From: Desulfuromonadales bacterium
Lineage (GTDB): Bacteria > Desulfobacterota > Desulfuromonadia > Geobacterales > Pseudopelobacteraceae
Direction: 5' to 3'
Assembly: GCA_016650295.1 (NCBI GenBank)
Contig: JAENWA010000111.1
Span: 1 to 62,164 of the forward strand
DNA: 62,164 bases
The translations under genes and the position numbers were made by a program. Shown piece after piece: positions 1 to 62,164 of this stretch (its first letter is position 1; each line of letters starts with the position of its first letter). The notes beneath the pieces are model-generated. The model searched no databases, was not told where the DNA came from, and saw only the letters and a list, made by a program, of their open reading frames with translations.

Positions 1-2
1 AA

Positions 3-170
3 AAGATCAAAAGGATTGGAGAGCATGAAGGAGTAAAGCAAGGCTACCGGTGGCAGTTCGGGAAGTTAAGGGAAATCTCCGTTTTCCCCTTGACAAAACT
101 TATCATGGATGTCCCCGGATTTCTCTTAGATCGACTTGATGCAATCAACTCAATTACTAACCCTGAATAG
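3..170 (+). CDS. 3' end of an unidentified gene (partial)
   Basis: An open frame enters the window from the left and stops with TAG at 168-170, giving the last 55 residues of a protein. The tail is mixed polar and hydrophobic (it contains WQFGKLREIS and a Pro-Gly turn followed by FLLDRLDAIN), with no motif I recognise. It ends 8 bases before the ATG of the broken glycosylase-like gene, so the two were probably cotranscribed. The start and most of the protein lie outside the window, so no function can be assigned. The composition is AT-richer than the lysine genes that follow, which suggests accessory DNA. Confidence 0.5.
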   Translation, partial: KIKRIGEHEGVKQGYRWQFGKLREISVFPLTKLIMDVPGFLLDRLDAINSITNPE

Positions 171-178
171 GAAAATGA

Positions 179-826
179 ATGTCTCCAATTACTAAAGCCA
201 GAACTATTGCTAACGCTTTACAAACCTTGCCTGGATTCATTTGGATTGCAACTGCTTTTGTGCCAAATAATCATATTGGTGCTACGTTAGTAGATGGGTG
301 TTTATAAACTGGCCTTAACTACAAAACCGTTGTTCTCCCACGCGTAATTAAAATTTTAACTCGATTTCCAAATCTTGCAACAACTTGCGATTTCTATAGA
401 TTTATCCTGGCTGGCTCATTGCCAGCTGCTATTAATTGGAATGGTGATACTAAACTAAAACGGATTCAAACGTTAACAGAGGTTTTACTTCTCCATGAAA
501 TTGAGAATGAGTATGATTTGTTGCGGTGGCTAGATGATGCAAACAATAAAAAGGTATTAATGCAGTTGGACGGCATTGGTCCTAAAACAGTCAATTATAT
601 CCACCGCCTTGTAGGAGGCCAAGCAATACCTATTGATCGACACCTTAGGAAACTGGCTGATTCAACAGGATTGCATTTTCATTCTTATGATGAAATGGAG
701 CGAGTATTTAAATTTTCCGCAGATCTTTTAGGTAAAGATTATGTAACATTCGATAGGAGCGTTTGGAGTTACTACGCGAATGGGAGAGGTGGAAACACAG
801 AAACCCAAATTCCGCTTGTCTTCTAA
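179..826 (+). pseudogene. HhH DNA glycosylase-like gene interrupted by an in-frame TAA
   Basis: Reading from the ATG at 179, the frame runs 42 codons, meets TAA at 305-307, and continues open in the same frame to the stop at 824-826. The whole would be about 215 residues. The second part carries a helix-hairpin-helix: LMQLDGIGPKTVNYI then a PIDRHLRKLADSTGL stretch, as in the HhH-GPD base-excision glycosylase/endonuclease III superfamily. The frame either side of the stop reads as one continuous protein (VDGCL, stop, TGLNYKTVV), so a single substitution, for instance CAA to TAA, is the simplest cause. A TTG at 419 could restart a 135-residue C-terminal piece. Specificity cannot be inferred. 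TAA rules out the usual Sec or Pyl recoding. Confidence 0.6.
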
Positions 827-874
827 AATAAAAATATAAGCATAATAGTTTTGCAAACATCACGCTTGGGGACG

Positions 875-918
875 AAAAGGGACAGCCTGCTTTTTAATAA
901 AGTAGCCTGTCCCCTTTT
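875..918. repeat. REP-like palindrome in the 827-1144 gene-free stretch
   Basis: The two arms read AAAAGGGACAGcCTGCTTT and AAAGTAGcCTGTCCCcTTTT and pair around a short A/T loop. This GGGGACAGGCTACTTT-type palindrome resembles the REP sequences found near IS200-like (RAYT) transposases, but no transposase gene is visible here. After it comes a purine-rich RBS-like block (AGGAGGAAAGG, about 942-952) with only short open frames behind it. Apart from this I see nothing supported in 827-1144. Confidence 0.55.
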
Positions 919-1144
919 AATCTCCCGGTCGTGTCGTTATAGGAGGAAAGGATGTGCATGTGCGTATTGTTGCCCAGCTGGCAGGGAAATTACAAGCATG
1001 GAAATAGCAAATGCGGCCGAAGGGCCGCCGCTTGAACCAAGTATAGTGTTTCAGGAATGGACTCAATCCAATGTTTCAAAGACTTCCTGCGAAACAATAT
1101 GGTGTCGCGTCTACACATTTTACAAAACGACTTTGCCGCAAACT

Positions 1145-1456
1145 TCAAGCCGCCTTCCTCCCACTCCGCTCCATCTCCCGCCGCAGGATAGCATTGAGCC
1201 GCGTCTGATACCCCTTGCCATCACGTTTGAGCCAATGCACCACGTCCGCGTCCAGTCTGACCGTAACAGCCTCTTTCATGGGACGGTAGAACTTGCCCAC
1301 CTCAAAGCCGCTGAAATCGGTGATTTCCGGGATGTCTGAATAATCAATTTCATCATCCGGGCGTTCAGCGAGACGCTTCAGATTATCAAGCTGTGCTTCT
1401 GTCAGTTTTGGGACCCCTTTGATCCTGACTATATTTTCAGAAGCTTCCTTTTTCAT
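1145..1456 (-). CDS. BrnA-like antitoxin domain protein
   Basis: 103 residues. The C-terminal half (VTVRLDADVVHWLKRDGKGY then QTRLNAILRREM) matches the ribbon-helix-helix pattern of the BrnA antitoxin family, which binds DNA and represses its own operon. The N-terminal half is acidic (RPDDEIDYSDIPEITDF), as in BrnA proteins, where that segment meets the BrnT toxin. No BrnT gene lies beside it. Instead a DUF2442 gene ends 10 bases upstream and a DUF4160 gene precedes that, all on the same strand, so it is either an orphan antitoxin or the third member of a small TA-like operon. Start at 1456 (ATG, with GGGGAGCACT just upstream). Confidence 0.7.
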   Translation of the reverse strand: MKKEASENIVRIKGVPKLTEAQLDNLKRLAERPDDEIDYSDIPEITDFSGFEVGKFYRPMKEAVTVRLDADVVHWLKRDGKGYQTRLNAILRREMERSGRKAA

Positions 1457-1466
1457 AGTGCTCCCC

Positions 1467-1709
1467 TCACGCCGCCTTCGCCAGTCGGGTTTCAGTGAGC
1501 ATCGCCTCGATACTCAGGTGGTAATCCAGTTCCGGCCACTCGACGCCGGTGCCGCGACAAATGAAGCGATAATCGGCCAACTGGGCCAAGGTGGCGTTGT
1601 TCAACTCCGGGTACCAGCTCATCGGCGTGGAAATCATCCTGCCGTCTTTCAGCTCGACGTGAAGGTATCGCTCATCGATATGGACCGCTTTACCTTTTAA
1701 AAAATTCAT
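1467..1709 (-). CDS. DUF2442 domain protein
   Basis: 80 residues from the ATG at 1709, chosen over the upstream TTG because GAGGAAATGGG sits just before it. The pattern (VELKDGRMISTPMSWYPEL, then LDYHLSIEAML at the end) is that of DUF2442 proteins, small proteins almost always encoded next to DUF4160. The gene overlaps the end of the DUF4160 gene by 20 bases, which implies translational coupling. Such pairs are usually considered candidate toxin-antitoxin or phage-derived modules; the biochemical role is not established and I do not infer one. Confidence 0.75.
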   Translation of the reverse strand: MNFLKGKAVHIDERYLHVELKDGRMISTPMSWYPELNNATLAQLADYRFICRGTGVEWPELDYHLSIEAMLTETRLAKAA

Positions 1710-1923
1710 CCCATTTCCTCTCAAACTGTTCCCTGTGTGTCGAAACCAGTGCCAAAGCGGCTTTCAGGTCATCTCGTTTCATGCAACTTTCGCGAACGGT
1801 TAGAGATGTGCGATCGATTGTAGCATAATCATCACCCTTAACAACATGGATGTGTCGCGGGAGATGTTCGTTGGCATAGAAGAAAAACTTGAATCCATTT
1901 TCGATCAGTAGCGTTGGCGACAT
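1690..1923 (-). CDS. DUF4160 domain protein
   Basis: 77 residues from the ATG at 1923, which has AGGGGAAG eight bases upstream; a longer frame to 2007 would run through the dapL terminator hairpin and is rejected. The N-terminus (MSPTLLIENGFKFFFYANEH) and the LPRHIHVVKGDDYATID segment give the H-x-P-x-H-x-H core typical of DUF4160. It is the first gene of the minus-strand trio DUF4160-DUF2442-BrnA-like. Function is unknown. A second, diverged pair occurs at 28.5-29.3 kb. Confidence 0.75.
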   Translation of the reverse strand: MSPTLLIENGFKFFFYANEHLPRHIHVVKGDDYATIDRTSLTVRESCMKRDDLKAALALVSTHREQFERKWDEFFKR

Positions 1924-1940
1924 AACTTCCCCTAAAGCAG

Positions 1941-1964
1941 AAGGGCGCCGTAACGGGCGCCCTT
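1941..1964 (-). terminator. Hairpin after dapL
   Basis: AAGGGCGCC and GGGCGCCCTT pair around a five-base loop directly behind the dapL stop codon. The U-tract is weak in the dapL direction, so termination may be partial. The hairpin also separates dapL from the DUF4160 start. Confidence 0.55.
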
Positions 1965-1969
1965 TCTCT

Positions 1970-3202
1970 CTACTTGAGGTTTTTCTTGATTCGTTCAACC
2001 GCTTCAATCACATTCTCGCGATGGCCGAAGGCCGACAACCGGAAGTACCCTTCTCCGCTCGGGCCGAAGCCGCTGCCGGGGGTGCCGACCACGTTACATT
2101 CGTTCAAGAGCTTGTCGAAGAACTCCCAACTGGTCAGGTTGCCCGGCGTCTTGAGCCAGATGTAGGGGGCATCCACCCCGCCGAAGATCGTCACACCGGC
2201 TTCCGTGAGCCCTTCACGGATGATGCGGGCGTTCTCCATGTAGTAGTCGATGATTTCCCTGGTCTGCTTCCACCCCTCGTCGGAGTAGACTGCGGCGGCG
2301 GCGCGCTGGACCGGGTAGGAGGCGCCGTTGAACTTGGTGGTGGTGCGGCGCAGCCAGAGCTTGTTGAAGCTGTAACGCTCGCCCGTCGCGGTGGTGCCCA
2401 TGACCTCTTCCGGTACGACCACCAGGCCGCAACGGACGCCGGTGAAGCCGGCGGTCTTGGAGAAGGAGCGAAACTCGATGGCGCACCGCTTAGCCCCTTC
2501 GATCTCGTAGATGGAGTGCGGGATGTCCGGGTTGGTGATGAAGGCCTCGTAGGCCGCGTCGAAGAAGATCACGGCGTCGTTTGCATTGGCGTAATCGACC
2601 CACTTCTTCAGCTCGGCCTTGCTGGCCACGGTGCCGGTCGGGTTGTTGGGGAAACAGAGATAGATGATGTCCACTTTCTGGGTCGGCAGGGCCGGGATGA
2701 AATTGTTGGCCTCGTTGCATGGCATGTAGACCACGTTGGCGTAGTAGCCTTTGTCGTCGGCCTCGCCGGTGCGGCCGATCATGACGTTGGTATCGTTGTA
2801 GACCGGGTAGACCGGGTCGCCGATGGCTACCACGTTGTCCAGGGCGAAGATGTCCAGGATGTTGGCGCAGTCGCACTTGGAGCCGTCGGAGATGAACATC
2901 TCCTCGGTCTTGAGTGACACGCCCCGCGGCTTGTAAGATTTCTCGATGATGGCGTTGATCAGCCAGTCGTAGCCCTGCTCCGGGCCGTAGCCGGCGAAAT
3001 GGTCGGTGGTGGCCAGATCGTCCACGGCGTCGTGGAAGGCCTTCAGCACGGCCGGCGCCAGCGGACGGGTCACGTCGCCGATCCCCAGGCGGATGACCTT
3101 GGCGGTCGGGTTGGCGGCGCTGAATTCGCGCACGCGGCGGCCGATCTCGGGGAACAGGTAGCCGGCTTTGAGTTTCAGGTAGTTGTCGTTGATTTTTGCC
3201 AT
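1970..3202 (-). CDS. dapL: LL-diaminopimelate aminotransferase
   Basis: 410 residues from the ATG at 3202 (TTTGGAGG upstream; a TTG at 3220 gives six extra residues and is less likely). A class I/II PLP-dependent aminotransferase of DapL type: it converts L-2,3,4,5-tetrahydrodipicolinate plus glutamate to LL-diaminopimelate in one step, bypassing the succinylase or acetylase branches. Visible marks are the N-terminal [19 protein letters not shown], the substrate loop region [18 protein letters not shown], and the PLP lysine in [10 protein letters not shown] near residue 248. It is the last gene of the minus-strand lysA-dapA-dapB-dapL set, 177 bases after dapB, the gap being filled by a palindromic repeat. 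Confidence 0.95.
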
Positions 3203-3264
3203 CTTCGGTAAATCCTCCAAATGTGTTTATTGATGTAAAAGAAACATATTCAAAAAAGGCTGAT

Positions 3265-3354
3265 CTCACACAACGACGCGACGACGCAACGAAAATCCTA
3301 AACCCTTTTTGACTCAGGTCTTTAAAACGTTGCGTCGTTGCTGCGTTGCGTGAG
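3265..3354. repeat. Long inverted repeat between dapB and dapL
   Basis: Arms of 27 bases at 3265-3291 and 3328-3354 are reverse complements apart from a few mismatches. Both arms are built from CGACGCAACG-like units, and the loop is about 36 bases. The element sits in the middle of the lysine gene set and would form a strong hairpin in the transcript. Confidence 0.75.
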
Positions 3355-3379
3355 ACTGAGATTTTGGTTCGGCTTAGGA

Positions 3380-4183
3380 TTATTTAAGTCCCAACACATC
3401 CTGCATGTCGTACAGCCCGGGCGTCTTGCCGACCACCCATTTGGCGGCCCGGACCGCGCCGCGCGAGAACATGTCGCGGGTCATGGCGCGGTGGGAGATC
3501 TCGATGCGCTCGCCCATGCCGATGAAGTAGACCGTGTGTTCGCCGACAATATCACCGCCGCGCACGGTCTGCATGCCGATCTCTTCTTTCGTCCGCTCGC
3601 CGCAGATCCCCTCGCGGTGATAGTTGGCCACCTGGTTGTAGTCGCGCCCCAGGGCCTCGGCCACCACTTCGCCCATGCGCACGGCGGTTCCTGACGGTGA
3701 GTCTTTCTTCTTGTTGTGATGCAGTTCGACGATCTCCACGTCAAAGTCGTCACCCAGGGTTTTGGCCACATCCTTGAGCACCTTCAGGCAGACGTTGACC
3801 CCCACCGACATGTTGGGGGCCAGTATGGCCGGGATCTCGCGGGCCAACTCGACCGCCAGGGCGCGCTCCTCGGGGGTGAAGCCGGTGGAGCCGATCACGA
3901 TGGATTTCTTCTTGAGGGCGCAGACCTCCAGGTTCTTGAGCGAGACCTTGGGAGCGGTAAAGTCGATCAGCACATCGCAGCCGGCCACCACCTCATTCAG
4001 GTTATCGGAAATGAGCACTCCGGTCTTGCCGCAACCGGCCATCAGCCCGGCGTCCTGCCCGACCATCGGGTGCCCCGGTCGCTCCAGAGCGCCGCAGAAC
4101 ACGGTGTCCTCGGCCTCGATGATGGAGTTGATGATGCGTTGTCCCATGCGCCCTGAGGCGCCGCAGACGGCTATCTTGATCAT
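3380..4183 (-). CDS. dapB: 4-hydroxy-tetrahydrodipicolinate reductase
   Basis: 267 residues, the usual DapB length. It reduces hydroxy-tetrahydrodipicolinate with NAD(P)H to tetrahydrodipicolinate, the substrate of DapL. The N-terminal dinucleotide fold is seen as AVCGASGRMGQRI; the catalytic and substrate-binding region is VELHHNKKKDSPSGTA with the paired histidines, the lysine and the SGTA loop. Start at 4183 (ATG, AGAGGTTTACC upstream). It lies between dapA and dapL on the same strand; a palindromic repeat of about 105 bases separates it from dapA. Confidence 0.95.
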   Translation of the reverse strand: MIKIAVCGASGRMGQRIINSIIEAEDTVFCGALERPGHPMVGQDAGLMAGCGKTGVLISDNLNEVVAGCDVLIDFTAPKVSLKNLEVCALKKKSIVIGSTGFTPEERALAVELAREIPAILAPNMSVGVNVCLKVLKDVAKTLGDDFDVEIVELHHNKKKDSPSGTAVRMGEVVAEALGRDYNQVANYHREGICGERTKEEIGMQTVRGGDIVGEHTVYFIGMGERIEISHRAMTRDMFSRGAVRAAKWVVGKTPGLYDMQDVLGLK

Positions 4184-4200
4184 GGTAAACCTCTTTATTT

Positions 4201-4305
4201 GCCACAGAGGACACAGAGAACACAGAGGGAATCAAAACCGTTTAACATGGATATACATGCTAAAATACCTCGGTTTTTCTCTGGGTACTCTGTGCCCTCT
4301 GTGGC
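4201..4305. repeat. CCACAGAGG-type inverted repeat between dapA and dapB
   Basis: The arms 4201-4227 and 4279-4305 match at 24 of 27 positions as reverse complements. They are built from (A)CAGAG units (GCCACAGAGGACACAGAG...). The same style of repeat occurs, longer and diverged, at 30.83-31.01 and 35.06-35.25 kb. The arms are separated by about 50 bases of AT-richer sequence. Confidence 0.8.
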
Positions 4306-4313
4306 TGAATGTA

Positions 4314-5186
4314 TTAAATCAGGTTATATTCTTTCATTATAGAAGCCAGCTTGGCCTCGTTGGCGTCCGACATCGGGCACAACGGCAGCCGTACCTCGTC
4401 CGAACACTTGCCCATCAGGCCCAGGGCGGTCTTGACCGGGATCGGGTTGCTCTCGATGAACATGGCGTTGCCGATCTTGAGGGTCTTGAGGTGCAGCTGG
4501 CGGGCCTTTTCCAGGTCTCCGGCAAAGAAGGCGTCGGTCAGGTCAGCGACCTCTTTGGGCATGATGTTGGCCAGTACCGAGATGATCCCCTTGGCGCCGC
4601 AGGCCATCATCGGAAAGGTAATGAAGTCGTCGCCGGAAAAGACGTCGATCTGGTCACCGCACAGGGCGATGATCTCCGAGGCCTGCTGCAGGGAGCCGGT
4701 GGCCTCCTTGATGGCCACGATGTTCCGGTGCGGGGCCAGACGGGCCACGGTCTCGGGCAGCAGGTTGACACCGGTGCGGCCGGGCACGTTATAGAGGATC
4801 TGGGGGATGTCAACGGCATCGGCGATGGCGGTGTAGTGGCGATAGAGCCCTTCCTGGGTCGGCTTGTTGTAGTAGGGGGTCACCAGCAGCACGCCGGCCA
4901 CGCCCAGGTCCTTGGCCTCGCGGGTCAGATGGATGGCCTCGGCGGTCGAGTTGGAGCCGGTGCCGGCGATAACCGGAACGCGCCCTTTGGCCTGTTCGAA
5001 GACGATCCGGATCACGTCCAGGTGCTCTTCGTTATCCAGGGTGGACGACTCGCCGGTGGTGCCGCAGGCGACGATGGCGTCGGTGCCGTTTTCAATCTGG
5101 AAATCCACCAGTTCACGCAGTTTCTTCTCGTCAACCGCTCCATTGCTGAATGGGGTGACAATTGCGACGATGCTTCCTTTAAACAT
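4314..5186 (-). CDS. dapA: 4-hydroxy-tetrahydrodipicolinate synthase
   Basis: 290 residues from the second ATG at 5186 (GGAGG with 8-base spacing; the first ATG at 5192 is only 2 bases from it). A class I aldolase of the DapA family that condenses pyruvate with aspartate semialdehyde, the first committed step of diaminopimelate and lysine synthesis. Motifs: GTTGESSTL, YYNKPTQEG, YNVPGRTG, and the Schiff-base lysine in VAIKEATGSL near residue 160. It begins 24 bases after lysA ends, so the two are cotranscribed. Confidence 0.95.
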   Translation of the reverse strand: MFKGSIVAIVTPFSNGAVDEKKLRELVDFQIENGTDAIVACGTTGESSTLDNEEHLDVIRIVFEQAKGRVPVIAGTGSNSTAEAIHLTREAKDLGVAGVLLVTPYYNKPTQEGLYRHYTAIADAVDIPQILYNVPGRTGVNLLPETVARLAPHRNIVAIKEATGSLQQASEIIALCGDQIDVFSGDDFITFPMMACGAKGIISVLANIMPKEVADLTDAFFAGDLEKARQLHLKTLKIGNAMFIESNPIPVKTALGLMGKCSDEVRLPLCPMSDANEAKLASIMKEYNLI

Positions 5187-5210
5187 AACCATTACCTCCG
5201 TATCTGAAAT

Positions 5211-6464
5211 TTACAGGAAAGAAGCGATTGTTTCACCCTTGACCAGGTCCTCGATGGTTTCGCGTTCGCGTATGACCTCGAATTTGTCGCCCTTGACCAT
5301 AACTTCGGCCACGCGGGGGCGGCTGTTGTAGGAGCTGCTCATGGCAAAACCGTAGGCCCCGGCCGAGGTAAAGGCCATCAGGTCGCCCTGCTTGAACATG
5401 GGCACCTCGCGCTCCTTGACCAGAAAGTCGCCCGACTCGCAGATCGGACCGACGATATCGGCCACGATCATGCCGTCCTGATCCTTGTTGACGGCCTGCA
5501 CGCCATGGAACGAGCCGTACAGGGCCGGGCGGGCCAGGTCGTTCATGCCGGCGTCGATCATGATGAAGTTCTTCTCGTCGCGGGCCTTGGTGTAGAGGCA
5601 CTTTGAGACCAGGATGCCGGCGTTGCCGACGATGTTGCGCCCCGGTTCGAAGACCAGGTGCATGCCCAGGTCTTTCGTGGCGGCCACGATCTGCTTGCCG
5701 TAGTCGGCCGGCAGGGGCGGTTCCTCATCGTTGTACTGGATGCCCAGTCCGCCGCCGCAGTCGAAGTATTTCAGGTCGATCCCCTGCGAGCGCAGCTTGG
5801 CGATCATGATCTTGAGCTTCTCGATCGAATCCACGAAGGGGTTGACCTTGGTCAGCTGGGAGCCGATGTGCATGTCGATGCCGATCACATCGATGCCCGG
5901 CAGGGTGACGGCGCGGGTGTACTCTTCCATGGCCCGGTCGATGGTGATGCCGAACTTGGCGTTCTTCAGGCCGGTGGTGATGTAGGGGTGCGTACCGGGA
6001 TCAACGTCCGGGTTGACGCGGATGGCGATGCCGGCCTTCTTTCCCAGGCGCGCGGCGATCTCGCTGATGCGGGTCAGTTCCTGCTCGGACTCCACGTTGA
6101 ACATCAGGATGCCGGTGTTGAGGGCATATTCGATCTCGTCGTCCATTTTGCCGACGCCGGAATACACGACCTTTTTCGGATCGACACCGGCCTTCAGGGC
6201 CCGGTACAACTCGCCGCCGGAGACGATATCGACACCCCCACCCAGGTTGATGAAGGTCTTCAGCACCGACTGGGTCGAGTTGGCCTTGACCGAGTAGCAG
6301 ATGGTGTGGGGCAGGGCGGCAAAGGCCTCGTCAAAGGCCTTGAAATGACGGGTCAGGGTGGCATGGGAATAGGCGTAGAACGGGGTGCCGACCTGGGCCG
6401 CAATATCCCTGATCGCTACCTCTTCGGCGAAGAGTTCGCTGCCTTTGTACTGAAAGTGATTCAT
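5211..6464 (-). CDS. lysA: Diaminopimelate decarboxylase
   Basis: 417 residues from the ATG at 6464, preceded by AGGAGGACTCA; a longer frame to 6545 has no comparable RBS. A fold III PLP enzyme that decarboxylates meso-diaminopimelate to L-lysine. Visible: PLP lysine in CYSVKANST near residue 57, HIGSQL, the glycine-rich GGGLGIQY, and CESGDFL, whose cysteine and glutamate belong to the active site. First gene of the lysine set. No epimerase gene (dapF) is in the window. Confidence 0.95.
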   Translation of the reverse strand: MNHFQYKGSELFAEEVAIRDIAAQVGTPFYAYSHATLTRHFKAFDEAFAALPHTICYSVKANSTQSVLKTFINLGGGVDIVSGGELYRALKAGVDPKKVVYSGVGKMDDEIEYALNTGILMFNVESEQELTRISEIAARLGKKAGIAIRVNPDVDPGTHPYITTGLKNAKFGITIDRAMEEYTRAVTLPGIDVIGIDMHIGSQLTKVNPFVDSIEKLKIMIAKLRSQGIDLKYFDCGGGLGIQYNDEEPPLPADYGKQIVAATKDLGMHLVFEPGRNIVGNAGILVSKCLYTKARDEKNFIMIDAGMNDLARPALYGSFHGVQAVNKDQDGMIVADIVGPICESGDFLVKEREVPMFKQGDLMAFTSAGAYGFAMSSSYNSRPRVAEVMVKGDKFEVIRERETIEDLVKGETIASFL

Positions 6465-6604
6465 TGAGTCCTCCTGTATGGAAAATGTCGTAATCATTAC
6501 GAGAAAAAAGTGGATATTTGTAGCACAGGGGGGCGGAAAAGTCAAAAAGTATGGAGGCTTTCAACACTTGCATAACGTGCAATTTTTCCCGTCGCCATTC
6601 CTGT

Positions 6605-7237
6605 TTACTCAAGATGCCGCAGGATCTCCAGATGGTGCTCGATTCGGGCCAGGGCCGGCAGGGCAGACTTGTAGGCCACAAACGGCACGCCCGCTGCCCG
6701 CGCCGACAGCATATCGACCTCGCCGTCACCCACGAAGAGGGCCTCGCCCGGTTCAATGCCGTAGTGGTCAATAACCTTGAGCAGCGGCTCGGGATGCGGC
6801 TTGGGGTTGACCACCTTTCCGGCGGTCATGACGCAGGAGAAGTATCCGGTCAGGCCGAAATCATCGATGATCATCTCCATGGAGGTGGCCCGGTTGGTGC
6901 AGACCGCCAGCGCTACGCTTCCCCGCAGACGGTCGAGGGTTTCAATCAGTCCGTCCTCGATCCGCATGAAGGGCGCCAGGTCCTGATAGTGGATGGTCTT
7001 GGCAAAGGCCCAGGCATCCTGCTTGCGGTCGTCCCCGGCAAAGAAAAACTCCATCACGTTGTTGAAGGAATAGGTGTGCAGAACATCTCTGGCCCGCAGG
7101 TCGGCTCTGTCCAAGGGCGGGCGCCCCAGATGTTCCAGGACGCTGTTGTAAAAGATGTAATTGGATTCGAGCGTGTCGAGCATGACACCGTCGCAGTCGT
7201 AGATGACTACCTTGTAGCGGCTGTTAATTGGGTTCAT
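6605..7237 (-). CDS. HAD-superfamily phosphatase, phosphoglycolate phosphatase-like
   Basis: 210 residues. A haloacid dehalogenase hydrolase with motif I VVIYDCDGVML (nucleophile D14, acid/base D16), motif II CTNR, a lysine in VVNPKPHPEPLL, and motif IV VGDGEVDMLSA. The size and alpha-helical cap suit the Gph/PGP subgroup, which removes 2-phosphoglycolate or similar small phosphoesters; substrate is not provable from sequence. The start at 7237 has a poor RBS and follows the HNH gene stop by 8 bases, so it probably depends on coupled translation. The gap to lysA is 140 bases. Confidence 0.8.
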   Translation of the reverse strand: MNPINSRYKVVIYDCDGVMLDTLESNYIFYNSVLEHLGRPPLDRADLRARDVLHTYSFNNVMEFFFAGDDRKQDAWAFAKTIHYQDLAPFMRIEDGLIETLDRLRGSVALAVCTNRATSMEMIIDDFGLTGYFSCVMTAGKVVNPKPHPEPLLKVIDHYGIEPGEALFVGDGEVDMLSARAAGVPFVAYKSALPALARIEHHLEILRHLE

Positions 7238-7245
7238 GTGGCGTA

Positions 7246-7545
7246 TTACTCCGTTTTTCCGAGGTTATTCAGATAATCCTCCCATTCCATGGGGAGCAGG
7301 TATTTCTTGCGGCTGTTGCACTCCTTGCAGGCCGGAACGACGTTGTTGCGGGAGGCCTTGCCGCCGCGCGCCAGCGGGATGACATGATCCATGGTCATTT
7401 CTTCCGGCGGGAACTGCCCGTCGCACCAGTGACAGACCCCCAGCGCCAGCCGGTTCTGCCACCAGCGGCTGCGGCGCAGGTCGCGGGACTTGTCCCGTTC
7501 GCGCTTGATATCCTGCTCGCTGGCTTCGGCAATGAAGTGTTCCAT
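7246..7545 (-). CDS. HNH endonuclease domain protein
   Basis: 99 residues. It shows two CxxC pairs (CHWC and CKEC) flanking the HNH core DHVIPLARGGKASRNN, the zinc-ribbon-plus-HNH form of small stand-alone HNH proteins. Such proteins cleave or nick DNA with a metal ion; many are domesticated and of unknown role. The N-terminus is highly charged (EQDIKRERDKSRDLRRS). It sits 32 bases after mutS2 and 8 bases before the HAD phosphatase gene, on the same strand. Link to MutS2 is only by position. Confidence 0.8.
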   Translation of the reverse strand: MEHFIAEASEQDIKRERDKSRDLRRSRWWQNRLALGVCHWCDGQFPPEEMTMDHVIPLARGGKASRNNVVPACKECNSRKKYLLPMEWEDYLNNLGKTE

Positions 7546-7577
7546 CCGTATTCCTTTTCACTGTTCACATTTCGCTA

Positions 7578-10064
7578 TTAACTGCGTAGCGTGACTACCG
7601 TGGCTCCGTCTCTTCCCTCATGCGCCTCACCCGGCCGGTATTCCTCCACCAGCGGGTGGCGGGCCAGGTGCTCCCGCACCGCCTGGCGCAGGCGCCCTGT
7701 GCCGAGGCCGTGGATGACGCGCACCTCCCGCAGGCCACCCAGCGAGGCGTGGTTGAGGAACGGCTCCAGCATCTCCAGCGCCTCTTCCACCCGCAGTCCG
7801 ATCAGCTTCAGTTCCCGCTGCTCGTCCTCGACCGCATCCACCTTCCAGGCGCTCTTGACCGGCCGCTGCTGCTTCACTCCCTCCTTTTTGAGGGGGGAAC
7901 GCAGATCGTCCAGCGCCACATCCAGCTCAATATTTCCGGCCCTGACCCGCACCTTGCCCTGTCTGGGGAGGAGCTGCAGCACCACGCCGTTGTGACCCAG
8001 GGAGCGGATCTGCACCCGGTCGCCCGCCGCAACATCGCGCAGGGGAGGCTGCTCTTCATCCTCGACTGTGCGCGGTTTGAGCTCTTCCAGCAGTTCCTGC
8101 TCGCTCTTGCGCAGCTGGTCGATGATCTCCGAACGCCGTTCGCGCTTGTACTCCTCCAGCAGTTCATTCATACGGCGGCGGCTGGTAGAGATCAATTCGC
8201 GGGCCTCGCTGTACCCCTTTTCGCGGGCCTCGCGCTTGGCCCTTTCGATGCCGGCTGCACGGGTATCCAGCTCCTGCTGCGTGCTGCGGACCTGCTCCTG
8301 CTGCTGCGACAGCCCGCGCCGGGCCTCGTCCAGTTCCTCACGTTTGCGGTGCAGTTCGGCCAGAAGGGAGGTGAATTCTTCTCCGGCCGTGCCGAGCATC
8401 TCGCGGGCAAATTCGATCACCCGCTCCGGCATACCGAAACGCCGGGCGATCTCGATGGCGTGGGAGTGCCCCGGCTCGCCGCTGATCAGCCGGTAGAGCG
8501 GGGTGTAGGTGGCGGAGTCATACTCCATGCCGGCGTTGAGCATGCCGGGGGTGCGGTGGACGTAGCCGATGATCTCCGACAAATGGGTGGTGGCGATCAC
8601 GCTTGCTCCGCGCTGCCGCAGGTCGCGCAGTACGCCGCAGGCGATGGCCGCCCCCTGCTGCGGCTCGGTGCCGGCTCCCAGTTCATCCAGCAGCACCAGC
8701 GTGCGCGGACCGGCCTGGTCCAGGATGGCCGCGATGCGGGCCACATGGGCCGAGAAGGTGGACAGGCTCTGCTCGATAGACTGTTCGTCGCCGATATCCA
8801 CCAGCAGCGTATCCAGCAGCGGGAAGCTGGAGCGGGCGCCGTTGGCCGGCACCGGGATGCCGCACAGGGCCATCAGGGTCAGTACCCCGGCGGTCTTGAG
8901 GGCGATGGTCTTGCCGCCGGCGTTGGGGCCGGTGATGACCATCACCGACGCAGAATTTGATCGCATATCTGCGTTGGCTTCGTCGGGGGCTCCTCGACGT
9001 ATGTTCATATACGCCTGCGTCGCCCCCTCCTCGCCGCCTTGATCTGCTTCCAAATTCTGCGTCGGGGTCCTTTTTCCCAATCCCAGATCAAGCGGCTCCA
9101 CCCGTGACAGGGCACCCTTGTGCTGCAGCATCAGCAGCAGCGGATGGCGGGCTTCGCTCAGCCTCAGTTCTCCGGTACTGTTCATCCGGGCGCTTTCCAG
9201 GCTGTACAGATCGGCAAAACCGGCGATGCCGTTGAGTACGTCCAGGGTCACCAGTGTTTCGAAACAGGCTCCGATCTGCGGGGCATCCTCGCGGAGCCAG
9301 GCCGAGAGCTGCCGCAGGATGCGGATCTCCTCGGCCTTTTCCTCGGCGTTCAGGTTCTCCAGTTCGTTGACGAAGGGGATGATCTCCAGCGGCTCCATGA
9401 AGGCGGTCTCGCCCGACGAGGAGACATCGTGCACGACCCCCTTGACCATCCCCTTGGAGTCCATCCGGACCGGGATCACCCAGCGCCCGGAACGCTGGGT
9501 GATGAAATCGTCCTGTAGGAAGATCTCGATGTTGTTGTCGCGGACGATCTCCTCGATCTTCTTGCGGATGCGGGCGGAAAGTGAGCGTTTGGCCCGGCGG
9601 ATCTCCCGCAGCTGCGACGAGGCGCCGTCCATGATGCTGCCGTCGCTGTCGATGGAGGCGGCCAGTGGTTCGAGGATGTCGGCGAACGGCTTCAGGGGCG
9701 GATCAATCGCCCGCAAGAGCGGGATATCGCCCCGCGGGGCAAACTGGCGCGAGACATCGCTGAAAATCCGCAGCACCGGCAGGAAAACCAGCAGTTCCCG
9801 GGGGGCCAGGAAGGCGCCTGACGGACGGATGGTCTCCAGCAGGGGGCGGATGTCTTCGAACTCCGCCAGGCGGAGATCGATGCCGAGGCTGGACAGTGCC
9901 CGGATCTCCGAGACCCTCCCGGAGATGGAATCGATGCTGGCGATATCGGTTTGCGGCGCGCTTTCCATCAACTGGCGGCGGGAGACGTCGCTGTGGACGC
10001 GGGTGGCAATCTCGGCCAGGATCTTGTCGAACTCCAGTCTTTTCAGGGTTTCAGGGGTAATCAT
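7578..10064 (-). CDS. mutS2: Endonuclease MutS2 with an in-frame palindromic insertion
   Basis: 828 residues. MutS2 proteins are ATPases that bind branched DNA, suppress recombination and, in some bacteria, act on stalled ribosomes. Order: MutS2 core and lever (1-330), ATPase with Walker A TGPNAGGKT near 376-384, Walker B LVLLDELGAGTEP, the coiled coil (about 510-630, rich in Q/E/R), and a C-terminal Smr domain with VIHGLGTGRLRQAV. The Smr LDLRG motif is degenerate here (LKLIG). Residues about 334-372 are encoded by a 117-bp palindromic element inserted exactly in frame before Walker A; without it the length would be 789. The start overlaps the upstream stop as ATGA. Confidence 0.93.
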   Translation of the reverse strand: MITPETLKRLEFDKILAEIATRVHSDVSRRQLMESAPQTDIASIDSISGRVSEIRALSSLGIDLRLAEFEDIRPLLETIRPSGAFLAPRELLVFLPVLRIFSDVSRQFAPRGDIPLLRAIDPPLKPFADILEPLAASIDSDGSIMDGASSQLREIRRAKRSLSARIRKKIEEIVRDNNIEIFLQDDFITQRSGRWVIPVRMDSKGMVKGVVHDVSSSGETAFMEPLEIIPFVNELENLNAEEKAEEIRILRQLSAWLREDAPQIGACFETLVTLDVLNGIAGFADLYSLESARMNSTGELRLSEARHPLLLMLQHKGALSRVEPLDLGLGKRTPTQNLEADQGGEEGATQAYMNIRRGAPDEANADMRSNSASVMVITGPNAGGKTIALKTAGVLTLMALCGIPVPANGARSSFPLLDTLLVDIGDEQSIEQSLSTFSAHVARIAAILDQAGPRTLVLLDELGAGTEPQQGAAIACGVLRDLRQRGASVIATTHLSEIIGYVHRTPGMLNAGMEYDSATYTPLYRLISGEPGHSHAIEIARRFGMPERVIEFAREMLGTAGEEFTSLLAELHRKREELDEARRGLSQQQEQVRSTQQELDTRAAGIERAKREAREKGYSEARELISTSRRRMNELLEEYKRERRSEIIDQLRKSEQELLEELKPRTVEDEEQPPLRDVAAGDRVQIRSLGHNGVVLQLLPRQGKVRVRAGNIELDVALDDLRSPLKKEGVKQQRPVKSAWKVDAVEDEQRELKLIGLRVEEALEMLEPFLNHASLGGLREVRVIHGLGTGRLRQAVREHLARHPLVEEYRPGEAHEGRDGATVVTLRS
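8947..9063. repeat. 117-bp palindromic element inside mutS2
   Basis: The ends are perfect 13-base inverted repeats (GACGCAGAATTTG at 8947-8959 and CAAATTCTGCGTC at 9051-9063), and the interior also pairs imperfectly along most of its length (for example GGGGGCTCCTCGACGTAT with ATACGCCTGCGTCGCCCCC). At 117 bases it is 39 codons, so it preserves the host frame. The encoded segment is polar (EADQGGEEGATQAY..RRGAPDEANADMR), unlike any MutS2 part. Confidence 0.85.
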
Positions 10065-10414
10065 GAATCCTTCTTTACCGTTCGCCGCCGTCGGCGGTCT
10101 TTTTGTTTGCGCAGTCGTTCGATACGCTTCATTTCCGGTGTCAACACACCGCTCAAGGCCTCGATCCGTTCCAGCACCTCCCGGCGCGCCAGAAAACGGT
10201 TGACCGACTGGCTGCGCTCGCGCGACACGCTGACACTGATGCCGCTGGGGATATGCCGCAGCTGGACGCAGGTCGAGGTTTTATTGACATGTTGGCCGCC
10301 GTTGCCGAAGGAGCGGACGAAACTCTCCTCCAGATCCTCCTCGCGCACTTGCAACTCGGCCATCTTTCGCTGCAGCCAGCGATTCTTCTCCTCGCTCACG
10401 GCAAAATCAGGCAT
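10061..10414 (-). CDS. Release-factor-like peptidyl-tRNA hydrolase (GGQ domain)
   Basis: 117 residues from the ATG at 10414. A stand-alone RF-1 domain with the GGQ loop (FGNGGQHVNKT, GGQ at 39-41), followed by the conserved HIPSGISVSVSRERSQSVN and a basic tail rich in K and R. Proteins of this class hydrolyse peptidyl-tRNA on ribosomes; ArfB does so on stalled ribosomes with its basic tail in the mRNA channel. This one is shorter than ArfB, so ArfB itself is only a possibility. It overlaps the NUDIX gene by 8 bases and mutS2 by 4, forming a tight operon, which is suggestive given the ribosome role of some MutS2 proteins. Confidence 0.8.
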   Translation of the reverse strand: MPDFAVSEEKNRWLQRKMAELQVREEDLEESFVRSFGNGGQHVNKTSTCVQLRHIPSGISVSVSRERSQSVNRFLARREVLERIEALSGVLTPEMKRIERLRKQKDRRRRRTVKKDS

Positions 10415-10949
10415 GGTCTGCCTTCCCGGAACGGCGGAGCAGGTCCCAGCGAGACAGGGCGGCCAGGGTCTTCCCGTCACTGATGCGCCCGTCGGCGGCC
10501 ATCTGCAGGGCTTCGGCCAGGGTCAGACGCAACACCTCGATCTCTTCATCCGCCTCCGGCTGCGCCTGCCCCTGGGTGATGCCGATGGCGGCGAACAGGT
10601 GGATGATCTCATCAAAGACCCCCGGGGAAGAGAAGACGGTCCCCAGGGGGATCAGCTCCGCAGCCGTCATGCCGGTTTCCTCCAGCAGCTCCCGTCCGGC
10701 GCACTCCACGGGTGGTTCGCCCGGACTCAATCGCCCGGCCGGAATCTCCAGTATAACGCGATCAATCGCCGGCCGCAGCTGGCGGATCAGGGAGACCGTT
10801 CCGTCGTCATGCACCGGCAGGACTCCGGCCCCGCCCGGGTGACGGATGATCTGGAAGGTGTGACGGCCCCGTTCACCGATCCGCACCTCCATCTGTTCGA
10901 TATCTATGACCAGTCCCTTAAAGACAATTGTGTGGTTAGATGAGTCCAT
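10407..10949 (-). CDS. NUDIX hydrolase, ADP-ribose pyrophosphatase-like
   Basis: 180 residues. The Nudix box is complete: GRLSPGEPPVECAGRELLEE followed by TGM, with the G-x5-E-x7-REUxEE pattern. The N-terminal beta region (VRIGERGRHTFQIIRHPGGA) and LEIPAGRL are those of the ADP-ribose/nucleoside diphosphate-sugar pyrophosphatase branch, which cleaves ADP-ribose to AMP and ribose-5-phosphate. Substrate is inferred from subfamily pattern only. It is the first gene of the minus-strand run leading through the release-factor-like gene into mutS2. Confidence 0.85.
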   Translation of the reverse strand: MDSSNHTIVFKGLVIDIEQMEVRIGERGRHTFQIIRHPGGAGVLPVHDDGTVSLIRQLRPAIDRVILEIPAGRLSPGEPPVECAGRELLEETGMTAAELIPLGTVFSSPGVFDEIIHLFAAIGITQGQAQPEADEEIEVLRLTLAEALQMAADGRISDGKTLAALSRWDLLRRSGKADHA

Positions 10950-11091
10950 ATCCCGCTGCCTTCGATGAATTAATATTTCACTATACCAATACCGGTACGG
11001 ATTTCCAATGACTATTCAGCGGGTCTTCCCGGTTGCCGTAGGAACGGCGAAGTGATATAAGCATACGATTCCGACTTAAAAAACCTGCTGG

Positions 11092-11252
11092 GAGTCTGTC
11101 AGACTTAGGAAATCGTAGCGAAAATTCGACTGAGCGAGGACAGATTTTGCTGATTTTGCAGGTCAATAGTTGTTCTATTGACCAAAAAAGCGGCAAAACA
11201 TGGACCGTTTAGACGGATTTGCAGTAGATTTTTCCTAAGTCCGACAGGCTCC
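11092..11252. repeat. MITE-like element with nested inverted repeats
   Basis: The ends are imperfect inverted repeats of about 22 bases (GGAGTCTGTCAGACTTAGGA at 11092 and its near complement ending GTCCGACAGGCTCC at 11252). The centre holds a perfect hairpin, GGTCAATAG-TTGTT-CTATTGACC at 11162-11184. The element fills most of the gene-free stretch 10950-11281 between the NUDIX gene and plsC. A 71-codon frame across it on the minus strand is not a convincing gene. Confidence 0.75.
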
Positions 11253-11281
11253 TAAAATGCGGTCAGCAAGAAAGGCACAAC

Positions 11282-11935
11282 GTGCGAGTCTCATTTATTC
11301 AACGTTTATGGGTTACCTTTTCCTGCCATGTGGTCGGTTTTTACGCCTCAACCCTCAACAGGTTCGTGATCAAGGGGGCTGAAAACATCCCCTCCCGGGG
11401 CGGGGTATTGCTGGCTTCCAACCATATTTCGGCCTTCGAAACAATCTTTCTCCCCTGGGCCGTGATCCGGCATCATCCGATGCAGATGCTCTGGGCTCCG
11501 GCCAAGGAGGAACTCTTCGAGAAAAGATTTCAGCGCCTGCTGTATTCATCGTGGGGCGCCTTTCCGGTGCGGCGCAAACGTGATGTCAAGGCAACCAGGG
11601 TTCTCAACGATCTGCTCAAGGACCAGAAGGTGATGCTCTTCCCGGAGGGCACCCGCCACAAGGACGGCCGGCTGGGGCCGGGTAACCGGGGGGTCGGCAA
11701 GATCATCTACGACACCCGTCCGACAGTCATACCCACGGCCCTGATCGGCTTTAACCGTTGGAGGTTTCCCGGTTTCGGACAGCCAGCCACCGTCGTCTTC
11801 GGGACTCCGCTGGATTTTAATGATCTTTACCAGCTTGAGGACTGCAAGGAGACACATCACCTGATCGTGGGGCGTATCATGCAGGCCATTGCCGGGTTGC
11901 TGAAGGGGGAGGGCGCCTATGTCGGTGAAGCCTGA
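11282..11935 (+). CDS. 1-acyl-sn-glycerol-3-phosphate acyltransferase family protein
   Basis: 217 residues from the GTG at 11282. A PlsC-type acyltransferase that would acylate lysophosphatidate (or a related lysolipid) at the membrane. Block I is [10 protein letters not shown]: the usual HX4D is HX4E here, a variant found in other PlsC proteins. Block II is FPVRRKRD, block [22 protein letters not shown], and block [10 protein letters not shown]. The N-terminus ([16 protein letters not shown]) is a single membrane-associated helix. Its end overlaps rnhA by 17 bases, so the two are translated together. Exact acceptor unknown. Confidence 0.85.
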
Positions 11936-12368
11936 CAGCCCGATGGTGGAGATTTTTGGCGACGGGGCTTGCAGCGGCAATCCCGGCCCCGGCGGCTACG
12001 GGGCCATTCTGCGCTGCAGCGGGCGTGAGAAGGAGATCAGCGGTTGGGCGCCTGAAACAACCAATAACCGTATGGAGTTGACCGCCATCATCGAGGCGTT
12101 GCGTCAATTGACCCGCCCCTGCCGCATCACAATTACGACCGACTCGCAGTACGTGGTCAAGGGGATGACCGAATGGATCGCCGGATGGAAGCGCAACGGC
12201 TGGCGCAACAGCAAGAAGGAGCAGGTTCTGAATCGTGATCTGTGGGAGGCCCTGCTGGAACAGTCGCAGCCCCATACCATCACCTGGAAATGGGTACGGG
12301 GACATGCCGGTCATGCGGAGAACGAGCGCTGTGACTGCCTGGCGCGCGAGGCGCTGGCGAAGAGATAA
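11919..12368 (+). CDS. rnhA: Ribonuclease HI
   Basis: 149 residues, close to the usual 150-155. It cleaves the RNA strand of RNA-DNA hybrids using two metal ions. All four acidic catalytic residues are visible: D in [16 protein letters not shown] in NNRMELTA, D in TTDSQYV, and D in NERCDCLA. The basic protrusion is present ([20 protein letters not shown]). Its ATG lies inside the end of the acyltransferase gene, an overlap that implies coupled translation. Confidence 0.95.
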
Positions 12369-12409
12369 GCCGGGATCTGCAGGGATTTCAGCGGCAATGG
12401 GTCTGCGGG

Positions 12410-12904
12410 TTATTTGTCGGCCGGTACTACATCAACAAAGGTGAAGCCGTACTTGGGGTGCATGAAGGCATAGGAATTGGGAAACTTCGAGAAAAGCCAA
12501 CCCTGAAACAAAACCGAACCGTTTTCGCTTATCTGTACCTTTACTCCGGGATTTCTGAGCTCATTGGAGGAGGAGGTCATGACAGAACCCTCCATGATAA
12601 AGGCCGGCAGAAACGTCTCTACCTTGATGATCATGGCGGTGGATGGAATTGCCTGTTTGCCGCCGATAGGGATGGTAAAGACTTTTTGTGAAACATTGGA
12701 CTTGTCGATGACAGCAATTCGAACCGCTTTCCATTTGCCTGCGACCGATGGCGGGACTACAATCGACGCTTCTTTTTTGATAAAATGGGAATGAACAGAC
12801 TCTGCTCGTGGCGGGAGTTGCTGATCCTGCTTCTTGCCTCCCGGTGCTCCCCAAAAGAGGATCGGCAGGGCAAACAGTACTGATTGTAAGGAGACTGCAA
12901 TCAT
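12410..12904 (-). CDS. DUF2155-like exported protein
   Basis: 164 residues from the ATG at 12904 (a TTG immediately before it is less likely). The first ~22 residues (MIAVSLQSVLFALPILFWGA) look like a signal peptide or anchor. The mature part, with IPIGGKQAIPSTAMIIKVET, FLPAFIMEGSVMTS, NPGVKVQISENG and LFQGWLFSKFPNSYAFMHP, fits DUF2155, exported proteins of unknown role found in proteobacteria. It converges on rnhA and lies 28 bases beyond the tRNA-Ser gene. Confidence 0.65.
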   Translation of the reverse strand: MIAVSLQSVLFALPILFWGAPGGKKQDQQLPPRAESVHSHFIKKEASIVVPPSVAGKWKAVRIAVIDKSNVSQKVFTIPIGGKQAIPSTAMIIKVETFLPAFIMEGSVMTSSSNELRNPGVKVQISENGSVLFQGWLFSKFPNSYAFMHPKYGFTFVDVVPADK

Positions 12905-12932
12905 CAAAGAAAATACCCAATTAGGTGGTAAG

Positions 12933-13025
12933 TGGCGGAGAGACAGGGATTCGAACCCTGGATACCGGTTTCCCAGTATACTCGCTTAGCAGGCGAGCGC
13001 CTTCGACCTACTCGGCCATCTCTCC
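12933..13025 (-). tRNA. tRNA-Ser (anticodon GCU)
   Basis: A 93-nt class II tRNA with CCA encoded. The acceptor stem GGAGAGA pairs with TCTCTCC. The anticodon stem-loop CTCGCCTGCTAAGCGAG gives anticodon GCT (reads AGC/AGU). There is a long variable arm (TATACTGGGAAACCGGTAT) typical of tRNA-Ser, and the T-arm is CAGGGTTCGAATCCCTG. Confidence 0.97.
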
Positions 13026-13067
13026 ATAACTTAACACAGCCCGTCAAAAGCAGGGCTTATATCAGTA

Positions 13068-13655
13068 CTACTTTCCTTTTTTCAGGTCAATCAAAATCAG
13101 CTTCGCGATGGCCTTGAGCGTTTCAAATACCCCTTCACCGGTCGTGGCGCAGGCTTCATACTCAGGTACGTTGGTCGGATTCAGTTCCAGTCGCATTTCT
13201 TCCACAGTCATTGCGCCGGGGAGATCCCGTTTGTTGTACTGAATCACATAGGGCAGTTTATCAAGATCGTAGCCCTGCTCCTTGAGGTTAAATCTCAGGT
13301 TATCCAGCGATTCAATATTTGCGTCTACACGTTCTTCCTGGGAATCGGCCACAAAAACAACCCCATCAACCCCTTTCAGGATCAGCTTGCGGGATGCATC
13401 GTAGAAAACCTGCCCAGGAACGGTATAGAGGTGAAAGCGGGTCTTAAAACCCCTGATCTCACCGAGTGCAAGCGGCAGGAAATCAAAGAACAGAGTCCTT
13501 TCGGTCTCGGTTGCCAAACTGATCATCTTGCCTTTCGCATCCGGCGCGGTCTTCTGGTAGACGTACTGAAGATTTGTGGTCTTGCCGCGCAGGCCCGGGC
13601 CATAGTACACGATCTTGCAATTTATCTCGCGCGAGGCGTAATTGATAAATGACAT
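13068..13655 (-). CDS. mglA: MglA-like small Ras-type GTPase
   Basis: 195 residues. A bacterial Ras-like GTPase of the MglA family, which sets cell polarity or locates motility machinery and is switched by its GAP MglB, encoded just upstream. P-loop [14 protein letters not shown]; the switch/Walker B region reads [10 protein letters not shown], where MglA-type proteins have Thr instead of the usual Asp; nucleotide specificity QYNKRDLP. It starts 24 bases after the mglB stop and the two are one operon. Which process it polarises here (pili, chemoreceptors) is not shown. Confidence 0.92.
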
Positions 13656-13679
13656 GTTTTTGGCTTACCCCGTTAATTA

Positions 13680-14171
13680 CTAGCTGAACAGATTGTCAAT
13701 ATCGTCGTCAGTAATCTCTGCGAAGGGGAAATCAGATACGCCCCGTTTTTCCTTGTCCTCGGCCTTTTTCAGCAACTTTTCAAAAATTGCCGAGAGCTCA
13801 TCCGATGATTTTTTCACCCTCAGACGAACAAGCCCGAGAGAGGAACGGCTATCAAAGAGGACCACCAGAATAACCCTGCCGCCAACTATGGATATGTGGA
13901 GATTATCCTTTTCGCCCTCGTGAAAAAGAATAGAAAATTCTTTTTCACCGATGAGCTTGGCAAGTCCTCCGGTAGCGGCAATATTGCCGGCAGTCAGCGA
14001 TGCAAGCGAGGTTGTATCAAATCGCTCCGTATCGCCAACCCCTGATATGAGTTGTCCGTTCTTGTCAACCAGGAAAATGACCTTGGCATTGGCATCCTGA
14101 AGAAGCCTCTCGATCACTACGGTAATTTCCTGGAATTCTTCTTCGTACATGACCATCTGTTGAGTGGACAT
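13680..14171 (-). CDS. mglB: MglB-like roadblock/LC7 protein
   Basis: 163 residues. A roadblock/LC7 domain (FLVDKNGQLISGVGDTERFD, then SLTAGNIAATGGLAKLIGEK) as in MglB, the GTPase-activating partner of MglA. The C-terminal tail is acidic and ends DDDIDNLFS, often the part that contacts other polarity factors. The ATG at 14171 has GGAGAG upstream. It is the first gene of the mglBA pair on the minus strand. Confidence 0.9.
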   Translation of the reverse strand: MSTQQMVMYEEEFQEITVVIERLLQDANAKVIFLVDKNGQLISGVGDTERFDTTSLASLTAGNIAATGGLAKLIGEKEFSILFHEGEKDNLHISIVGGRVILVVLFDSRSSLGLVRLRVKKSSDELSAIFEKLLKKAEDKEKRGVSDFPFAEITDDDIDNLFS

Positions 14172-14408
14172 GCTACTCTCCTCGCCTGAAGGTTTAAAAC
14201 CGCCGGAAAATTAAGGGGAATTTTTAGATCAAAATTATATACCAGAATTATATTTCAGTTTCAAGCTTATTAAGTGACCGTCTGCGATACTTTTATCATG
14301 TTGACCGGCGGAACCGGAAATATTCTTGAGTTTATCTCCCCTTTCGGGTAGGCTTTTGAGAGGGTGAGCCGTAAATATGTCCGCACATTGCAGGATACGG
14401 GAGTTTAT

Positions 14409-15500
14409 ATGCAAACAGAATTCATACCTAAATGGATCGCTTGGGAAACCACCCAGAAATGTAATCTGCGGTGTGTGCATTGCCGATGTTCGTCAGAAAT
14501 GACGTCGTCTGAAGGCGATTTCAGTACTGAAGAAGGAAAAAAACTGCTCAAGGAAATCGCCGATTATTCCAAACCGGTTGTTGTCCTTTCCGGCGGTGAG
14601 CCGCTTATGAGACAGGATATTTTCGAACTGGCCGGCTACGGCACCTCGCTCGGACTGCGCATGTGCATGGCCACTAACGGAGCCCTGGTTACCGATGAAA
14701 TCTGCAAAAAGATGAAAGAGGCCGACATCAAGATGGTCTCACTTTCGCTGGACGGTTCTACCGCCGAAGTGCATGACAACTTCCGCCAGTGCCCCGGCTC
14801 CTTTGACGGCGTGGTGCGGGCTGCAGAGCTTTTCAGAAATAACGGCCAGAAGTTTCTGGTCAACTCGTCATTTACAAAACGAAACCAGCATGACATCGCC
14901 AACACCTTCAAGGTAGCCAAGGGACTGGGTGCAACTGCCTGGTACATGTTCATGATCGTCCCAACCGGACGCGGCGAAGATATCATGAGCGAGCTGATCT
15001 CCAAGGAAGACTACGAAGATATTCTGGACTGGCACTACCAGCAGGAGAAACAGGAGGACGACATCCTCATGCGTCCTACTTGCGCACCCCACTATTACCG
15101 GATCGTCCCCCAGAAAGCCAAGGCCGAGGGGACTTCATTCGAACGCCGCTCCCTGACCTTCTCCACCGGCGGCGGCAAAGGCTGCATCGCTGCCCAGACC
15201 ATCTGCCTGATCGACTGTTTCGGCAATGTAAAACCATGCTCATACTTTCACCGCACGGCCGGCAACGTCAAGGAAACCCCCTTCCGTGAAATCTGGGAAA
15301 ATTCCGAGATATTCCGCAATCTGCGCGACTTCAAATCCTATAAAGGGAAATGCGGCCAATGCGAGTACATCAATGTCTGCGGGGGATGCCGGGCCAGGGC
15401 CGATGCGGTACACGGCGACTACATGGAAGAAGAACCATTCTGCAATTATGTTCCAATCCGTATCCAGCGTAGCGAATTGAGCAAAACGGAAAATAAGTAG
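14409..15500 (+). CDS. Radical SAM/SPASM protein, AhbC/AhbD/NirJ-like
   Basis: 363 residues from the ATG at 14409 (GGGAG upstream; a GTG at 14364 adds 15 residues without a better RBS). The radical SAM cluster motif is CNLRCVHC, followed by [12 protein letters not shown]; the C-terminal SPASM region has CFGNVKPC and [17 protein letters not shown], cysteines for extra [4Fe-4S] centres. The overall pattern resembles enzymes of the siroheme-dependent heme pathway (AhbC/AhbD) and NirJ, which trim tetrapyrrole side chains. Other SPASM peptide-maturase functions cannot be excluded; no precursor peptide is seen next to it. It is divergent from mglB and followed by tRNA-Phe. Confidence 0.75.
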
Positions 15501-15546
15501 TTGACAGCGTCTCCCGGTTTGGGATATAAGATCGATTCCTTTTCAC

Positions 15547-15622
15547 GCCCAGGTAGCTCAGTCGGTAGAGCAGAGGATTGAAAATCCTCGTGTCGGCGGT
15601 TCGATTCCGTCCCTGGGCACCA
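15547..15622 (+). tRNA. tRNA-Phe (anticodon GAA)
   Basis: A 76-nt tRNA with CCA encoded. The acceptor stem GCCCAGG pairs with CCTGGGC. The D-arm is AGCTCAGTCGGTAGAGC, the anticodon stem-loop GAGGATTGAAAATCCTC gives GAA, and the T-arm is CGGCGGTTCGATTCCGTC. Its last 15 bases are repeated with one mismatch at 15709-15723. Confidence 0.97.
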
Positions 15623-15633
15623 CTAAAATCAAA

Positions 15634-15667
15634 AAAGCTAACCATTTAAAGTGGCTAGCTTTTTTTA
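15634..15667 (+). terminator. Intrinsic terminator after tRNA-Phe
   Basis: AAAGCTAACCA pairs with TGGCTAGCTTT (one mismatch) around a TTTAAAG loop, followed by a T-run. It lies 12 bases beyond the tRNA. Confidence 0.8.
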
Positions 15668-15708
15668 TTTAATAATAATATTTTAATTTTAGTACACCGG
15701 TGGTACAC

Positions 15709-15723
15709 CGTCTCTGGGCACCA
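15709..15723 (+). repeat. Duplicated tRNA-Phe 3' end (att-like scar)
   Basis: CGTCTCTGGGCACCA repeats the tRNA 3' end CGTCCCTGGGCACCA (15608-15622) with one change. The preceding bases hold a short tandem repeat (TACACCGGTGGTACACCG). Such duplications arise when integrative elements insert at tRNA 3' ends. No integrase gene is visible nearby. Otherwise 15724-15919 holds nothing I can support. Confidence 0.65.
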
Positions 15724-15919
15724 AATATAGTAAATATTTAAGCCTAACATACTGCTTTTGCTAGATACAGTATGTGTTGTCAGTATTAAACCCTCACCTC
15801 ACACCATCTTTCCCCGCACTAATCCACCACCGAGTACAAATTATGTAAGAAGATCAACGCGGGGGCGACAGATTCTCTGCCCCATTATGGCTAGTTTAAT
15901 GCTGTAATTTGCCACATTG

Positions 15920-16801
15920 CTATTTTTGCCGTTTAATATGATCTAGAAGGCTTCCGATGATTGAGCGGGCATCATCACGCTGCCACGCCGCTGTGAAGCG
16001 AATTGTCTCCAATTTCTCCCGGACGGGTATAAACTTGACCTCGGGATGTGGCAGGCTGGCAACATCAGCTGGCATTAGGCATACTCCTGCCCCAGAACCA
16101 ACTATAGCAAGAACCTCCACCAAACTATCCGCTTGATAACTTAAAACAGGCTTAAAGCCGGCGACTAAACAGGCGTTAATGATGGTCTGATTTCTGCCGG
16201 GAAAACTCTCTTCGTTGTAACCGATGAATTCATCTTCAACCAACTCTTTCAAGTTAATCAGTTTCCTCTGGGCAAGTCGATGCGACTCGGGAATTACTGC
16301 CTCTAACTGCAATTCGAATAATACTTCTGTTTCAAATTCATCACGTACTGAACCACTGGGATTGCCAATAAGTGCAATATCAATCTGATGCTTGCGTAGT
16401 GCCTTGATCTGGCTGGCGGGGGAAAGCTCATGGATTTTGATTACTACATTAGGATTTGCTGAACGAAAAGATCTTAGTGCTGCTCCGAGGAATGTATTGA
16501 TTGATGAAGCGATGAAACCAATGTTAATGACACAGTTAGCATCTGGAATGTTTCCGATAACTCTGACTGCTTCATTGATAATGTCGAGAATCTGGCGTGT
16601 ATATATAAGTAGTTTTTCGCCTGAAGTAGTCAATCTTAGACCAAACCGCTCTTGAACAAACAAAGGAACCCCGAGTTCACTTTCGAGATCATGTATTGTT
16701 CGGCTCATAGCTGGCTGGGAGACATTGAGGCGTCGTGCAGCATGACTTATGTTGAGTTCCTCGGCTGCAGCTGTAAAGTATTTAAGATGCCGTATTTCCA
16801 T
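15920..16801 (-). CDS. LysR-family transcriptional regulator
   Basis: 293 residues. The N-terminal winged HTH is the LysR signature: LKYFTAAAEELNISHAARRL then NVSQPAMSRTIHDLESELGV. The rest is the two-lobe effector domain (INIGFIASSINTFLGAALRSF, LPHPEVKFIPV). It is transcribed divergently from the isochorismatase/ABM/amidohydrolase operon, with 124 bases between the starts and a good LysR box in that gap, so it very probably regulates that operon and itself. The effector is unknown. Confidence 0.92.
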   Translation of the reverse strand: MEIRHLKYFTAAAEELNISHAARRLNVSQPAMSRTIHDLESELGVPLFVQERFGLRLTTSGEKLLIYTRQILDIINEAVRVIGNIPDANCVINIGFIASSINTFLGAALRSFRSANPNVVIKIHELSPASQIKALRKHQIDIALIGNPSGSVRDEFETEVLFELQLEAVIPESHRLAQRKLINLKELVEDEFIGYNEESFPGRNQTIINACLVAGFKPVLSYQADSLVEVLAIVGSGAGVCLMPADVASLPHPEVKFIPVREKLETIRFTAAWQRDDARSIIGSLLDHIKRQK

Positions 16802-16811
16802 ACGCTACACG

Positions 16812-16830
16812 GTATAACCAAAAAACATAC
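16812..16830. promoter_or_regulatory. LysR-type operator in the divergent promoter region
   Basis: GTAT-N11-ATAC, a symmetrical T-N11-A box, lies 11 bases from the lysR start in the gap to the divergent operon. Position and symmetry fit the primary binding site of the adjacent regulator. Confidence 0.6.
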
Positions 16831-16925
16831 CTGGCAACAGAAAAGAGTATGGGGTGTTTTTTGTAAAAGTAATTTATGCTTGGGACATAGAAGATCAAAT
16901 TAATCTTTTTAACAGGAGAAACACG

Positions 16926-17579
16926 ATGAAAACCGAACTTTTGAACCCGGAAAACAGTGCTCTCATCCTCATCGACTTTCAGCCGCAAATGACATTCGGT
17001 GTCGCAAATATTGATCGCCAGACACTGTTCAACAACGTTATGCTTCTCGCCAAATCTGCAAAGATTTTCAATGTACCAACCATCCTCACTACGGTTGAAA
17101 CTAAGAGTTTCTCCGGCAACATGTGGCCGCAAATACTAGACATCTTTCCTAACCAGGAACCAATCGAGCGCAGCAGCATGAACTCTTGGGAAGACACCAA
17201 ATTTGTTGAAGCCGTTGCCGCAACCGGACGCAAGAAACTGATCATGGCAGCCCTCTGGACTGAAGTCTGCCTGGCATTCCCGGCTTTGGAAGCAATTAAA
17301 GCCGGCTATGAAGTGTATGCCGTTGAAGATGCTTCCGGCGGTACGAGCCTTACAGCCCATAACGCCGCCTTGCGTCGTATTGAACAGGCCGGTGCAGTAC
17401 CGGTCACTTCTCTGCAGGTTCTGCTTGAGTACCAACGCGACTGGGCACACAAGGACACCTACAATGATGTCATTGAAACCGTTAAGGAGCATTGCGGTGC
17501 GTACGGTCAGGGAGTTGAGTACGCTTACACCATGGTACACGGTGCACCAGCAAGCCGCGCGGGTGCGGCAGGTCATTAG
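16926..17579 (+). CDS. Isochorismatase-family hydrolase (YcaC-like)
   Basis: 217 residues from the ATG at 16926 (AACAGGAGAAACACG upstream). A cysteine hydrolase of the isochorismatase/nicotinamidase superfamily: catalytic Asp17 in LILIDFQPQM and nucleophile Cys115 in AALWTEVCLAFPALEA. The pattern NSWEDTKFVEAVAATGRKKL is that of the YcaC subgroup, whose natural substrates are not settled. It is the first gene of a three-gene operon, three bases before the ABM protein gene, and lies under the divergent LysR regulator. Confidence 0.88.
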   Translation: MKTELLNPENSALILIDFQPQMTFGVANIDRQTLFNNVMLLAKSAKIFNVPTILTTVETKSFSGNMWPQILDIFPNQEPIERSSMNSWEDTKFVEAVAATGRKKLIMAALWTEVCLAFPALEAIKAGYEVYAVEDASGGTSLTAHNAALRRIEQAGAVPVTSLQVLLEYQRDWAHKDTYNDVIETVKEHCGAYGQGVEYAYTMVHGAPASRAGAAGH

Positions 17580-17582
17580 GCC

Positions 17583-18152
17583 ATGTCAGCCAACGCATTG
17601 CATAATGAGGTGAGCGGTTCCGAACCGCTCACCGTAGTTGCAACATGGAAGGTGAAGCCGGGGAAGGAAGCTGCATTTGAAGAGTTGCAACGGGCTTTCA
17701 CCAGGGAGTCTGCTAAATTCCCAGGTTATATGGGCGTCAGCGTTATGCGTAACCCTGATCCGTCAGGTGAATACGTGGTAATTTACAAGTTTGATTCCAA
17801 AGAACACCTTGATGCCTGGCAGGAATCTGCTGTACGCCAGGAGTTACTTAAAAAGGCTGAATCACTACGTGCGGATAACGTACGGTACCAAACAGGTTAC
17901 GGCCTGGAGTTCTGGTTTACATCACCGACATCTTCGGCCCACCCACCTCGCTGGAAAATGGCCATAATCACAGTGCTTGGGGTCTGGCCCGTCAGCTTAC
18001 TTGTCCCGAGTGTACTTAACCCTTTTTTAGCCAGCATACCTCAGCTTCTGCAAGCTCTCTTAATTGCTGTGGGAATTGTAATTCTTCTTACCTGGGTAGT
18101 AATGCCCGTTCTAGTAAAAATTTTCAGGGCCTGGCTAGAGAATCATTCGTAA
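17583..18152 (+). CDS. Antibiotic biosynthesis monooxygenase (ABM) domain membrane protein
   Basis: 189 residues. The N-terminal ABM fold (about 17-95: VVATWKVKPGKEAAFEEL, GYMGVSVMRNP, EYVVIYKFDSKEHLDAW) is the dimeric ferredoxin-like domain of cofactor-free monooxygenases and heme or quinol binding proteins. It is followed by two membrane helices (about 123-145 and 150-175), so the ABM domain is tethered to the membrane. It starts 3 bases after the hydrolase gene and 11 bases before the amidohydrolase gene. Catalytic role is unproven. Confidence 0.8.
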   Translation: MSANALHNEVSGSEPLTVVATWKVKPGKEAAFEELQRAFTRESAKFPGYMGVSVMRNPDPSGEYVVIYKFDSKEHLDAWQESAVRQELLKKAESLRADNVRYQTGYGLEFWFTSPTSSAHPPRWKMAIITVLGVWPVSLLVPSVLNPFLASIPQLLQALLIAVGIVILLTWVVMPVLVKIFRAWLENHS

Positions 18153-18163
18153 GGGGATTAATC

Positions 18164-19999
18164 ATGAAAACATCATACGCCGATTCAATTCTTTTTAACG
18201 GTCGCATCACCACTCTTGATCCACTTGCACCGGAAGTCAGCGCCGTTGCAATCAAGGATGGGCAATTTCTTGCGGTTGGTGATGATCGAACTATTCATAC
18301 TCATGCCGGTCCCAACACTAATAAAATTGACCTCAAGGGACGCACTGTCATCCCTGGCTTGAACGACTCTCATATCCATGTCATCCGAGGTGGACTCAAC
18401 TACAACATGGAACTGCGCTGGGATGGTGTGCCGTCACTGGCTATAGCTCTCCGAATGTTGAAGGAGCAGGCAATACGTACGCCTGCCCCACAATGGGTGC
18501 GTGTAGTGGGTGGGTGGTCCGAATTCCAGTTTATCGAGAGGCGTATGCCAACACTCGATGAGATCAACGCCGCTTCCGTTGACATACCCGTGTTCGTACT
18601 TCATCTCTATGACAGAGCATTGGTAAACCGCGCAGGTCTGCGAGCCATGGGTTACACTAAAGACACCCCAAATCCACCGGGTGCGGAAATACAACGGGAC
18701 AAAGCCGGGAATCCAACCGGGCTTCTTATTGCCAGACCAAACGCTCTGCTTCTTTATTCAAGTCTTGCCAAAGGACCAAATCTCGGTTTCGACGACCAGG
18801 TCAACTCGACCCGTCACTTCATGCGTGAACTAAATCGTCTGGGGATCACCAGCTGCATCGATGCTGGCGGCGGTTTCCAGAACTACCCGGAAGATTATCA
18901 GGTTATTGACCACTTGGTGGAACGAGACCAACTGACGATGCGAATAGCCTACAATCTCTTTACCCAAAGGCCGAAGGCTGAGTATGACGACTTTGCCGGT
19001 TGGGCAAATATTGTCTCGCCTGGACAAGGCAATGACCTCTACAAGTTTAACGGCGCTGGTGAGATGCTGGTATTTTCTGCTGCTGATTTCGAAGATTTCC
19101 TTGAACCGCGACCTGATCTTCAGCCAATCATGGAATCCGAACTGAGGAAAGTAATCGCTCTGTTGGTAGAGAAGCGCTGGCCGTTCAGGTTACATGCCAC
19201 CTACGACGAGTCGATCACCCGTTTCCTTAATATCTTTGAGGAGATCAACCGGGATATTCCTTTCAACGGCCTGCGTTGGTTCTTCGACCACGCTGAGACT
19301 ATCTCTGAGCGGAGTATGGAGCGGGTACGTAATTTGGGAGGTGGCATCGCTATCCAGGACAGAATGGCGTTCCAGGGAGAGTATTTCGTGGACCGTTACG
19401 GTGCTGAGGCAGCTCAAATGGCACCACCGATAAGCAAGATGCTGAACCTTGGTATACCTGTGGGTGCCGGTACAGACGCCACCAGGGTGTCCAGTTTTAA
19501 TCCCTGGGTTTCACTCTACTGGCTTATAAGCGGCAAAACTGTCGGCGGCTTGTCATTGTATGATAAAAAAAACCGACTCAGTAGAACAACGGCACTACGC
19601 CTGTACACCGAAGGGAGTTCATGGTTCTCGGGCGACGACGGCAAAAAAGGTAGGATTGCTGCAGGACAGCTTGCTGACTTGGCAGTGCTATCTGCCGATT
19701 ATTTCACTGTTTCTGAAGAGGAAATCAAAGGGATCGAGGCGGTCTTGACAATCATGGGGGGCAAAGTAGTCCACGGTACTGAAGAGTATGGCAATCTGGC
19801 ACCACCACTGCCCCCCGTCAGCCCTGATTGGGCGCCAACTGGAGTTTATGGTGGGGCATATCGTCATGAGCATCGTGAACACTTAATCAGTGCGAATTCG
19901 TCGCCTTGCGCCTGCAGTATCCCGCTTCACCAGCATACCCATACGGTGTCTAGTGAAAATGGGAATTGGGGTATTGGCTGCACATGCTTTGCTTTTTAA
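18164..19999 (+). CDS. Amidohydrolase family protein (YtcJ-like)
   Basis: 611 residues. A metal-dependent TIM-barrel amidohydrolase of the YtcJ/LAF group: N-terminal composite beta domain, metal ligands in IPGLNDSHIHVIRGG (HxH), later RLHATYDES, WFFDHAETIS and the Asp in PVGAGTDATRVSSFNPW; C-terminal IAAGQLADLAVLSADYF. The final ~30 residues are Cys- and His-rich (CAC, HQHTHT, GCTC) and end FAF, an extension that could hold a metal. Third gene of the LysR-flanked operon. Substrates of this group are usually N-acyl or N-formyl amides, but nothing here specifies one. Confidence 0.85.
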   Translation: MKTSYADSILFNGRITTLDPLAPEVSAVAIKDGQFLAVGDDRTIHTHAGPNTNKIDLKGRTVIPGLNDSHIHVIRGGLNYNMELRWDGVPSLAIALRMLKEQAIRTPAPQWVRVVGGWSEFQFIERRMPTLDEINAASVDIPVFVLHLYDRALVNRAGLRAMGYTKDTPNPPGAEIQRDKAGNPTGLLIARPNALLLYSSLAKGPNLGFDDQVNSTRHFMRELNRLGITSCIDAGGGFQNYPEDYQVIDHLVERDQLTMRIAYNLFTQRPKAEYDDFAGWANIVSPGQGNDLYKFNGAGEMLVFSAADFEDFLEPRPDLQPIMESELRKVIALLVEKRWPFRLHATYDESITRFLNIFEEINRDIPFNGLRWFFDHAETISERSMERVRNLGGGIAIQDRMAFQGEYFVDRYGAEAAQMAPPISKMLNLGIPVGAGTDATRVSSFNPWVSLYWLISGKTVGGLSLYDKKNRLSRTTALRLYTEGSSWFSGDDGKKGRIAAGQLADLAVLSADYFTVSEEEIKGIEAVLTIMGGKVVHGTEEYGNLAPPLPPVSPDWAPTGVYGGAYRHEHREHLISANSSPCACSIPLHQHTHTVSSENGNWGIGCTCFAF

Positions 20000-20465
20000 T
20001 ATTTTCAGCTGTACACACCCTCAACTTGGCACTTACTGGAGCCCTTTTTTTGTGGGAGAGGTGGGGAGTGAGTGGTAGGGTTTCTGTGAAAACTGATCAG
20101 GTAGAGACAGGTAGGGCTTTTTGATGGTTGCTTACGGAAGATTCGTCAGGGATTTTCATCTTTCTCGATTGTAGTTATCATACCTTTTTCTGACAGGAGG
20201 TTTAGCAACCGATCGAATAAATATTCAGTAATTTTTATTGTTTTTGTAGGCTTGTTCAGAAAATTCAGAAAATTACGTATTCCTCGAATAGGTAGAGACC
20301 GGTTACTCATAACATGAATCCACTGTAATTTGAAGTGCATTAATGTTGGTCGAGACAGACGGAGTGGTCACTGAATTGGTTGAATATGGAGACTTGTCTG
20401 ATTAATCTGAATTATGTTCAAAACATTGCGATCAAAGACAGTTACAACTGCTTGGAACATGTAGA
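20000..20465. other. Gene-poor spacer after the amidohydrolase operon
   Basis: AT-rich sequence in which no frame has a convincing start and RBS. A 64-codon minus-strand frame (20146-20340) has no recognisable domain. Nothing else is supported. 20504-20753 is likewise empty. Confidence 0.4.
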
Positions 20466-20503
20466 AAGCCCACCAATTTAATCGGTGGGCTTCATTGTTT
20501 TTT
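20466..20503. terminator. Strong hairpin terminator
   Basis: AAGCCCACC pairs perfectly with GGTGGGCTT around a nine-base loop, followed on the plus strand by CATTGTTTTTT. It probably ends transcription from the amidohydrolase side. Confidence 0.8.
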
Positions 20504-20753
20504 ACGTATATGATTTACCTTTAGGTTTTTAGCCGATCAATTGTATCAATCGGAAAATTTTTGATTCCTATGTCTGGTTCCACTCGGGTGGAGTCTCTTC
20601 CATATTAATCTCAAAGCCTCCTTTTGATGATTTCTGCTTCTTCCTTGCTGAGTCAAATATATCATCCCAAAATCGAAAAAACAGGCTTTTTAAATAAATA
20701 TCTTGCGAGTATACTGATTCATTGCAGAAGTTCCAGGCTTCCATTTACCCGGA

Positions 20754-21329
20754 TCAGGCCGCTGCGGCTCCTCCGCTCAGGGCCTTCAGGTTGACATCAA
20801 TCCCTTTATCCCTGGAGAGCGACTTGACGACACCTTCGACAACCAGCGGGTCAATAGGGAGGTTCTTCATCACGGAGCCGACCATGACCATGTTGACCGC
20901 CTTGGCATTGCCGGCCTTCTTGGCGATGGAGAGCGCTTCGATGCCTCGGGCATTGCCGCAGGCCTTGGTGATCTGCTGCTCCACATCGCCGGGGTAGGTG
21001 GCCAGACCGGAGGCCACGGTGCTGGGGTTGATGGCGACCTTGTTGTAGACCAGCATGCCGCCGGGCTTGAGATAGTGAATATACCTGAGCGCCTCCAGCG
21101 GTTCGAAGGAGATTAGGATGTCAGCGGTCCCGGGCATGACCACCGGCGAAAAGACCTGCTCACCGATCCGTACGAAAGATATGACGCTTCCTCCCCGCTG
21201 GGCCATCCCGTGCACCTCATTCTGTTTGACATCCATGCCGCAGGCCAGGGCACTCTCCGCAAGCACCTTGGAGGCCATCAGAACCCCCTGTCCGCCGACT
21301 CCAGCTATAACTATGTTGAATATATTCAT
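20754..21329 (-). CDS. iorB: Indolepyruvate ferredoxin oxidoreductase, beta subunit
   Basis: 191 residues. The gamma-type domain of the 2-oxoacid:ferredoxin oxidoreductase superfamily (IVIAGVGGQGVLMASKVLAE, then VHGMAQRGGSVISFVRIG), matching IorB. With IorA it oxidatively decarboxylates arylpyruvates, or in the reverse sense aryl-acyl-CoA, with ferredoxin. It starts 15 bases after iorA ends and is in the same operon. Confidence 0.92.
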   Translation of the reverse strand: MNIFNIVIAGVGGQGVLMASKVLAESALACGMDVKQNEVHGMAQRGGSVISFVRIGEQVFSPVVMPGTADILISFEPLEALRYIHYLKPGGMLVYNKVAINPSTVASGLATYPGDVEQQITKACGNARGIEALSIAKKAGNAKAVNMVMVGSVMKNLPIDPLVVEGVVKSLSRDKGIDVNLKALSGGAAAA

Positions 21330-21344
21330 TATATCCTCCTGTCC

Positions 21345-23090
21345 TTAGGCCGCGGACATTGCGTCGAATTTACAGAGCTGTGCGCAAACACCGCATCCGT
21401 TGCAGATATTGGGGTCGATGGCAACCTTCGGCTTGTCGCCGGTGGATGTCAGACCAAGGGCCACGCAGGCGGCCTTGAGGCAGGCGCTGCACCCGCTACA
21501 CTTGTCCGGGTTTACCGAGAGGACAGGCTTTTTGACCCGGTAGCGCAGGATGCAGGGGTTCTTGTCCACCAGGACGTACGGTCCGGGGGTTTCAAGGCCC
21601 TTCCGGATGGCGGCCTCGGTTTCCGCCAGGTTATAGGAGTTGATCTCGACCACGTTGTCGATGCCCAGGACCTTGACGAGGGCCACCATGTCCACCTGCC
21701 GGGCCGATTCACCCTGCAGGATGCTGCCGCTGCCGGGGTTCTCCTGCCCGCCGGTCATGCCGGTAGTGCGATTGTCCATGATGATGACCAGGGCGCTGCC
21801 GTTGTTATAGGACATGCTCAGCAGTCCCGTGATTCCGGAATGGAAGAAGGTGGAGTCGCCGATGACCGCCACCGGTTTTTCCGTCCGCCCGGAGATCTCG
21901 TTGACCTTGGCCATGCCGTGGGCGGCGCTGATGCTGGCCCCCATGCAGATGGTCGTGTGCATGGCGTTCATGGGGGGCAGGGCGCCCAGTGTATAACAGC
22001 CGATGTCGCCCGAGACAAATACCTTGAGCTTGCTCAGAATGGAGAAAACCCCGCGATGGGCGCAGCCGGGGCAGAAGGTGGGCGGCCGCTGGGGCAGGTT
22101 TTCAACGGGAGCCTTGCTGACCACCGCTGCCGCATCTCCCGCGGCGATCCGGATAATATCCGCGTTGACCTCTCCGCAGTAGGAAATCCTGTCCTTGCCG
22201 ATATCGACCCGGATCCCCATGGCCCGGACCTGCTCTTCGAAGATGGCGTCCATCTCCTCGACGATCATGAAGCGTTTGACCCTGCCGGCAAATTCACGGA
22301 TCATTTTTTCCGGCAGCGGGTGGGCCAGGCCGAGCTTGAGGATGGAGGCATCGGGATAGGCCTCCTTGACATGCTGATAGGAGATGCCGGAAGTGAGGAT
22401 GCCAAGGTCGGTATCCCCCATTTCCACCCGGTTAAGGGGGGTCGTCTCCGCAAACTCCTGCAGCTTCAGCAGTCGCGCTTCAACCGCGACATGCTGGATC
22501 TTGCCGAAGTTGGGGAGCATGACGTATTTGGGAACGTTCTTGACCCATTCGCCGATCTGCGGCGCGATCTTTTCCTGCGGCTCGACGCACCCCTTGGCAT
22601 GTGAGATGCGCGTGGTGGTGCGGAGCATCACCGGTGTATCGAACTGCTCGGAAAGCTCGAATCCGGCCCGCACAAAGTCATAGGCCTCCTGGGAGTCGGA
22701 CGGGTCGAGCATGGGGACCTTGGCGAACTTCGCATAATTGCGGCTGTCCTGTTCGTTCTGGGAGGAATGCATGCCCGGATCGTCGGCTACCATCAGGATC
22801 AGGCCGGCATTGACGCCGGTGTAGGTCAGGGTCATCAGTGCATCGGCGGCCACATTGACACCCACGTGCTTCATGGTGGCCATGGTTCTGCCGCCTGCTA
22901 TTGAGGCGCCGATGGCCGATTCCAGGGCGACCTTTTCGTTGGGTGCCCATTCACAGTACACCTCCCCGAGACGGGCCACCTCCTCGAGGGTTTCAGTGCT
23001 GGGCGTTCCGGGATAGCCGGAGGCGAACACTCCGCCGGAATCCCCAAAACTCAGCGCAATTGCTTCATTGCCGGAAATAATTTTCTTCAT
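21345..23090 (-). CDS. iorA: Indolepyruvate ferredoxin oxidoreductase, alpha subunit
   Basis: 581 residues from the ATG at 23090 (GGAAGGG upstream; a longer frame to 23126 is weaker). Order: pyrimidine-binding domain (GNEAIALSFGDSGGVFASGY), the TPP-binding domain with CPGCAHRG and VIGDSTFFHSGI followed by DNRTTGMTGGQENPG, and two C-terminal [4Fe-4S] motifs (CSGCSACLKAAC and CNGCGVCAQLC). It acts with IorB in aromatic amino acid/aryl acid metabolism by transferring electrons to ferredoxin. Confidence 0.94.
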   Translation of the reverse strand: MKKIISGNEAIALSFGDSGGVFASGYPGTPSTETLEEVARLGEVYCEWAPNEKVALESAIGASIAGGRTMATMKHVGVNVAADALMTLTYTGVNAGLILMVADDPGMHSSQNEQDSRNYAKFAKVPMLDPSDSQEAYDFVRAGFELSEQFDTPVMLRTTTRISHAKGCVEPQEKIAPQIGEWVKNVPKYVMLPNFGKIQHVAVEARLLKLQEFAETTPLNRVEMGDTDLGILTSGISYQHVKEAYPDASILKLGLAHPLPEKMIREFAGRVKRFMIVEEMDAIFEEQVRAMGIRVDIGKDRISYCGEVNADIIRIAAGDAAAVVSKAPVENLPQRPPTFCPGCAHRGVFSILSKLKVFVSGDIGCYTLGALPPMNAMHTTICMGASISAAHGMAKVNEISGRTEKPVAVIGDSTFFHSGITGLLSMSYNNGSALVIIMDNRTTGMTGGQENPGSGSILQGESARQVDMVALVKVLGIDNVVEINSYNLAETEAAIRKGLETPGPYVLVDKNPCILRYRVKKPVLSVNPDKCSGCSACLKAACVALGLTSTGDKPKVAIDPNICNGCGVCAQLCKFDAMSAA

Positions 23091-23464
23091 TGATGATATC
23101 CCTTCCTGTTTTGCTTTCCATTTCATGGTGTTGACCGGGAAATGGAAGGAATGTGGTTATTAGGTGTTGCGTACATGCAGTCCGACAGATCAACTTCGGC
23201 AGAATACATCCTCGGGCCAAAGCTGTCAGCAGAAATCTGCCGGGTGAAATCATCTAGGTTTTCAAGCGGGTGGATACACGCTGGAAGATGCCAAACTGAG
23301 TGTTGTCCAAAAAAACAACGCTTATTCCGACACTGGAAAAGATGCGGGACATGATCTACCAGAAGGTAAAGTGGCTAAAAGCGCATGCGGTGGATGAATA
23401 ACCCTGTCAGTCTGGCTGCATAAAAAATTGGCATTTTTGATGTGAATTATTATAAAACAGCTAG

Positions 23465-23632
23465 TTGCAAAATTCAGGCCGGCCGGAATTTTGGGATTTA
23501 TGGAATATCGACGAGGTGGAAAAATGTATCAAAACCACTCCGCCGCCATTGGAGTTGGAAGGGAAGGATGCGAAGGGTGGGGGCGGGGTGGGAAGTGGAA
23601 GATACTGCAGCATGCAGAAACCACCAATATAA
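23465..23632 (+). pseudogene. Possible C-terminal remnant of a lost gene
   Basis: A 55-codon frame opens directly after a stop, has no RBS, and ends TAA at 23630-23632. Its composition looks like real protein (EFWDLWNIDEVEKCIKTTPP then PLELEG..KGGGGVGSGRY) rather than random sequence. I do not recognise the family. A second short coding-like tail ends near 23399 (LEKMRDMIYQKVKWLKAHA). The rest of 23091-23808 holds nothing I can support, so this gap is probably gene debris at the left edge of the accessory block. Confidence 0.3.
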
Positions 23633-23826
23633 CAAGCTAATAAATCAATATTTTTTTAACGAAGATTGTGTTATTACCGTTCAGGAAGCTGCAGCTGGAA
23701 ACCGGAGGCGCAGCACTGGTTTGTGAAGTACAGCCCTATCGCCGAAACTCTAACTCCAGAGGTTTTCCGACCTTACAAATTGTTTGTGACCTTAGCTGAA
23801 AGACCATTATGAATAAGGAGGGTTAC

Positions 23827-26442
23827 ATGACTTCACCGACAGACTTTCGGTTGACCTGGCTTTGGCGCCATGCCTTTGTTAATCCTCATGTTGATATCGC
23901 ACCTCAGGAACAAGAGTATTTTCGCGATAGGTATCTTTCAATGCGAGATAAAGTTGTGATACTCGCATCTCGCATAGTTACTGATTTGCCAGATTTTACT
24001 GTGCATGATGTCAATCATATTGATGCACTTTGGGAAACTGCCTCAATCGTAGCCGAAGGTGCAATTGCGATGTCCCCTGCTGAGGCATTTGTCTTCGGAG
24101 CAGCAGTTTTGCTTCATGACGCAGCCTTGAGTGTCGCGGCCTTCCCGAACGGTTTAGCAGATATAAAGAAAACAGTGGCATGGAAGGACACAATAGCCCG
24201 TTTTTCTTCCGAGGTACCTACTGATTGGGTCGATGAGCCAGCGCCTGAGGTTCTAAAACGTGCAATACCAGAGGTTCTTCGACGCTTACATGCAGAACAT
24301 TCCGCCGAATTAGTTGAGCAGTCCTGGAGCTTGTCAAACGGAGAACCTATTTTTCTGATCGAAGATTCGGAGCTTAGATATTTTTATGGCCGCACCATAG
24401 GATTGATTGCCCATAGCCACTGGTGGCCTGTTTCTCGTATAGAAGTCGAGCTCAGCGAGGACCTAGGGGCATTTTCAACACGAACAAGATCAAAGATCGA
24501 CGTCGTAAAGCTGGCTTGTCTGTTAAGAGTTGCAGATGCTGTACATCTAGACCAGCGGAGAGCTCCGCGTTATCTCCGATCATTAGTTAGACCGAGCGGA
24601 GTCGCAGCGCTACATTGGAATTTTCAGGAAAAACTAGCAACCCCACATGTTGAACTCGATTCAGTTGTTTTTACAGCAGGTGCGCCTTTTACGTTAAAAG
24701 AGGCTGATTCTTGGTGGCTCGCTTACGATACAATAGCTGCTGTTGACCGAGAACTTCGAGAGGTAGATCTTCTGTTACAAAGCAGATCAAGAGAGCTCCT
24801 AAAAGCACGAAGGGTGAAAGGAGTGGGTGCACCGGAACAACTTGCGCGGACTATCCCCACGCGTGGTTGGCGTCCTGTAGATACCCAACTGCGTGTTACA
24901 GATATTCCAAAAATTATTGAAAGTCTTGGTGGGGCTAAATTATATGGAGAAGATCCTACAGTTCCGTTGCGTGAATTAATACAGAATAGCGCTGATGCAA
25001 TTCAAGCCAGACGCCGCCTACAAAATCGACCCGGTTCCTGGGGAACAATAACCATATCTTTGACGGAATTGGACAACGAGGATTGGCTTGTCATCGAAGA
25101 CAATGGTGTGGGTATGTCTGAGCAGGTTCTAACGGGACCACTTATTGACTTTGGCACATCTTTTTGGCAATCCAGTCTCGCTATTGAGGAGTTCCCAGGC
25201 CTTTTGGCAAACGGAATGAAGTCAATTGGGCATTTTGGAATAGGGTTCTTCTCAATTTTCATGCTTGGTTCTAGGGTTCGAGTCACGTCAAGACGTTACG
25301 ATCGTGGAGAAGATACTGCGAGGGTGCTTGAATTTCGTGGTGGTACCGCAACTCGGCCTATTCTTTATCCTGCATGCCTAGGTTCCTCGCCATTGGACGG
25401 AGGAACTCGGGTAGAAATTTTATTAAAGGCTAAGCCGTCATCAAAAGAGGGTCTGCTGGGGCCGAAGTTGAGTCTATCTGAAATAGTCGGATCTGTTGCC
25501 CCAAATGTAGAAACAACTATCATGGTTGAGGAAGCAGGTGAAACTAAAATCGTAGTTAGCGCAGGAGATTGGTTGAAAGTAGAAGAATCAGTTCTAATCA
25601 GTCGCCTTTACCCTTTTAGAAAGGATTCTCTTTCTGAAAGTAATCAGGGATTGATGCGTTGCTTAAAGGATACATCAGGGCGAATTTATGGACGTGCCTC
25701 TATCTGGCCAAGTCAATTTCACTTCGAGGCTCGAGGATACCTCACTGTTGGTGGTTTAAGAGCTACAAGGATTTCTAACATTGAAGGGGTGTTTTTAGGG
25801 ACTTGCTTAACGGCAGCTCGGGATTCTGCCTTGCCTCTGGTGACAGCTGAGGTACTTTCAACTTGGGCTTCAGAACAGGCAGAGCTTATTTCAGCTTCGC
25901 GACGCTTTTCCGATGAGGATAAGGCTGCTTGTGCAGAGGTAATATTGGAATGTGGTGGCGCCATCTCTAAACTGCCTGTCGCATTATGGGGAGAGGAGTG
26001 GCTTGATGAAGATTCCCTTAGGGCCCTCCTGGCCGGTTTAGATGAAATTACTGTCAAATATGGTTCAGAGATTTCCTATGATGAAAATTGCGATACAGTC
26101 CACCCTCGCGAATTCAAGGATCTATTCGAGCGTCATGACGAAGTGTTATTTGTACCAAACAGGTCAGGTTCAATGCTAAATATTAATAGGGAGAAGTGGC
26201 CACAAATAATTACCAGTGTTGACACTTCGCACTGTTCAAATTTGGCAATGTTTGTGTGGAAAATAATTGTTGAAAGTTTTAAACCGTGCTCAGAGATGTC
26301 AATAGATGGTGAGGTTGGCACTGTCAATAACGTTACCATCAACCGTGACGTCAATATATATACTAGAAGCGATGACGACGAATTTCTTGAGCCATTACGT
26401 CCACCGAAAGTAAATGCCAATCAGTTTTATGACTTTTTTTAA
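23827..26442 (+). CDS. HD-domain plus Hsp90-like (GHKL) ATPase protein
   Basis: 871 residues from the ATG at 23827, which has AAGGAGG with 5-base spacing; an ATG at 23809 lies before that RBS and is rejected. The N-terminal third (about 40-310) carries HD-type metal-ligand motifs: FTVHDVNHIDALW near 57-69 and VLLHDAAL near 95-102, then HAEHSAELVEQS. The centre is a GHKL ATPase like HtpG: N-box LRELIQNSADAIQARRR near 380, IEDNGVGMS near 425, and GHFGIGFFSIF near 467. The C-terminal 350 residues match nothing I know. HD-Hsp90 proteins occur in predicted prokaryotic conflict systems. Next gene downstream is a P-loop ATPase, 366 bases away. Confidence 0.7.
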   Translation: MTSPTDFRLTWLWRHAFVNPHVDIAPQEQEYFRDRYLSMRDKVVILASRIVTDLPDFTVHDVNHIDALWETASIVAEGAIAMSPAEAFVFGAAVLLHDAALSVAAFPNGLADIKKTVAWKDTIARFSSEVPTDWVDEPAPEVLKRAIPEVLRRLHAEHSAELVEQSWSLSNGEPIFLIEDSELRYFYGRTIGLIAHSHWWPVSRIEVELSEDLGAFSTRTRSKIDVVKLACLLRVADAVHLDQRRAPRYLRSLVRPSGVAALHWNFQEKLATPHVELDSVVFTAGAPFTLKEADSWWLAYDTIAAVDRELREVDLLLQSRSRELLKARRVKGVGAPEQLARTIPTRGWRPVDTQLRVTDIPKIIESLGGAKLYGEDPTVPLRELIQNSADAIQARRRLQNRPGSWGTITISLTELDNEDWLVIEDNGVGMSEQVLTGPLIDFGTSFWQSSLAIEEFPGLLANGMKSIGHFGIGFFSIFMLGSRVRVTSRRYDRGEDTARVLEFRGGTATRPILYPACLGSSPLDGGTRVEILLKAKPSSKEGLLGPKLSLSEIVGSVAPNVETTIMVEEAGETKIVVSAGDWLKVEESVLISRLYPFRKDSLSESNQGLMRCLKDTSGRIYGRASIWPSQFHFEARGYLTVGGLRATRISNIEGVFLGTCLTAARDSALPLVTAEVLSTWASEQAELISASRRFSDEDKAACAEVILECGGAISKLPVALWGEEWLDEDSLRALLAGLDEITVKYGSEISYDENCDTVHPREFKDLFERHDEVLFVPNRSGSMLNINREKWPQIITSVDTSHCSNLAMFVWKIIVESFKPCSEMSIDGEVGTVNNVTINRDVNIYTRSDDDEFLEPLRPPKVNANQFYDFF

Positions 26443-26808
26443 GCCAGAGAGATCCTTGCAGGACAAAGATCGCCGAGGACGTTGTGAATGAATCTGCAAC
26501 GCCGAGAGTAGAGATCCGTAAACGTAACGAAACAATTGACGGGAAGGATATGTTCGCCGAGCGAGCCAAGCAGTGCTACTATGTCTCAGGAATGGGTGAA
26601 AAAGTTGTAAAAACCGGTGCCTGGATTGCAGCTATTGATTGGGAAAAATGGCTTGATAAGTTATGTTAATGGTTCACTCTGATGTCTTTACGATTATTTA
26701 GTTGCAAAAATAGTGAAAGTTTGAAAAAAGTTATACTGATATAATTATAAACTTTTTGTTGAGGGAAGCGATTGAAGTAACTTCACTATAATGTAACAAG
26801 GAGTGAAC

Positions 26809-28344
26809 ATGGACAGCATCTCAGAACTACCTGTTTCAATTAAAATTGCAGACAAACCTCTCTTAGAAGACCTCGAAATGGAATCAGAAGAAATAGAAGA
26901 ATTAGATACAGGGAATGTAGATGAAAAACTTCTTCTAGAAGTCTCACGTTGGAAGCGAGAGGCTAAAGCTGAGGACAATGACAGGTATTTCTGGCATGTC
27001 CATGAGGTCGATAAAATTGCACGCGGGGAGAAGTACTTTGTAATAGGTAGGAAAGGTTCGGGAAAAACAGCTATTAGTGAATATTTCAATAAACAAAAGA
27101 GGCATGACGTCTTTGCTGAAAAACTTAGTTTTAAAAATTTTCCATTCAATGAATTGTACTCACATAATAATCAAAAATATACTGCACCTAATCAGTTTAT
27201 AACAATATGGAAATATCTAATATATAGTACTATTTGCCGTTTGATGCTTAATAATGAGGCCGTAGATTTGGATGTCCGCAATAAACTATCAAAGATATAT
27301 GATTCTAACAGTCCTTTGAGTAGACGCGTTGGAGAATGGGTTGGAAAAGATTTTGGGATATCTCTTTTTGGATTGTCCATAAAAGTCTCAAATCATACAC
27401 CCACCACCATTCCAGTTAATTGGGTTGAATACGTAGACTATCTTGAAGATATAATTGTTAAACATGCTGGTGATGCGACATATTTTATCCTCTTTGATGA
27501 ATTAGATGAAGATTATCGTGACATTGTCAAGGCAGAACAATATGAACAGTATACATCGTTAATTACCAGTTTATTTAAAGCTGTACAGGACGTTCGTACG
27601 ACATTTTCACAATATGGTGGTATGAAAATTTATCCAGTTATTTTTCTCAGGGATGACATTTATGAGGTTGTTCAAGACTCTGATAAAAATAAATGGGGTG
27701 ACTTTAGGGTTGACTTAAATTGGGAATCAGAAAAAATTAAGAAAGTTATCGCGTTTAGAATTTCTCGAGCATTAAACCCATTTTGTTCATCCACCCTTTC
27801 GTTTGAAGAATCATGGAATAAATTATTTGGTAGTAGACTGATTGGAGCTGGTACTGGAAAAAAGAAAAAGCTAAACACATTTGATTATATTGCTCGAAGC
27901 ACCCTTCTTCGACCAAGAGATTTTGTTACTTACCTACAGAACTGTGCTCAGCAGGCGATAGATGATGGAACTATGATAACACCTGGCGTGGTGAGGAAAG
28001 TTGATAAGGCATTTTCTAATTATCTTCGTGAGGAACTATCAGATGAGTTGTTTGCCGTAGTTCCAGAAATATCTAATATTTTTGACGCGATTTCGCAGGT
28101 TAGAAAATGGAACTTTTCTATCAAAGAGTTTGAAAACATTTATAATGATCAGATTTCTAGAGGTTCAATTAAAAAACGCAATATTAGCTTTGTACTCCAG
28201 CTTCTTTATCTTTTTAGCGTCATAGGGAATACCCCGCGCAGTGGAAGATATATTTTCCGATATCAAAACAGAGAGGCGAGATTCAATTTCAATGAACGTA
28301 TTGTTGTTCATCGCGGATTATTTAAAGCATTGCAGATTCTCTAA
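26809..28344 (+). CDS. P-loop ATPase (Sll1717-like family)
   Basis: 511 residues from the ATG at 26809 (AAGGAG with 5-base spacing; a GTG at 26803 is too close to it). STAND/KAP-like P-loop ATPase with Walker A FVIGRKGSGKTAIS near 75-88 and Walker B FILFDELDED near 226-235, followed by a likely sensor arginine region (VIFLRDDIYEVV). The tail has a winged-helix-like segment (RSGRYIFRYQNREARFNFNE). The N-terminal 50 residues are acidic. It resembles the family typified by Synechocystis Sll1717, of unknown function and often in defence islands. AT-rich and, with the HD-GHKL gene, atypical for the window. Confidence 0.65.
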   Translation: MDSISELPVSIKIADKPLLEDLEMESEEIEELDTGNVDEKLLLEVSRWKREAKAEDNDRYFWHVHEVDKIARGEKYFVIGRKGSGKTAISEYFNKQKRHDVFAEKLSFKNFPFNELYSHNNQKYTAPNQFITIWKYLIYSTICRLMLNNEAVDLDVRNKLSKIYDSNSPLSRRVGEWVGKDFGISLFGLSIKVSNHTPTTIPVNWVEYVDYLEDIIVKHAGDATYFILFDELDEDYRDIVKAEQYEQYTSLITSLFKAVQDVRTTFSQYGGMKIYPVIFLRDDIYEVVQDSDKNKWGDFRVDLNWESEKIKKVIAFRISRALNPFCSSTLSFEESWNKLFGSRLIGAGTGKKKKLNTFDYIARSTLLRPRDFVTYLQNCAQQAIDDGTMITPGVVRKVDKAFSNYLREELSDELFAVVPEISNIFDAISQVRKWNFSIKEFENIYNDQISRGSIKKRNISFVLQLLYLFSVIGNTPRSGRYIFRYQNREARFNFNERIVVHRGLFKALQIL

Positions 28345-28481
28345 GTAGAATCAATAAATGTTATGATGCTCTTTCTAAAAGGATTTGATCCATGTTCATT
28401 GAAGAACAAATGCGAAAGGGGCGACCGACGTAGTTGATTAGTTGACTAACTCGCTCGACACGAGACATTGAACCAAAAACC

Positions 28482-28525
28482 AAAACGCCGTGAAGCCCTA
28501 TACTACTGGGTTACACGGCGTTTTT
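28482..28525. terminator. Strong bidirectional terminator
   Basis: AAAACGCCGTGAAGCCC pairs with GGGTTACACGGCGTTTTT across a nine-base loop, with A-run before and T-run after. It separates the P-loop ATPase from the DUF4160-like gene. Confidence 0.85.
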
Positions 28526-28526
28526 A

Positions 28527-28862
28527 ATGCTCTATTGGATTGACCCAGGTAAACTGGTGCAGCTTACAGTGTGGTGGCGTGTTTTTCTTGTTGATATAGG
28601 GAAATTATTTCTCTATATTGTCCTGAATGGAAAAATTTTTACAGGAAACGGCTGGATAATCAAAGTGCAAGGCGCGGAACATCCGCCGCTTCATGTCCAT
28701 CTGCTCCATCCAAATGGTAAAGCGGTGCTGTTTCTTGACGGTACCACCATTAATTCAGGTGTTCCGGCCAAGATTGTTGCTGAGGCGCAGTTATGGATTG
28801 CTGAAAATATGCCTTTAGAGGTGCTGGAATGGTCAACAATGGGTAATCCTGAGAAGAGGTAG
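28527..28862 (+). CDS. DUF4160-like protein
   Basis: Up to 111 residues. The core (GWIIKVQGAEHPPLHVHLLH, then GKAVLFLDG) has the HPPxHxH signature of DUF4160. The start is uncertain: the ATG at 28527 is directly behind a terminator hairpin, and the first 35 residues (hydrophobic, LYWIDPGKLVQLTVWWRVFL) do not look like the family, so a later GTG or TTG near 28575-28620 may be the real start. It ends 3 bases before the DUF2442-HTH gene, the same partner as at 1.5-1.9 kb. Confidence 0.6.
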   Translation: MLYWIDPGKLVQLTVWWRVFLVDIGKLFLYIVLNGKIFTGNGWIIKVQGAEHPPLHVHLLHPNGKAVLFLDGTTINSGVPAKIVAEAQLWIAENMPLEVLEWSTMGNPEKR

Positions 28863-28865
28863 ATT

Positions 28866-29306
28866 ATGAAAAAACAGGCTGCACGGATAGCTACTGTTAA
28901 AGTAGTTGATGGTACGGTTTTACACGTTACCTATAGTGACGGGCGTTTGGTGTGCCTTGACATGAATGCTGTTATAAGTACGTATGCTGCGTTTGCTCCG
29001 CTGGCTGATCAGGCCGAGTTTGCCACGGTTGCGGTTGCAGACTGGGGCTGGTCTCTCGAATGGCAGTGCGGCGCGACTCTTGATGCTGATCGGGTGTTTG
29101 AATTGTCGCTGGAGCAGGCGGGGATGACTGAAAACGTGGCATTCCGGTACTGGCAGGACAGCAACGGTCTGTCGCTGGCAGCTGCGGCGGAGGCAATTGG
29201 CCTTACCCGCCGTACTGTCAGTCAGTATCGAACCGGAGCGCGTCCGGTATCCCGCACTGTGTTGTTGGCATGCAAGGGGTGGGAATTGGAAAGAAAAGCG
29301 GCATAG
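28866..29306 (+). CDS. DUF2442 domain protein fused to an HTH
   Basis: 146 residues. The N-terminal ~80 residues follow DUF2442 (VTYSDGRLVCLDMNAVISTY, then WGWSLEWQCGATLDADRVFE). The C-terminal ~50 (YWQDSNGLSLAAAAEAIGL then TRRTVSQYRTGARPVSRTV) form a helix-turn-helix of the Xre/MerR-like kind. So the DUF2442 partner of DUF4160 here carries its own DNA-binding domain, which fits an antitoxin-like autoregulator. AAGAGG lies seven bases before the ATG. Pairing with the upstream DUF4160-like gene is by position. Confidence 0.7.
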   Translation: MKKQAARIATVKVVDGTVLHVTYSDGRLVCLDMNAVISTYAAFAPLADQAEFATVAVADWGWSLEWQCGATLDADRVFELSLEQAGMTENVAFRYWQDSNGLSLAAAAEAIGLTRRTVSQYRTGARPVSRTVLLACKGWELERKAA

Positions 29307-29356
29307 ATGGAGTCGACCGGGGTAATTATCTGTTGAGCAAAATGGTTGTCAGTTGA

Positions 29357-29563
29357 TCAAATTTCAAAATCAAGTCGTGACAACCCCGATTGTCTGACTA
29401 TTGAAAGAAATGTTCCGATAGGTATTTCACGCTTTCCCGCCGGAACAATAGCAGTGGATATGCCGTTGTAAAACTTCTTGTGGCTGCCGGTTTGTGAAAC
29501 CTCATAAAACCCGTGTTTCATCAAGACGCTTATTATGTGCCGTGAAGAGTATAGTTTAGGCAT
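29357..29563 (-). CDS. hicA: HicA-type mRNA interferase toxin
   Basis: 68 residues from the ATG at 29563 (a TTG three codons earlier is less likely). The double-stranded RNA-binding-like HicA fold is seen in VLMKHGFYEVSQTGSHKKFY with the catalytic histidine in GSHKKF, and VPAGKREIPIGTFLSIVRQS at the end. HicA cleaves mRNA and is neutralised by HicB. The gene overlaps the 3' end of hicB by 8 bases, which fixes translational coupling with antitoxin first. Confidence 0.88.
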   Translation of the reverse strand: MPKLYSSRHIISVLMKHGFYEVSQTGSHKKFYNGISTAIVPAGKREIPIGTFLSIVRQSGLSRLDFEI

Positions 29564-29774
29564 TGACGGCAAGTTCTCCGATCAATGCATTTCCTACCTC
29601 ATGAAACATAGAGTGTGTGCCTGGCAGGTCATCCCTCAGATACAGTTCGACAGCATCCGCAAGATTCTTTACAGCCTCGTCAATCGTTTTCCCAAAACTG
29701 GAAACATCAACATTCAGGCATTGCGAAACATAATACTTTCCTTCCTGGTATATGACATATTTTAACGCGGTCAT
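29556..29774 (-). CDS. hicB: HicB-type antitoxin
   Basis: 72 residues. The partial RNase H fold of HicB is visible (YVIYQEGKYYVSQCLNVDVS and GKTIDEAVKNLADAVELYL). HicB binds HicA. The C-terminal part is short and lacks an obvious HTH or RHH segment, so autoregulation may be weak or depend on the complex. First gene of the pair; the purine-rich GGGGGCC precedes the ATG. Confidence 0.88.
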   Translation of the reverse strand: MTALKYVIYQEGKYYVSQCLNVDVSSFGKTIDEAVKNLADAVELYLRDDLPGTHSMFHEVGNALIGELAVNA

Positions 29775-29988
29775 CTTGGCCCCCTGCCGGACTTTTCATT
29801 TACTTTATATTGTGGTGCATTGTAATTCAGATTCAACAGTAATTCAACTACAGCGGCGCTGACATCCCACGGCACCGGCAACACCTTGAATAAAATGGGA
29901 CATCCCTACTCAACTCCTTATTGTATTATTTTATCACACGATAGATACTGACGCCAATCGTCGAGATCCTGACAAAAGAGAGCACACT

Positions 29989-30690
29989 ATGAACATCTTA
30001 GCCATTGACACATCCACCTCACTGGCCAGCATTGCAATCGTTGTTGACGGCCGGACCGCCGCCGAAGCGACCTTCAGCACCGACCGCACGCTTTCGGCCC
30101 GCCTGATCCCCGAGATCGAGCACCTGCTGGCCTTCGCCGGGGTCACGATTGCCGATATGGATCTGTTTGCCGCCTCCATCGGACCGGGCTCTTTCACCGG
30201 TGTACGCGGCGGTGTTGCCACGGTTCAGGGACTGGCCCTGGCCGGCGGCAAAGCATGTGTCGGTTTTTCTTCCCTGACCCTGCTGGCCATGAATTTCCCG
30301 CTGGCCGCGCACCCGGTCTGCGCCCTGCTGGATGCCCGCAAAAGCGAGGTCTATGCAGCTTTGTTCGACTGTTCCACAGCCGTCCCCACACCCGTAATGG
30401 CCGATTGTGTCCTGCCGCCCGAAAACCTTCTCGACCGGCTTCGAGAAACGACCGTCAATCCGGTGGTCTTCTGCGGCGACGGGGCCGTGCGCTATCACGA
30501 CCTGATCGCGGAACGCCTGGGCGCACAGGCCGTCTTTGCCCCTTTCCCGCACAACATAGCCCGCGCCACCAACGGCGCCCTTTTGGCGTTGCATACATTC
30601 CGCAACGGAGAGGAACTGACACCGGCACAACTGCTGCCGGTCTACCTGAGAGCCTCCGAAGCCGAGATCAATCGCATCGCTTCCATGTAA
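29989..30690 (+). CDS. tsaB: tRNA threonylcarbamoyladenosine biosynthesis protein TsaB
   Basis: 233 residues, the normal length. An ASKHA-fold protein that dimerises with TsaD for N6-threonylcarbamoylation of A37 in ANN-reading tRNAs. Visible: ILAIDTSTSLASIAIV, IGPGSFTGVRGGVATVQGLA, ALLDARKSEVYAALFD, and the C-terminal LLPVYLRASEAEIN. No tsaD or tsaE lies beside it. It marks the return to high-GC core sequence after the accessory block. Confidence 0.93.
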   Translation: MNILAIDTSTSLASIAIVVDGRTAAEATFSTDRTLSARLIPEIEHLLAFAGVTIADMDLFAASIGPGSFTGVRGGVATVQGLALAGGKACVGFSSLTLLAMNFPLAAHPVCALLDARKSEVYAALFDCSTAVPTPVMADCVLPPENLLDRLRETTVNPVVFCGDGAVRYHDLIAERLGAQAVFAPFPHNIARATNGALLALHTFRNGEELTPAQLLPVYLRASEAEINRIASM

Positions 30691-30792
30691 CAATCCCGCC
30701 TGTTGTGATTATTTTCCCGAACCCTGCTTGTTTACAGGATATTTACTGTTATAATTTTTCCGGAGCAGTTCTAATACGTTGCTAAAATGATT

Positions 30793-30820
30793 GTCATCCC
30801 CGAATGCCTTTATCGGGGAA
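30793..30820. repeat. Small REP-like hairpin
   Basis: GTCATCCCCGA and TCGGGGAACC form a hairpin. A similar sequence in reverse orientation (GGATTCCCGA...TCGGGAATGAC) occurs at 31037-31066, so the two flank the larger repeat copy between them. Confidence 0.6.
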
Positions 30821-30825
30821 CCAGA

Positions 30826-31014
30826 GTTTAACCTATAAACGGCAGTTGCACCGCAGAGGACGCAGCCAGAAGTAGGCGCTTCTAAGCGAGGTTCGCAGAG
30901 AAATCAAATAGTTATTGAAGAACCACTCTTCTCCAAAATGGTGAAATGCTCTGTAACCATAACCGGTTGATTTTCCTCCGCGTTCCTCTGCGTACTCTGC
31001 GGTAAATGCTTTTT
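30826..31014. repeat. Inverted repeat copy 1 (about 190 bp)
   Basis: From GTTTAACCTATAAACGGCAG to CTCTGCGGTAAATGCTTTTT. The reverse complement of 35060-35246 matches it along most of its length, including the identical 22-base block AGTAGGCGCTTCTAAGCGAG at 30871. The element also contains its own CGCAGAG-type internal inverted repeats. With the REP-like hairpins it fills 30691-31140, which holds no gene. Confidence 0.85.
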
Positions 31015-31140
31015 TAAGGTTTAAGGCTTTTAAAAACTGGATTCCCGATTACTACCTCGGGAATGACAGATGTTACGGATTTGGTGGCAGTTTCGAACGT
31101 TTTTCGTAATGTATAAATCCCATCCGATGGAGCGTACACC

Positions 31141-32298
31141 ATGAATATTCATGAGTATCAGGCCAAGGAGATTCTTAACAGCTACGGGATTCCGATCCCC
31201 CGTGGACGGGTGGCGCTGACCTCCGACCAGGTCGAGCGGGCCGCCAAGATGATGGGTGGCCGCTGTGTGGTCAAGGCCCAGATCTATGCCGGCGGGCGCG
31301 GCAAGGCGGGCGGCGTCAAGCTGGTGCACTACCCGGAACAGGCCCAGGAGTACGGCAAGGAGCTGTTCGGGCGCACCCTGGTTACCAACCAGACCGGCCC
31401 GGAGGGGCTCAAGGTCCGCCGGATCCTGGTGGAGGAGGCGGTCGAGATCGCCCGTGAATTCTACCTGTCCATCACCCTGGACCGTGAGAGTTCGCGCTAC
31501 ATCCTGATCGCATCGGCCGAAGGGGGCATGGATATCGAAGAGGTGGCCAACAAGAGTCCCGAGAAGATCCACACCCTGCAGATCGACCCATTCACCGGCC
31601 TGCGTCCCTACCAGGCCCGTAAGGTTGCCCTGTCGCTGGGGCTGACCGGTTCGATCTGCGAGGACTGTGTCGAACTGCTGATGAACCTGTACCGCGCCAG
31701 CCAGGAAAAGGACTGCGCCCTGATTGAGATCAACCCGCTGGTGGTCACCAAGGCCGGCTGGCTGATGGCCATGGATGCCAAGATCACCTTTGACGACAAC
31801 GCCGTCTATCGCCATCGTGAATACCCGGATATGATGGACTACTCGCAGCTTGATCCGCTGGAGATCACGGCCGGCAAATACGACCTGGCCTACATCAAAC
31901 TTCACGGCTCCATCGGCTGTCTGGTCAACGGAGCCGGTCTGGCCATGGCCACGCTGGACGTACTCAAGGAGTGCGGCGGCGAGCCGGCCAATTTCCTGGA
32001 CGTGGGGGGCGGAGCTACCCGCGAGAAGGTGGCCGAGGCCTTCAGGATCATCCTTCAGGATCACGACGTCAAAGGCATCTTCGTCAATATCTTCGGCGGC
32101 ATCATGCGCTGTGACGTGATTGCACACGGCATCATTGAGGCGGCCAGCGAGGTCAACTGCACCCTGCCGATCGTTGTCCGGATGGACGGCAGTGAGGTTG
32201 AGGTCGGGAAAAAACTTCTGCAGGAATCAGGACTGAATGTCCAGGTCGGCGAAAACCTGGGTGATGCAGCGGCACGGATTGTGAAAATGCTGGGATAA
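31141..32298 (+). CDS. sucC: Succinate-CoA ligase (ADP-forming), beta subunit
   Basis: 385 residues, the usual SucC size. An ATP-grasp subunit that with SucD interconverts succinyl-CoA and succinate with phosphorylation of ADP. Visible: [61 protein letters not shown] and [15 protein letters not shown]. The alpha subunit gene follows after 28 bases. The pair lies between two copies of a long inverted repeat. Confidence 0.94.
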
Positions 32299-32326
32299 TC
32301 CCTTCATACCATTTCGGAGAGAACTC

Positions 32327-33256
32327 ATGTCAATTCTACTCAATAAGCATTCCCGCATACTTGTCCAGGGCATCACCGGGCGCAGCGGCCTGTTTCATAC
32401 CCAGCAGTGCCGCGAGTATGGCGCCAACATCGTGGCCGGCGTGACCCCCGGCAAAGGCGGCATCCACATTGAAGGTATCCCGGTCTTCAATACCGTGGCC
32501 GAGGCGATCAGATACACCGATGCAAATGTCTCGATGATCTTTGTGCCGCCTCCCGGCGCAGCCGATGCCATCCTGGAGGCCGCCGACGCCGACATGGATC
32601 TGGCGGTCTGCATCACCGAAGGCATCCCGATGCGCGACATGGTGCCGGTCAAGGCCCTGCTGCAGGGGAGCAAGACCCGCCTGGTCGGCCCCAACTGTCC
32701 GGGCGTGATTACCCCCGGTGAGTGCAAGGTCGGCATCATGCCCGGTCATATCCATAAAAAGGGGCGGATCGGCGTAGTCTCACGCTCGGGCACTCTGACC
32801 TATGAAGCGGTCAAGCAACTGACCGACATGGGACTGGGGCAGTCCACCTGCGTCGGCATCGGCGGCGACCCGATCATCGGCATGAACTTCATCGATGTGC
32901 TGACCCTCTTCAACCAGGACCCGGACACCGAAGGGGTCTTCATGATCGGCGAGATCGGCGGCGGCGCCGAGGAAGCCGCAGCCGCCTGGATCAGTGACAA
33001 CATGAAGAAGCCGGTAGCAGCCTTCATCGCCGGGGTCACGGCCCCCCCCGGCAAACGCATGGGGCATGCCGGCGCCATCATCACCGGCGGCAAGGGCAAG
33101 GCCGAGGACAAGATCCGCACTTTGCAGGAGTGCGGAGTAGTCGTATCCACCAGCCCGACCAGGATGGGTGAAGCCATGCTGGAGGCGCTGGCCGCGGTCG
33201 GCAGACCGGCAGCCAAAAGTGCAGCCAGGGCGAGCGCCAAAAGAACAAAAAAGTAG
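32327..33256 (+). CDS. sucD: Succinate-CoA ligase (ADP-forming), alpha subunit
   Basis: 309 residues, about 15-20 longer than typical SucD because of a lysine/alanine-rich tail ([13 protein letters not shown]). Rossmann CoA-binding motif [31 protein letters not shown], and the phosphorylated histidine in [12 protein letters not shown] near residue 246. It operates with SucC in the citric acid cycle. AGAGA precedes the start. Confidence 0.94.
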
Positions 33257-33281
33257 CGTAACTACTCGTTGATGCAGACAT

Positions 33282-33317
33282 AGCCCCGTTTCCGGTAATG
33301 GAGAAGGGGCTTTTTTC
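33282..33317 (+). terminator. Terminator after sucCD
   Basis: AGCCCCGTTTCC pairs with GGAGAAGGGGCT (one G-T pair, one bulge), followed by TTTTTT. It lies 26 bases beyond the sucD stop. Confidence 0.8.
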
Positions 33318-33455
33318 CTTCTCGTTACGTAGCTGGAGCTTGGTAACGAGGGACAATGCCTTCATTATTTAGTTCGATTTTCCACATCCCTCCTCATAAT
33401 TTAGGTGTAAAATAATCTCACAGAAGAACACCACTTATTGAACGAGGTGATCCGG

Positions 33456-34418
33456 ATGAAAGCCATACAAGTCAAGAGCTTCGGTTCCCCCGAGGTCATG
33501 GTGCTGCAGGAAGTTCCCGACCTTGCGCCTGGACCGAATCAGGTCGTTGTGACGGTCAAGGCGGCCGGCGTCAACCCGGTCGATACCTATATCCGATCCG
33601 GCCTCTACCGGCCGGACCTGAAGCTGCCCTATACACCCGGTATTGACGCCGCCGGTGTGGTCAGCGCCATTGGCAACGATGTCCGCCACAGAACAGTGGG
33701 CCAGCGTGTCTACGTGGCCTGGTCGCTCTCCGGGACATATGCCGAACAGGTGCTCTGCGATGAATTCCAGACCCATCCCCTGCCCGATGACATCAGTTTC
33801 GGCCAGGGTGCCGCTATCGGAGTGCCCTACGGCGCCGCCTACCGGGCGCTGTTTCAGCGGGCCCGCGCCCTGCCGGGTGAATCCGTCCTGGTGCATGGCG
33901 CCAGCGGCGGGGTAGGGATCGCGGCGGTCCAGCTTGCCCGGCAGTCTGGAATGCGGGTCATCGGCACAGCCGGAAGCGAAGAGGGGCGGCAGCTCGTCCT
34001 GGCCCAGGGGGCGCATCACGTGCTGAACCACCGTGCGGAAGGCTACCTGGACAGGCTCCGGGAACTGACCTGCGGCCAGGGTGTTGATGTGATTCTGGAG
34101 ATGCTGGCCAACCTGAACCTCGACCGGGATCTGCTGGCCCTGACTACGGGCGGCAGGGTAGTGATCATCGGCAGCCGGGGCAGGGTGGAGATTGATCCGC
34201 GCAACGCCATGAGTCGTGAAGCCACCATTATGGGAATGACACTCTACAACGCCAACGCCAGGGATCTGGCAGGCATGCATGCGGCCTTTGTAGCCGGTCT
34301 TGAAAACGGTACACTGCGCCCGGTTGTGAGCAGGGAACTGCCCCTGGCCGAGGCGGCGCGTGCCCACCATGCCGTGCTGGAAGCCAGCACACTCGGCAAG
34401 ATTGTTCTGGTTCCCTGA
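33456..34418 (+). CDS. NADPH:quinone reductase-like zinc-free MDR oxidoreductase
   Basis: 320 residues from the ATG at 33456 (AACGAGGTGATCCGG upstream). A medium-chain dehydrogenase/reductase of the quinone oxidoreductase/zeta-crystallin group. N-terminal KAAGVNPVDTYIRSGLY, substrate domain, then the NADPH Rossmann motif VHGASGGVGIAAVQLARQSG. No zinc-ligand cysteines are seen. It would reduce quinones or other enones by NADPH. It stands alone between the sucD terminator and the DUF4337 gene. Confidence 0.88.
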   Translation: MKAIQVKSFGSPEVMVLQEVPDLAPGPNQVVVTVKAAGVNPVDTYIRSGLYRPDLKLPYTPGIDAAGVVSAIGNDVRHRTVGQRVYVAWSLSGTYAEQVLCDEFQTHPLPDDISFGQGAAIGVPYGAAYRALFQRARALPGESVLVHGASGGVGIAAVQLARQSGMRVIGTAGSEEGRQLVLAQGAHHVLNHRAEGYLDRLRELTCGQGVDVILEMLANLNLDRDLLALTTGGRVVIIGSRGRVEIDPRNAMSREATIMGMTLYNANARDLAGMHAAFVAGLENGTLRPVVSRELPLAEAARAHHAVLEASTLGKIVLVP

Positions 34419-34456
34419 CTTATTGAAAAAACATCACCTTTGAAGGAGAAGCGCCC

Positions 34457-35047
34457 ATGAGCGAGACGAACGATCTTCAGCAGCGGCTGGATGTATCCGA
34501 AGCAAAAAATCGCCTCAACAACTGGGTGGCCATAACCGTGGCCATCATTTCCGTATTCATGGCGGTCAGCAAGGTGAAGGACGACAACATTGTCCAGGCT
34601 ATGCTGCAGGCCAAGTCGGATGCCGTTGACAGCTGGAACGAGTACCAGTCCAAGAAGGTCAAGCAGCATATGGCAGAACTGGGCCTGAATCAGGTCAAAG
34701 CCATGCAGGTACTGGCCCCGGCCAGGGGGAGCGAGGTGCTGGTCGCCCAGCAGAAAAACTACCAGGAGAATATTGTTCGCTATCAGGCCGAGGAAGACGT
34801 GCTGATGAAGAAGGCCAAGGGCTTCGAGAAGCTCTACGATGACCTCAACTACCGGGATGATCAGTTCGACCTGTCCGACGCGACCCTCTCAATCTCCCTG
34901 GCCATGCTGGCGATTGTCGCCCTGACCGGAAAGCGCCGTCTGATCGCTCTGGCCTGGATTTTTGCCGGCTTTGGCATCACCATGGGACTGGCCGGACTAT
35001 TGGGTCTGCATCTGCACCTTGATGCACTGTCGAAACTGCTGTCGTAG
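34457..35047 (+). CDS. DUF4337-like membrane protein
   Basis: 196 residues. One membrane helix near 22-40 (NWVAITVAIISVFMAVSKV), a long polar helical segment with WNEYQSKKVKQHMAE (about 45-135), then two C-terminal membrane helices (about 143-160 and 165-187). This arrangement and the sequence SWNEYQSKKVK are those of DUF4337. Function is unknown. GAAGGAGAAGCGCCC precedes the start, 38 bases after the oxidoreductase gene. Confidence 0.75.
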   Translation: MSETNDLQQRLDVSEAKNRLNNWVAITVAIISVFMAVSKVKDDNIVQAMLQAKSDAVDSWNEYQSKKVKQHMAELGLNQVKAMQVLAPARGSEVLVAQQKNYQENIVRYQAEEDVLMKKAKGFEKLYDDLNYRDDQFDLSDATLSISLAMLAIVALTGKRRLIALAWIFAGFGITMGLAGLLGLHLHLDALSKLLS

Positions 35048-35059
35048 GTTATACCTAAT

Positions 35060-35246
35060 AAAAGCATTTACCGCAGAGTACGCAGAGTAACGCAGAGGAA
35101 AATCAAAAGGTTAAGACCACAAAGCGTTTCACCTTTTTGGAGAATAGAATTTTATCCATGTGCATTGGTTTTCTCTGCGGACCTCGCTTAGAAGCGCCTA
35201 CTTTTGGTTGCGACCTCTGCGTTTCAACTGCCGTTTATAGGTTAAA
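35060..35246. repeat. Inverted repeat copy 2 (about 190 bp)
   Basis: Reverse-complement partner of 30826-31014, starting AAAAGCATTTACCGCAGAG and ending near GGTTAAAT. The shared blocks include CTCGCTTAGAAGCGCCTACT, which is itself partly palindromic (CTTAGAAG). It is the only content of 35048-35274. Confidence 0.85.
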
Positions 35247-35274
35247 TCCTGTCCCCTCCACCGGACCCAAAAAG

Positions 35275-35312
35275 AACCGCCCCTCAGCATGCTGCCGGGG
35301 GCGGTTTTTTTT
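35275..35312. terminator. GC-rich bidirectional terminator
   Basis: AACCGCCCC and GGGGCGGTT pair around a loop that contains GCATGC, followed by a T8 run. It serves the end of the DUF4337 side and, in reverse, the Tim44-like gene. Confidence 0.8.
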
Positions 35313-35338
35313 GTTCGGTTGAAGGATTGTAACTGCTG

Positions 35339-36301
35339 CTATTTCTGATTAATCGCCGACAGATTCCAGCTGTTGCTGCCGACCGGCCGGGTAAAGGTCC
35401 AGTACTCTTCGAACTTTACCGGATCGGTCTTGCTGCCGGACAGCACCGCGCCGGTCGTGTCGTCGGTGGTGTAATCAAGCAGGTTGGCGTAGATCAGCGC
35501 GCTGATGAAATCCTGCCCGGATTCCTGCCAGGCCTCGACAATCTCCACGTTTCTGACGGCGATGTTCTCCAGCCGGTTGATCTGCTTGTCGCGCAGCAGC
35601 TTTTCAAGGTCCTGCTGCAGGATTCCCCGCATTTCATCGGTCAGGAGAGCGGCCGCCGGAGTCAGGTCCCGATTCATCCAGGCACCCTGGATCTTGAAAA
35701 AGTTGTCCATAACCTGATCATTGAAACGATCTTCGTTAAAGGATGGATCGAACTGGCGAATATGCCCCAGACCGGTTTCCAGGTCGTCTTTTACCGGGGC
35801 GCTGTCCTGAGTGCCGCCGAACAGCGGCGTCACGTTGCCGCCCTGATAGGGTGTCTGGCTGAGCGAGTTATTCGAGGCGTTGTCTCTCCTGCTCTTTACA
35901 AACCGGTAGATCAGGAACGCAATGCCGGCCAGCAGGATGATTTCAAAGATACCGATACCACCACCACCGCCACCCCAGCCGCCGGAACCGCCCATGCCGA
36001 GGCTTCTGAAAAGCATGCCGCCCAGCAGGCCGCCGGCGATACCACCGGCCATGCTTCTAAAAAAACCGCCGGACGTCGCAGGCTGTTGATAGGCCGGGGC
36101 CGGAGCGGGCGCTGCCTGCTGCGGGCGGGAAGGCGACGATTGCGGGCTTGGACTGGCCGGCTGGGAATAGCTGCGTGTCCCGCGACTGCCCATGGAACGG
36201 CTGCCGCCGACCCGGGCCTGCGCCTCAAATTCAAAAAAGGTAACAGCGAGAAACAGTGCGGCTGCAGACAGTGTGACTATCGTTACGACGGGTCTTCTCA
36301 T
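35339..36301 (-). CDS. Tim44-like domain membrane protein
   Basis: 320 residues from the ATG at 36301 (AAGGAGTCGGAAAT upstream). A signal-like helix (VTIVTLSAAALFLAVTFFEF) comes first, then a low-complexity Ser/Gln/Pro/Ala linker, a glycine-rich stretch (GGIAGGLLGGMLF, then GGWGGGGGG), a membrane helix (IFEIILLAGIAFLIYRFV, about 118-137) and a C-terminal Tim44-like domain (DPSFNEDRFNDQVMDNFFKI, then FEEYWTFTRPVGSNSWNLSA). Bacterial members are membrane proteins of unclear function, sometimes called MLTR/Tim44-like. It is monocistronic between two terminator/promoter regions. Confidence 0.85.
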   Translation of the reverse strand: MRRPVVTIVTLSAAALFLAVTFFEFEAQARVGGSRSMGSRGTRSYSQPASPSPQSSPSRPQQAAPAPAPAYQQPATSGGFFRSMAGGIAGGLLGGMLFRSLGMGGSGGWGGGGGGIGIFEIILLAGIAFLIYRFVKSRRDNASNNSLSQTPYQGGNVTPLFGGTQDSAPVKDDLETGLGHIRQFDPSFNEDRFNDQVMDNFFKIQGAWMNRDLTPAAALLTDEMRGILQQDLEKLLRDKQINRLENIAVRNVEIVEAWQESGQDFISALIYANLLDYTTDDTTGAVLSGSKTDPVKFEEYWTFTRPVGSNSWNLSAINQK

Positions 36302-36769
36302 ATTTCCGACTCCTTGCACCATTGCATGGTGAACTGCTGAACTGGTTTTTAATAGTACTCAATACGTACAATGCAATTCATTCCGGAATTAGTCAATCAT
36401 TTCAGAGCATAAATAAACACCACTCCAACGCATATTGGCTTTAATATATTAACTGGTAGATCAGCAACTTGGCAATTTAATATTTGTATCAAGGAGTAAA
36501 GCGTATGCTCATGAGTCTTTGATTGCGCCGCCAGCGTTCTGAAGAGCGAAGGGGGCAACGCTGAGGCGGTCATAATTCAAGAAATGCTGTAACCAATAAT
36601 TATATATACCTGATTAATGTTAATTTAAACATATTAATTAATAAAAGCATAAAAATAAATTGACAATTAGCTTGGATTTACCTGTTCATAACTGCTCAAG
36701 TCGGTAAGATTAGCGCATTTGGTTCTGGAGTCTGTAAAAATATTTTATTTAAATAAATAAAGATTTGTC
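36302..36769. other. AT-rich intergenic stretch before the riboswitch promoter
   Basis: Mostly A/T sequence. One exception is a GC-rich patch at about 36524-36572 in which CCGCCAGCGTT and AACGCTGAGGCGG can pair; the same patch reads as a short coding-like tail (SVLKSEGGNAEAVIIQEML, stop at 36592-36594), so it may be the end of a lost gene. No intact gene is visible. Confidence 0.35.
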
Positions 36770-36799
36770 TTGACAATAAGTTTTTACAAATTGTATACA
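36770..36799 (+). promoter_or_regulatory. Sigma-70-type promoter of the envelope operon
   Basis: TTGACA at 36770-36775 and TATACA at 36794-36799 with an 18-base spacer. The predicted start is near 36806, about 40 bases before the aptamer, so the riboswitch would be in the 5' leader. Confidence 0.6.
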
Positions 36800-36843
36800 A
36801 TTGTAAAATATTTAACATATAAAAATAAATTAAATTAATCATA

Positions 36844-36928
36844 CCTTGGAAAAGAGCAAACTCTGAGTAATCAGGGGACGCAGAGTCACAGATCCATAAT
36901 TATGGATGGCTGGTCCGCCGAAGAGGGT
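36844..36928 (+). ncRNA. GEMM-I cyclic dinucleotide riboswitch, predicted cGAMP type
   Basis: The aptamer shows the GEMM-I landmarks in order: GAGCAAAC, a stem capped by a GNRA loop (CTGA-GTAA-TCAG), GGGACGCAGAG followed by TCAC, a second hairpin (ATCCATAATTATGGAT), and GGCTGGTCCGCCGA. Aligned with the Vc2 c-di-GMP aptamer without gaps, the ligand-contacting position 20 is A (36855) rather than G. A20 is the known hallmark of the GEMM-Ib subclass that prefers 3',3'-cGAMP, described from Geobacter relatives. The class is clear; the ligand is inferred. Confidence 0.85.
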
Positions 36929-36952
36929 CAATTGCCATTTTCATATGGCTTT

Positions 36953-36989
36953 AACGTGCCCATTCAGTTTGAATGGGCACGTTTTTTAT
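36953..36989 (+). terminator. Terminator of the riboswitch expression platform
   Basis: ACGTGCCCATTC and GAATGGGCACGT pair perfectly over 12 bases around AGTTT, followed by a T6 run. It lies 25 bases after the aptamer and 70 bases before the first gene, so the switch should act by transcription termination/antitermination. Whether ligand turns expression on or off cannot be read directly. Confidence 0.92.
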
Positions 36990-37060
36990 TTTACTACACA
37001 ACAGAACTCGGAGCATGTCAATTCCGAGATATCTAATTAAAAACAAGGAGGAATCTACAA

Positions 37061-38566
37061 ATGAAAAGAAAATTAATTGCTGGATGGTCATGGGGCGATG
37101 GAAGTAAGCGAGTATGGCGTTCTACAGCCATGATGTTCTGTATTCTACCTCTCTTGTTGATGTTCGGATGTGCAGGTACAACAACATTCACGGCTTATCC
37201 AACAAAGATAAATCCCTATATTGCAAGTATTCAAACCCGAACCCCAATCGATTTCACTCAATGTTTGATCAGTGAGTGCGAAAGTAAAGACCTGATATTG
37301 TATAATATGGAACGTGGACGCATTGCTCAACTTACTGGCGATCTTGATAACAGCCAAAAAGATTTTCGTGCGTCAATAGAGCAGATTAAGCTGAATGATG
37401 AAAAAGCCCATATTACTGCTTCAGGCATTGGATCAAACTTCGCGGCAGCTGCGGTTAATGATAATGCTATACCATACGTAGGATCTGGTTATGAGAGAGT
37501 AATGCTTCATCATTATCAAGCAATGAACTATATTAAGAAACAGGATCTCGATGGTGCCGGAGTCGAGGTTCGTGTTGCGAACGCTGAGCAAGAAGCTGCC
37601 CTAAAGCAATTCGAAGGTGATCTTGAAAAAGCACAAAAAGACGCTGAAGAGAAAAATGTTAATTCCGATAGTAACTCAAAAATAAGCAGCCAATATGCGC
37701 AGATGGATGAAGTTGCCGGAAAAGTGAAAAACTCATTCCAAAATGCATATACTTTCTATCTCTCAGGTTTTATTTATGAGCTTAATAAACAGTACAATGA
37801 TGCATACATCGATTATAAAAAAGCTTTGGAAATCTACCCTGAAAACACTTACCTTCAAAAAGACGTTCTCCGGCTCGCAGATACTCTTGACATGCGAGAA
37901 GATATTTCGGCTCTAAGCGAACGATTTAATATTTCGCCTATTAAAATCTCGTCAGGAAGTGGTGAGCTTCTTGTAATTTACGAGGATGGCTTTGCTCCTC
38001 AGAAACAAGAAGTTAAAATTCCGATCCCCGTTCCACGCGTAGGACTGTTAGCAATTGCATTTCCGATCTATAAGGAATCATGGACTCGTCAAGTCCCGTT
38101 GAACGTGTCGGATAACACCACTCAGATCGGAATAACTGAGCCTATCTGCGATTTTAGAGCGCTGGCAGTTAAAGCACTTAAAGAGCAGATTCCAGTCATC
38201 GCAGTTCGTCAGGTAGTTCGTGCGGCAGCTAAAGGAGCAGCATCATTAGGGGCGAAGAAAGTTGCTGATCAACTTGGAGTAGGTTTTCTCGGGACATTAA
38301 CGGCCAGTATTTATAATTATGCTAGTGAAAACGCTGACCTTCGTAGCTGGTTAACTCTGCCATCAAATGCTCAAATACTCCGAACACAACTTCAGCCTGG
38401 TATGCATAAAATCGCTCTAACATCCCCAGTAAGTGCGGGCCCATTTTATGTAGACGTAGAAATTTCAGCCGGTGGGAAAACTATCCTTCATGTAGTTCGT
38501 GCAGGATCACAGTTCTATATGTCTTCTACACCATTTAAACTTCAAGCGCTCTCAGCTCAATTATAG
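37061..38566 (+). CDS. COG3014-like lipoprotein with TPR-like repeats
   Basis: 501 residues. An N-terminal membrane segment ends in the lipobox LLLMFGC (Cys37), so the mature protein is probably a lipoprotein. The body has helical TPR-like units (GFIYELNKQYNDAYIDYKKA then LEIYPENTYLQKDVLRLADT) and a coiled-coil stretch with QAEQE/EKAQKDAEEK. It resembles COG3014 proteins, which in Vibrio and Shewanella sit beside YcfL and LpoB genes; the same neighbours follow here. AAGGAGGAATCTACAA precedes the ATG. First gene under the GEMM-I riboswitch. Molecular role unknown, likely in the cell envelope. Confidence 0.7.
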   Translation: MKRKLIAGWSWGDGSKRVWRSTAMMFCILPLLLMFGCAGTTTFTAYPTKINPYIASIQTRTPIDFTQCLISECESKDLILYNMERGRIAQLTGDLDNSQKDFRASIEQIKLNDEKAHITASGIGSNFAAAAVNDNAIPYVGSGYERVMLHHYQAMNYIKKQDLDGAGVEVRVANAEQEAALKQFEGDLEKAQKDAEEKNVNSDSNSKISSQYAQMDEVAGKVKNSFQNAYTFYLSGFIYELNKQYNDAYIDYKKALEIYPENTYLQKDVLRLADTLDMREDISALSERFNISPIKISSGSGELLVIYEDGFAPQKQEVKIPIPVPRVGLLAIAFPIYKESWTRQVPLNVSDNTTQIGITEPICDFRALAVKALKEQIPVIAVRQVVRAAAKGAASLGAKKVADQLGVGFLGTLTASIYNYASENADLRSWLTLPSNAQILRTQLQPGMHKIALTSPVSAGPFYVDVEISAGGKTILHVVRAGSQFYMSSTPFKLQALSAQL

Positions 38567-38574
38567 GAGGTGAT

Positions 38575-39663
38575 ATGAGAAACATCAGTGCCGCAGTGAT
38601 CTGTGTTTTTATGATATTTATCGGAGTAACGGCTGTTTTTGCGGATGAAATAACGACAGATGAGCCCGTACCGATGCTACGCGCTGCCATATTCGTGCAG
38701 AATCATGCAGGTCCGGAATTTAGAGGTCAAATAGATCCACTTACTAATCAGCTTGCGGCACGCCTAAATGAGAAAGGATTCTCTGTAATAGATAGACGTG
38801 ATGTGTTGACTAAATTCAGTGAAAGCCGTGAGAGTGATGCAACAACCATTAAAGCCGCAAAAACTTTAGAGCAGCTTTCAAAATACGACAAGAGCGACAG
38901 TAGGTTGGAAGACGCTTTAACCGGTGGCTCTGCTTTACGAATTGCTCGCCAGATTGGTGCGGATTACTTAATAATGGCGACCATAAATTCCCTCAGTCAA
39001 GAAACTCGCACATTTAAGGGGCAGGGGACAGTTTACGGTACGAACAATGAGACGACCATCTTCAATCTGAAACTTGCTGTCAAGGTTCTGGAAGGTGGAC
39101 AGGGAGGTGCAGTCTATGGAGATGTTGTGACTACTTCCGAACGCATAGCCGTAGGAGAAAACCTAGTAATAGCCACCAATGATATTTATCCGCGTCTCAT
39201 AGAAGCAGCAGCTGCAAAAATTGCCGATAATATTTCAAATAAAATTGAACTTATAAGAAGTGTCAAAGTAAATATACCTGCTGCGGTTAAATTTACAGTA
39301 ACAAGTAATATCAAAGGTTCAACAGTGGAACTCGATGGCGCCGTATTAGGCTCGACTCCCGGAATATTCTCAGCAGAGCCCGGTATCCACACTTTGCGGG
39401 TATCAAAAGAATGGCTGACAAACTGGGAGCGGACAGTAAATATTACTCCGAATCAAACAATTAACGTTGCTTTGGAACTTTCAGATGAAGGCATTCAGCG
39501 CTATACAACATTGGAGAGATTCAAGGCAGAAATCAGCATTGCCAAAGAACAGAGCGATGCAGATGCCTATGCCAAAAAGAGGGTCGCTGAAGGAGAAAAG
39601 CAAAAAAGGGAGCGTAGTTATGAAAGGTACCAGGGAGCTCCCACAACCAATATAATTCATTGA
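38575..39663 (+). CDS. Exported CsgG-like protein with PEGA domain
   Basis: 362 residues with a signal peptide (cleavage after about residue 23, VFA-DE). Residues about 30-235 resemble the CsgG/curli-assembly and LpoB alpha/beta fold (LAARLNEKGFSVIDRRDVLT, ALRIARQIGADYLIMATINS). Residues about 240-305 are a PEGA domain (STVELDGAVLGSTPGIFS, EPGIHTLRVSKEWLTNWER), a cell-surface beta fold. The C-terminal tail is charged. It starts 9 bases after the preceding gene (GGAGGTGAT is its RBS), so it is in the same operon. Confidence 0.65.
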   Translation: MRNISAAVICVFMIFIGVTAVFADEITTDEPVPMLRAAIFVQNHAGPEFRGQIDPLTNQLAARLNEKGFSVIDRRDVLTKFSESRESDATTIKAAKTLEQLSKYDKSDSRLEDALTGGSALRIARQIGADYLIMATINSLSQETRTFKGQGTVYGTNNETTIFNLKLAVKVLEGGQGGAVYGDVVTTSERIAVGENLVIATNDIYPRLIEAAAAKIADNISNKIELIRSVKVNIPAAVKFTVTSNIKGSTVELDGAVLGSTPGIFSAEPGIHTLRVSKEWLTNWERTVNITPNQTINVALELSDEGIQRYTTLERFKAEISIAKEQSDADAYAKKRVAEGEKQKRERSYERYQGAPTTNIIH

Positions 39664-39685
39664 CGAACTATACAAGGAGCTGATA

Positions 39686-40654
39686 ATGCGTCTCGTTTCA
39701 ATAAAATTACTGACAGTTATGACATTCCTTTTGACTCCTTTTCTGCTTCATGCAGCGGAACTGAGCCAGGGCGAAAAAGACACCATTTTTATCGGCGAGT
39801 TGAAGTTACAGTCTTCTGTTGCAGAACAAGCAAATAATCGAGGTCAGCTGCTCGAACTTAAAAGAGCATTGCAATCTCTTGACAGCCAACTGATTTCTTC
39901 GCTTAACGCAACCAGGGTATTCCAATTAGTTGAGCGCAAACGAAAAGGAGACCTGGAACTCGAACAGGGCTTCGCAGCTGCTGTAGTCGATCCTAATGAT
40001 AAATCAGCTGCTCAAGCAGGAAAAATGGCTGGTGCTAAATTTGCATTTTTGCCACAGATTGATGGATTTGAAGATAACACCGAAAGGATTGAACAGACAG
40101 CCATCGGTCGGACTGTTATTGATCGAAAACTATTTATTTCAGCTGTTGTTCAGGTCGTTGACACTACAACCGGCAAACTACTTCCCGATTCCCCAAGCAT
40201 CACTGTCAGCAAAGAGGAAACGATCAATGCTCGATCTGGACAGGCACAAACAAGTGACAAGTTGATTGTCGAGCTTGCCAAAGAGGCCGCCCAAAAACTT
40301 TCGCAAGAGTTAGTAGCACTCCTTCGCCCGGCAAAAATACTGGCGGTTACTGGCAAACAACTCACAATCAACAGGGGAACTGAAGCAGGATTCCAAAATG
40401 GAGAGACTGTTGAAATCTTCGCCTCACGGAACATCAAAGATGATGACACCGGAGAGACATTCCGAGAAGAGATACCCGTTGGTAAGGCAACAATTGTCCG
40501 TTCAGACAAGAAACAAAGCACTGCCAGCATCAGCGGGGAGAATTTTGGAATCGCTAAAGGCTGCGTCGTAAAGCTATTGCGTACTGAAGCAAAGAATAAC
40601 ATGGGAAATGACGATTCAACTCCAGGTTCTAGCGACAACCCTGCAAAATGGTAG
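39686..40654 (+). CDS. Exported CsgG/FlgT-like envelope protein
   Basis: 322 residues with a signal peptide (MTFLLTPFLLHA-AE). The N-terminal part resembles the CsgG-like fold (ISSLNATRVFQLVERKRKGD, AGAKFAFLPQIDGFED). The C-terminal ~100 residues (ILAVTGKQLTINRGTEAGFQ, then IPVGKATIVRSDKKQSTASI) look like the small beta domain found at the C-terminus of the flagellar protein FlgT. AAGGAGCTGATA precedes the ATG, 22 bases after the PEGA gene. It probably builds or stabilises an outer-membrane-associated assembly with its neighbours; this is inference from fold and context. Confidence 0.6.
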   Translation: MRLVSIKLLTVMTFLLTPFLLHAAELSQGEKDTIFIGELKLQSSVAEQANNRGQLLELKRALQSLDSQLISSLNATRVFQLVERKRKGDLELEQGFAAAVVDPNDKSAAQAGKMAGAKFAFLPQIDGFEDNTERIEQTAIGRTVIDRKLFISAVVQVVDTTTGKLLPDSPSITVSKEETINARSGQAQTSDKLIVELAKEAAQKLSQELVALLRPAKILAVTGKQLTINRGTEAGFQNGETVEIFASRNIKDDDTGETFREEIPVGKATIVRSDKKQSTASISGENFGIAKGCVVKLLRTEAKNNMGNDDSTPGSSDNPAKW

Positions 40655-40758
40655 CGAATCAATAGCTATGCTTCATTGCATCTCAAGAAGAACCTGCTAG
40701 ATTATCATGTCAATAGAATTGGTTTATTCTGAGAGCGAATCAAAAATGGAGGACGAAA

Positions 40759-41211
40759 ATGAACAAGATAACCGCTAGATCATTATGTGTCGCAACTCTC
40801 GTTGTTGGATACCTTAGCTTACTGATAACAGGATGCGCCATCACCAGCGGAACTGAGGCATCAGGAAAAGTGGTTGAAAATAACCGTAAAGCCGAGCTCA
40901 ATAAATCAATTGTCATTAACAATCGAGGACTTGCCAGCGACATTGAGATCACTGACATGCGAAGCACTTTTGTAGGTAAAATGCTGAAGGTCCAGGTATC
41001 ACTTCGTTCAAATAATAGGGATACGACACCAATTCAGTACAAATTTAATTGGCTTGATGTCCAAGGTTTTGAAATCAATGCGAATCAAGCTTGGAAACCA
41101 TTCATGGTTTACGGAAAAGAAACAAAAACTATCCAAGGCGTTGCTCCAGATCCACGTGCGAAAGAATTTAAGTTAAAGATTCGAGACCCTGATTCAGCTG
41201 ACGACTACTAG
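40759..41211 (+). CDS. ycfL: YcfL-like lipoprotein (DUF1425)
   Basis: 150 residues. Lipobox LSLLITGC with Cys26. The domain (SIVINNRGLASDIEITDMRS, LKVQVSLRSNNRDTTPIQYK, FNWLDVQGFEI) is that of YcfL, a periplasm-facing outer-membrane lipoprotein family. In E. coli ycfL is directly upstream of lpoB, and the same order occurs here. The 105-base gap to the upstream gene has no clear terminator, so it probably stays within the riboswitch operon. Confidence 0.82.
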   Translation: MNKITARSLCVATLVVGYLSLLITGCAITSGTEASGKVVENNRKAELNKSIVINNRGLASDIEITDMRSTFVGKMLKVQVSLRSNNRDTTPIQYKFNWLDVQGFEINANQAWKPFMVYGKETKTIQGVAPDPRAKEFKLKIRDPDSADDY

Positions 41212-41238
41212 CAATCAAATATAAATCGAGGTATCTAA

Positions 41239-41847
41239 ATGAAAAAGACAAATCTCAAAGTAAATCTCATTATTCTACCATGTTTAGCGCTGCTTGCTGG
41301 ATGTGCTACTGTTCCAAACGTTCAATACGGCGATGCCGGATCGGCGAAACCCATTAGTACGGAATTTGGCTCTTCAGATCTTCAGCAGATTGCTGAAACA
41401 ATGGTTGATTCTCTTGTAACCTTTCCTCCAATTGTTGAATTAACTGCACAGAAGCGCCCAGTAATTTCAGTTGACAAGGTTAAGAATAAAACTATGCAAC
41501 ACATTGATACCGAGTCGGTTACCGATACTCTCCGCACAAAACTAATAAAATCTGGGAAATTTAGGTTTATAGACAGAACTACTGATGCTGCAGCTATTGA
41601 AGAAATAAGAACTCAGCAAGATAGCGGACTTGTCGATAGAAAAAAAGCGGTCAACTTTGGTTCACAAACCGGAGCCGATTTTATATTGACGTCAAATTTT
41701 TCTGAGATTCGCCAAAGAGCAGGGAGTGTTACGGACGTCTATTACAAATTTACTATGAATTTAAAGAACTTGAGAACTGGAGTCCTTGAGTGGTCAGATG
41801 AGAAAGAAATTCGTAAGGTCTTTAACAAATCTCTTTTTGGTGGCTAA
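41239..41847 (+). CDS. lpoB: Penicillin-binding protein activator LpoB-like lipoprotein
   Basis: 202 residues. Lipobox LALLAGC with Cys22. The globular part (PVISVDKVKNKTMQHIDTES, KFRFIDRTTDAAAIEEIRTQ, GADFILTSNFSEIRQ) is the LpoB fold. In enterobacteria LpoB crosses the periplasm from the outer membrane and activates the glycosyltransferase of PBP1b; this lineage lacks proof of that partner. The linker after Cys22 is short. It follows ycfL by 27 bases and GAGGTATCTAA precedes the ATG. Confidence 0.85.
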   Translation: MKKTNLKVNLIILPCLALLAGCATVPNVQYGDAGSAKPISTEFGSSDLQQIAETMVDSLVTFPPIVELTAQKRPVISVDKVKNKTMQHIDTESVTDTLRTKLIKSGKFRFIDRTTDAAAIEEIRTQQDSGLVDRKKAVNFGSQTGADFILTSNFSEIRQRAGSVTDVYYKFTMNLKNLRTGVLEWSDEKEIRKVFNKSLFGG

Positions 41848-41880
41848 TACTTATTATAGGTACTTAAAGGAGCTGAGAAC

Positions 41881-42468
41881 ATGAATAAAATATTAGTTAG
41901 TATTGTGGTTATGTTTCTCGCAGTACTTTGTAGTAATCATGTGTATGCTACTGATGTCCGGCCATATCTAGAGGCTCACGTAGGTGCGGTTTTCAGCGCT
42001 GATAGCAATTTGGGTACGGACAAAGTTACTTACGACCCTGGTTTGGTAGCTGGTGGGGCTCTTGGACTTGATTTTGAATTCCTTCGAATCGAAGCAAATA
42101 TTGACTATCGTCGAGCTGATATATCCAAAGTCTCATCAAACAACGTAAACAGTGATTTACAACTTTTGAGTTACATGGTTAATGGCCACTTGGTTGCACC
42201 ATTGCAGTTTCCGGTAAAACCTTATCTTTTGGGCGGAGTTGGCTTTGCGACTGCCTTTGTTAGTGATTTTGCTGGTTCATCTAGCAGTAAACAAAGTAAT
42301 ACCAGATTTTCTTATGAAGTGGGTGCTGGCGTCGGCTACGAGATCAAAAGAAACGTGACACTTGATATTAACTACCGTTATCTAGGGGTATCTGATTTCG
42401 ATTTTAACGGGACTAGATTCAGCTATTCTGCTAATAATGTACTCTTTGGCGTAAGGTATTCTTATTGA
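41881..42468 (+). CDS. Outer-membrane beta-barrel protein (OmpA-like porin type)
   Basis: 195 residues. Signal peptide MNKILVSIVVMFLAVLCSNH followed by VYA, then eight amphipathic strands typical of small OMPs (YLEAHVGAVFS, LVAGGALGLDFEF, YLLGGVGFATAFV, RFSYEVGAGVGYE, VTLDINYRYLGVSDF) and the C-terminal aromatic signal VLFGVRYSY for Bam insertion. Last gene of the operon, with an intrinsic terminator 54 bases downstream. Confidence 0.82.
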   Translation: MNKILVSIVVMFLAVLCSNHVYATDVRPYLEAHVGAVFSADSNLGTDKVTYDPGLVAGGALGLDFEFLRIEANIDYRRADISKVSSNNVNSDLQLLSYMVNGHLVAPLQFPVKPYLLGGVGFATAFVSDFAGSSSSKQSNTRFSYEVGAGVGYEIKRNVTLDINYRYLGVSDFDFNGTRFSYSANNVLFGVRYSY

Positions 42469-42522
42469 TTTATAAATTGTTTGCTCATTTAAATAAGATA
42501 AAAAACTGTCGTTTTCTAAATA

Positions 42523-42556
42523 AGAGAGCATATACATAACAATGTATGCTCTCTTT
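42523..42556 (+). terminator. Terminator of the envelope operon
   Basis: AGAGAGCATATACA pairs with TGTATGCTCTCT (one bulge), followed by TTTT. It closes the transcription unit that starts at the riboswitch promoter. Confidence 0.82.
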
Positions 42557-42620
42557 TCAAATATTTCAGAAGGTTTTAGAATGACCCGAGCGTCGTACTA
42601 CATTCAGGGGATGGTGACTA

Positions 42621-42959
42621 TTGAAAAAAAACATGTTCATGTTCTTTTTGCGGCTGGTAATTGTATCCCTGGTGTATTCGCCGGCAATTGCAGCCTCAAT
42701 TGATATTGAACATGAAGTCAGACAGATGGAGCAGCAATCGGGTCAATCGTACGAATAACCGGGACAGCCTGGACGGCCTTGGAATGACGATGGTCGGAAC
42801 GGTTCGTTACTGTCCCTCATCGGACGATTGTCCCTATGACAACGCCTACTGGAACGGGTCGCAGATGGTGTTCGGCAATGGCTATGCCGCTGCTGACGAT
42901 GTGGTGGGACACGAATTGACTCACGCGGTACATCCCGCTTCGGCGTGCCCACCGTACTG
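42621..42959 (+). pseudogene. Decayed M4 (thermolysin-like) metallopeptidase
   Basis: From the TTG at 42621 one frame gives a signal peptide (FFLRLVIVSLVYSPAIAA) and the start of a proregion, then stops (TAA, 42756-42758). In another frame, around 42781-42935, comes a catalytic-domain piece: DNAYWNGSQMVFGNGYAAAD then DVVGHELTHAV, with the HExxH zinc motif. The frame ends soon after (HPASACPPY). The large prodomain between and all of the domain behind the zinc helix are missing, so deletion and frameshift have destroyed the gene. A short unrelated tail (TLKISAGKLVVDGVVVK) and a run of ten G (43029-43038) follow. Confidence 0.75.
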
Positions 42960-43256
42960 AATGGGACCTTGAAAATCAGCGCCGGGAAACTGGTCGTAGA
43001 CGGAGTTGTTGTAAAATGAACCGTCACCGGGGGGGGGGCTGAGAGCGGCCGGGCAGGAACTTGTATTCTTGAGGGTGCTGGCACCACGCCCGGCTAGAGG
43101 GGATATGATTTAACTGGGGCGCAGAATGGCAAGCGTGGCGGTGACGGTGAAGAATCAGGAGGGTAAGTTGGTGGCGCACGGAACAACAACGTTGATGGTG
43201 TCTTCGGGATGACAGTGTCAAGGTGTAGACCTGACACAGTCATCCTGCACTGATGA

Positions 43257-43526
43257 TCAATAATGATACCGAGCCTGAAGAAAATCGATTCTGTCATCAC
43301 GGACAAGATAGACAATTCGGTGTTCTTGTGTGAGGCGTCTCGACCAAGTGCCGGATGAAAGGTATTTGAGCGGCTCTGGCTTGCCGATGCCAGCGAATGG
43401 ATCGCGCATGATTGCTTCAATCAAATCAAAAGCCCGCAAAGCGACTTTTCGGTCGGTCTCTACCCAATGGCGCAAGTCTTCACGGAACTCTGGTTGAAAA
43501 ACAGTATCCCGTTGCTTAGTCTTCAA
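43257..43526 (-). CDS. yoeB: YoeB-type toxin (RelE superfamily)
   Basis: 89 residues from a TTG at 43526 (CGAGG upstream; a TTG at 43532 is the alternative). No ATG is available. The sequence VFQPEFREDLRHWVETDRKV, then FAGIGKPEPLKYLSSGTWSR then RLTQEHRIVYLV and the C-terminal ARYHY match YoeB/Txe ribosome-dependent mRNA interferases, including the catalytic Glu/Arg/His pattern and terminal YHY. It overlaps the end of the antitoxin gene, so translation is coupled. Confidence 0.88.
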   Translation of the reverse strand: MKTKQRDTVFQPEFREDLRHWVETDRKVALRAFDLIEAIMRDPFAGIGKPEPLKYLSSGTWSRRLTQEHRIVYLVRDDRIDFLQARYHY

Positions 43527-43794
43527 GGCCAACCTCGGAACGAAGCGATTTCAATGAAGATGCTGTGCCGCTCCCCTTCAGAGCACGTTCCAGCGCAGAA
43601 AGAAGCCTTTCGGCATTTTTGGGGGAACGCATCAGGTGAGAGCTTTCCACCAAACTTTGTAGTTCATCAGCAGCAATCATAGCTACATTGCTTCCATTGC
43701 GACGACGAATGAGGACGATCTCTCGATTTTCTGTTACCTCGTCACAGAGTCCGGCGAAATTTGCTCTGGCATTGGTATAGGTTGTTTGTAACAT
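43516..43794 (-). CDS. yefM: YefM/Phd-type antitoxin
   Basis: 92 residues. The N-terminal Phd/YefM DNA-binding fold is visible (TTYTNARANFAGLCDEVTEN then REIVLIRRRNGSNVAMIAAD). The C-terminal part (LLSALERALKGSGTASSL then KSLRSEVGLED) is the flexible toxin-binding tail. GGAGGTGAACAAAC lies before the ATG at 43794. A TGTACA palindrome upstream is the likely operator. The pair sits among gene debris. Confidence 0.88.
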   Translation of the reverse strand: MLQTTYTNARANFAGLCDEVTENREIVLIRRRNGSNVAMIAADELQSLVESSHLMRSPKNAERLLSALERALKGSGTASSLKSLRSEVGLED

Positions 43795-43814
43795 GTTTGT
43801 TCACCTCCGTTTTA

Positions 43815-43833
43815 TGTACAGGAGTACTGTACA
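43815..43833. promoter_or_regulatory. Palindromic operator of the yefM-yoeB pair
   Basis: TGTACAG-N5-CTGTACA, a perfect inverted repeat 20 bases upstream of the yefM start. TGTACA palindromes are the known YefM-YoeB binding sites, so autoregulation by the complex is expected. Confidence 0.8.
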
Positions 43834-43910
43834 GTATGACTTATTGTCAGTCAACAAAACAAAAACTTAAAATGAGTGAAGATCCAGTGTCAGGTCTGAA
43901 TGGCGCTAGT

Positions 43911-44060
43911 TTAAGGTTTTGCTGCACGACATCTGTTCCGGTGTGGGACCGCGTTTATTTCATTTCTCGGCGCAGTCAACAGCTGATAACTTTTGGGTCG
44001 TCGCTTAACCGGCATTCCTACCGCGACAGTGCGGCCGACCAAAACAAGTTTCTCATCTAA
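43911..44060 (-). pseudogene. IS4-type transposase C-terminal remnant
   Basis: The minus strand encodes LVGRTVAVGMPVKRRPKSYQ then LLTAPRNEINAVPHRNRC and stops. This KRRPKxYxLLTxPR ending is typical of IS4-family transposases. The frame upstream is unrelated (it runs into the DedA gene antisense), and no other transposase part or terminal repeat is seen, so it is a fragment. It fills most of 43834-44070. Confidence 0.5.
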
Positions 44061-44070
44061 TGGCCTATTT

Positions 44071-45087
44071 ATGAGTTCAAAAATCATCAATACAGTGAGA
44101 ACATTTCGCTGGCAACAGTGGCTGGTCGTTTCACTGTTTCTGCTTTTCGCCGGATTCACCGTATTCAAGGCCGTGGATATGACACGCGAGGCGATCTACT
44201 GGAAAGCTCACCGTGACGAGGCGATCCGTGGGTGGATGAGTGTCGGCTACGTCGCGCATTCCTATCGTGTCCAGCCGGATGAGTTGTATCTGGCGCTGGG
44301 CCTCCCCGACAAACAGCCGGATAAGCGACCGTTGCGCAAAATTGCTCATATGCAGCATCGTTCGATGGACGAAATCAGAGCGGCCCTTCAAGGCACGATC
44401 ATTCACGCCCGTTCCCCCGCAGCCTCCGCCACCTCTGCCACTCCCCGAACAAAATCCCGATCAATGGGCGCCGCCATGAGCCTCATCGATCAACTCCTGG
44501 CGGCGTTCTTGCTCTACGGTCAGCCTGCGCTTTTCGGCCTGATCGTGATCGCCGCCATCGGCGCCCCGCTGCCCGTCAACCTGATGCTCGTGGCGGCCGG
44601 TTCATTTGTCGAACAGGGCGAGATGAAGCTCTGGCTCGTGGTCATCGTGGCGAGCACGGCCTCCGTGTTGGGAGATCAAATCGGATATGGTCTGGCTCGC
44701 TGGGGCGGTCGTCGTTTGGTGGCACGGATCAGCCGTACATTAGGCGGTGAGGACAAAATCAAAAAGGCAGAGGCACTCGCCAAACGGTGGGGCGGGCCGG
44801 GCATTTTCTTCAGCCGCTGGCTGGTGACGTCGCTAGGACCGTGGCTCAATGTGACGAGCGGGATCGCCGAATATCCCTGGCGTCGCTTCATCATCTGGGC
44901 CGTGCTGGGCGACGTACTCTGGGTGGTTTTGTACGTAATGCTGGGCTACATCTTCAGCGACCGTGTTCAAGCCATTGCAGAGGTTCTCGGCTATCTCGCC
45001 TGGATCATCCTCGGTCTCATTGCCGCCGGCATCCTGGGCTGGAAACTGATGCAATACCTGCGCACGCAAAACTTAGTTAATGCGTAA
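44071..45087 (+). CDS. DedA-family membrane protein with an extra N-terminal region
   Basis: 338 residues. The C-terminal ~200 residues are DedA/SNARE-associated: LLYGQPALFGLIVIAAIGAP (start of the first re-entrant region), VLGDQIGYGLARWGGRRL, FFSRWLVTSLGPWLNVTSGI, and C-terminal membrane helices. DedA proteins are undecaprenyl-phosphate or phospholipid translocases in several bacteria. The first ~135 residues are an addition: a membrane helix (WLVVSLFLLFAGFTVFKAV) and a predicted helical HTH-like segment (YVAHSYRVQPDELYLALGL, MDEIRAAL). The RBS at 44071 is weak; an internal ATG (44476) would give a DedA-only protein. Confidence 0.75.
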   Translation: MSSKIINTVRTFRWQQWLVVSLFLLFAGFTVFKAVDMTREAIYWKAHRDEAIRGWMSVGYVAHSYRVQPDELYLALGLPDKQPDKRPLRKIAHMQHRSMDEIRAALQGTIIHARSPAASATSATPRTKSRSMGAAMSLIDQLLAAFLLYGQPALFGLIVIAAIGAPLPVNLMLVAAGSFVEQGEMKLWLVVIVASTASVLGDQIGYGLARWGGRRLVARISRTLGGEDKIKKAEALAKRWGGPGIFFSRWLVTSLGPWLNVTSGIAEYPWRRFIIWAVLGDVLWVVLYVMLGYIFSDRVQAIAEVLGYLAWIILGLIAAGILGWKLMQYLRTQNLVNA

Positions 45088-45341
45088 TTGGGGGTGCTCA
45101 CACCTGGCCATTAAGCAGAAGCTGCCAGCTTGAACAAAGCTCAACGTAGCAAGATGCCGATTCGATACACTACATGAGATCAGTCCTCATCGTATCAACT
45201 AATGATAAAATAGTAACCTCTGTCACTTCCCAACCCCGCGCCATTACACACAAAATATAGAGCTACCACCCTTTCCTTGACACCACATCTAGGGATGGGG
45301 CATAATTTCGCCTTCATTGATTTGCCGGGAGGCAGCACCCC

Positions 45342-48300
45342 ATGGAATCATCAGCTATGCTTGAAAACACCCCATCCGCCCCCTTTGTTCACCTGCATCT
45401 CCACACCCAGTATTCCCTGCTGGACGGCGCCATCCGCTTCGATGACCTGATCGCCAAGGCCAAGCAGATGAACATGCCTGCGATTGCTATGACCGACCAT
45501 GGCAACATGTTCGGGGCGGCCGAGTTCTATCTCAAATGCAAGAAAGCCGGGGTCAAGCCGATTATCGGCTGCGAACTGTACCTGGCGCCCGAATCGCGCT
45601 TTTCCAAGGACGCCAAGGGCATCTCCGATGCGGCCTATCACCTGATCCTGCTCTGCGAAAACCTGCAGGGCTACAAAAACCTCTCCTACCTGACCTCGGC
45701 CGGCTACAAAGAGGGTTTCTACTATCGTCCCCGTATCGACCGCGAGCTGCTTTCGGGGCGCTCCGAAGGGCTGATCGCCATGTCGGCCTGCCTGAAAGGG
45801 GAGGTGGCCATGCAGTGCGGACGCGGCCGGATGGAGGATGCCGTGGCCACGGCCCGCTGGTACAGCGAACTGTTCCCCGACCGCTACTATATCGAACTTC
45901 AGGAGAACACCATCCCGGAGCAGGATGTGGTCAACAAGCGCCTGCTGGAGGTGGCCTCCGAGCTGAAGCTGCCGCTGGTGGCCACCAACGACTGCCACTA
46001 TCTGAACCGCGAGGATGCCCGCGCTCACGAGGTGCTGCTCTGCATCCAGACCGGCAAGACCATGAGCGATCCGACCCACATGAAATTCTCGGTGGATGAG
46101 TTCTACGTCAAGTCACCGGAGGAGATGTCCCTGGCCTTCAGCTACGCCCCCGAGGCGGTCAGCAACACCCTGACTATTGCCGAACGCTGCAATCTGGAGC
46201 TGGCGGTGGATGGCAAAACATATTACTTCCCGCATTTTGATCCGCCCGAGGGTAAAAACCACGACCAGATGCTGGAAGAACTGGCCAGTGCCGGACTCAA
46301 GGAGCGGATGATCACCATCCTGGCCAAGTATCCCGACATGACCCTGGAGCAGCAGCAGGCCTATTTCGAGCGCCTGACGGTTGAACTGGACTGTATCCGC
46401 GAGATGAAGTTCCCGGCCTACTTCCTGATCGTATCGGACTTCATCCGCTGGGCCAAGGCCAAGGGCATCCCGGTCGGTCCGGGCAGGGGCTCGGCCGCCG
46501 GTTCGCTGGTGGCCTACGCCATCAAGATCACCGACCTGGACCCGCTCCCCTACAACCTGCTCTTTGAACGTTTCCTTAACCCGGAACGTATCTCCATGCC
46601 TGATATCGACGTGGACTTCTGCCAGGACCGCCGCTCCGAGGTGATCCAGTACATGGTGGACAAGTACGGCCGCGACCGGGTCTGCCAGATCATTACCTTT
46701 GGAACCATGGGGGCCAAGGCCGCCGTACGCGACGTGGGGCGGGCCCTGAACATGAGCTACGGCGACGTGGACCGCATCGCCAAGCTGGTCCCGGACGACC
46801 TGAAGATGACTCTCAGCAAGGCCTTGCAGCAGGAACCGCAGCTGAGGGAATTGTCCGCGGCGGACCCGATGGTCAAGGATCTGCTGGACACCGCGCTCTG
46901 CCTGGAAGGTCTGACCCGCCACGCCTCGACCCACGCAGCCGCCGTTGTTGTGGCGCCGGAGCCGCTGGAGGAGTTCCTGCCGCTCTACAAGGATCAGAAG
47001 ACCGGCGCCATCAATACCCAGTACTCCATGAAGTATGTCGAGCTGGTCGGTCTGGTCAAGTTCGACTTTCTGGGACTGAAGAACCTGACGGTGATCGAGA
47101 ACGCCGTCAAACTGGTACGGGTCGGCATGGACCCGCTCTTCGACATCACTACCCTGCGGGACGACGACCAGGCCAGCTACGACCTGATCACGGCCGGCAA
47201 CACTACCGGCGTCTTCCAGCTGGAATCCAGCGGCATAAAAGAGATGCTGGTCAAGCTCAAGCCCTCCTGCTTCGAGGATGTGATCGCCGCCTGCGCCCTG
47301 TATCGTCCCGGCCCGCTCGGTTCGGGCATGGTGGACGACTTCATCGACCGCAAGCATGGCCGCCAGAAGGTGGTCTACGATCTGCCGCAGCTGGAGCCGA
47401 TCCTCAAGGACACCTACGGGGTCATCGTCTACCAGGAACAGGTCATGCAGATCTCCCGCACCCTGGCCGGTTATTCCCTGGGACAGGCCGACCTGCTGCG
47501 CCGTGCCATGGGCAAGAAGGACGACAAGGAGATGACCCGCCAGAAGGGGCTCTTTCTGGAGGGCGCCAAAAACATCGGCATCGACCCGAAAAAGGCCGAG
47601 GCGATCTTCGACCTGATGCACAAGTTCGCCGAGTACGGCTTCAACAAGTCCCACTCGGCCGCCTATGCCCTGATCGCCTATCAGACCGCCTATCTCAAGG
47701 CCCACTACCCGGTGGAGTTCATGGTCGCGCTGCTGACCTGCGACATGGACAGCACCGACAAGGTCATCAAGAATATCAGCGACTGCCGTGAACAGGGCAT
47801 TGATGTGCTGCCGCCCGACATCAACAGTTCCGGGCTCTCCTTTACCGTGGTCGGCAACTCCATGCGGTTCGGCCTGGGTGCGGTCAAAAATGTCGGGGCC
47901 GGCGCCATCGAGGCGATCCTGGAGGCCCGCAAAGAGGGGCCCTTCAAGGGGCTGTACGATTTCTGCGAACGGGTTGATCTGCGGCGGGTCAACAAGCGGG
48001 TGATCGAATCCCTGATCAAGTGCGGCGCCTTCGATTCCACCGGAGCGGCCCGCTCCTCGCTGATGGAAGGACTGGAACCCGCCTCCGGCTACGGCCAGCG
48101 TATCCAGGAGGAGAAGGCCAGCGCCCAGGTGTCGCTGTTCGGAACCGAAGAGGTCACCAGAGGCAACGGCAATGGCGGCATGAAACTGCCCGATGTGCCG
48201 GAGTGGCACGACAAGGAAAAGCTGGCCTATGAAAAGGAGGCGCTCGGCTTCCTGATCACCGGCCACCCGCTGGACCGCTACCTGGATGACATCAGGCGTC

Positions 48301-48896
48301 TGGCCAGCTGTGACATCATCAACCTGACCGAACAGGCCGATGGCGGCGAGATACGGATCTGCGGGATCGTCAGCGGCCTGAAGGAGATCACCACCAAAAA
48401 AGGTGACCGGATGGGGTTTGTGACCATCGAGGATCTCTCCGGCTCTGTCGAAGTGACCGTTTTTTCGGATGTCTATGCCGCCACGATCGGTCTGCTGAAA
48501 TCCGATGACCCGCTGTTGATCACCGGTAAGCTCGAAAAGAGTGAAAAGGGGGCCAAGATCCTGGTGCAGGCCGCCAAAGAAGGGGGCAGCGAGTGGCAGC
48601 AGAAAAATCGCGGCCCGGCCGGAGATATAAGTCTGCTTGCTGAAGCCCGGGCTCAGACCACGAAAAAGGTACTGTTCATCCTGCGTACGGCAGACGTGCC
48701 ACCGGAACATCTGGATGGCCTGAAAGGGATTATCGAACGCCATCGCGGTACAGTGCCGGCCGTCATTTCCTTTGAAATGGCTTCGCGTGGAACAGCTACC
48801 CTGCAACTGCCCGCAGAAATGTATGTAACGCCAAACGATGATTTAAGACTGGAAGTTGAAAGACTGTTCGGCTATAATGCCGCAACTTTTGAGTGA
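45342..48896 (+). CDS. dnaE: DNA polymerase III alpha subunit
   Basis: 1184 residues, typical DnaE size. Replicative polymerase of the C family. Order: PHP domain with FVHLHLHTQYSLLDGAIRF near the N-terminus and AMTDHGNMFGA; polymerase palm with the catalytic aspartates in MPDIDVDFCQDRR; GPGRGSAAGSLVAYA; fingers; a HhH region (VDLRRVNKRVIESLIKCGAF); an OB-fold near 990-1060 (EIRICGIVSGLKEITTKK, then MGFVTIEDLSGSVEVTVF) and a C-terminal tail. GGGAGG precedes the ATG at 45342. It is preceded by 254 bases without recognisable content. Confidence 0.96.
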   Translation: MESSAMLENTPSAPFVHLHLHTQYSLLDGAIRFDDLIAKAKQMNMPAIAMTDHGNMFGAAEFYLKCKKAGVKPIIGCELYLAPESRFSKDAKGISDAAYHLILLCENLQGYKNLSYLTSAGYKEGFYYRPRIDRELLSGRSEGLIAMSACLKGEVAMQCGRGRMEDAVATARWYSELFPDRYYIELQENTIPEQDVVNKRLLEVASELKLPLVATNDCHYLNREDARAHEVLLCIQTGKTMSDPTHMKFSVDEFYVKSPEEMSLAFSYAPEAVSNTLTIAERCNLELAVDGKTYYFPHFDPPEGKNHDQMLEELASAGLKERMITILAKYPDMTLEQQQAYFERLTVELDCIREMKFPAYFLIVSDFIRWAKAKGIPVGPGRGSAAGSLVAYAIKITDLDPLPYNLLFERFLNPERISMPDIDVDFCQDRRSEVIQYMVDKYGRDRVCQIITFGTMGAKAAVRDVGRALNMSYGDVDRIAKLVPDDLKMTLSKALQQEPQLRELSAADPMVKDLLDTALCLEGLTRHASTHAAAVVVAPEPLEEFLPLYKDQKTGAINTQYSMKYVELVGLVKFDFLGLKNLTVIENAVKLVRVGMDPLFDITTLRDDDQASYDLITAGNTTGVFQLESSGIKEMLVKLKPSCFEDVIAACALYRPGPLGSGMVDDFIDRKHGRQKVVYDLPQLEPILKDTYGVIVYQEQVMQISRTLAGYSLGQADLLRRAMGKKDDKEMTRQKGLFLEGAKNIGIDPKKAEAIFDLMHKFAEYGFNKSHSAAYALIAYQTAYLKAHYPVEFMVALLTCDMDSTDKVIKNISDCREQGIDVLPPDINSSGLSFTVVGNSMRFGLGAVKNVGAGAIEAILEARKEGPFKGLYDFCERVDLRRVNKRVIESLIKCGAFDSTGAARSSLMEGLEPASGYGQRIQEEKASAQVSLFGTEEVTRGNGNGGMKLPDVPEWHDKEKLAYEKEALGFLITGHPLDRYLDDIRRLASCDIINLTEQADGGEIRICGIVSGLKEITTKKGDRMGFVTIEDLSGSVEVTVFSDVYAATIGLLKSDDPLLITGKLEKSEKGAKILVQAAKEGGSEWQQKNRGPAGDISLLAEARAQTTKKVLFILRTADVPPEHLDGLKGIIERHRGTVPAVISFEMASRGTATLQLPAEMYVTPNDDLRLEVERLFGYNAATFE

Positions 48897-49099
48897 GAGT
48901 AAAATTCACGCACGTGATGCAGGACACGGAAAAAATTTGCAACTGTCAGGATTAAAGGGGATAACAGTACAAACAGAATTGACCGGGTCAGCACCCGCTG
49001 CACAGGACTCCGGCCATTTCCTTCATCCCTGTTAAAATTATACTTTTTGATTTTTCTGCGAGACCGGGTCTCTGTGGAACTAAAAAATGAGGTGATACC

Positions 49100-50056
49100 A
49101 TGGCATCCCCGTTTTATCTGGAATTTGAAAAACCGATCGTCGAACTGGAAAAGAAGATCGAGGAGTTGAACGCCCTGTCCCGTCAGGGGCTGGATATCGG
49201 CGCTGATGTGGACAAGCTGGAAAGCCATATAGAGCAGATGCGCGCCGACATCTTTTCCAACCTTTCCCGCTGGCAGACTGCTCAGGTGGCCCGCCATATC
49301 AACCGACCCTTTACCCTGGACTACATCAAGCATATCTTCACCGAGTTCGTCGAACTGCACGGCGATCGCAACTTCGGCGACGACCACGCCATTGTCGGCG
49401 GTCTGGCCCGCTTTGACGGCCAGCCGGTCATGGTGATCGGGCATCAGAAAGGGCGCGACACCAAGGAAAAGGTCTTCCGCAACTTCGGCATGCCCAATCC
49501 GGAAGGGTACCGCAAGGCCCTGCGCCTGATGCAGATGGCCGAACAGTTCAAACTGCCGGTGATCACCTTTGTGGATACCCCCGGCGCCTACCCAGGCATC
49601 GGCGCCGAGGAGCGCGGCCAGGCCGAAGCCATTGCCCGCAACCTGCGCGAGATGGCCAGCCTGAAAACACCGATCATCGTCTGCATCACCGGCGAAGGCG
49701 GCTCGGGCGGCGCCCTGGCCATCGCTGTCGGCGACCGGATCCTGATGCTGGAGCACTCGGTCTATGCCGTTATTTCTCCGGAGGGATGCGCAGCCATCCT
49801 CTGGTCGGACGGCACCAAGGGCGAGCAGGCCGCCGAGGCGCTCAAACCGACCGCCAAGGATATCATCAAGCTGGGTGTTATCGACGAGATCATCAAGGAG
49901 CCGGTTGGCGGCGCACACCGCGACCATGAAGAAACCGCCCGCAACATGAAAGAGGCGATTGCCCGCAACCTGACGGAGTTGAACAAGCTGTCGGCCGAAG
50001 AGTTGGTGGAAGGGCGTTATAACAAGTTTCGCGCCATGACACGCTGCGTGGAGTAG
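49100..50056 (+). CDS. accA: Acetyl-CoA carboxylase carboxyltransferase subunit alpha
   Basis: 318 residues, standard AccA length. With AccD it transfers the carboxyl group from biotin to acetyl-CoA, making malonyl-CoA. Visible: [96 protein letters not shown] and EGCAAILW. The gap to dnaE (203 bases) has no clear terminator, so dnaE-accA cotranscription is possible, as in other proteobacteria. GAGGTGATACC precedes the ATG. Confidence 0.96.
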
Positions 50057-50089
50057 TCTTCAGGTTGGATATCAGGCGTATATGGATGG

Positions 50090-50125
50090 AAAAGGCGAAG
50101 CGGAAAATATTCCGCTTCGCCTTTT
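50090..50125. terminator. Bidirectional terminator between accA and the PATAN gene
   Basis: AAAAGGCGAAGCGGAA and TTCCGCTTCGCCTTTT form a perfect 16-base stem with loop AATA. It serves accA on the plus strand and the convergent gene on the other. Confidence 0.9.
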
Positions 50126-50217
50126 GTATTTCGCTCGGTACGATACACGGTTCAGCATTCTTCACCAGCAACAGAACAACAACCCGCCAGAATCTGTGAA
50201 ACTCAACAGCTGAGAGA

Positions 50218-52008
50218 CTACGCCTGACGAGGCTGGGCCATCTGTTTTAATTTTTTCTGGTGGAACGAGTTGTCCAGCACGAGACCGGCGACACGGGACA
50301 GTATTTCCAGATGCTCGATCAGTACCGGAGTCGGTGACAGTTGCCCGAAATCGGCGTAGAAAATGGCGATGACCCTTCCTGACATGACGAGCGGCATTAA
50401 CAGTATCTTGGGAATGCGCGGGGACGAAATGGCGGAATAGAGGTGGATTGTCAGTACCGGATCGGAACAATGCCCATAAAACAAAGTTCGCTTTTCAATA
50501 ACCTCATCGAGTACAGACTGTTGGCCAAGAGGAATCTTGAACATCAGGGGCCCTGTCGGACCTGAACCCTTAGTGCCGGTAACGCCGATCCCCTTCTCAG
50601 CCGTCATCTCCACTGCTCCAGCGACAAGTGTCACGGCCCGTTCGAAAAGGCCGGACGTAAAACTCAGAAGTTCTCCAGCCACTTCCGCCGGTTCTGAAAG
50701 CGTGGTCAGGATTTCAATACTTTCCTGGAGCTTTCGTGCCGCCACCCGTTCCGGCTGAACAAATGATTTATCCAGTACTGAACGGAAGGCCGTCAGTAAG
50801 TTGGTCATTCTCGCCACAAAAGAATCGGAACGATCACCAAAAACCGGACGCGGCAAGATCGCCTCGGCACCCTCTTCCAGCCCTTGTGGCTGCAGAGCCT
50901 GGTTCTCCGGAGAACTGCTCAGTTGCAAAATGGAGATGCGTGGGTATTTCTCACGCTTCTCCTGTAACATGGAGGCTGTTCTTTCCTCATACCCCTCGCC
51001 GATGTAAACGGGATCGTCTACTACCAGGATTGGCAAGTGACCGCGTGAAAACGACCGATCAATGAACAGATCGAGGCTGACATCGTCGTCCGTTGTAAAT
51101 ACGACATGATTTCTGTTTTTGCAGATTGTAGAGAGAGCGTACTTCATAAAAGTATCATGACTGAACAAGATGACAGCAAGCGAAGGTGCTCCGGGGAGCA
51201 TGGCCTGCTTCCCGGACGATGACTGCAGGGAAATCTGCGTCAGGAAAGAACATAGTTCATCCCGCCTGTTCCGGGGCAGGGTGCCCAGCTCTTCATCTAT
51301 AACCCTGCGATGCTCCTCGGAATAATCCTTGTCCTCGAGTCTGAAAAATTTATCGGGAACTTTTTGTAAGAGGGTCTCAAGCGCGTCAAGGCCGAGCAGG
51401 TCGGCAGTAACGATCTGATTTCCGTCTTCCGAGAAGGAAATGTCTTTTTCGTCGGTACCTTCAGAAAAAAAGATATTCTTCAATGTTCCGTCGCGCATTT
51501 TCTCGTCATAAATCCGCAGGGAATCCATAAGAATCAGCTGCGAATTCAGCAGCATTTCCTGGTGGAGTGTCTCCGGAAAATACTTGTATTCATCACTTAT
51601 CTCTATCGTGTCCAAATTCATTGAGAAGGTCCCGCTGGTCCAGGTCAGCGCCTCGACGATGGTCATCTCTATCAGGGTCTCCAGTCCTTTGTATGCATCC
51701 TCACGTTTGATGAGATCCTGTTCGATCAGGATTCTGATCAGTGGTTTGCGGGCTCCGTTTGCATTTTTTTGATCAAGGAGTGATTTATCGAGGGCTTCAG
51801 GTGTGATATATTTGTTCTCTACAAGGATCTGGCCAATCCGGATGCTGTTATTCAGATGATTGGCGCTGACAATGTAGCCATCACTGAAGCCCAAATGGCA
51901 TTCGCCCTTCTGGCTTTGGATCGTGAGGGTGCCGAACTTTCTGGTTGAATGTATCAGCTGGATAACATCAACGATAGGCAGTTCTGCCAAGTCTCCGGTG
52001 AATGACAT
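50218..52008 (-). CDS. DUF4388 (PATAN) signalling protein
   Basis: 596 residues. The N-terminal ~110 residues are the PATAN/DUF4388 domain (SFTGDLAELPIVDVIQLIHS then TRKFGTLTIQSQKGECHLGF), common in Desulfuromonadia and Myxococcota signalling proteins, followed by a helical region with RIGQILVENKYITPEALDKS (type II secretion GspE-N-like). The middle contains a receiver-like stretch (SLAVILFSHDTFMKYALSTI, ILVVDDPVYIGEGYEERTAS) and the C-terminal ~170 residues resemble a GAF domain (LLMPLVMSGRVIAIFYADFG). AAGGATAA precedes the start. Likely an adaptor in a sensory pathway; no output is assignable. Confidence 0.75.
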   Translation of the reverse strand: MSFTGDLAELPIVDVIQLIHSTRKFGTLTIQSQKGECHLGFSDGYIVSANHLNNSIRIGQILVENKYITPEALDKSLLDQKNANGARKPLIRILIEQDLIKREDAYKGLETLIEMTIVEALTWTSGTFSMNLDTIEISDEYKYFPETLHQEMLLNSQLILMDSLRIYDEKMRDGTLKNIFFSEGTDEKDISFSEDGNQIVTADLLGLDALETLLQKVPDKFFRLEDKDYSEEHRRVIDEELGTLPRNRRDELCSFLTQISLQSSSGKQAMLPGAPSLAVILFSHDTFMKYALSTICKNRNHVVFTTDDDVSLDLFIDRSFSRGHLPILVVDDPVYIGEGYEERTASMLQEKREKYPRISILQLSSSPENQALQPQGLEEGAEAILPRPVFGDRSDSFVARMTNLLTAFRSVLDKSFVQPERVAARKLQESIEILTTLSEPAEVAGELLSFTSGLFERAVTLVAGAVEMTAEKGIGVTGTKGSGPTGPLMFKIPLGQQSVLDEVIEKRTLFYGHCSDPVLTIHLYSAISSPRIPKILLMPLVMSGRVIAIFYADFGQLSPTPVLIEHLEILSRVAGLVLDNSFHQKKLKQMAQPRQA

Positions 52009-52082
52009 GTCGAATTATCCTTTCACGGTGCAGTGTGGGTTGCCGGAATCAAGTAGATACCCCGGTATCATGGCATGTTCGT

Positions 52083-53927
52083 TCAGTTCAATCCCTTCCG
52101 TATCTGATACAGATCTTCGAGGTCCAATCCGTTTTTCTCAAAATAATCCCGCTCCAACTCCTCCACATAAAAGCGGTCAAGTCCGGAGTTTTCCAGAAAA
52201 TCTTCTCGCAGGAGCAGGTTACACTCCGAGACAATGGTAGGAAGCAGGGTATGGAGATACATGGACTCCTTTTTGATGATCAAAATGGTTTCGGTGAAGA
52301 GGTGGTCGGGAATATCCGAACTGATTCGCTTTTTGGCTTTCAACTCCTCGGTGAACTCCCGGCGTAGCGCCTCTTGGGTCTCTTTGATATCGAACTTTGA
52401 GTAGAAACTGCGGATGCGGTCCGGGATATGCTCCAGCAGGACAATCAGGATGTACTCCTCTTGATCGATCTGAGTCAGCGTCCGGTGGAGTTCCTCGATG
52501 GATGACGTGCCCGCTTCGATTCCGGCCAGACCTTTCTTCAATGCCACGACCTTGCGCCGTCCGAAACGCCCCAGATAGACATTCTCTAACAGTTCGCGAA
52601 TGAACAGCTCACGAAAACAGCTCTTCCTGAGTCTATCGAAGGCGGCCTTGTGCTCCAGGACCTCCTGCAGCATGTTCACGGTGACCCGCACGTTTTGCAT
52701 GAAGGCAAGCTGGTTTACGAGGTTGGCGACAGTATCGAAGCGGTCAAGATAGGTGATTACATAGGAAAGATCGGCCAGCAGCGATGGATCGGCGCCGTCG
52801 CGGATCTTTTCGTCACATTTTTTGCCGGCATCGATCATGAGCCGGTCGAAAGAATTGTCACTGTTCTCCATAGCGCTCTTTTTCGCCCTGATCAGCTTGA
52901 GCATGTCCTCATGGTCGATGTGGCTCTCGATATCCTTTTCGCGCAGGAAGATTCCCTCAAGCACCTCGCGGGTGGAGGCCAGGTACTCCTGCTCGGCATA
53001 GTTGACCAGATTGCAACCCTTATTGAGCATCTCGTCCAGAGTGTGCAAGAGTGCGCCGGGAATCTTGTTACGCACTGACAATGTCTTGAGACGGGTCAAC
53101 CGGGCGTTGTGCACGGTGCTTATCTCCCCCGTTCTGTTGCAGGCCAACAGGATGTTGCGATACTCGTCAACCACGCGCTTGTTGAGCGGGTGACGGTACA
53201 TGACATCGATGCGCATACGTTCCTGCTGATAGCTATCGATCTTGTTCTTTGCAGCAAACCTGGCCAAACGATCGAAATCTTCATCCGCGATGTTTTTGTT
53301 GTCGAAATAGAGCTGGCGAAACATGTCGAGGTACTCGCGATGCTTGTGGTTGATCAGCTTTATGATGAAGAGCTGGGATGTCGCATCCTTGAGCAGAGGG
53401 AAGACTTCGGAGACAATGGTGTCATCCAGTCCCAGGCCGATAGACTCTGACCTCTTGAGCACCTTGCCGATGCGCTTAACCAGATCTTCTTGTTGGCTCT
53501 TCAATTTACGGGAGAGCATCTGGCTGGAATGGACAAAGAAAAAATAGTTGCAGACAGTATTCCCATCCAGAAAGATAGTGTCGAACGTCTCGCGTCCGCT
53601 GGTAAGGTCACTGAAACTGACTCTGCCGGTTTCGTTGTCGGAACGGGCCCCGTACATGACCAGGCGGTTGATGATCTCCGGCTTGAAGAGGTCGGAAGAG
53701 GGTTGGTCCATCCCGAACATGTATTCGCAGAAATAGCCGCCATTGCCCTGGTGTCTGATCCCCTCGGGGGAAAGCATGAATTCGTTGCCGGCCGAGAAGA
53801 TGCGCAGATTATCATCGTCCTGTACGATATTGAAAAAAAAGTGCTGATAGGCCTCGGTACCTGCCACCATGACAAAGAATTCGATCTGGTCGCCCATCTG
53901 CCCATGCAGCCTGATGTCCTTATGCAT
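52083..53927 (-). CDS. Large conserved hypothetical protein
   Basis: 614 residues, mostly helical, no membrane segment or signal peptide. The N-terminal ~140 residues look like a beta-rich domain (IEFFVMVAGTEAYQHFFFNI, DTIFLDGNTVCNYFFFVHSS). The rest is long helices. It resembles an uncharacterised family seen in Geobacter genomes (possibly TIGR04442), but I cannot confirm this. AGGGAGACACGGT precedes the ATG at 53927. It is followed after 74 bases by the PATAN gene on the same strand and is divergent from the histidine kinase gene, which suggests a regulatory role. Confidence 0.6.
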   Translation of the reverse strand: MHKDIRLHGQMGDQIEFFVMVAGTEAYQHFFFNIVQDDDNLRIFSAGNEFMLSPEGIRHQGNGGYFCEYMFGMDQPSSDLFKPEIINRLVMYGARSDNETGRVSFSDLTSGRETFDTIFLDGNTVCNYFFFVHSSQMLSRKLKSQQEDLVKRIGKVLKRSESIGLGLDDTIVSEVFPLLKDATSQLFIIKLINHKHREYLDMFRQLYFDNKNIADEDFDRLARFAAKNKIDSYQQERMRIDVMYRHPLNKRVVDEYRNILLACNRTGEISTVHNARLTRLKTLSVRNKIPGALLHTLDEMLNKGCNLVNYAEQEYLASTREVLEGIFLREKDIESHIDHEDMLKLIRAKKSAMENSDNSFDRLMIDAGKKCDEKIRDGADPSLLADLSYVITYLDRFDTVANLVNQLAFMQNVRVTVNMLQEVLEHKAAFDRLRKSCFRELFIRELLENVYLGRFGRRKVVALKKGLAGIEAGTSSIEELHRTLTQIDQEEYILIVLLEHIPDRIRSFYSKFDIKETQEALRREFTEELKAKKRISSDIPDHLFTETILIIKKESMYLHTLLPTIVSECNLLLREDFLENSGLDRFYVEELERDYFEKNGLDLEDLYQIRKGLN

Positions 53928-54142
53928 ACCGTGTCTCCCTGATGATGCCGATTAAATTTATATTCTGCACAAAATATTTATTTATACAAGTGATGTTAAT
54001 CATCACGTTGCGATTCTGACGGAAAAATCAGGTTGGTGTGCGAAATCAAGACATGTCCGATTTTCAGACACCGCTGGCTTTTTTTCAGGTACTCTGGTAA
54101 AACCGATGCGAAATTCTTAGATACCGTGAGGAATCTGAATCA

Positions 54143-55966
54143 ATGACGACAGCGCGAATTTTGTTAGTGGATGACGAGACCCTCTCCTCGGAGCTTGTCC
54201 GGAGGATGTTATCCAACATAGGTTATAATGTTTGCGCGGTGGCCAATAATGGTAACGAAGCGCTGGAGAAGGCCGTGGAGCTGAGTCCGGATCTCATTCT
54301 GATGGATATCGGGCTGCGCGGGGGGATGACCGGCATCGCAGCCGCCGAAAAAATCCAGAAGGTAGTGGATACGCCGATTGTGTATCTTACCGCTTTCACG
54401 GACGAGGCGACCATCGAGTCCGCCAAGATGACGCAACCGTTCGGGTATATTGTAAAACCTTTCAGCGTCGGTAAGTTGCGTTCCGCAATCGAAATCGCTC
54501 TCTACCGGCACAAGATGGAACGACAGCTGAAGGAACGCGAACGTTCCTATCACGTGCTCGCCGAAAATCTTCCCGGTATCATTTATCGGCAGCAGCTTGT
54601 CGACGGGCGGGTCGATTTTTTCAACGATATGGTCTCCGTCATTACCGGCTATGCCCCCGAAGAATTGCCACCCGGGAAGATTGGCGGCATCGGGGGGCTC
54701 GTCGTCGAGGAAGACCGCACGAAGGTCGTGGAGACGGTCACGCAAGCTGTGGCTGTCAATCTCCCCTTTCAGTCGGAATACCGAATCAGGCATAAGAATG
54801 GCCAGATACTGCATGTATCCGAACATGGACGAGCGACCTGCGACAAATCCGGTGTGCCCAGCCATGTGGAAGGCATGATTTTCGACATTACCGAACGCAT
54901 GCTGACCGAAGAAAAGTTGACGACAGCATACAGGACCCTGGAGGAGAGGAAGACTTTTTTTCAATCCATCATCAATAATATTGAGAGCGGGATACTGGTC
55001 ACCGATCTCAACCTGCGCATAGTGTTGTCAAACCCGCACGCGTGTGCATTTTTCAATAAAACCATGGAAGAAGTTGACGACAGGTGTCTGCGCGATATCT
55101 GCCCGGAGATCGCCGACCGAATTGACGGCGGCATCGATTCCGATGAAATAACCATCAACACCTCCACCCAGGAACAGCAGGTCATCGGTTTTTCCCGCTT
55201 CAGCCAGAGAGGGGCCGACAGGGCGGTTATCGGCCACATCATCAACTTCAAGGACTTGACGGAATTTGTTGCGATCCGTCGTGAAATGCTGCTGAAGGAA
55301 CGTCTTTCAGCCATGGGGGAACTGGTAGCGCGGGTAGCCCACGAAATGCGCAATCCTCTCTTCGGTATGACGGCGGTCGGCCAGATACTGGCCATGGAAC
55401 TGCAGCTCAACCCGGAACAAAAGAAACTCATTGACTCCTTCCAGAAGGAAGCCCGGCGGCTCAATACCCTCGTCGAGGATCTGCTCGAATGTACGCGCGA
55501 GTTGCGTATCCGGCGAGAAACAGTCAATTTTCTGAAGATCATCGAGGCGTCCATCCAGGTGAACGAAATATTTGCCAGGGAAAAAAAGATCGAATTCATA
55601 ACCGGCGCCCCATTTCAGGATCTTTGGATATGGGCGGATCCGGATAAGCTTGAACAGGTACTGGTGAATCTCCTGAAGAATGCCATTGATGCTACCGTCC
55701 CCGGCGGCGCCATCCTTCTCTCGCTAACGGCGGATGACAAAAACGTGCGTTTCAAGGTGGATGATGAGGGGCACGGCATATCCGAAGCATTGGCCGAGAA
55801 GATTTTTGAGGTGTTTTATACCACCAAGAAAAACGGGACAGGAATGGGTCTTGCCATCAGCAGGAATATCGCCGAGGCGCATGGGGGCTCACTGACTGCC
55901 TGTAATAATGAACACGGTGGCGCAACGTTCACCGTGACCCTGCCGTTGCACGAAAAAAGACTATGA
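54143..55966 (+). CDS. Hybrid histidine kinase: receiver-PAS-PAS-HisKA-HATPase
   Basis: 607 residues. N-terminal receiver (ARILLVDDETLSSELVRRML, DLILMDIGL with the phospho-Asp near 54, VYLTAF, IVKPF). Two PAS domains follow, near 135-255 (LPGIIYRQQLVDGRVDFFND) and 270-380. The dimerisation/phosphotransfer domain has the His in ELVARVAHEMRNPLFGM near 400, then the HATPase with LVNLLKNAIDAT, DDEGHGI and GTGMGLAISRNIAEAHGG. No membrane helices, so it is cytoplasmic. The receiver at the N-terminus suggests input from another kinase. It overlaps the next gene by ATGA, so the sigma-54 activator is its likely partner. Confidence 0.92.
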   Translation: MTTARILLVDDETLSSELVRRMLSNIGYNVCAVANNGNEALEKAVELSPDLILMDIGLRGGMTGIAAAEKIQKVVDTPIVYLTAFTDEATIESAKMTQPFGYIVKPFSVGKLRSAIEIALYRHKMERQLKERERSYHVLAENLPGIIYRQQLVDGRVDFFNDMVSVITGYAPEELPPGKIGGIGGLVVEEDRTKVVETVTQAVAVNLPFQSEYRIRHKNGQILHVSEHGRATCDKSGVPSHVEGMIFDITERMLTEEKLTTAYRTLEERKTFFQSIINNIESGILVTDLNLRIVLSNPHACAFFNKTMEEVDDRCLRDICPEIADRIDGGIDSDEITINTSTQEQQVIGFSRFSQRGADRAVIGHIINFKDLTEFVAIRREMLLKERLSAMGELVARVAHEMRNPLFGMTAVGQILAMELQLNPEQKKLIDSFQKEARRLNTLVEDLLECTRELRIRRETVNFLKIIEASIQVNEIFAREKKIEFITGAPFQDLWIWADPDKLEQVLVNLLKNAIDATVPGGAILLSLTADDKNVRFKVDDEGHGISEALAEKIFEVFYTTKKNGTGMGLAISRNIAEAHGGSLTACNNEHGGATFTVTLPLHEKRL

Positions 55967-57336
55967 AAGCGCTTATTATCGACGACGAAAAGAGCATCAG
56001 ACTCTCTTTGTCACATTTTCTGAGGCGGCGTGGCTATGAAGTTCAGGAGTCGAATAGCTGCGGCGAAGCACTGGTCATGGCGAAGGAGTGGCTTCCGGAT
56101 CTGGTGTTTCTCGACCGGCTGCTCCCGGATGGGGACGGGGAGTCCCTGCTCCCCCACTTGGTCGCTCCCGAAATCGGGGCCTGCGTGATCATGATGACCG
56201 GCTGCGTCGAACTCGACAAAGCGGTCCAGGCAATGCGCAACGGAGCCGAATACTACTTTCCTAAACCATTGGATTTACAGCAGGTAGCGTTGATTCTCGA
56301 CCGGTTGGAAGAGCAGATCACGCTGAAAAACAAGGTCGGTCACCATCGCCGGTTGTGCGAAGTGGGCGGTGACAACGATGTCATCATTGGCGAATCACCG
56401 CAGATCATCGGCATGCAACGCCTGATTGCCCTTTTGGCAAAGAATAGCGCTACCCCGGTGCTCATTTTCGGAGAATCGGGGAGCGGCAAGGAACTGGCGG
56501 TCAGGGCGATTCATCGCCAGAGCGGCGCTAAAGGGCTTCTGGTGGAGATCAACTGCGCCTCTCTTTCCGAGGCCTTACTGGAGTCGGAGCTTTTCGGTCA
56601 TGAGAAGGGGGCCTTTACCGATGCAAAACAAATGAAAAGAGGCCTTTTCGAGCTTGCCGACAACGGCACGATCTTCTTTGACGAACTGGCGGAAATGCCG
56701 CTGGCAATCCAGGCCAAGCTGCTCAAGGTCCTTGATACGAAGACGTTCCGGCGGGTTGGCGGTGTCGTGGATGTGAAAAGTAACGCCCGCTTTATCGGCG
56801 CAACAAACCGTGATATTACCACCATGGTCGGCAATGGGTTGTTCCGTGAGGATCTCTATTACCGGATCAACGTCATGCCGATTACCGTTCCGCCATTACG
56901 TGAAAGGGGCAAGGATATAGCCCTCCTGGCATATTTCTTTGTCAGGTCTCTCAGCGAGAACATGGGAAAGGGGTGGATGAGGATTTCACCTGAAGCGATG
57001 AGTTGTCTGCAACATTCTTATTGGCCGGGAAACATACGGGAACTGAAAAACATAATCGAACGGGCACTCATTATTGCCGATACCCGCGAAATACTGCCCG
57101 AACACCTGCCGGCGGAAATCAGAACCACCGGTGGACTCCCCATCCCAAGCCCCCCGGTCGTCGAAACAGGCGGTATACGCCCGTTATGGCAGGTGGAAGA
57201 AGAGTACATCCAACAAACACTGCTCGCCACGGACAACAATCATTCCAGAACCGCTTTGTTGCTTGGCATCAGCCGCTCCACCCTGCTGGCCAAGCTAAAA
57301 AAGAAAAAAAGTGTCTTAAAATCGGACATGCATTGA
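55963..57336 (+). CDS. Sigma-54 dependent response regulator (NtrC family)
   Basis: 457 residues. Receiver domain (ALIIDDEKSIRLSLSHFLRR, phospho-Asp in LVFLDRLLPDGDGE near 50), AAA+ domain with Walker A IFGESGSGKELAVRAIH near 168, and the sigma-54 loop EKGAFTDAKQMKRGLFE, where the consensus GAFTGA is GAFTDA. Walker B is GTIFFDELAEMPL; R-finger region LFREDLYYRINV. The C-terminus is a Fis-type HTH (LLATDNNHSRTALLLGISRS, then TLLAKLKKKK). It activates sigma-54 promoters when phosphorylated, presumably by the kinase with which it overlaps. Targets are unknown. Confidence 0.92.
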   Translation: MKALIIDDEKSIRLSLSHFLRRRGYEVQESNSCGEALVMAKEWLPDLVFLDRLLPDGDGESLLPHLVAPEIGACVIMMTGCVELDKAVQAMRNGAEYYFPKPLDLQQVALILDRLEEQITLKNKVGHHRRLCEVGGDNDVIIGESPQIIGMQRLIALLAKNSATPVLIFGESGSGKELAVRAIHRQSGAKGLLVEINCASLSEALLESELFGHEKGAFTDAKQMKRGLFELADNGTIFFDELAEMPLAIQAKLLKVLDTKTFRRVGGVVDVKSNARFIGATNRDITTMVGNGLFREDLYYRINVMPITVPPLRERGKDIALLAYFFVRSLSENMGKGWMRISPEAMSCLQHSYWPGNIRELKNIIERALIIADTREILPEHLPAEIRTTGGLPIPSPPVVETGGIRPLWQVEEEYIQQTLLATDNNHSRTALLLGISRSTLLAKLKKKKSVLKSDMH

Positions 57337-57587
57337 TTCCGTACACCACCTCGGTTTTCCCGCCTGAATCCCTCCTGATACTTGAACAGCACTTCTATAA
57401 CCGAATACTTTGAGCAGGATGTCCCGTTTCAGTTGTCCTGAAATCGTACAGCTGCCGGGGCACGCGATACTGTGTAAATACAACTCACTTAATTTGTTAA
57501 GTATTTTATTTGCGTAACATCTCAGGACCGTTGGCATCAAGAGTGCATTATACTCTTTTCAGCAATCTAGCATCAGGAGGGTAACAA

Positions 57588-58010
57588 ATGAATATGCCGG
57601 CATTAAAGAAAATCTTGGTTGTGGATGATGAACAATCGATCCTGCTCAGCCTTTCACATGTGCTGAAGGCCGAGGGGGTAGAGGTAATTACCTGCAACGA
57701 AATCGAGCAGGCTGAAACGGCTCTCGATAGCACTTACTTTGATCTGGTAATCGCCGACATCAGAATGTCGGGAGTCAATGGCATAGAAGGCCTCGAGCTT
57801 TTAAGCTACATCAAGGATCACTTTGATACCAAGGTAATCATCATGTCCGGCTATGGTGACAACGATACCAAGAACGAGGCTTATCAGCGGGGCGCCCTGT
57901 ACTATTTCCAGAAACCCGTTGATATTCCCGAGCTGTTGAAACAGGTTTCTTTCGCCGGTATACCGGTAAATAATTCCTGGCTGCGGGATTCTCAGAATAC
58001 GACCATGTAA
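57588..58010 (+). CDS. Stand-alone response regulator (receiver domain)
   Basis: 140 residues: one receiver domain and a ~20-residue tail. KILVVDDEQSILLSLSHVLK at the start, phosphorylation site in FDLVIADIRMSGVNGIEGLE, Thr/Ser switch in VIIMSGYGDND, and the conserved lysine in YYFQKPVDIPELL. No output domain. It is separated by 251 bases from the sigma-54 activator and precedes the CheY-like gene by 61 bases. Likely a phosphate relay or a target of the kinase or CheA nearby. Confidence 0.88.
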   Translation: MNMPALKKILVVDDEQSILLSLSHVLKAEGVEVITCNEIEQAETALDSTYFDLVIADIRMSGVNGIEGLELLSYIKDHFDTKVIIMSGYGDNDTKNEAYQRGALYYFQKPVDIPELLKQVSFAGIPVNNSWLRDSQNTTM

Positions 58011-58071
58011 GCAGCGCCTTGACAGACGCAATTTTGAGCCTCAACCCAACATATATGAAAGCGGGGAGAAT

Positions 58072-58449
58072 ATGATCAAGAAAATGCTTGTAATAGATGA
58101 TTCAGCTCTTATCCATCAGATGTATCGCCTGGTAATGTCCCGATACAAGTGTGAAATAGTTGATGCCATGAACGGCCAGGAAGCACTCGACATGCTGGCG
58201 GTGCAAGATGATATCCAGCTCATTCTCCTGGACATCAACATGCCGGTCATGAATGGCCTCCAGTTTCTGGAAAAGTCGGCGCCCTTGGGTATTCCCAAGA
58301 AAATCCCGATCATCATCATCAGTACCGAAGGAAAGGAAGATGACACGATCCGCGGCCTGAGGCTGGGGGCCAGGGGGTACTTGAAAAAGCCGTTCAACCC
58401 CCCAGACCTTCACAACATGATTGAAAAGATATTTGCGGGTATCAATTGA
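58072..58449 (+). CDS. CheY-like response regulator
   Basis: 125 residues, the length of CheY. Acidic pair in MLVIDDSALIHQMY, phospho-Asp in QLILLDINMPVMNGLQFLEK, IIIISTEGKEDD, and the lysine in GYLKKPFNPPDL. It lies 45 bases before cheA on the same strand and is the natural phosphoacceptor of that CheA. Contact with a motor, a pilus machine or another output cannot be inferred. Confidence 0.88.
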   Translation: MIKKMLVIDDSALIHQMYRLVMSRYKCEIVDAMNGQEALDMLAVQDDIQLILLDINMPVMNGLQFLEKSAPLGIPKKIPIIIISTEGKEDDTIRGLRLGARGYLKKPFNPPDLHNMIEKIFAGIN

Positions 58450-58494
58450 AATCCGTTCAACCCGCAGACAGCACTTCGAGGAGAGGATAGCGTT

Positions 58495-60162
58495 GTGAAC
58501 TATGATTTCGATATATCTGTCCTGCTGAACGAGTTTCTCGAAGATGCTGCCGGGCATCTGGAGGCGGTGGAAACCTCTCTGCTGGTGTTGGAGAAAAGAG
58601 CGGCCCAAGGAGAATGCGACAAGGCGATTATTACCCTGCTGCTCGGAAACCTGCATACCTTGAAGGGTAACTCCGGGATGATGGGGTTTACGTCCCTCCA
58701 GCAGTATCTCCACAAATTGGAAACCATACTGAAGCCCGTAATGGATGATTCCAGCCCCTTGTCATCCGGTCTGTTCGATACGTTTTATGCAGCGCTCAAT
58801 GCGCTTCGCGGCGGATTCAGTGAATTGTCGGAGAATCCGGCTGCCGCGCTTGATTTCAGCGATGAAATCATGGCAATCGATTGCTTCAGCGCCCCGGAAT
58901 TTGATGAAAAACTGCAAAGCGCATCTTTCGAAAGGATGCCCCTGTCAAAAGATACTAAGGATGAGTTCAGCTACATAACAAAGCAGAGCAATACCCTGAA
59001 AGTCAATTTCGAAAAGCTGGACGAACTGCTTAACCTGGTAGGAGAGCTGGTCATTCATCGTACAACGCTCAGCACCCTCGAATCCCGGCTCAGGGAAAAG
59101 GTCGATGACAGGGCGATTCTTGAGGCGTTCAATGAATCCTGCCAGCGTATCGGCAAGAGCGCCAATGATCTGCGTGAGTCCATCATGAAGGTACGGATGC
59201 TGCCGATCAAGGTGGTTTTCCAGCGTTTCAACCGTCTGGTGCGTGATCTTTCCCGGCAGCACGGCAAAGAAGTCAATCTGGTTTTCGAGGGGGATGAAAC
59301 CGAACTGGACAAGAGCATCATCGACAAGATCGGTGAGCCCCTGCTGCATCTGATCAGGAATGCAATTGACCACGGCTTTGAAACCCCGGCCGAACGGGTG
59401 CATCTGAAAAAACCGCGCGAGGGCACCCTCTTGCTGAAAGCCAGCCATGAAAGCGGTCACATCATAATCTCCGTCAAGGATGACGGCCGTGGGATGTCGG
59501 CGGATAAGATCAGGAAGAAGGCTTTGGAACACGGGATTCTGGACGAAAAGGGGGCACAAACCCTGGGCGAGAAGGAAACCTTCAATCTGGTCTTTATTCC
59601 GGGTTTCTCTACAAGCAGCGCGGTATCAGAAACATCCGGCCGCGGCATCGGGCTTGATGTGGTCGATAAAACGATTACCTCGTTCAACGGTTTGATAGAA
59701 ATCGACAGCACGCCAGGTAAGGGTACATGCTTCACCATCAAGCTGCCGCTGACTGTTGCAATCATCCAGGCGCTGATGGTTGAGGTGTCGGGTGAGCTGT
59801 TTGCCATACCGCTCACAGGTGTTCTGGAAAGCATTAAGGTCGAAAGCAACGCTATTCATGATGTGTCGGCACGGGAAATGATCCTGCTGAGAGACCGGCT
59901 GCTCCCGATCTGCCGTCTGGATCGCCATTTTGGCATGGAACAACAGAAAACCAGGGAAAAAGAATACGTGGTAGTCGTCGGAAGCGGCGAAAAGCGAGCC
60001 GGTCTTGTTGTTGACAGGCTGGTGGGTCAGCAGGAAATCGTGATCAAGGCCCATGACGACTATCTGGGAGATCTGCCGGGAATAGCCGGCGCGACCGTGC
60101 TCGGCAATGGCAGGATTTCCCATATCCTCGATATAGCCTCACTGATTGGGCAAGGCCGCTGA
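58495..60162 (+). CDS. cheA: Chemotaxis histidine kinase CheA
   Basis: 555 residues from a GTG at 58495. Order: HPt domain with LHTLKGNSGMMGFTSLQ (phospho-His near 53), a short linker with no evident CheY-binding P2 domain, dimerisation domain (LDELLNLVGELVIHRTTLST), HATPase (LLHLIRNAIDHGFE, VKDDGRGMS, GRGIGLDVVDKTI) and a C-terminal CheW-like domain (EVSGELFAIPLTGVLESIKV, LVVDRLVGQQEIVIK). The short form without P2 fits CheA of non-flagellar or alternative-cellular-function clusters. It is between cheY and cheW. Confidence 0.93.
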   Translation: MNYDFDISVLLNEFLEDAAGHLEAVETSLLVLEKRAAQGECDKAIITLLLGNLHTLKGNSGMMGFTSLQQYLHKLETILKPVMDDSSPLSSGLFDTFYAALNALRGGFSELSENPAAALDFSDEIMAIDCFSAPEFDEKLQSASFERMPLSKDTKDEFSYITKQSNTLKVNFEKLDELLNLVGELVIHRTTLSTLESRLREKVDDRAILEAFNESCQRIGKSANDLRESIMKVRMLPIKVVFQRFNRLVRDLSRQHGKEVNLVFEGDETELDKSIIDKIGEPLLHLIRNAIDHGFETPAERVHLKKPREGTLLLKASHESGHIIISVKDDGRGMSADKIRKKALEHGILDEKGAQTLGEKETFNLVFIPGFSTSSAVSETSGRGIGLDVVDKTITSFNGLIEIDSTPGKGTCFTIKLPLTVAIIQALMVEVSGELFAIPLTGVLESIKVESNAIHDVSAREMILLRDRLLPICRLDRHFGMEQQKTREKEYVVVVGSGEKRAGLVVDRLVGQQEIVIKAHDDYLGDLPGIAGATVLGNGRISHILDIASLIGQGR

Positions 60163-60203
60163 AATGCAGGAAGAATACCTATTACATTGCAAAGGAGATC
60201 GGC

Positions 60204-60755
60204 ATGGCAAATGATAGTGAACTGCAGCTTCCAGCGTCCGGACTGGCGGAAGACGTCCTGGGCCTCTTCATGGAAAATGCCCAGAAAGAGTTGGATACTG
60301 TTTACGAAGATCAGGGGAAGCGCAAGGGAGAAACGTTCTATCATCTTGTTACGTTCAATCTGCTGGAGGAAGAATTCGGAGTGGAAATCAGCTCTGTTCA
60401 GGAAATCATCCGCGCTGCCAACATTACTCCGGTCCCGGGCGCCCCGTCTCATGTGCGGGGGGTGATCAACCTGCGCGGGAAAATCATTCCGGTAGTCGAT
60501 CTTCGGCGGCGTTTCTCTCTGCCGGAAGCCGAAAACAGTGAAAACCAGCGGATAGTCGTAGTTGAATTCGGACCAAAGCGGATCGGTATGCTGGTTGACA
60601 GCGTGTCCCAGGTTATCAAGGTGCCGCTCGGAGTGGTTGAAGAGATGCCGGAAGAAGCCATAAATGTCGACGAGAATTATATCAAAGGTGTAGGCAAGCT
60701 TGACAGCCGCCTGATCATTATTCTCGATCTGAATAAATCGCTTCTTTTGACCTGA
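60204..60755 (+). CDS. cheW: Chemotaxis adaptor CheW
   Basis: 183 residues: a ~40-residue helical N-terminal extension, then the CheW domain (HLVTFNLLEEEFGVEISSVQ then EIIRAANITPVPGAPSHVRG then VINLRGKIIPVVDLRRRFSL, and LIIILDLNKSLLL at the end). It couples receptors to CheA. Standard CheW is about 150-165 residues; the extra N-terminal piece contains LFMENAQKELDTV. It follows cheA by 41 bases (AAAGGAGATCGGC upstream). Confidence 0.9.
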   Translation: MANDSELQLPASGLAEDVLGLFMENAQKELDTVYEDQGKRKGETFYHLVTFNLLEEEFGVEISSVQEIIRAANITPVPGAPSHVRGVINLRGKIIPVVDLRRRFSLPEAENSENQRIVVVEFGPKRIGMLVDSVSQVIKVPLGVVEEMPEEAINVDENYIKGVGKLDSRLIIILDLNKSLLLT

Positions 60756-60818
60756 CAACTTTTGTCTAAACGGCTTTGTATTACTATATTTAATAATCTC
60801 TAACAACAGGGGAATGCA

Positions 60819-62164
60819 ATGAAAAAACGGAGTTTTTTTTCCGGACTGCAAGGAAAACTGCTTATCTATTTTCTGCTCATGGCGCTTGTGCCGCTGATAG
60901 TTGTAACAGCGATTTCCTACAAAAAATCCCAGACAGCCCTGGTGGCCATGAGTCAGAATATGCTGGGGGGTATGGCCGACGGCTTGATGGGCAAGCTTGA
61001 TGCCATTATTTCAGCCCGTTACGATGACATCAAGGCATGGGCGGATAACGATGCAATCAGGGAAGGCTTCAAAACAAAAGATTTCAAAGCGGCGCATAAT
61101 TTAATGGCTTCGATTGAACTGTCGTATGATCTATACAAAGAGGTTCTCCTCTTTGACACCACCGGCAACTGCGTCGCCGCCAGCGATACAAACATTTTCA
61201 GTGTTGAAGGATTTCAGAGGAATCAAGCGGAGAAAGAGTGGTTCAAGCGTGCGATGGCCGGACAGATTAACTTCATTGATGTCCATTTTTCTCCAAGCAT
61301 CAAGGAAAATGTCATTGGTTTCTCTGCCCCGGTCATAGATCACAGCGGCAAGATAATAGGCGTGCTTACTACACGTATGCCTTGGAGCTACTTCGAGAAG
61401 ACTGTTATTGAGGAAGGCAAAGACGGAAAGACCGGTTACGCATATCTTATTAACAAAGAAGGTGTAGTGATTGCGCACCCGAAGAAGGAGAATGTATTAA
61501 AAACAAATTACCTCAAGGACGCTGGCAAGAGCATGGCCGAGGTAGCCGGAAAGATGGTCAAGGGAGAGAAGGGAATCGGGCATTATACCATCGGCGGTGT
61601 CGACAAGTTGGCCGGGTTTACTCCTTCCAAAGGAGATGGCCACTTCAAGGGTATGGGGTGGAGTTGTGCCATGGTGATAAATGACTCGGAGATAAACGCC
61701 CCGATCTACAACCTCCGTAACACCATTTTACTGATTATTTCAATTTCTATATTCATTATATCCGTGCTGGCTGTTCTTATCGCCCGATCAATTTCCGTAC
61801 CGATGCTCAGAGGCGTCGCTTTCGCCCAGGCAATTGCCTCCGGTGATATGACAGGTCAGCTTGATGTCAAGTCAAAGGACGAGGTGGGCGATCTCGCCGA
61901 TGCTCTAAATACCATGGTAGAGAACCTGAGTAACATGATCGGAAAAATACGAGGTAGTTCGGGTCAGTTGGCTGCGGCGGCCGTAGAGATTTCCACCAAT
62001 TCCGACCAGTTGACCAGAGCGGCGCACAGCCAGGCGTCGGCCGCCGAAGAGACCTCTGCCACCATGGTGCAGATGGCAGCTTCCATCCAGACAGTGGCAA
62101 ACAACACGGACTCCCTGGCATCGAATACCGACGAGGTGGCTTCTTCCGTACAGGAACTGGGGGC
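60819..62164 (+). CDS. Methyl-accepting chemotaxis protein (partial, runs off the window)
   Basis: The ATG at 60819 (ACAGGGGAATGCA upstream) opens a frame with no stop to the window end, 448 residues so far. TM1 near 14-34 (LLIYFLLMALVPLIVVTAIS), a periplasmic sensor domain of about 265 residues that looks like a dCache fold (LDAIISARYDDIKAWADNDA, GIGHYTIGGVDKLAGFTPSK), TM2 near 301-323 (ILLIISISIFIISVLAVLIA), a HAMP domain (RSISVPMLRGVAFAQAIASG), and the start of the signalling coiled coil with SAAEETSATMVQMAASIQTV. Kinase contact and methylation ends lie beyond the window. It is the receptor of the che cluster. Confidence 0.9.
   Translation, partial: MKKRSFFSGLQGKLLIYFLLMALVPLIVVTAISYKKSQTALVAMSQNMLGGMADGLMGKLDAIISARYDDIKAWADNDAIREGFKTKDFKAAHNLMASIELSYDLYKEVLLFDTTGNCVAASDTNIFSVEGFQRNQAEKEWFKRAMAGQINFIDVHFSPSIKENVIGFSAPVIDHSGKIIGVLTTRMPWSYFEKTVIEEGKDGKTGYAYLINKEGVVIAHPKKENVLKTNYLKDAGKSMAEVAGKMVKGEKGIGHYTIGGVDKLAGFTPSKGDGHFKGMGWSCAMVINDSEINAPIYNLRNTILLIISISIFIISVLAVLIARSISVPMLRGVAFAQAIASGDMTGQLDVKSKDEVGDLADALNTMVENLSNMIGKIRGSSGQLAAAAVEISTNSDQLTRAAHSQASAAEETSATMVQMAASIQTVANNTDSLASNTDEVASSVQELG

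Follow-up and report, generated by a model that had tools for sequence, protein, structure and literature searches.

A predicted transcription-attenuating GEMM-I riboswitch of the A20/G21-C46 subtype ahead of a six-gene envelope operon in a Desulfuromonadales bacterium

The operon and its leader

The window analyzed here, 62,164 nucleotides of a Desulfuromonadales genome (contig JAENWA010000111.1, positions 1 to 62,164), carries on its plus strand six genes for exported proteins (g1 to g6) behind a promoter, a GEMM-I aptamer, and an intrinsic terminator. The genes are separated by gaps of 8 to 104 bp and are followed by a hairpin with a T run at about 42522-42555, so that the operon and its closing terminator stand as originally predicted. 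The first gene, g1 (37061-38566), encodes a lipoprotein of a conserved, putatively COG3014-like family, with a lipobox recognized by eye and a TPR-like N-terminal part. Pfam gave g1 sub-threshold TPR hits only, and a Foldseek search of the PDB with its AlphaFold2 model (mean pLDDT 78) gave nothing within E 0.001, the best matches (E 2.3e-3) being uninformative TPR proteins. Exported proteins with a PEGA domain (PF08308) and a CsgG domain (PF03783), both above cut-off, are encoded by g2 (38575-39663) and g3 (39686-40654), respectively; the CsgG likeness also predicted for g2 gave no hit, and the FlgT likeness predicted for g3 reached no better than E 0.048 with FlgT_C. The remaining three family predictions hold, with g4 (40759-41211) encoding a YcfL-family lipoprotein (DUF1425; PF07233, 95.9 bits against a cut-off of 28.3), g5 (41239-41847) the lipoprotein LpoB (TIGR02722, 186 against 110.55 bits; PF13036, 167 against 22.3), and g6 (41881-42468) a small outer-membrane beta-barrel (PF13505 above cut-off).

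The ycfL-lpoB order, expected to be that of enterobacteria, is identical in Escherichia coli K-12, where a DUF1425 gene likewise lies immediately ahead of lpoB. Beyond this pair the neighborhoods differ: the annotated neighbors in E. coli are hinT on the upstream side and thiK-nagZ on the downstream side, whereas the window has g1, g2, and g3 on one side and g6 on the other. LpoB docks on PBP1B at the UB2H domain, and a search of the window genome (99.1% complete) gave no UB2H (PF14814) match at E 0.001; the same search, run as a control, matched in 6 of 14 genomes and exceeded the cut-off in 3. Because UB2H was not detected, the suggestion that a second messenger tunes the link between peptidoglycan and outer membrane through this operon is weakened. 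No LpoB relatives were found in the phage collection.

Transcription would be driven by a sigma-70-type promoter at 36770-36799, read directly from the sequence where the original prediction had placed a promoter ahead of the aptamer (-35 TTGACA at 36770-36775, an 18-nt spacer, and -10 TATACA at 36794-36799); it is missing from the automated scan list because the scan demands T at the last -10 position. The aptamer spans 36843-36928 including P1 (36843-36847 with 36924-36928), and its covariance match to RF01051 (36845-36922, plus strand, model positions 1-87, full length) scores 50.2 bits against a gathering threshold of 35 (E 7.4e-7). Across 40 leaders with this type of aptamer the two strands of P1 covary, a signal equaled in 0 of 50,000 permutations. 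At the selectivity position, Vc2 position 20, the covariance alignment (model position 11) places A36855, the same base as in the original prediction. This base is unpaired and lies 5' of the pairs G21-C46 (36856-36881) and C22-G45 (36857-36880), which enclose a GUAA-capped hairpin, and A47 follows at 36882, 27 bases on, at the expected spacing. Position 48 (36883) holds G in place of A, which we do not count as a defect, as 10 of 21 distinct A20/G21 aptamers (the window's included) have G48. The C92 equivalent, the first C of CCGAA, is 36918 by alignment and by the numbering in excerpts of PMC3764141. Two non-standard pairs, A36884-C36916 and U36886-U36914, lie near the pocket, while the pocket bases, P1, and the GNRA loop are kept. 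A core closely similar by eye occurs elsewhere, in L153. Judged by these sequence features, the leader is a genuine cyclic-dinucleotide GEMM-I riboswitch ahead of six exported envelope genes.

Terminator geometry and the search for an antiterminator

The predicted intrinsic terminator is present downstream of the aptamer as a 14-pair hairpin at 36953-36983 followed by the T-rich tract TTTTATTTTA. It begins 34 nt past the second C of CCGAA (Vc2 C93, the anchor used in scoring leaders) and does not overlap the aptamer. The A20 aptamers of the order fall into two types, one with C21-G46 and a terminator formed from the aptamer's own 3' strand, the other with G21-C46 and a separate downstream terminator; the window belongs with the latter. 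Among leaders with a called terminator, those with G21 have 43 separate and 3 overlapping terminators, whereas those with C21 have 1 separate and 26 overlapping (P 2e-15 by Fisher's test, in a sample whose related genomes are not independent). These counts leave out 5 of 56 distinct rows, three with no terminator called (L016, L123, and L125) and two with no anchor (L006 and L069). L015:356-444, the one C21 leader scored as separate, has a weak hairpin of -4.9 kcal/mol near a contig end, and L159 is scored as overlapping, though inspection by eye shows a separate hairpin there. The A20/G21 leaders alone show the same pattern, with 40 separate and 3 overlapping among 43 scored, after 3 of 46 distinct aptamers were dropped (L237 and L238 for want of an anchor, L242 of a called terminator).

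Excerpts of PMC9262584 describe pilM as an ON switch, in which aptamer and terminator cannot form together, and Cd1 as an OFF switch, in which both coexist. In the window the two elements do not overlap and can coexist as in Cd1, and the terminator does not arise from the aptamer 3' strand as it does in characterized Geobacter GEMM-Ib riboswitches. This match with Cd1 in geometry suggests that ligand would turn the window's operon off rather than on.

An OFF switch would be expected to read through by way of an alternative pairing, and in the window the aptamer core can pair with the linker and the terminator 5' arm (-17.4 kcal/mol; P 0.0015 alone and 0.038 after correction for scanning). Upstream pairing of this arm amounted to 0.48-0.59 in free RNA, to 0.40-0.50 when the aptamer was forced, and to 0.01-0.02 when P1 was forced as well. 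Across leaders, complementarity between tail and 5' arm showed no covariation (P 0.058 in 22 leaders, 3 of them G20; P 0.52 in 40). One aptamer segment against the 5' arm reached P 0.0004 among 46 segment-window tests, and the best of 14 re-anchored tests gave P 0.010; a stronger signal, between the segment just before the terminator and its 3' arm, was set aside as the terminator's own pairing. Under constrained folding of 39 leaders the upstream pairing of the arm fell in 33, stayed level in 6, and increased in none. However, the swapped-terminator control (38 leaders, one further leader having no P1 helix) gave a drop on forcing P1 of 0.333 +/- 0.021 versus 0.342 observed, with the observed value reached in 8 of 25 swaps, and 16 of 37 foreign tails matched or beat the window's own. 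Because unrelated terminators behave alike, we judge the drop on forcing P1 to be unspecific. L140 was excluded from the segment tests, re-anchored tests, constrained folding, and swap control. Thus, covariation tests, constrained folding, and the swapped-tail control found no statistically specific antiterminator.

Distribution of the leader across the class

The g1 family is found in 41 of the 277 genomes of the class, and a clear GEMM-I leader stands at its operon in two of them, the window genome and a Geotalea-like MAG (G084, contig L083); no clear leader was seen in the other 39. With a clear leader in so few genomes, we reject a GEMM-I leader as a conserved property of the operon. In the Geotalea-like MAG, the leader precedes a homologous operon and resembles that of the window in having A20, G21-C46, and a separate terminator. 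This A20/G21-C46 subtype accounts for 2 of 18 GEMM-I copies found in the window genome and 1 of 15 in the MAG, and G20/G21 copies for 5 and 1, respectively, where the totals are lower bounds (at least 18 and at least 15, since 150 candidates were scored in each genome, out of 284 and 245 first-look candidates, respectively). At 18 copies per genome, a same-strand GEMM-I within 300 bp is expected by chance in about 0.0007 of genomes; with relatedness ignored, the probability of the observed 2 in 41 is about 4e-4. Since the aptamers of the two clear leaders differ and their operons are not sisters, the sequences suggest that riboswitch control of this operon probably arose twice independently.

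A third genome, G090, has a borderline match (L170:2273-2349; 11.1 bits, E 0.12, or E 0.0028 over 1.2 kb) and, ahead of g1, a hairpin with a T run. It may be a degraded leader and was left out of the clear count because Rfam detects no such element at that position. Other GEMM-I matches near g1 copies were rejected as leaders, being on the opposite strand (L069), downstream on the opposite strand (L089 and L039), about 4.6 kb upstream (L081), or weak and about 1.4 kb away (L253, 10.9 bits). In G195 the contig may stop before the g1 start, so a leader may be unseen. Literature listings showed no paper that, judged by its title or the opening of its abstract, treats the pairing of such a riboswitch with these lipoprotein genes; we claim no novelty for the A20/G21 subtype.

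Ligand, direction of control, and known systems

The window genome encodes two GGDEF proteins with the Hypr serine (L063 and L064, GHLVGS) and the Geotalea-like MAG one. The best PDB match for the L064 protein, 6d9m (E 3.7e-40), is a GAF-domain diguanylate cyclase fusion, which we take to be the Geobacter Hypr enzyme. These enzymes and A20 agree with the original assignment to the cGAMP-binding GEMM-Ib subclass, but the step from A20 to the Geobacter cGAMP subclass is not supported: the U19-A20-C21 signature and the overlapping ON terminator do not carry over. That signature is our own mapping, onto Vc2 numbering, of the U13-A14-C15 contacts of the structurally known Geobacter cGAMP aptamer (4YAZ; excerpts of PMC7288161). 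The window instead has G19-A20-G21 with C46, and its genome has the U19-A20-C21 type in at least 11 other GEMM-I copies. A20 alone does not settle selectivity, because the G20A change lets a c-di-GMP-I riboswitch bind cGAMP as well (excerpts of PMC7288161) and omcST, a natural riboswitch, is reported to be sensitive to both dinucleotides (PMC6456294). On account of A20, 3',3'-cGAMP is a likely candidate ligand for the window aptamer, perhaps shared with c-di-GMP.

We consider it somewhat unlikely that c-di-GMP is the main cellular ligand, with A20 doing no more than loosening selectivity, as in the G20A mutant and omcST. The pocket pair beside base 20, G21-C46, is of the c-di-GMP type, GGDEF proteins of the window genome with the canonical D outnumber those with S by 14 to 2 (16 readable of 20 hits), and excerpts of PMC9262584 treat position 20 as a selectivity factor, not a hard filter. 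However, A20 looks like a maintained choice, since both operons with their independent leaders have it, while each of the two genomes also carries G20/G21 copies. A cGAMP-selective ON switch, by which the product of a Hypr GGDEF would switch the operon on as in characterized Geobacter GEMM-Ib, would accord with A20, with Hypr-type enzymes in both genomes with a clear leader, and with the drop of known GEMM-Ib genes, including the GSU0181-0183 lipoprotein-transpeptidase operon, on gacA deletion (ON behavior; PMC6456294). We hold this to be distinctly unlikely, as the window lacks both U19-A20-C21 and a terminator overlapping the aptamer 3' strand, and we found no structure by which bound ligand prevents the separate hairpin. 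Decay of the leader, with a recognizable aptamer that has lost switching and an operon that is constitutive or attenuated solely by the terminator, would explain the two mismatches near the pocket, the 39 homologous operons without a clear leader, and perhaps the borderline element in G090, but is very improbable given the 50.2-bit score, the retained pocket, P1, and GNRA loop, the same arrangement in a second genome, and the similar core in L153.

We judge it just about probable that the leader is an attenuating OFF switch of the A20/G21-C46 subtype, with cGAMP as likely ligand and perhaps c-di-GMP too. We favor the OFF reading because of the split in geometry between G21 and C21 leaders, the P1 covariation, and the like leader in the Geotalea-like MAG. 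Weighing against it are the failure to find a specific antiterminator, the ON behavior reported from G. sulfurreducens, the two non-standard pairs near the pocket, and the 39 g1 genomes in which no clear leader was seen. RNA polymerase would start at about 36807 and copy the aptamer first. With a cyclic dinucleotide bound, P1 would close, the hairpin at 36953-36983 would form freely, and transcription would stop; with no ligand, the aptamer strands would be free to pair with the linker and the terminator 5' arm, and polymerase would read on into the six envelope genes. The net effect would be that the signal turns the lipoprotein/CsgG/YcfL/LpoB operon off. We further suggest, as a rather doubtful extension, that cGAMP acts with opposite sign within one cell, C21-type leaders being ON and G21-type leaders OFF for envelope operons, with the OFF arm recruited at least twice to this operon.

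By this finding, envelope lipoproteins of the LpoB and CsgG types come under a putative cyclic-dinucleotide riboswitch, and the combination of A20 with another expression platform raises the question of an OFF arm in cGAMP signaling. If the OFF reading is true, A20 would be a misleading sign of a Geobacter-type cGAMP ON switch in most of the 43 A20/G21 leaders scored. With Geobacter GEMM-Ib riboswitches (Gs1761, pilM) the window leader shares the GEMM-I fold, A20, a transcription terminator, and control of exported envelope genes, but they have C21-G46, whereas the window has G21-C46 and a separate terminator, predicting the opposite sign. With Cd1, a c-di-GMP-I transcriptional OFF switch, it shares the coexistence of aptamer and terminator, and with Vc2 the G21-C46 pocket pair; both Cd1 and Vc2 have G20, in contrast to the A20 of the window.

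The envelope operon and its leader

A search with RF01051 found a single GEMM-I aptamer above threshold in the window, one of at least 18 copies in this genome. The promoter, the aptamer (36845-36922) with A20 (Vc2 numbering; 36855), the terminator (36953-36983) and six exported genes (g1 to g6, 37061-42468, forward strand) all lie where the original prediction had placed them. The genes encode a lipoprotein with a TPR-like part (g1; lipoprotein call by eye), a PEGA protein (g2), a protein with a CsgG domain (g3), DUF1425/YcfL (g4), LpoB (g5) and a small beta-barrel (g6), separated by 8, 22, 104, 27 and 33 bp in order, and the enterobacterial ycfL-lpoB order that had been claimed matches that of E. 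coli K-12. This envelope operon is a real new member of the GEMM-I regulon. Just 3' of it are a YoeB-type toxin and Phd/YefM antitoxin pair (43257-43794, reverse strand); a short open frame with a HELTH motif (42661-42960) looks by eye like a zinc metallopeptidase remnant.

LpoB of E. coli activates PBP1B, acting through UB2H. The UB2H profile (PF14814) found nothing in this genome and matched 6 of 14 control genomes; since UB2H is divergent, this negative result serves as a warning and not as proof. The safest statement is that g1 to g6 form an outer-membrane lipoprotein/CsgG-type assembly. Envelope lipoproteins under GEMM-Ib have a precedent in the Geobacter GEMM-Ib regulon described in PMC6456294, where one operon encodes lipoprotein transpeptidases, themselves uncharacterised.

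Probable origin of the operon and proposed recruitment of its leader

The operon (36845-42556) was probably acquired, since its G+C content is 41.7% versus about 53% on both flanks and g1 was not found at E 1e-30 in three other genomes of the same genus. Across the order g1 occurs in 34 of 141 genomes, and across the class in 41 of 277, with four of the seven added ones matching only half of the protein. Downstream of g1, LpoB is found in 25 of 26 named loci and YcfL in 23 of 26; the sole locus lacking LpoB (L074) is cut by a contig end. Genome G039 carries all six genes in order, and there the operon is bracketed by 300-bp direct repeats, 99% identical (L036:2872-3171 and 9238-9537), suggesting that it was recently inserted or duplicated, or else an artefact of the assembly.

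Searches with Rfam on the 26 named loci and with our own model R1 on 57 + 7 + 7 loci, together covering the 41 genomes with g1, added one clear GEMM-I leader directly before g1 to that of the window, and no other. It belongs to L083, a locus of the Geotalea-like genome G084 (one genus group with G085), where the aptamer (285-361) is followed by a terminator hairpin and a g1 start near 442. In G090 a borderline GEMM-I-like match (R1, 11.1 bits; 3' end GGGGTTGCCGAAA) precedes g1 by about 145 nt and is followed by a hairpin and T run (L170:2273-2440). It may represent a leader that has decayed or diverged; Rfam found nothing GEMM-I-like at this site. In the g1 tree (34 rows) L083 clusters with G086 and G063, with the window outside that group, and the aptamers fall into different sequence groups, by eye the window nearest L153 and L083 nearest L147, L150, L144, L166 and L167. 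We infer that the same aptamer subtype was recruited twice, separately, to the g1 operon.

Two kinds of A20 aptamer and their candidate ligands

The original prediction took A20 as the mark of GEMM-Ib. The base is present, but the rule is too coarse; A20 also occurs in leaders with a G21-C46 pair and a separate terminator. In an alignment of 68 matches at 65 loci (56 distinct rows), A20 is combined with C21-G46 in 23 rows and with G21-C46, as in the window, in 21, and G20 is found with both pairs. The A20/G21 group was enlarged by 25 sites in which a plausible hairpin was recognised by eye, out of 60 matches in 141 genomes to a DNA pattern that fixes A20 and G45-C46 and leaves the terminator unconstrained. 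Where a terminator was called, it is separate from the aptamer in 43 G21 leaders and overlaps it in 3, versus 1 and 26 C21 leaders, respectively (Fisher P 2e-15, with sites in related genomes not independent).

The 18 copies in this genome comprise 11 A20/C21, 2 A20/G21 (window and L004) and 5 G20/G21. Its aptamers at L001, L002 and L003 score highest in Rfam as c-di-GMP-I-GGC variants, and its tandem C21-type pairs (L015/L017, L007/L009, L011/L012 and L013/L014) have an overlapping terminator called in 7 of 8 copies. In two Geotalea-group genomes, C21-type A20 aptamers (L039:3290-3366 and L089:12617-12705) lie some 3.6 kb away from g1-LpoB and, by eye, lead another lipoprotein-like gene.

GGDEF proteins with the Hypr serine number 2 in this genome (L063, GHLVGSRVL; L064, GHLVGSRML) among 16 readable of 20 matches, and one in G084 (L218), where 13 of 16 matches were readable and one protein is counted twice among the 13. 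The closest solved structure to the L064 protein is 6d9m, the alignment spanning the GHLVGS stretch. At E 1e-60, homologues were found in 47 of the order's 141 genomes; of 30 fetched, all 19 with a readable motif have serine, and 11 were unreadable, also by a second, looser motif. Judging from these Hypr-serine GGDEFs, cGAMP would in principle be available in the cell, and c-di-GMP very probably is.

Switching and comparison with known riboswitches

Terminator geometry points to the leader being probably an OFF switch rather than an ON switch. Without the aptamer fold, the aptamer core and the P1 3' strand would occupy the terminator 5' arm; with aptamer and P1 formed, the arm would be freed for the terminator. 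P1 (36843-36847 with 36924-36928) covaries across the subtype (0 of 50,000 permutations). In the predicted free RNA the arm has two partners: bases 36874-36888 of the core pair with 36946-36961 (scan-corrected P 0.038 for this duplex, at -17.4 kcal/mol), and bases 36920-36928 of the P1 3' strand pair with 36958-36965. Forcing aptamer and P1 in folding leaves the arm almost without partners. However, the aptamer-arm complementarity shows no covariation across 40 leaders (P 0.52), and in control folding swapped terminators behave alike, so that arm release is not specific to the own leader; because both results weaken the pairing evidence, the OFF call rests on geometry.

As described in PMC9262584, aptamer and terminator exclude each other in the pilM ON switch, whereas in the Cd1 OFF switch they are able to coexist, competing with an antiterminator. 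The window shares the OFF-type terminator geometry with Cd1. Among the residues that PMC7288161 lists as contacts in 4YAZ, a cGAMP aptamer of Geobacter, are U13, A14, C15, A41, A42 and C75, and their spacing would place this aptamer in the C21 type. The window has A20 in common with this Geobacter type, but its frame is that of the c-di-GMP type and not C21. From the pilM and Cd1 platforms, the 4YAZ contacts and the split at 21-46, the window therefore unites an A20 base, a c-di-GMP-type frame and OFF-type geometry, and this A20 aptamer on an OFF-type platform is of greater interest than the subclass call first made for it.
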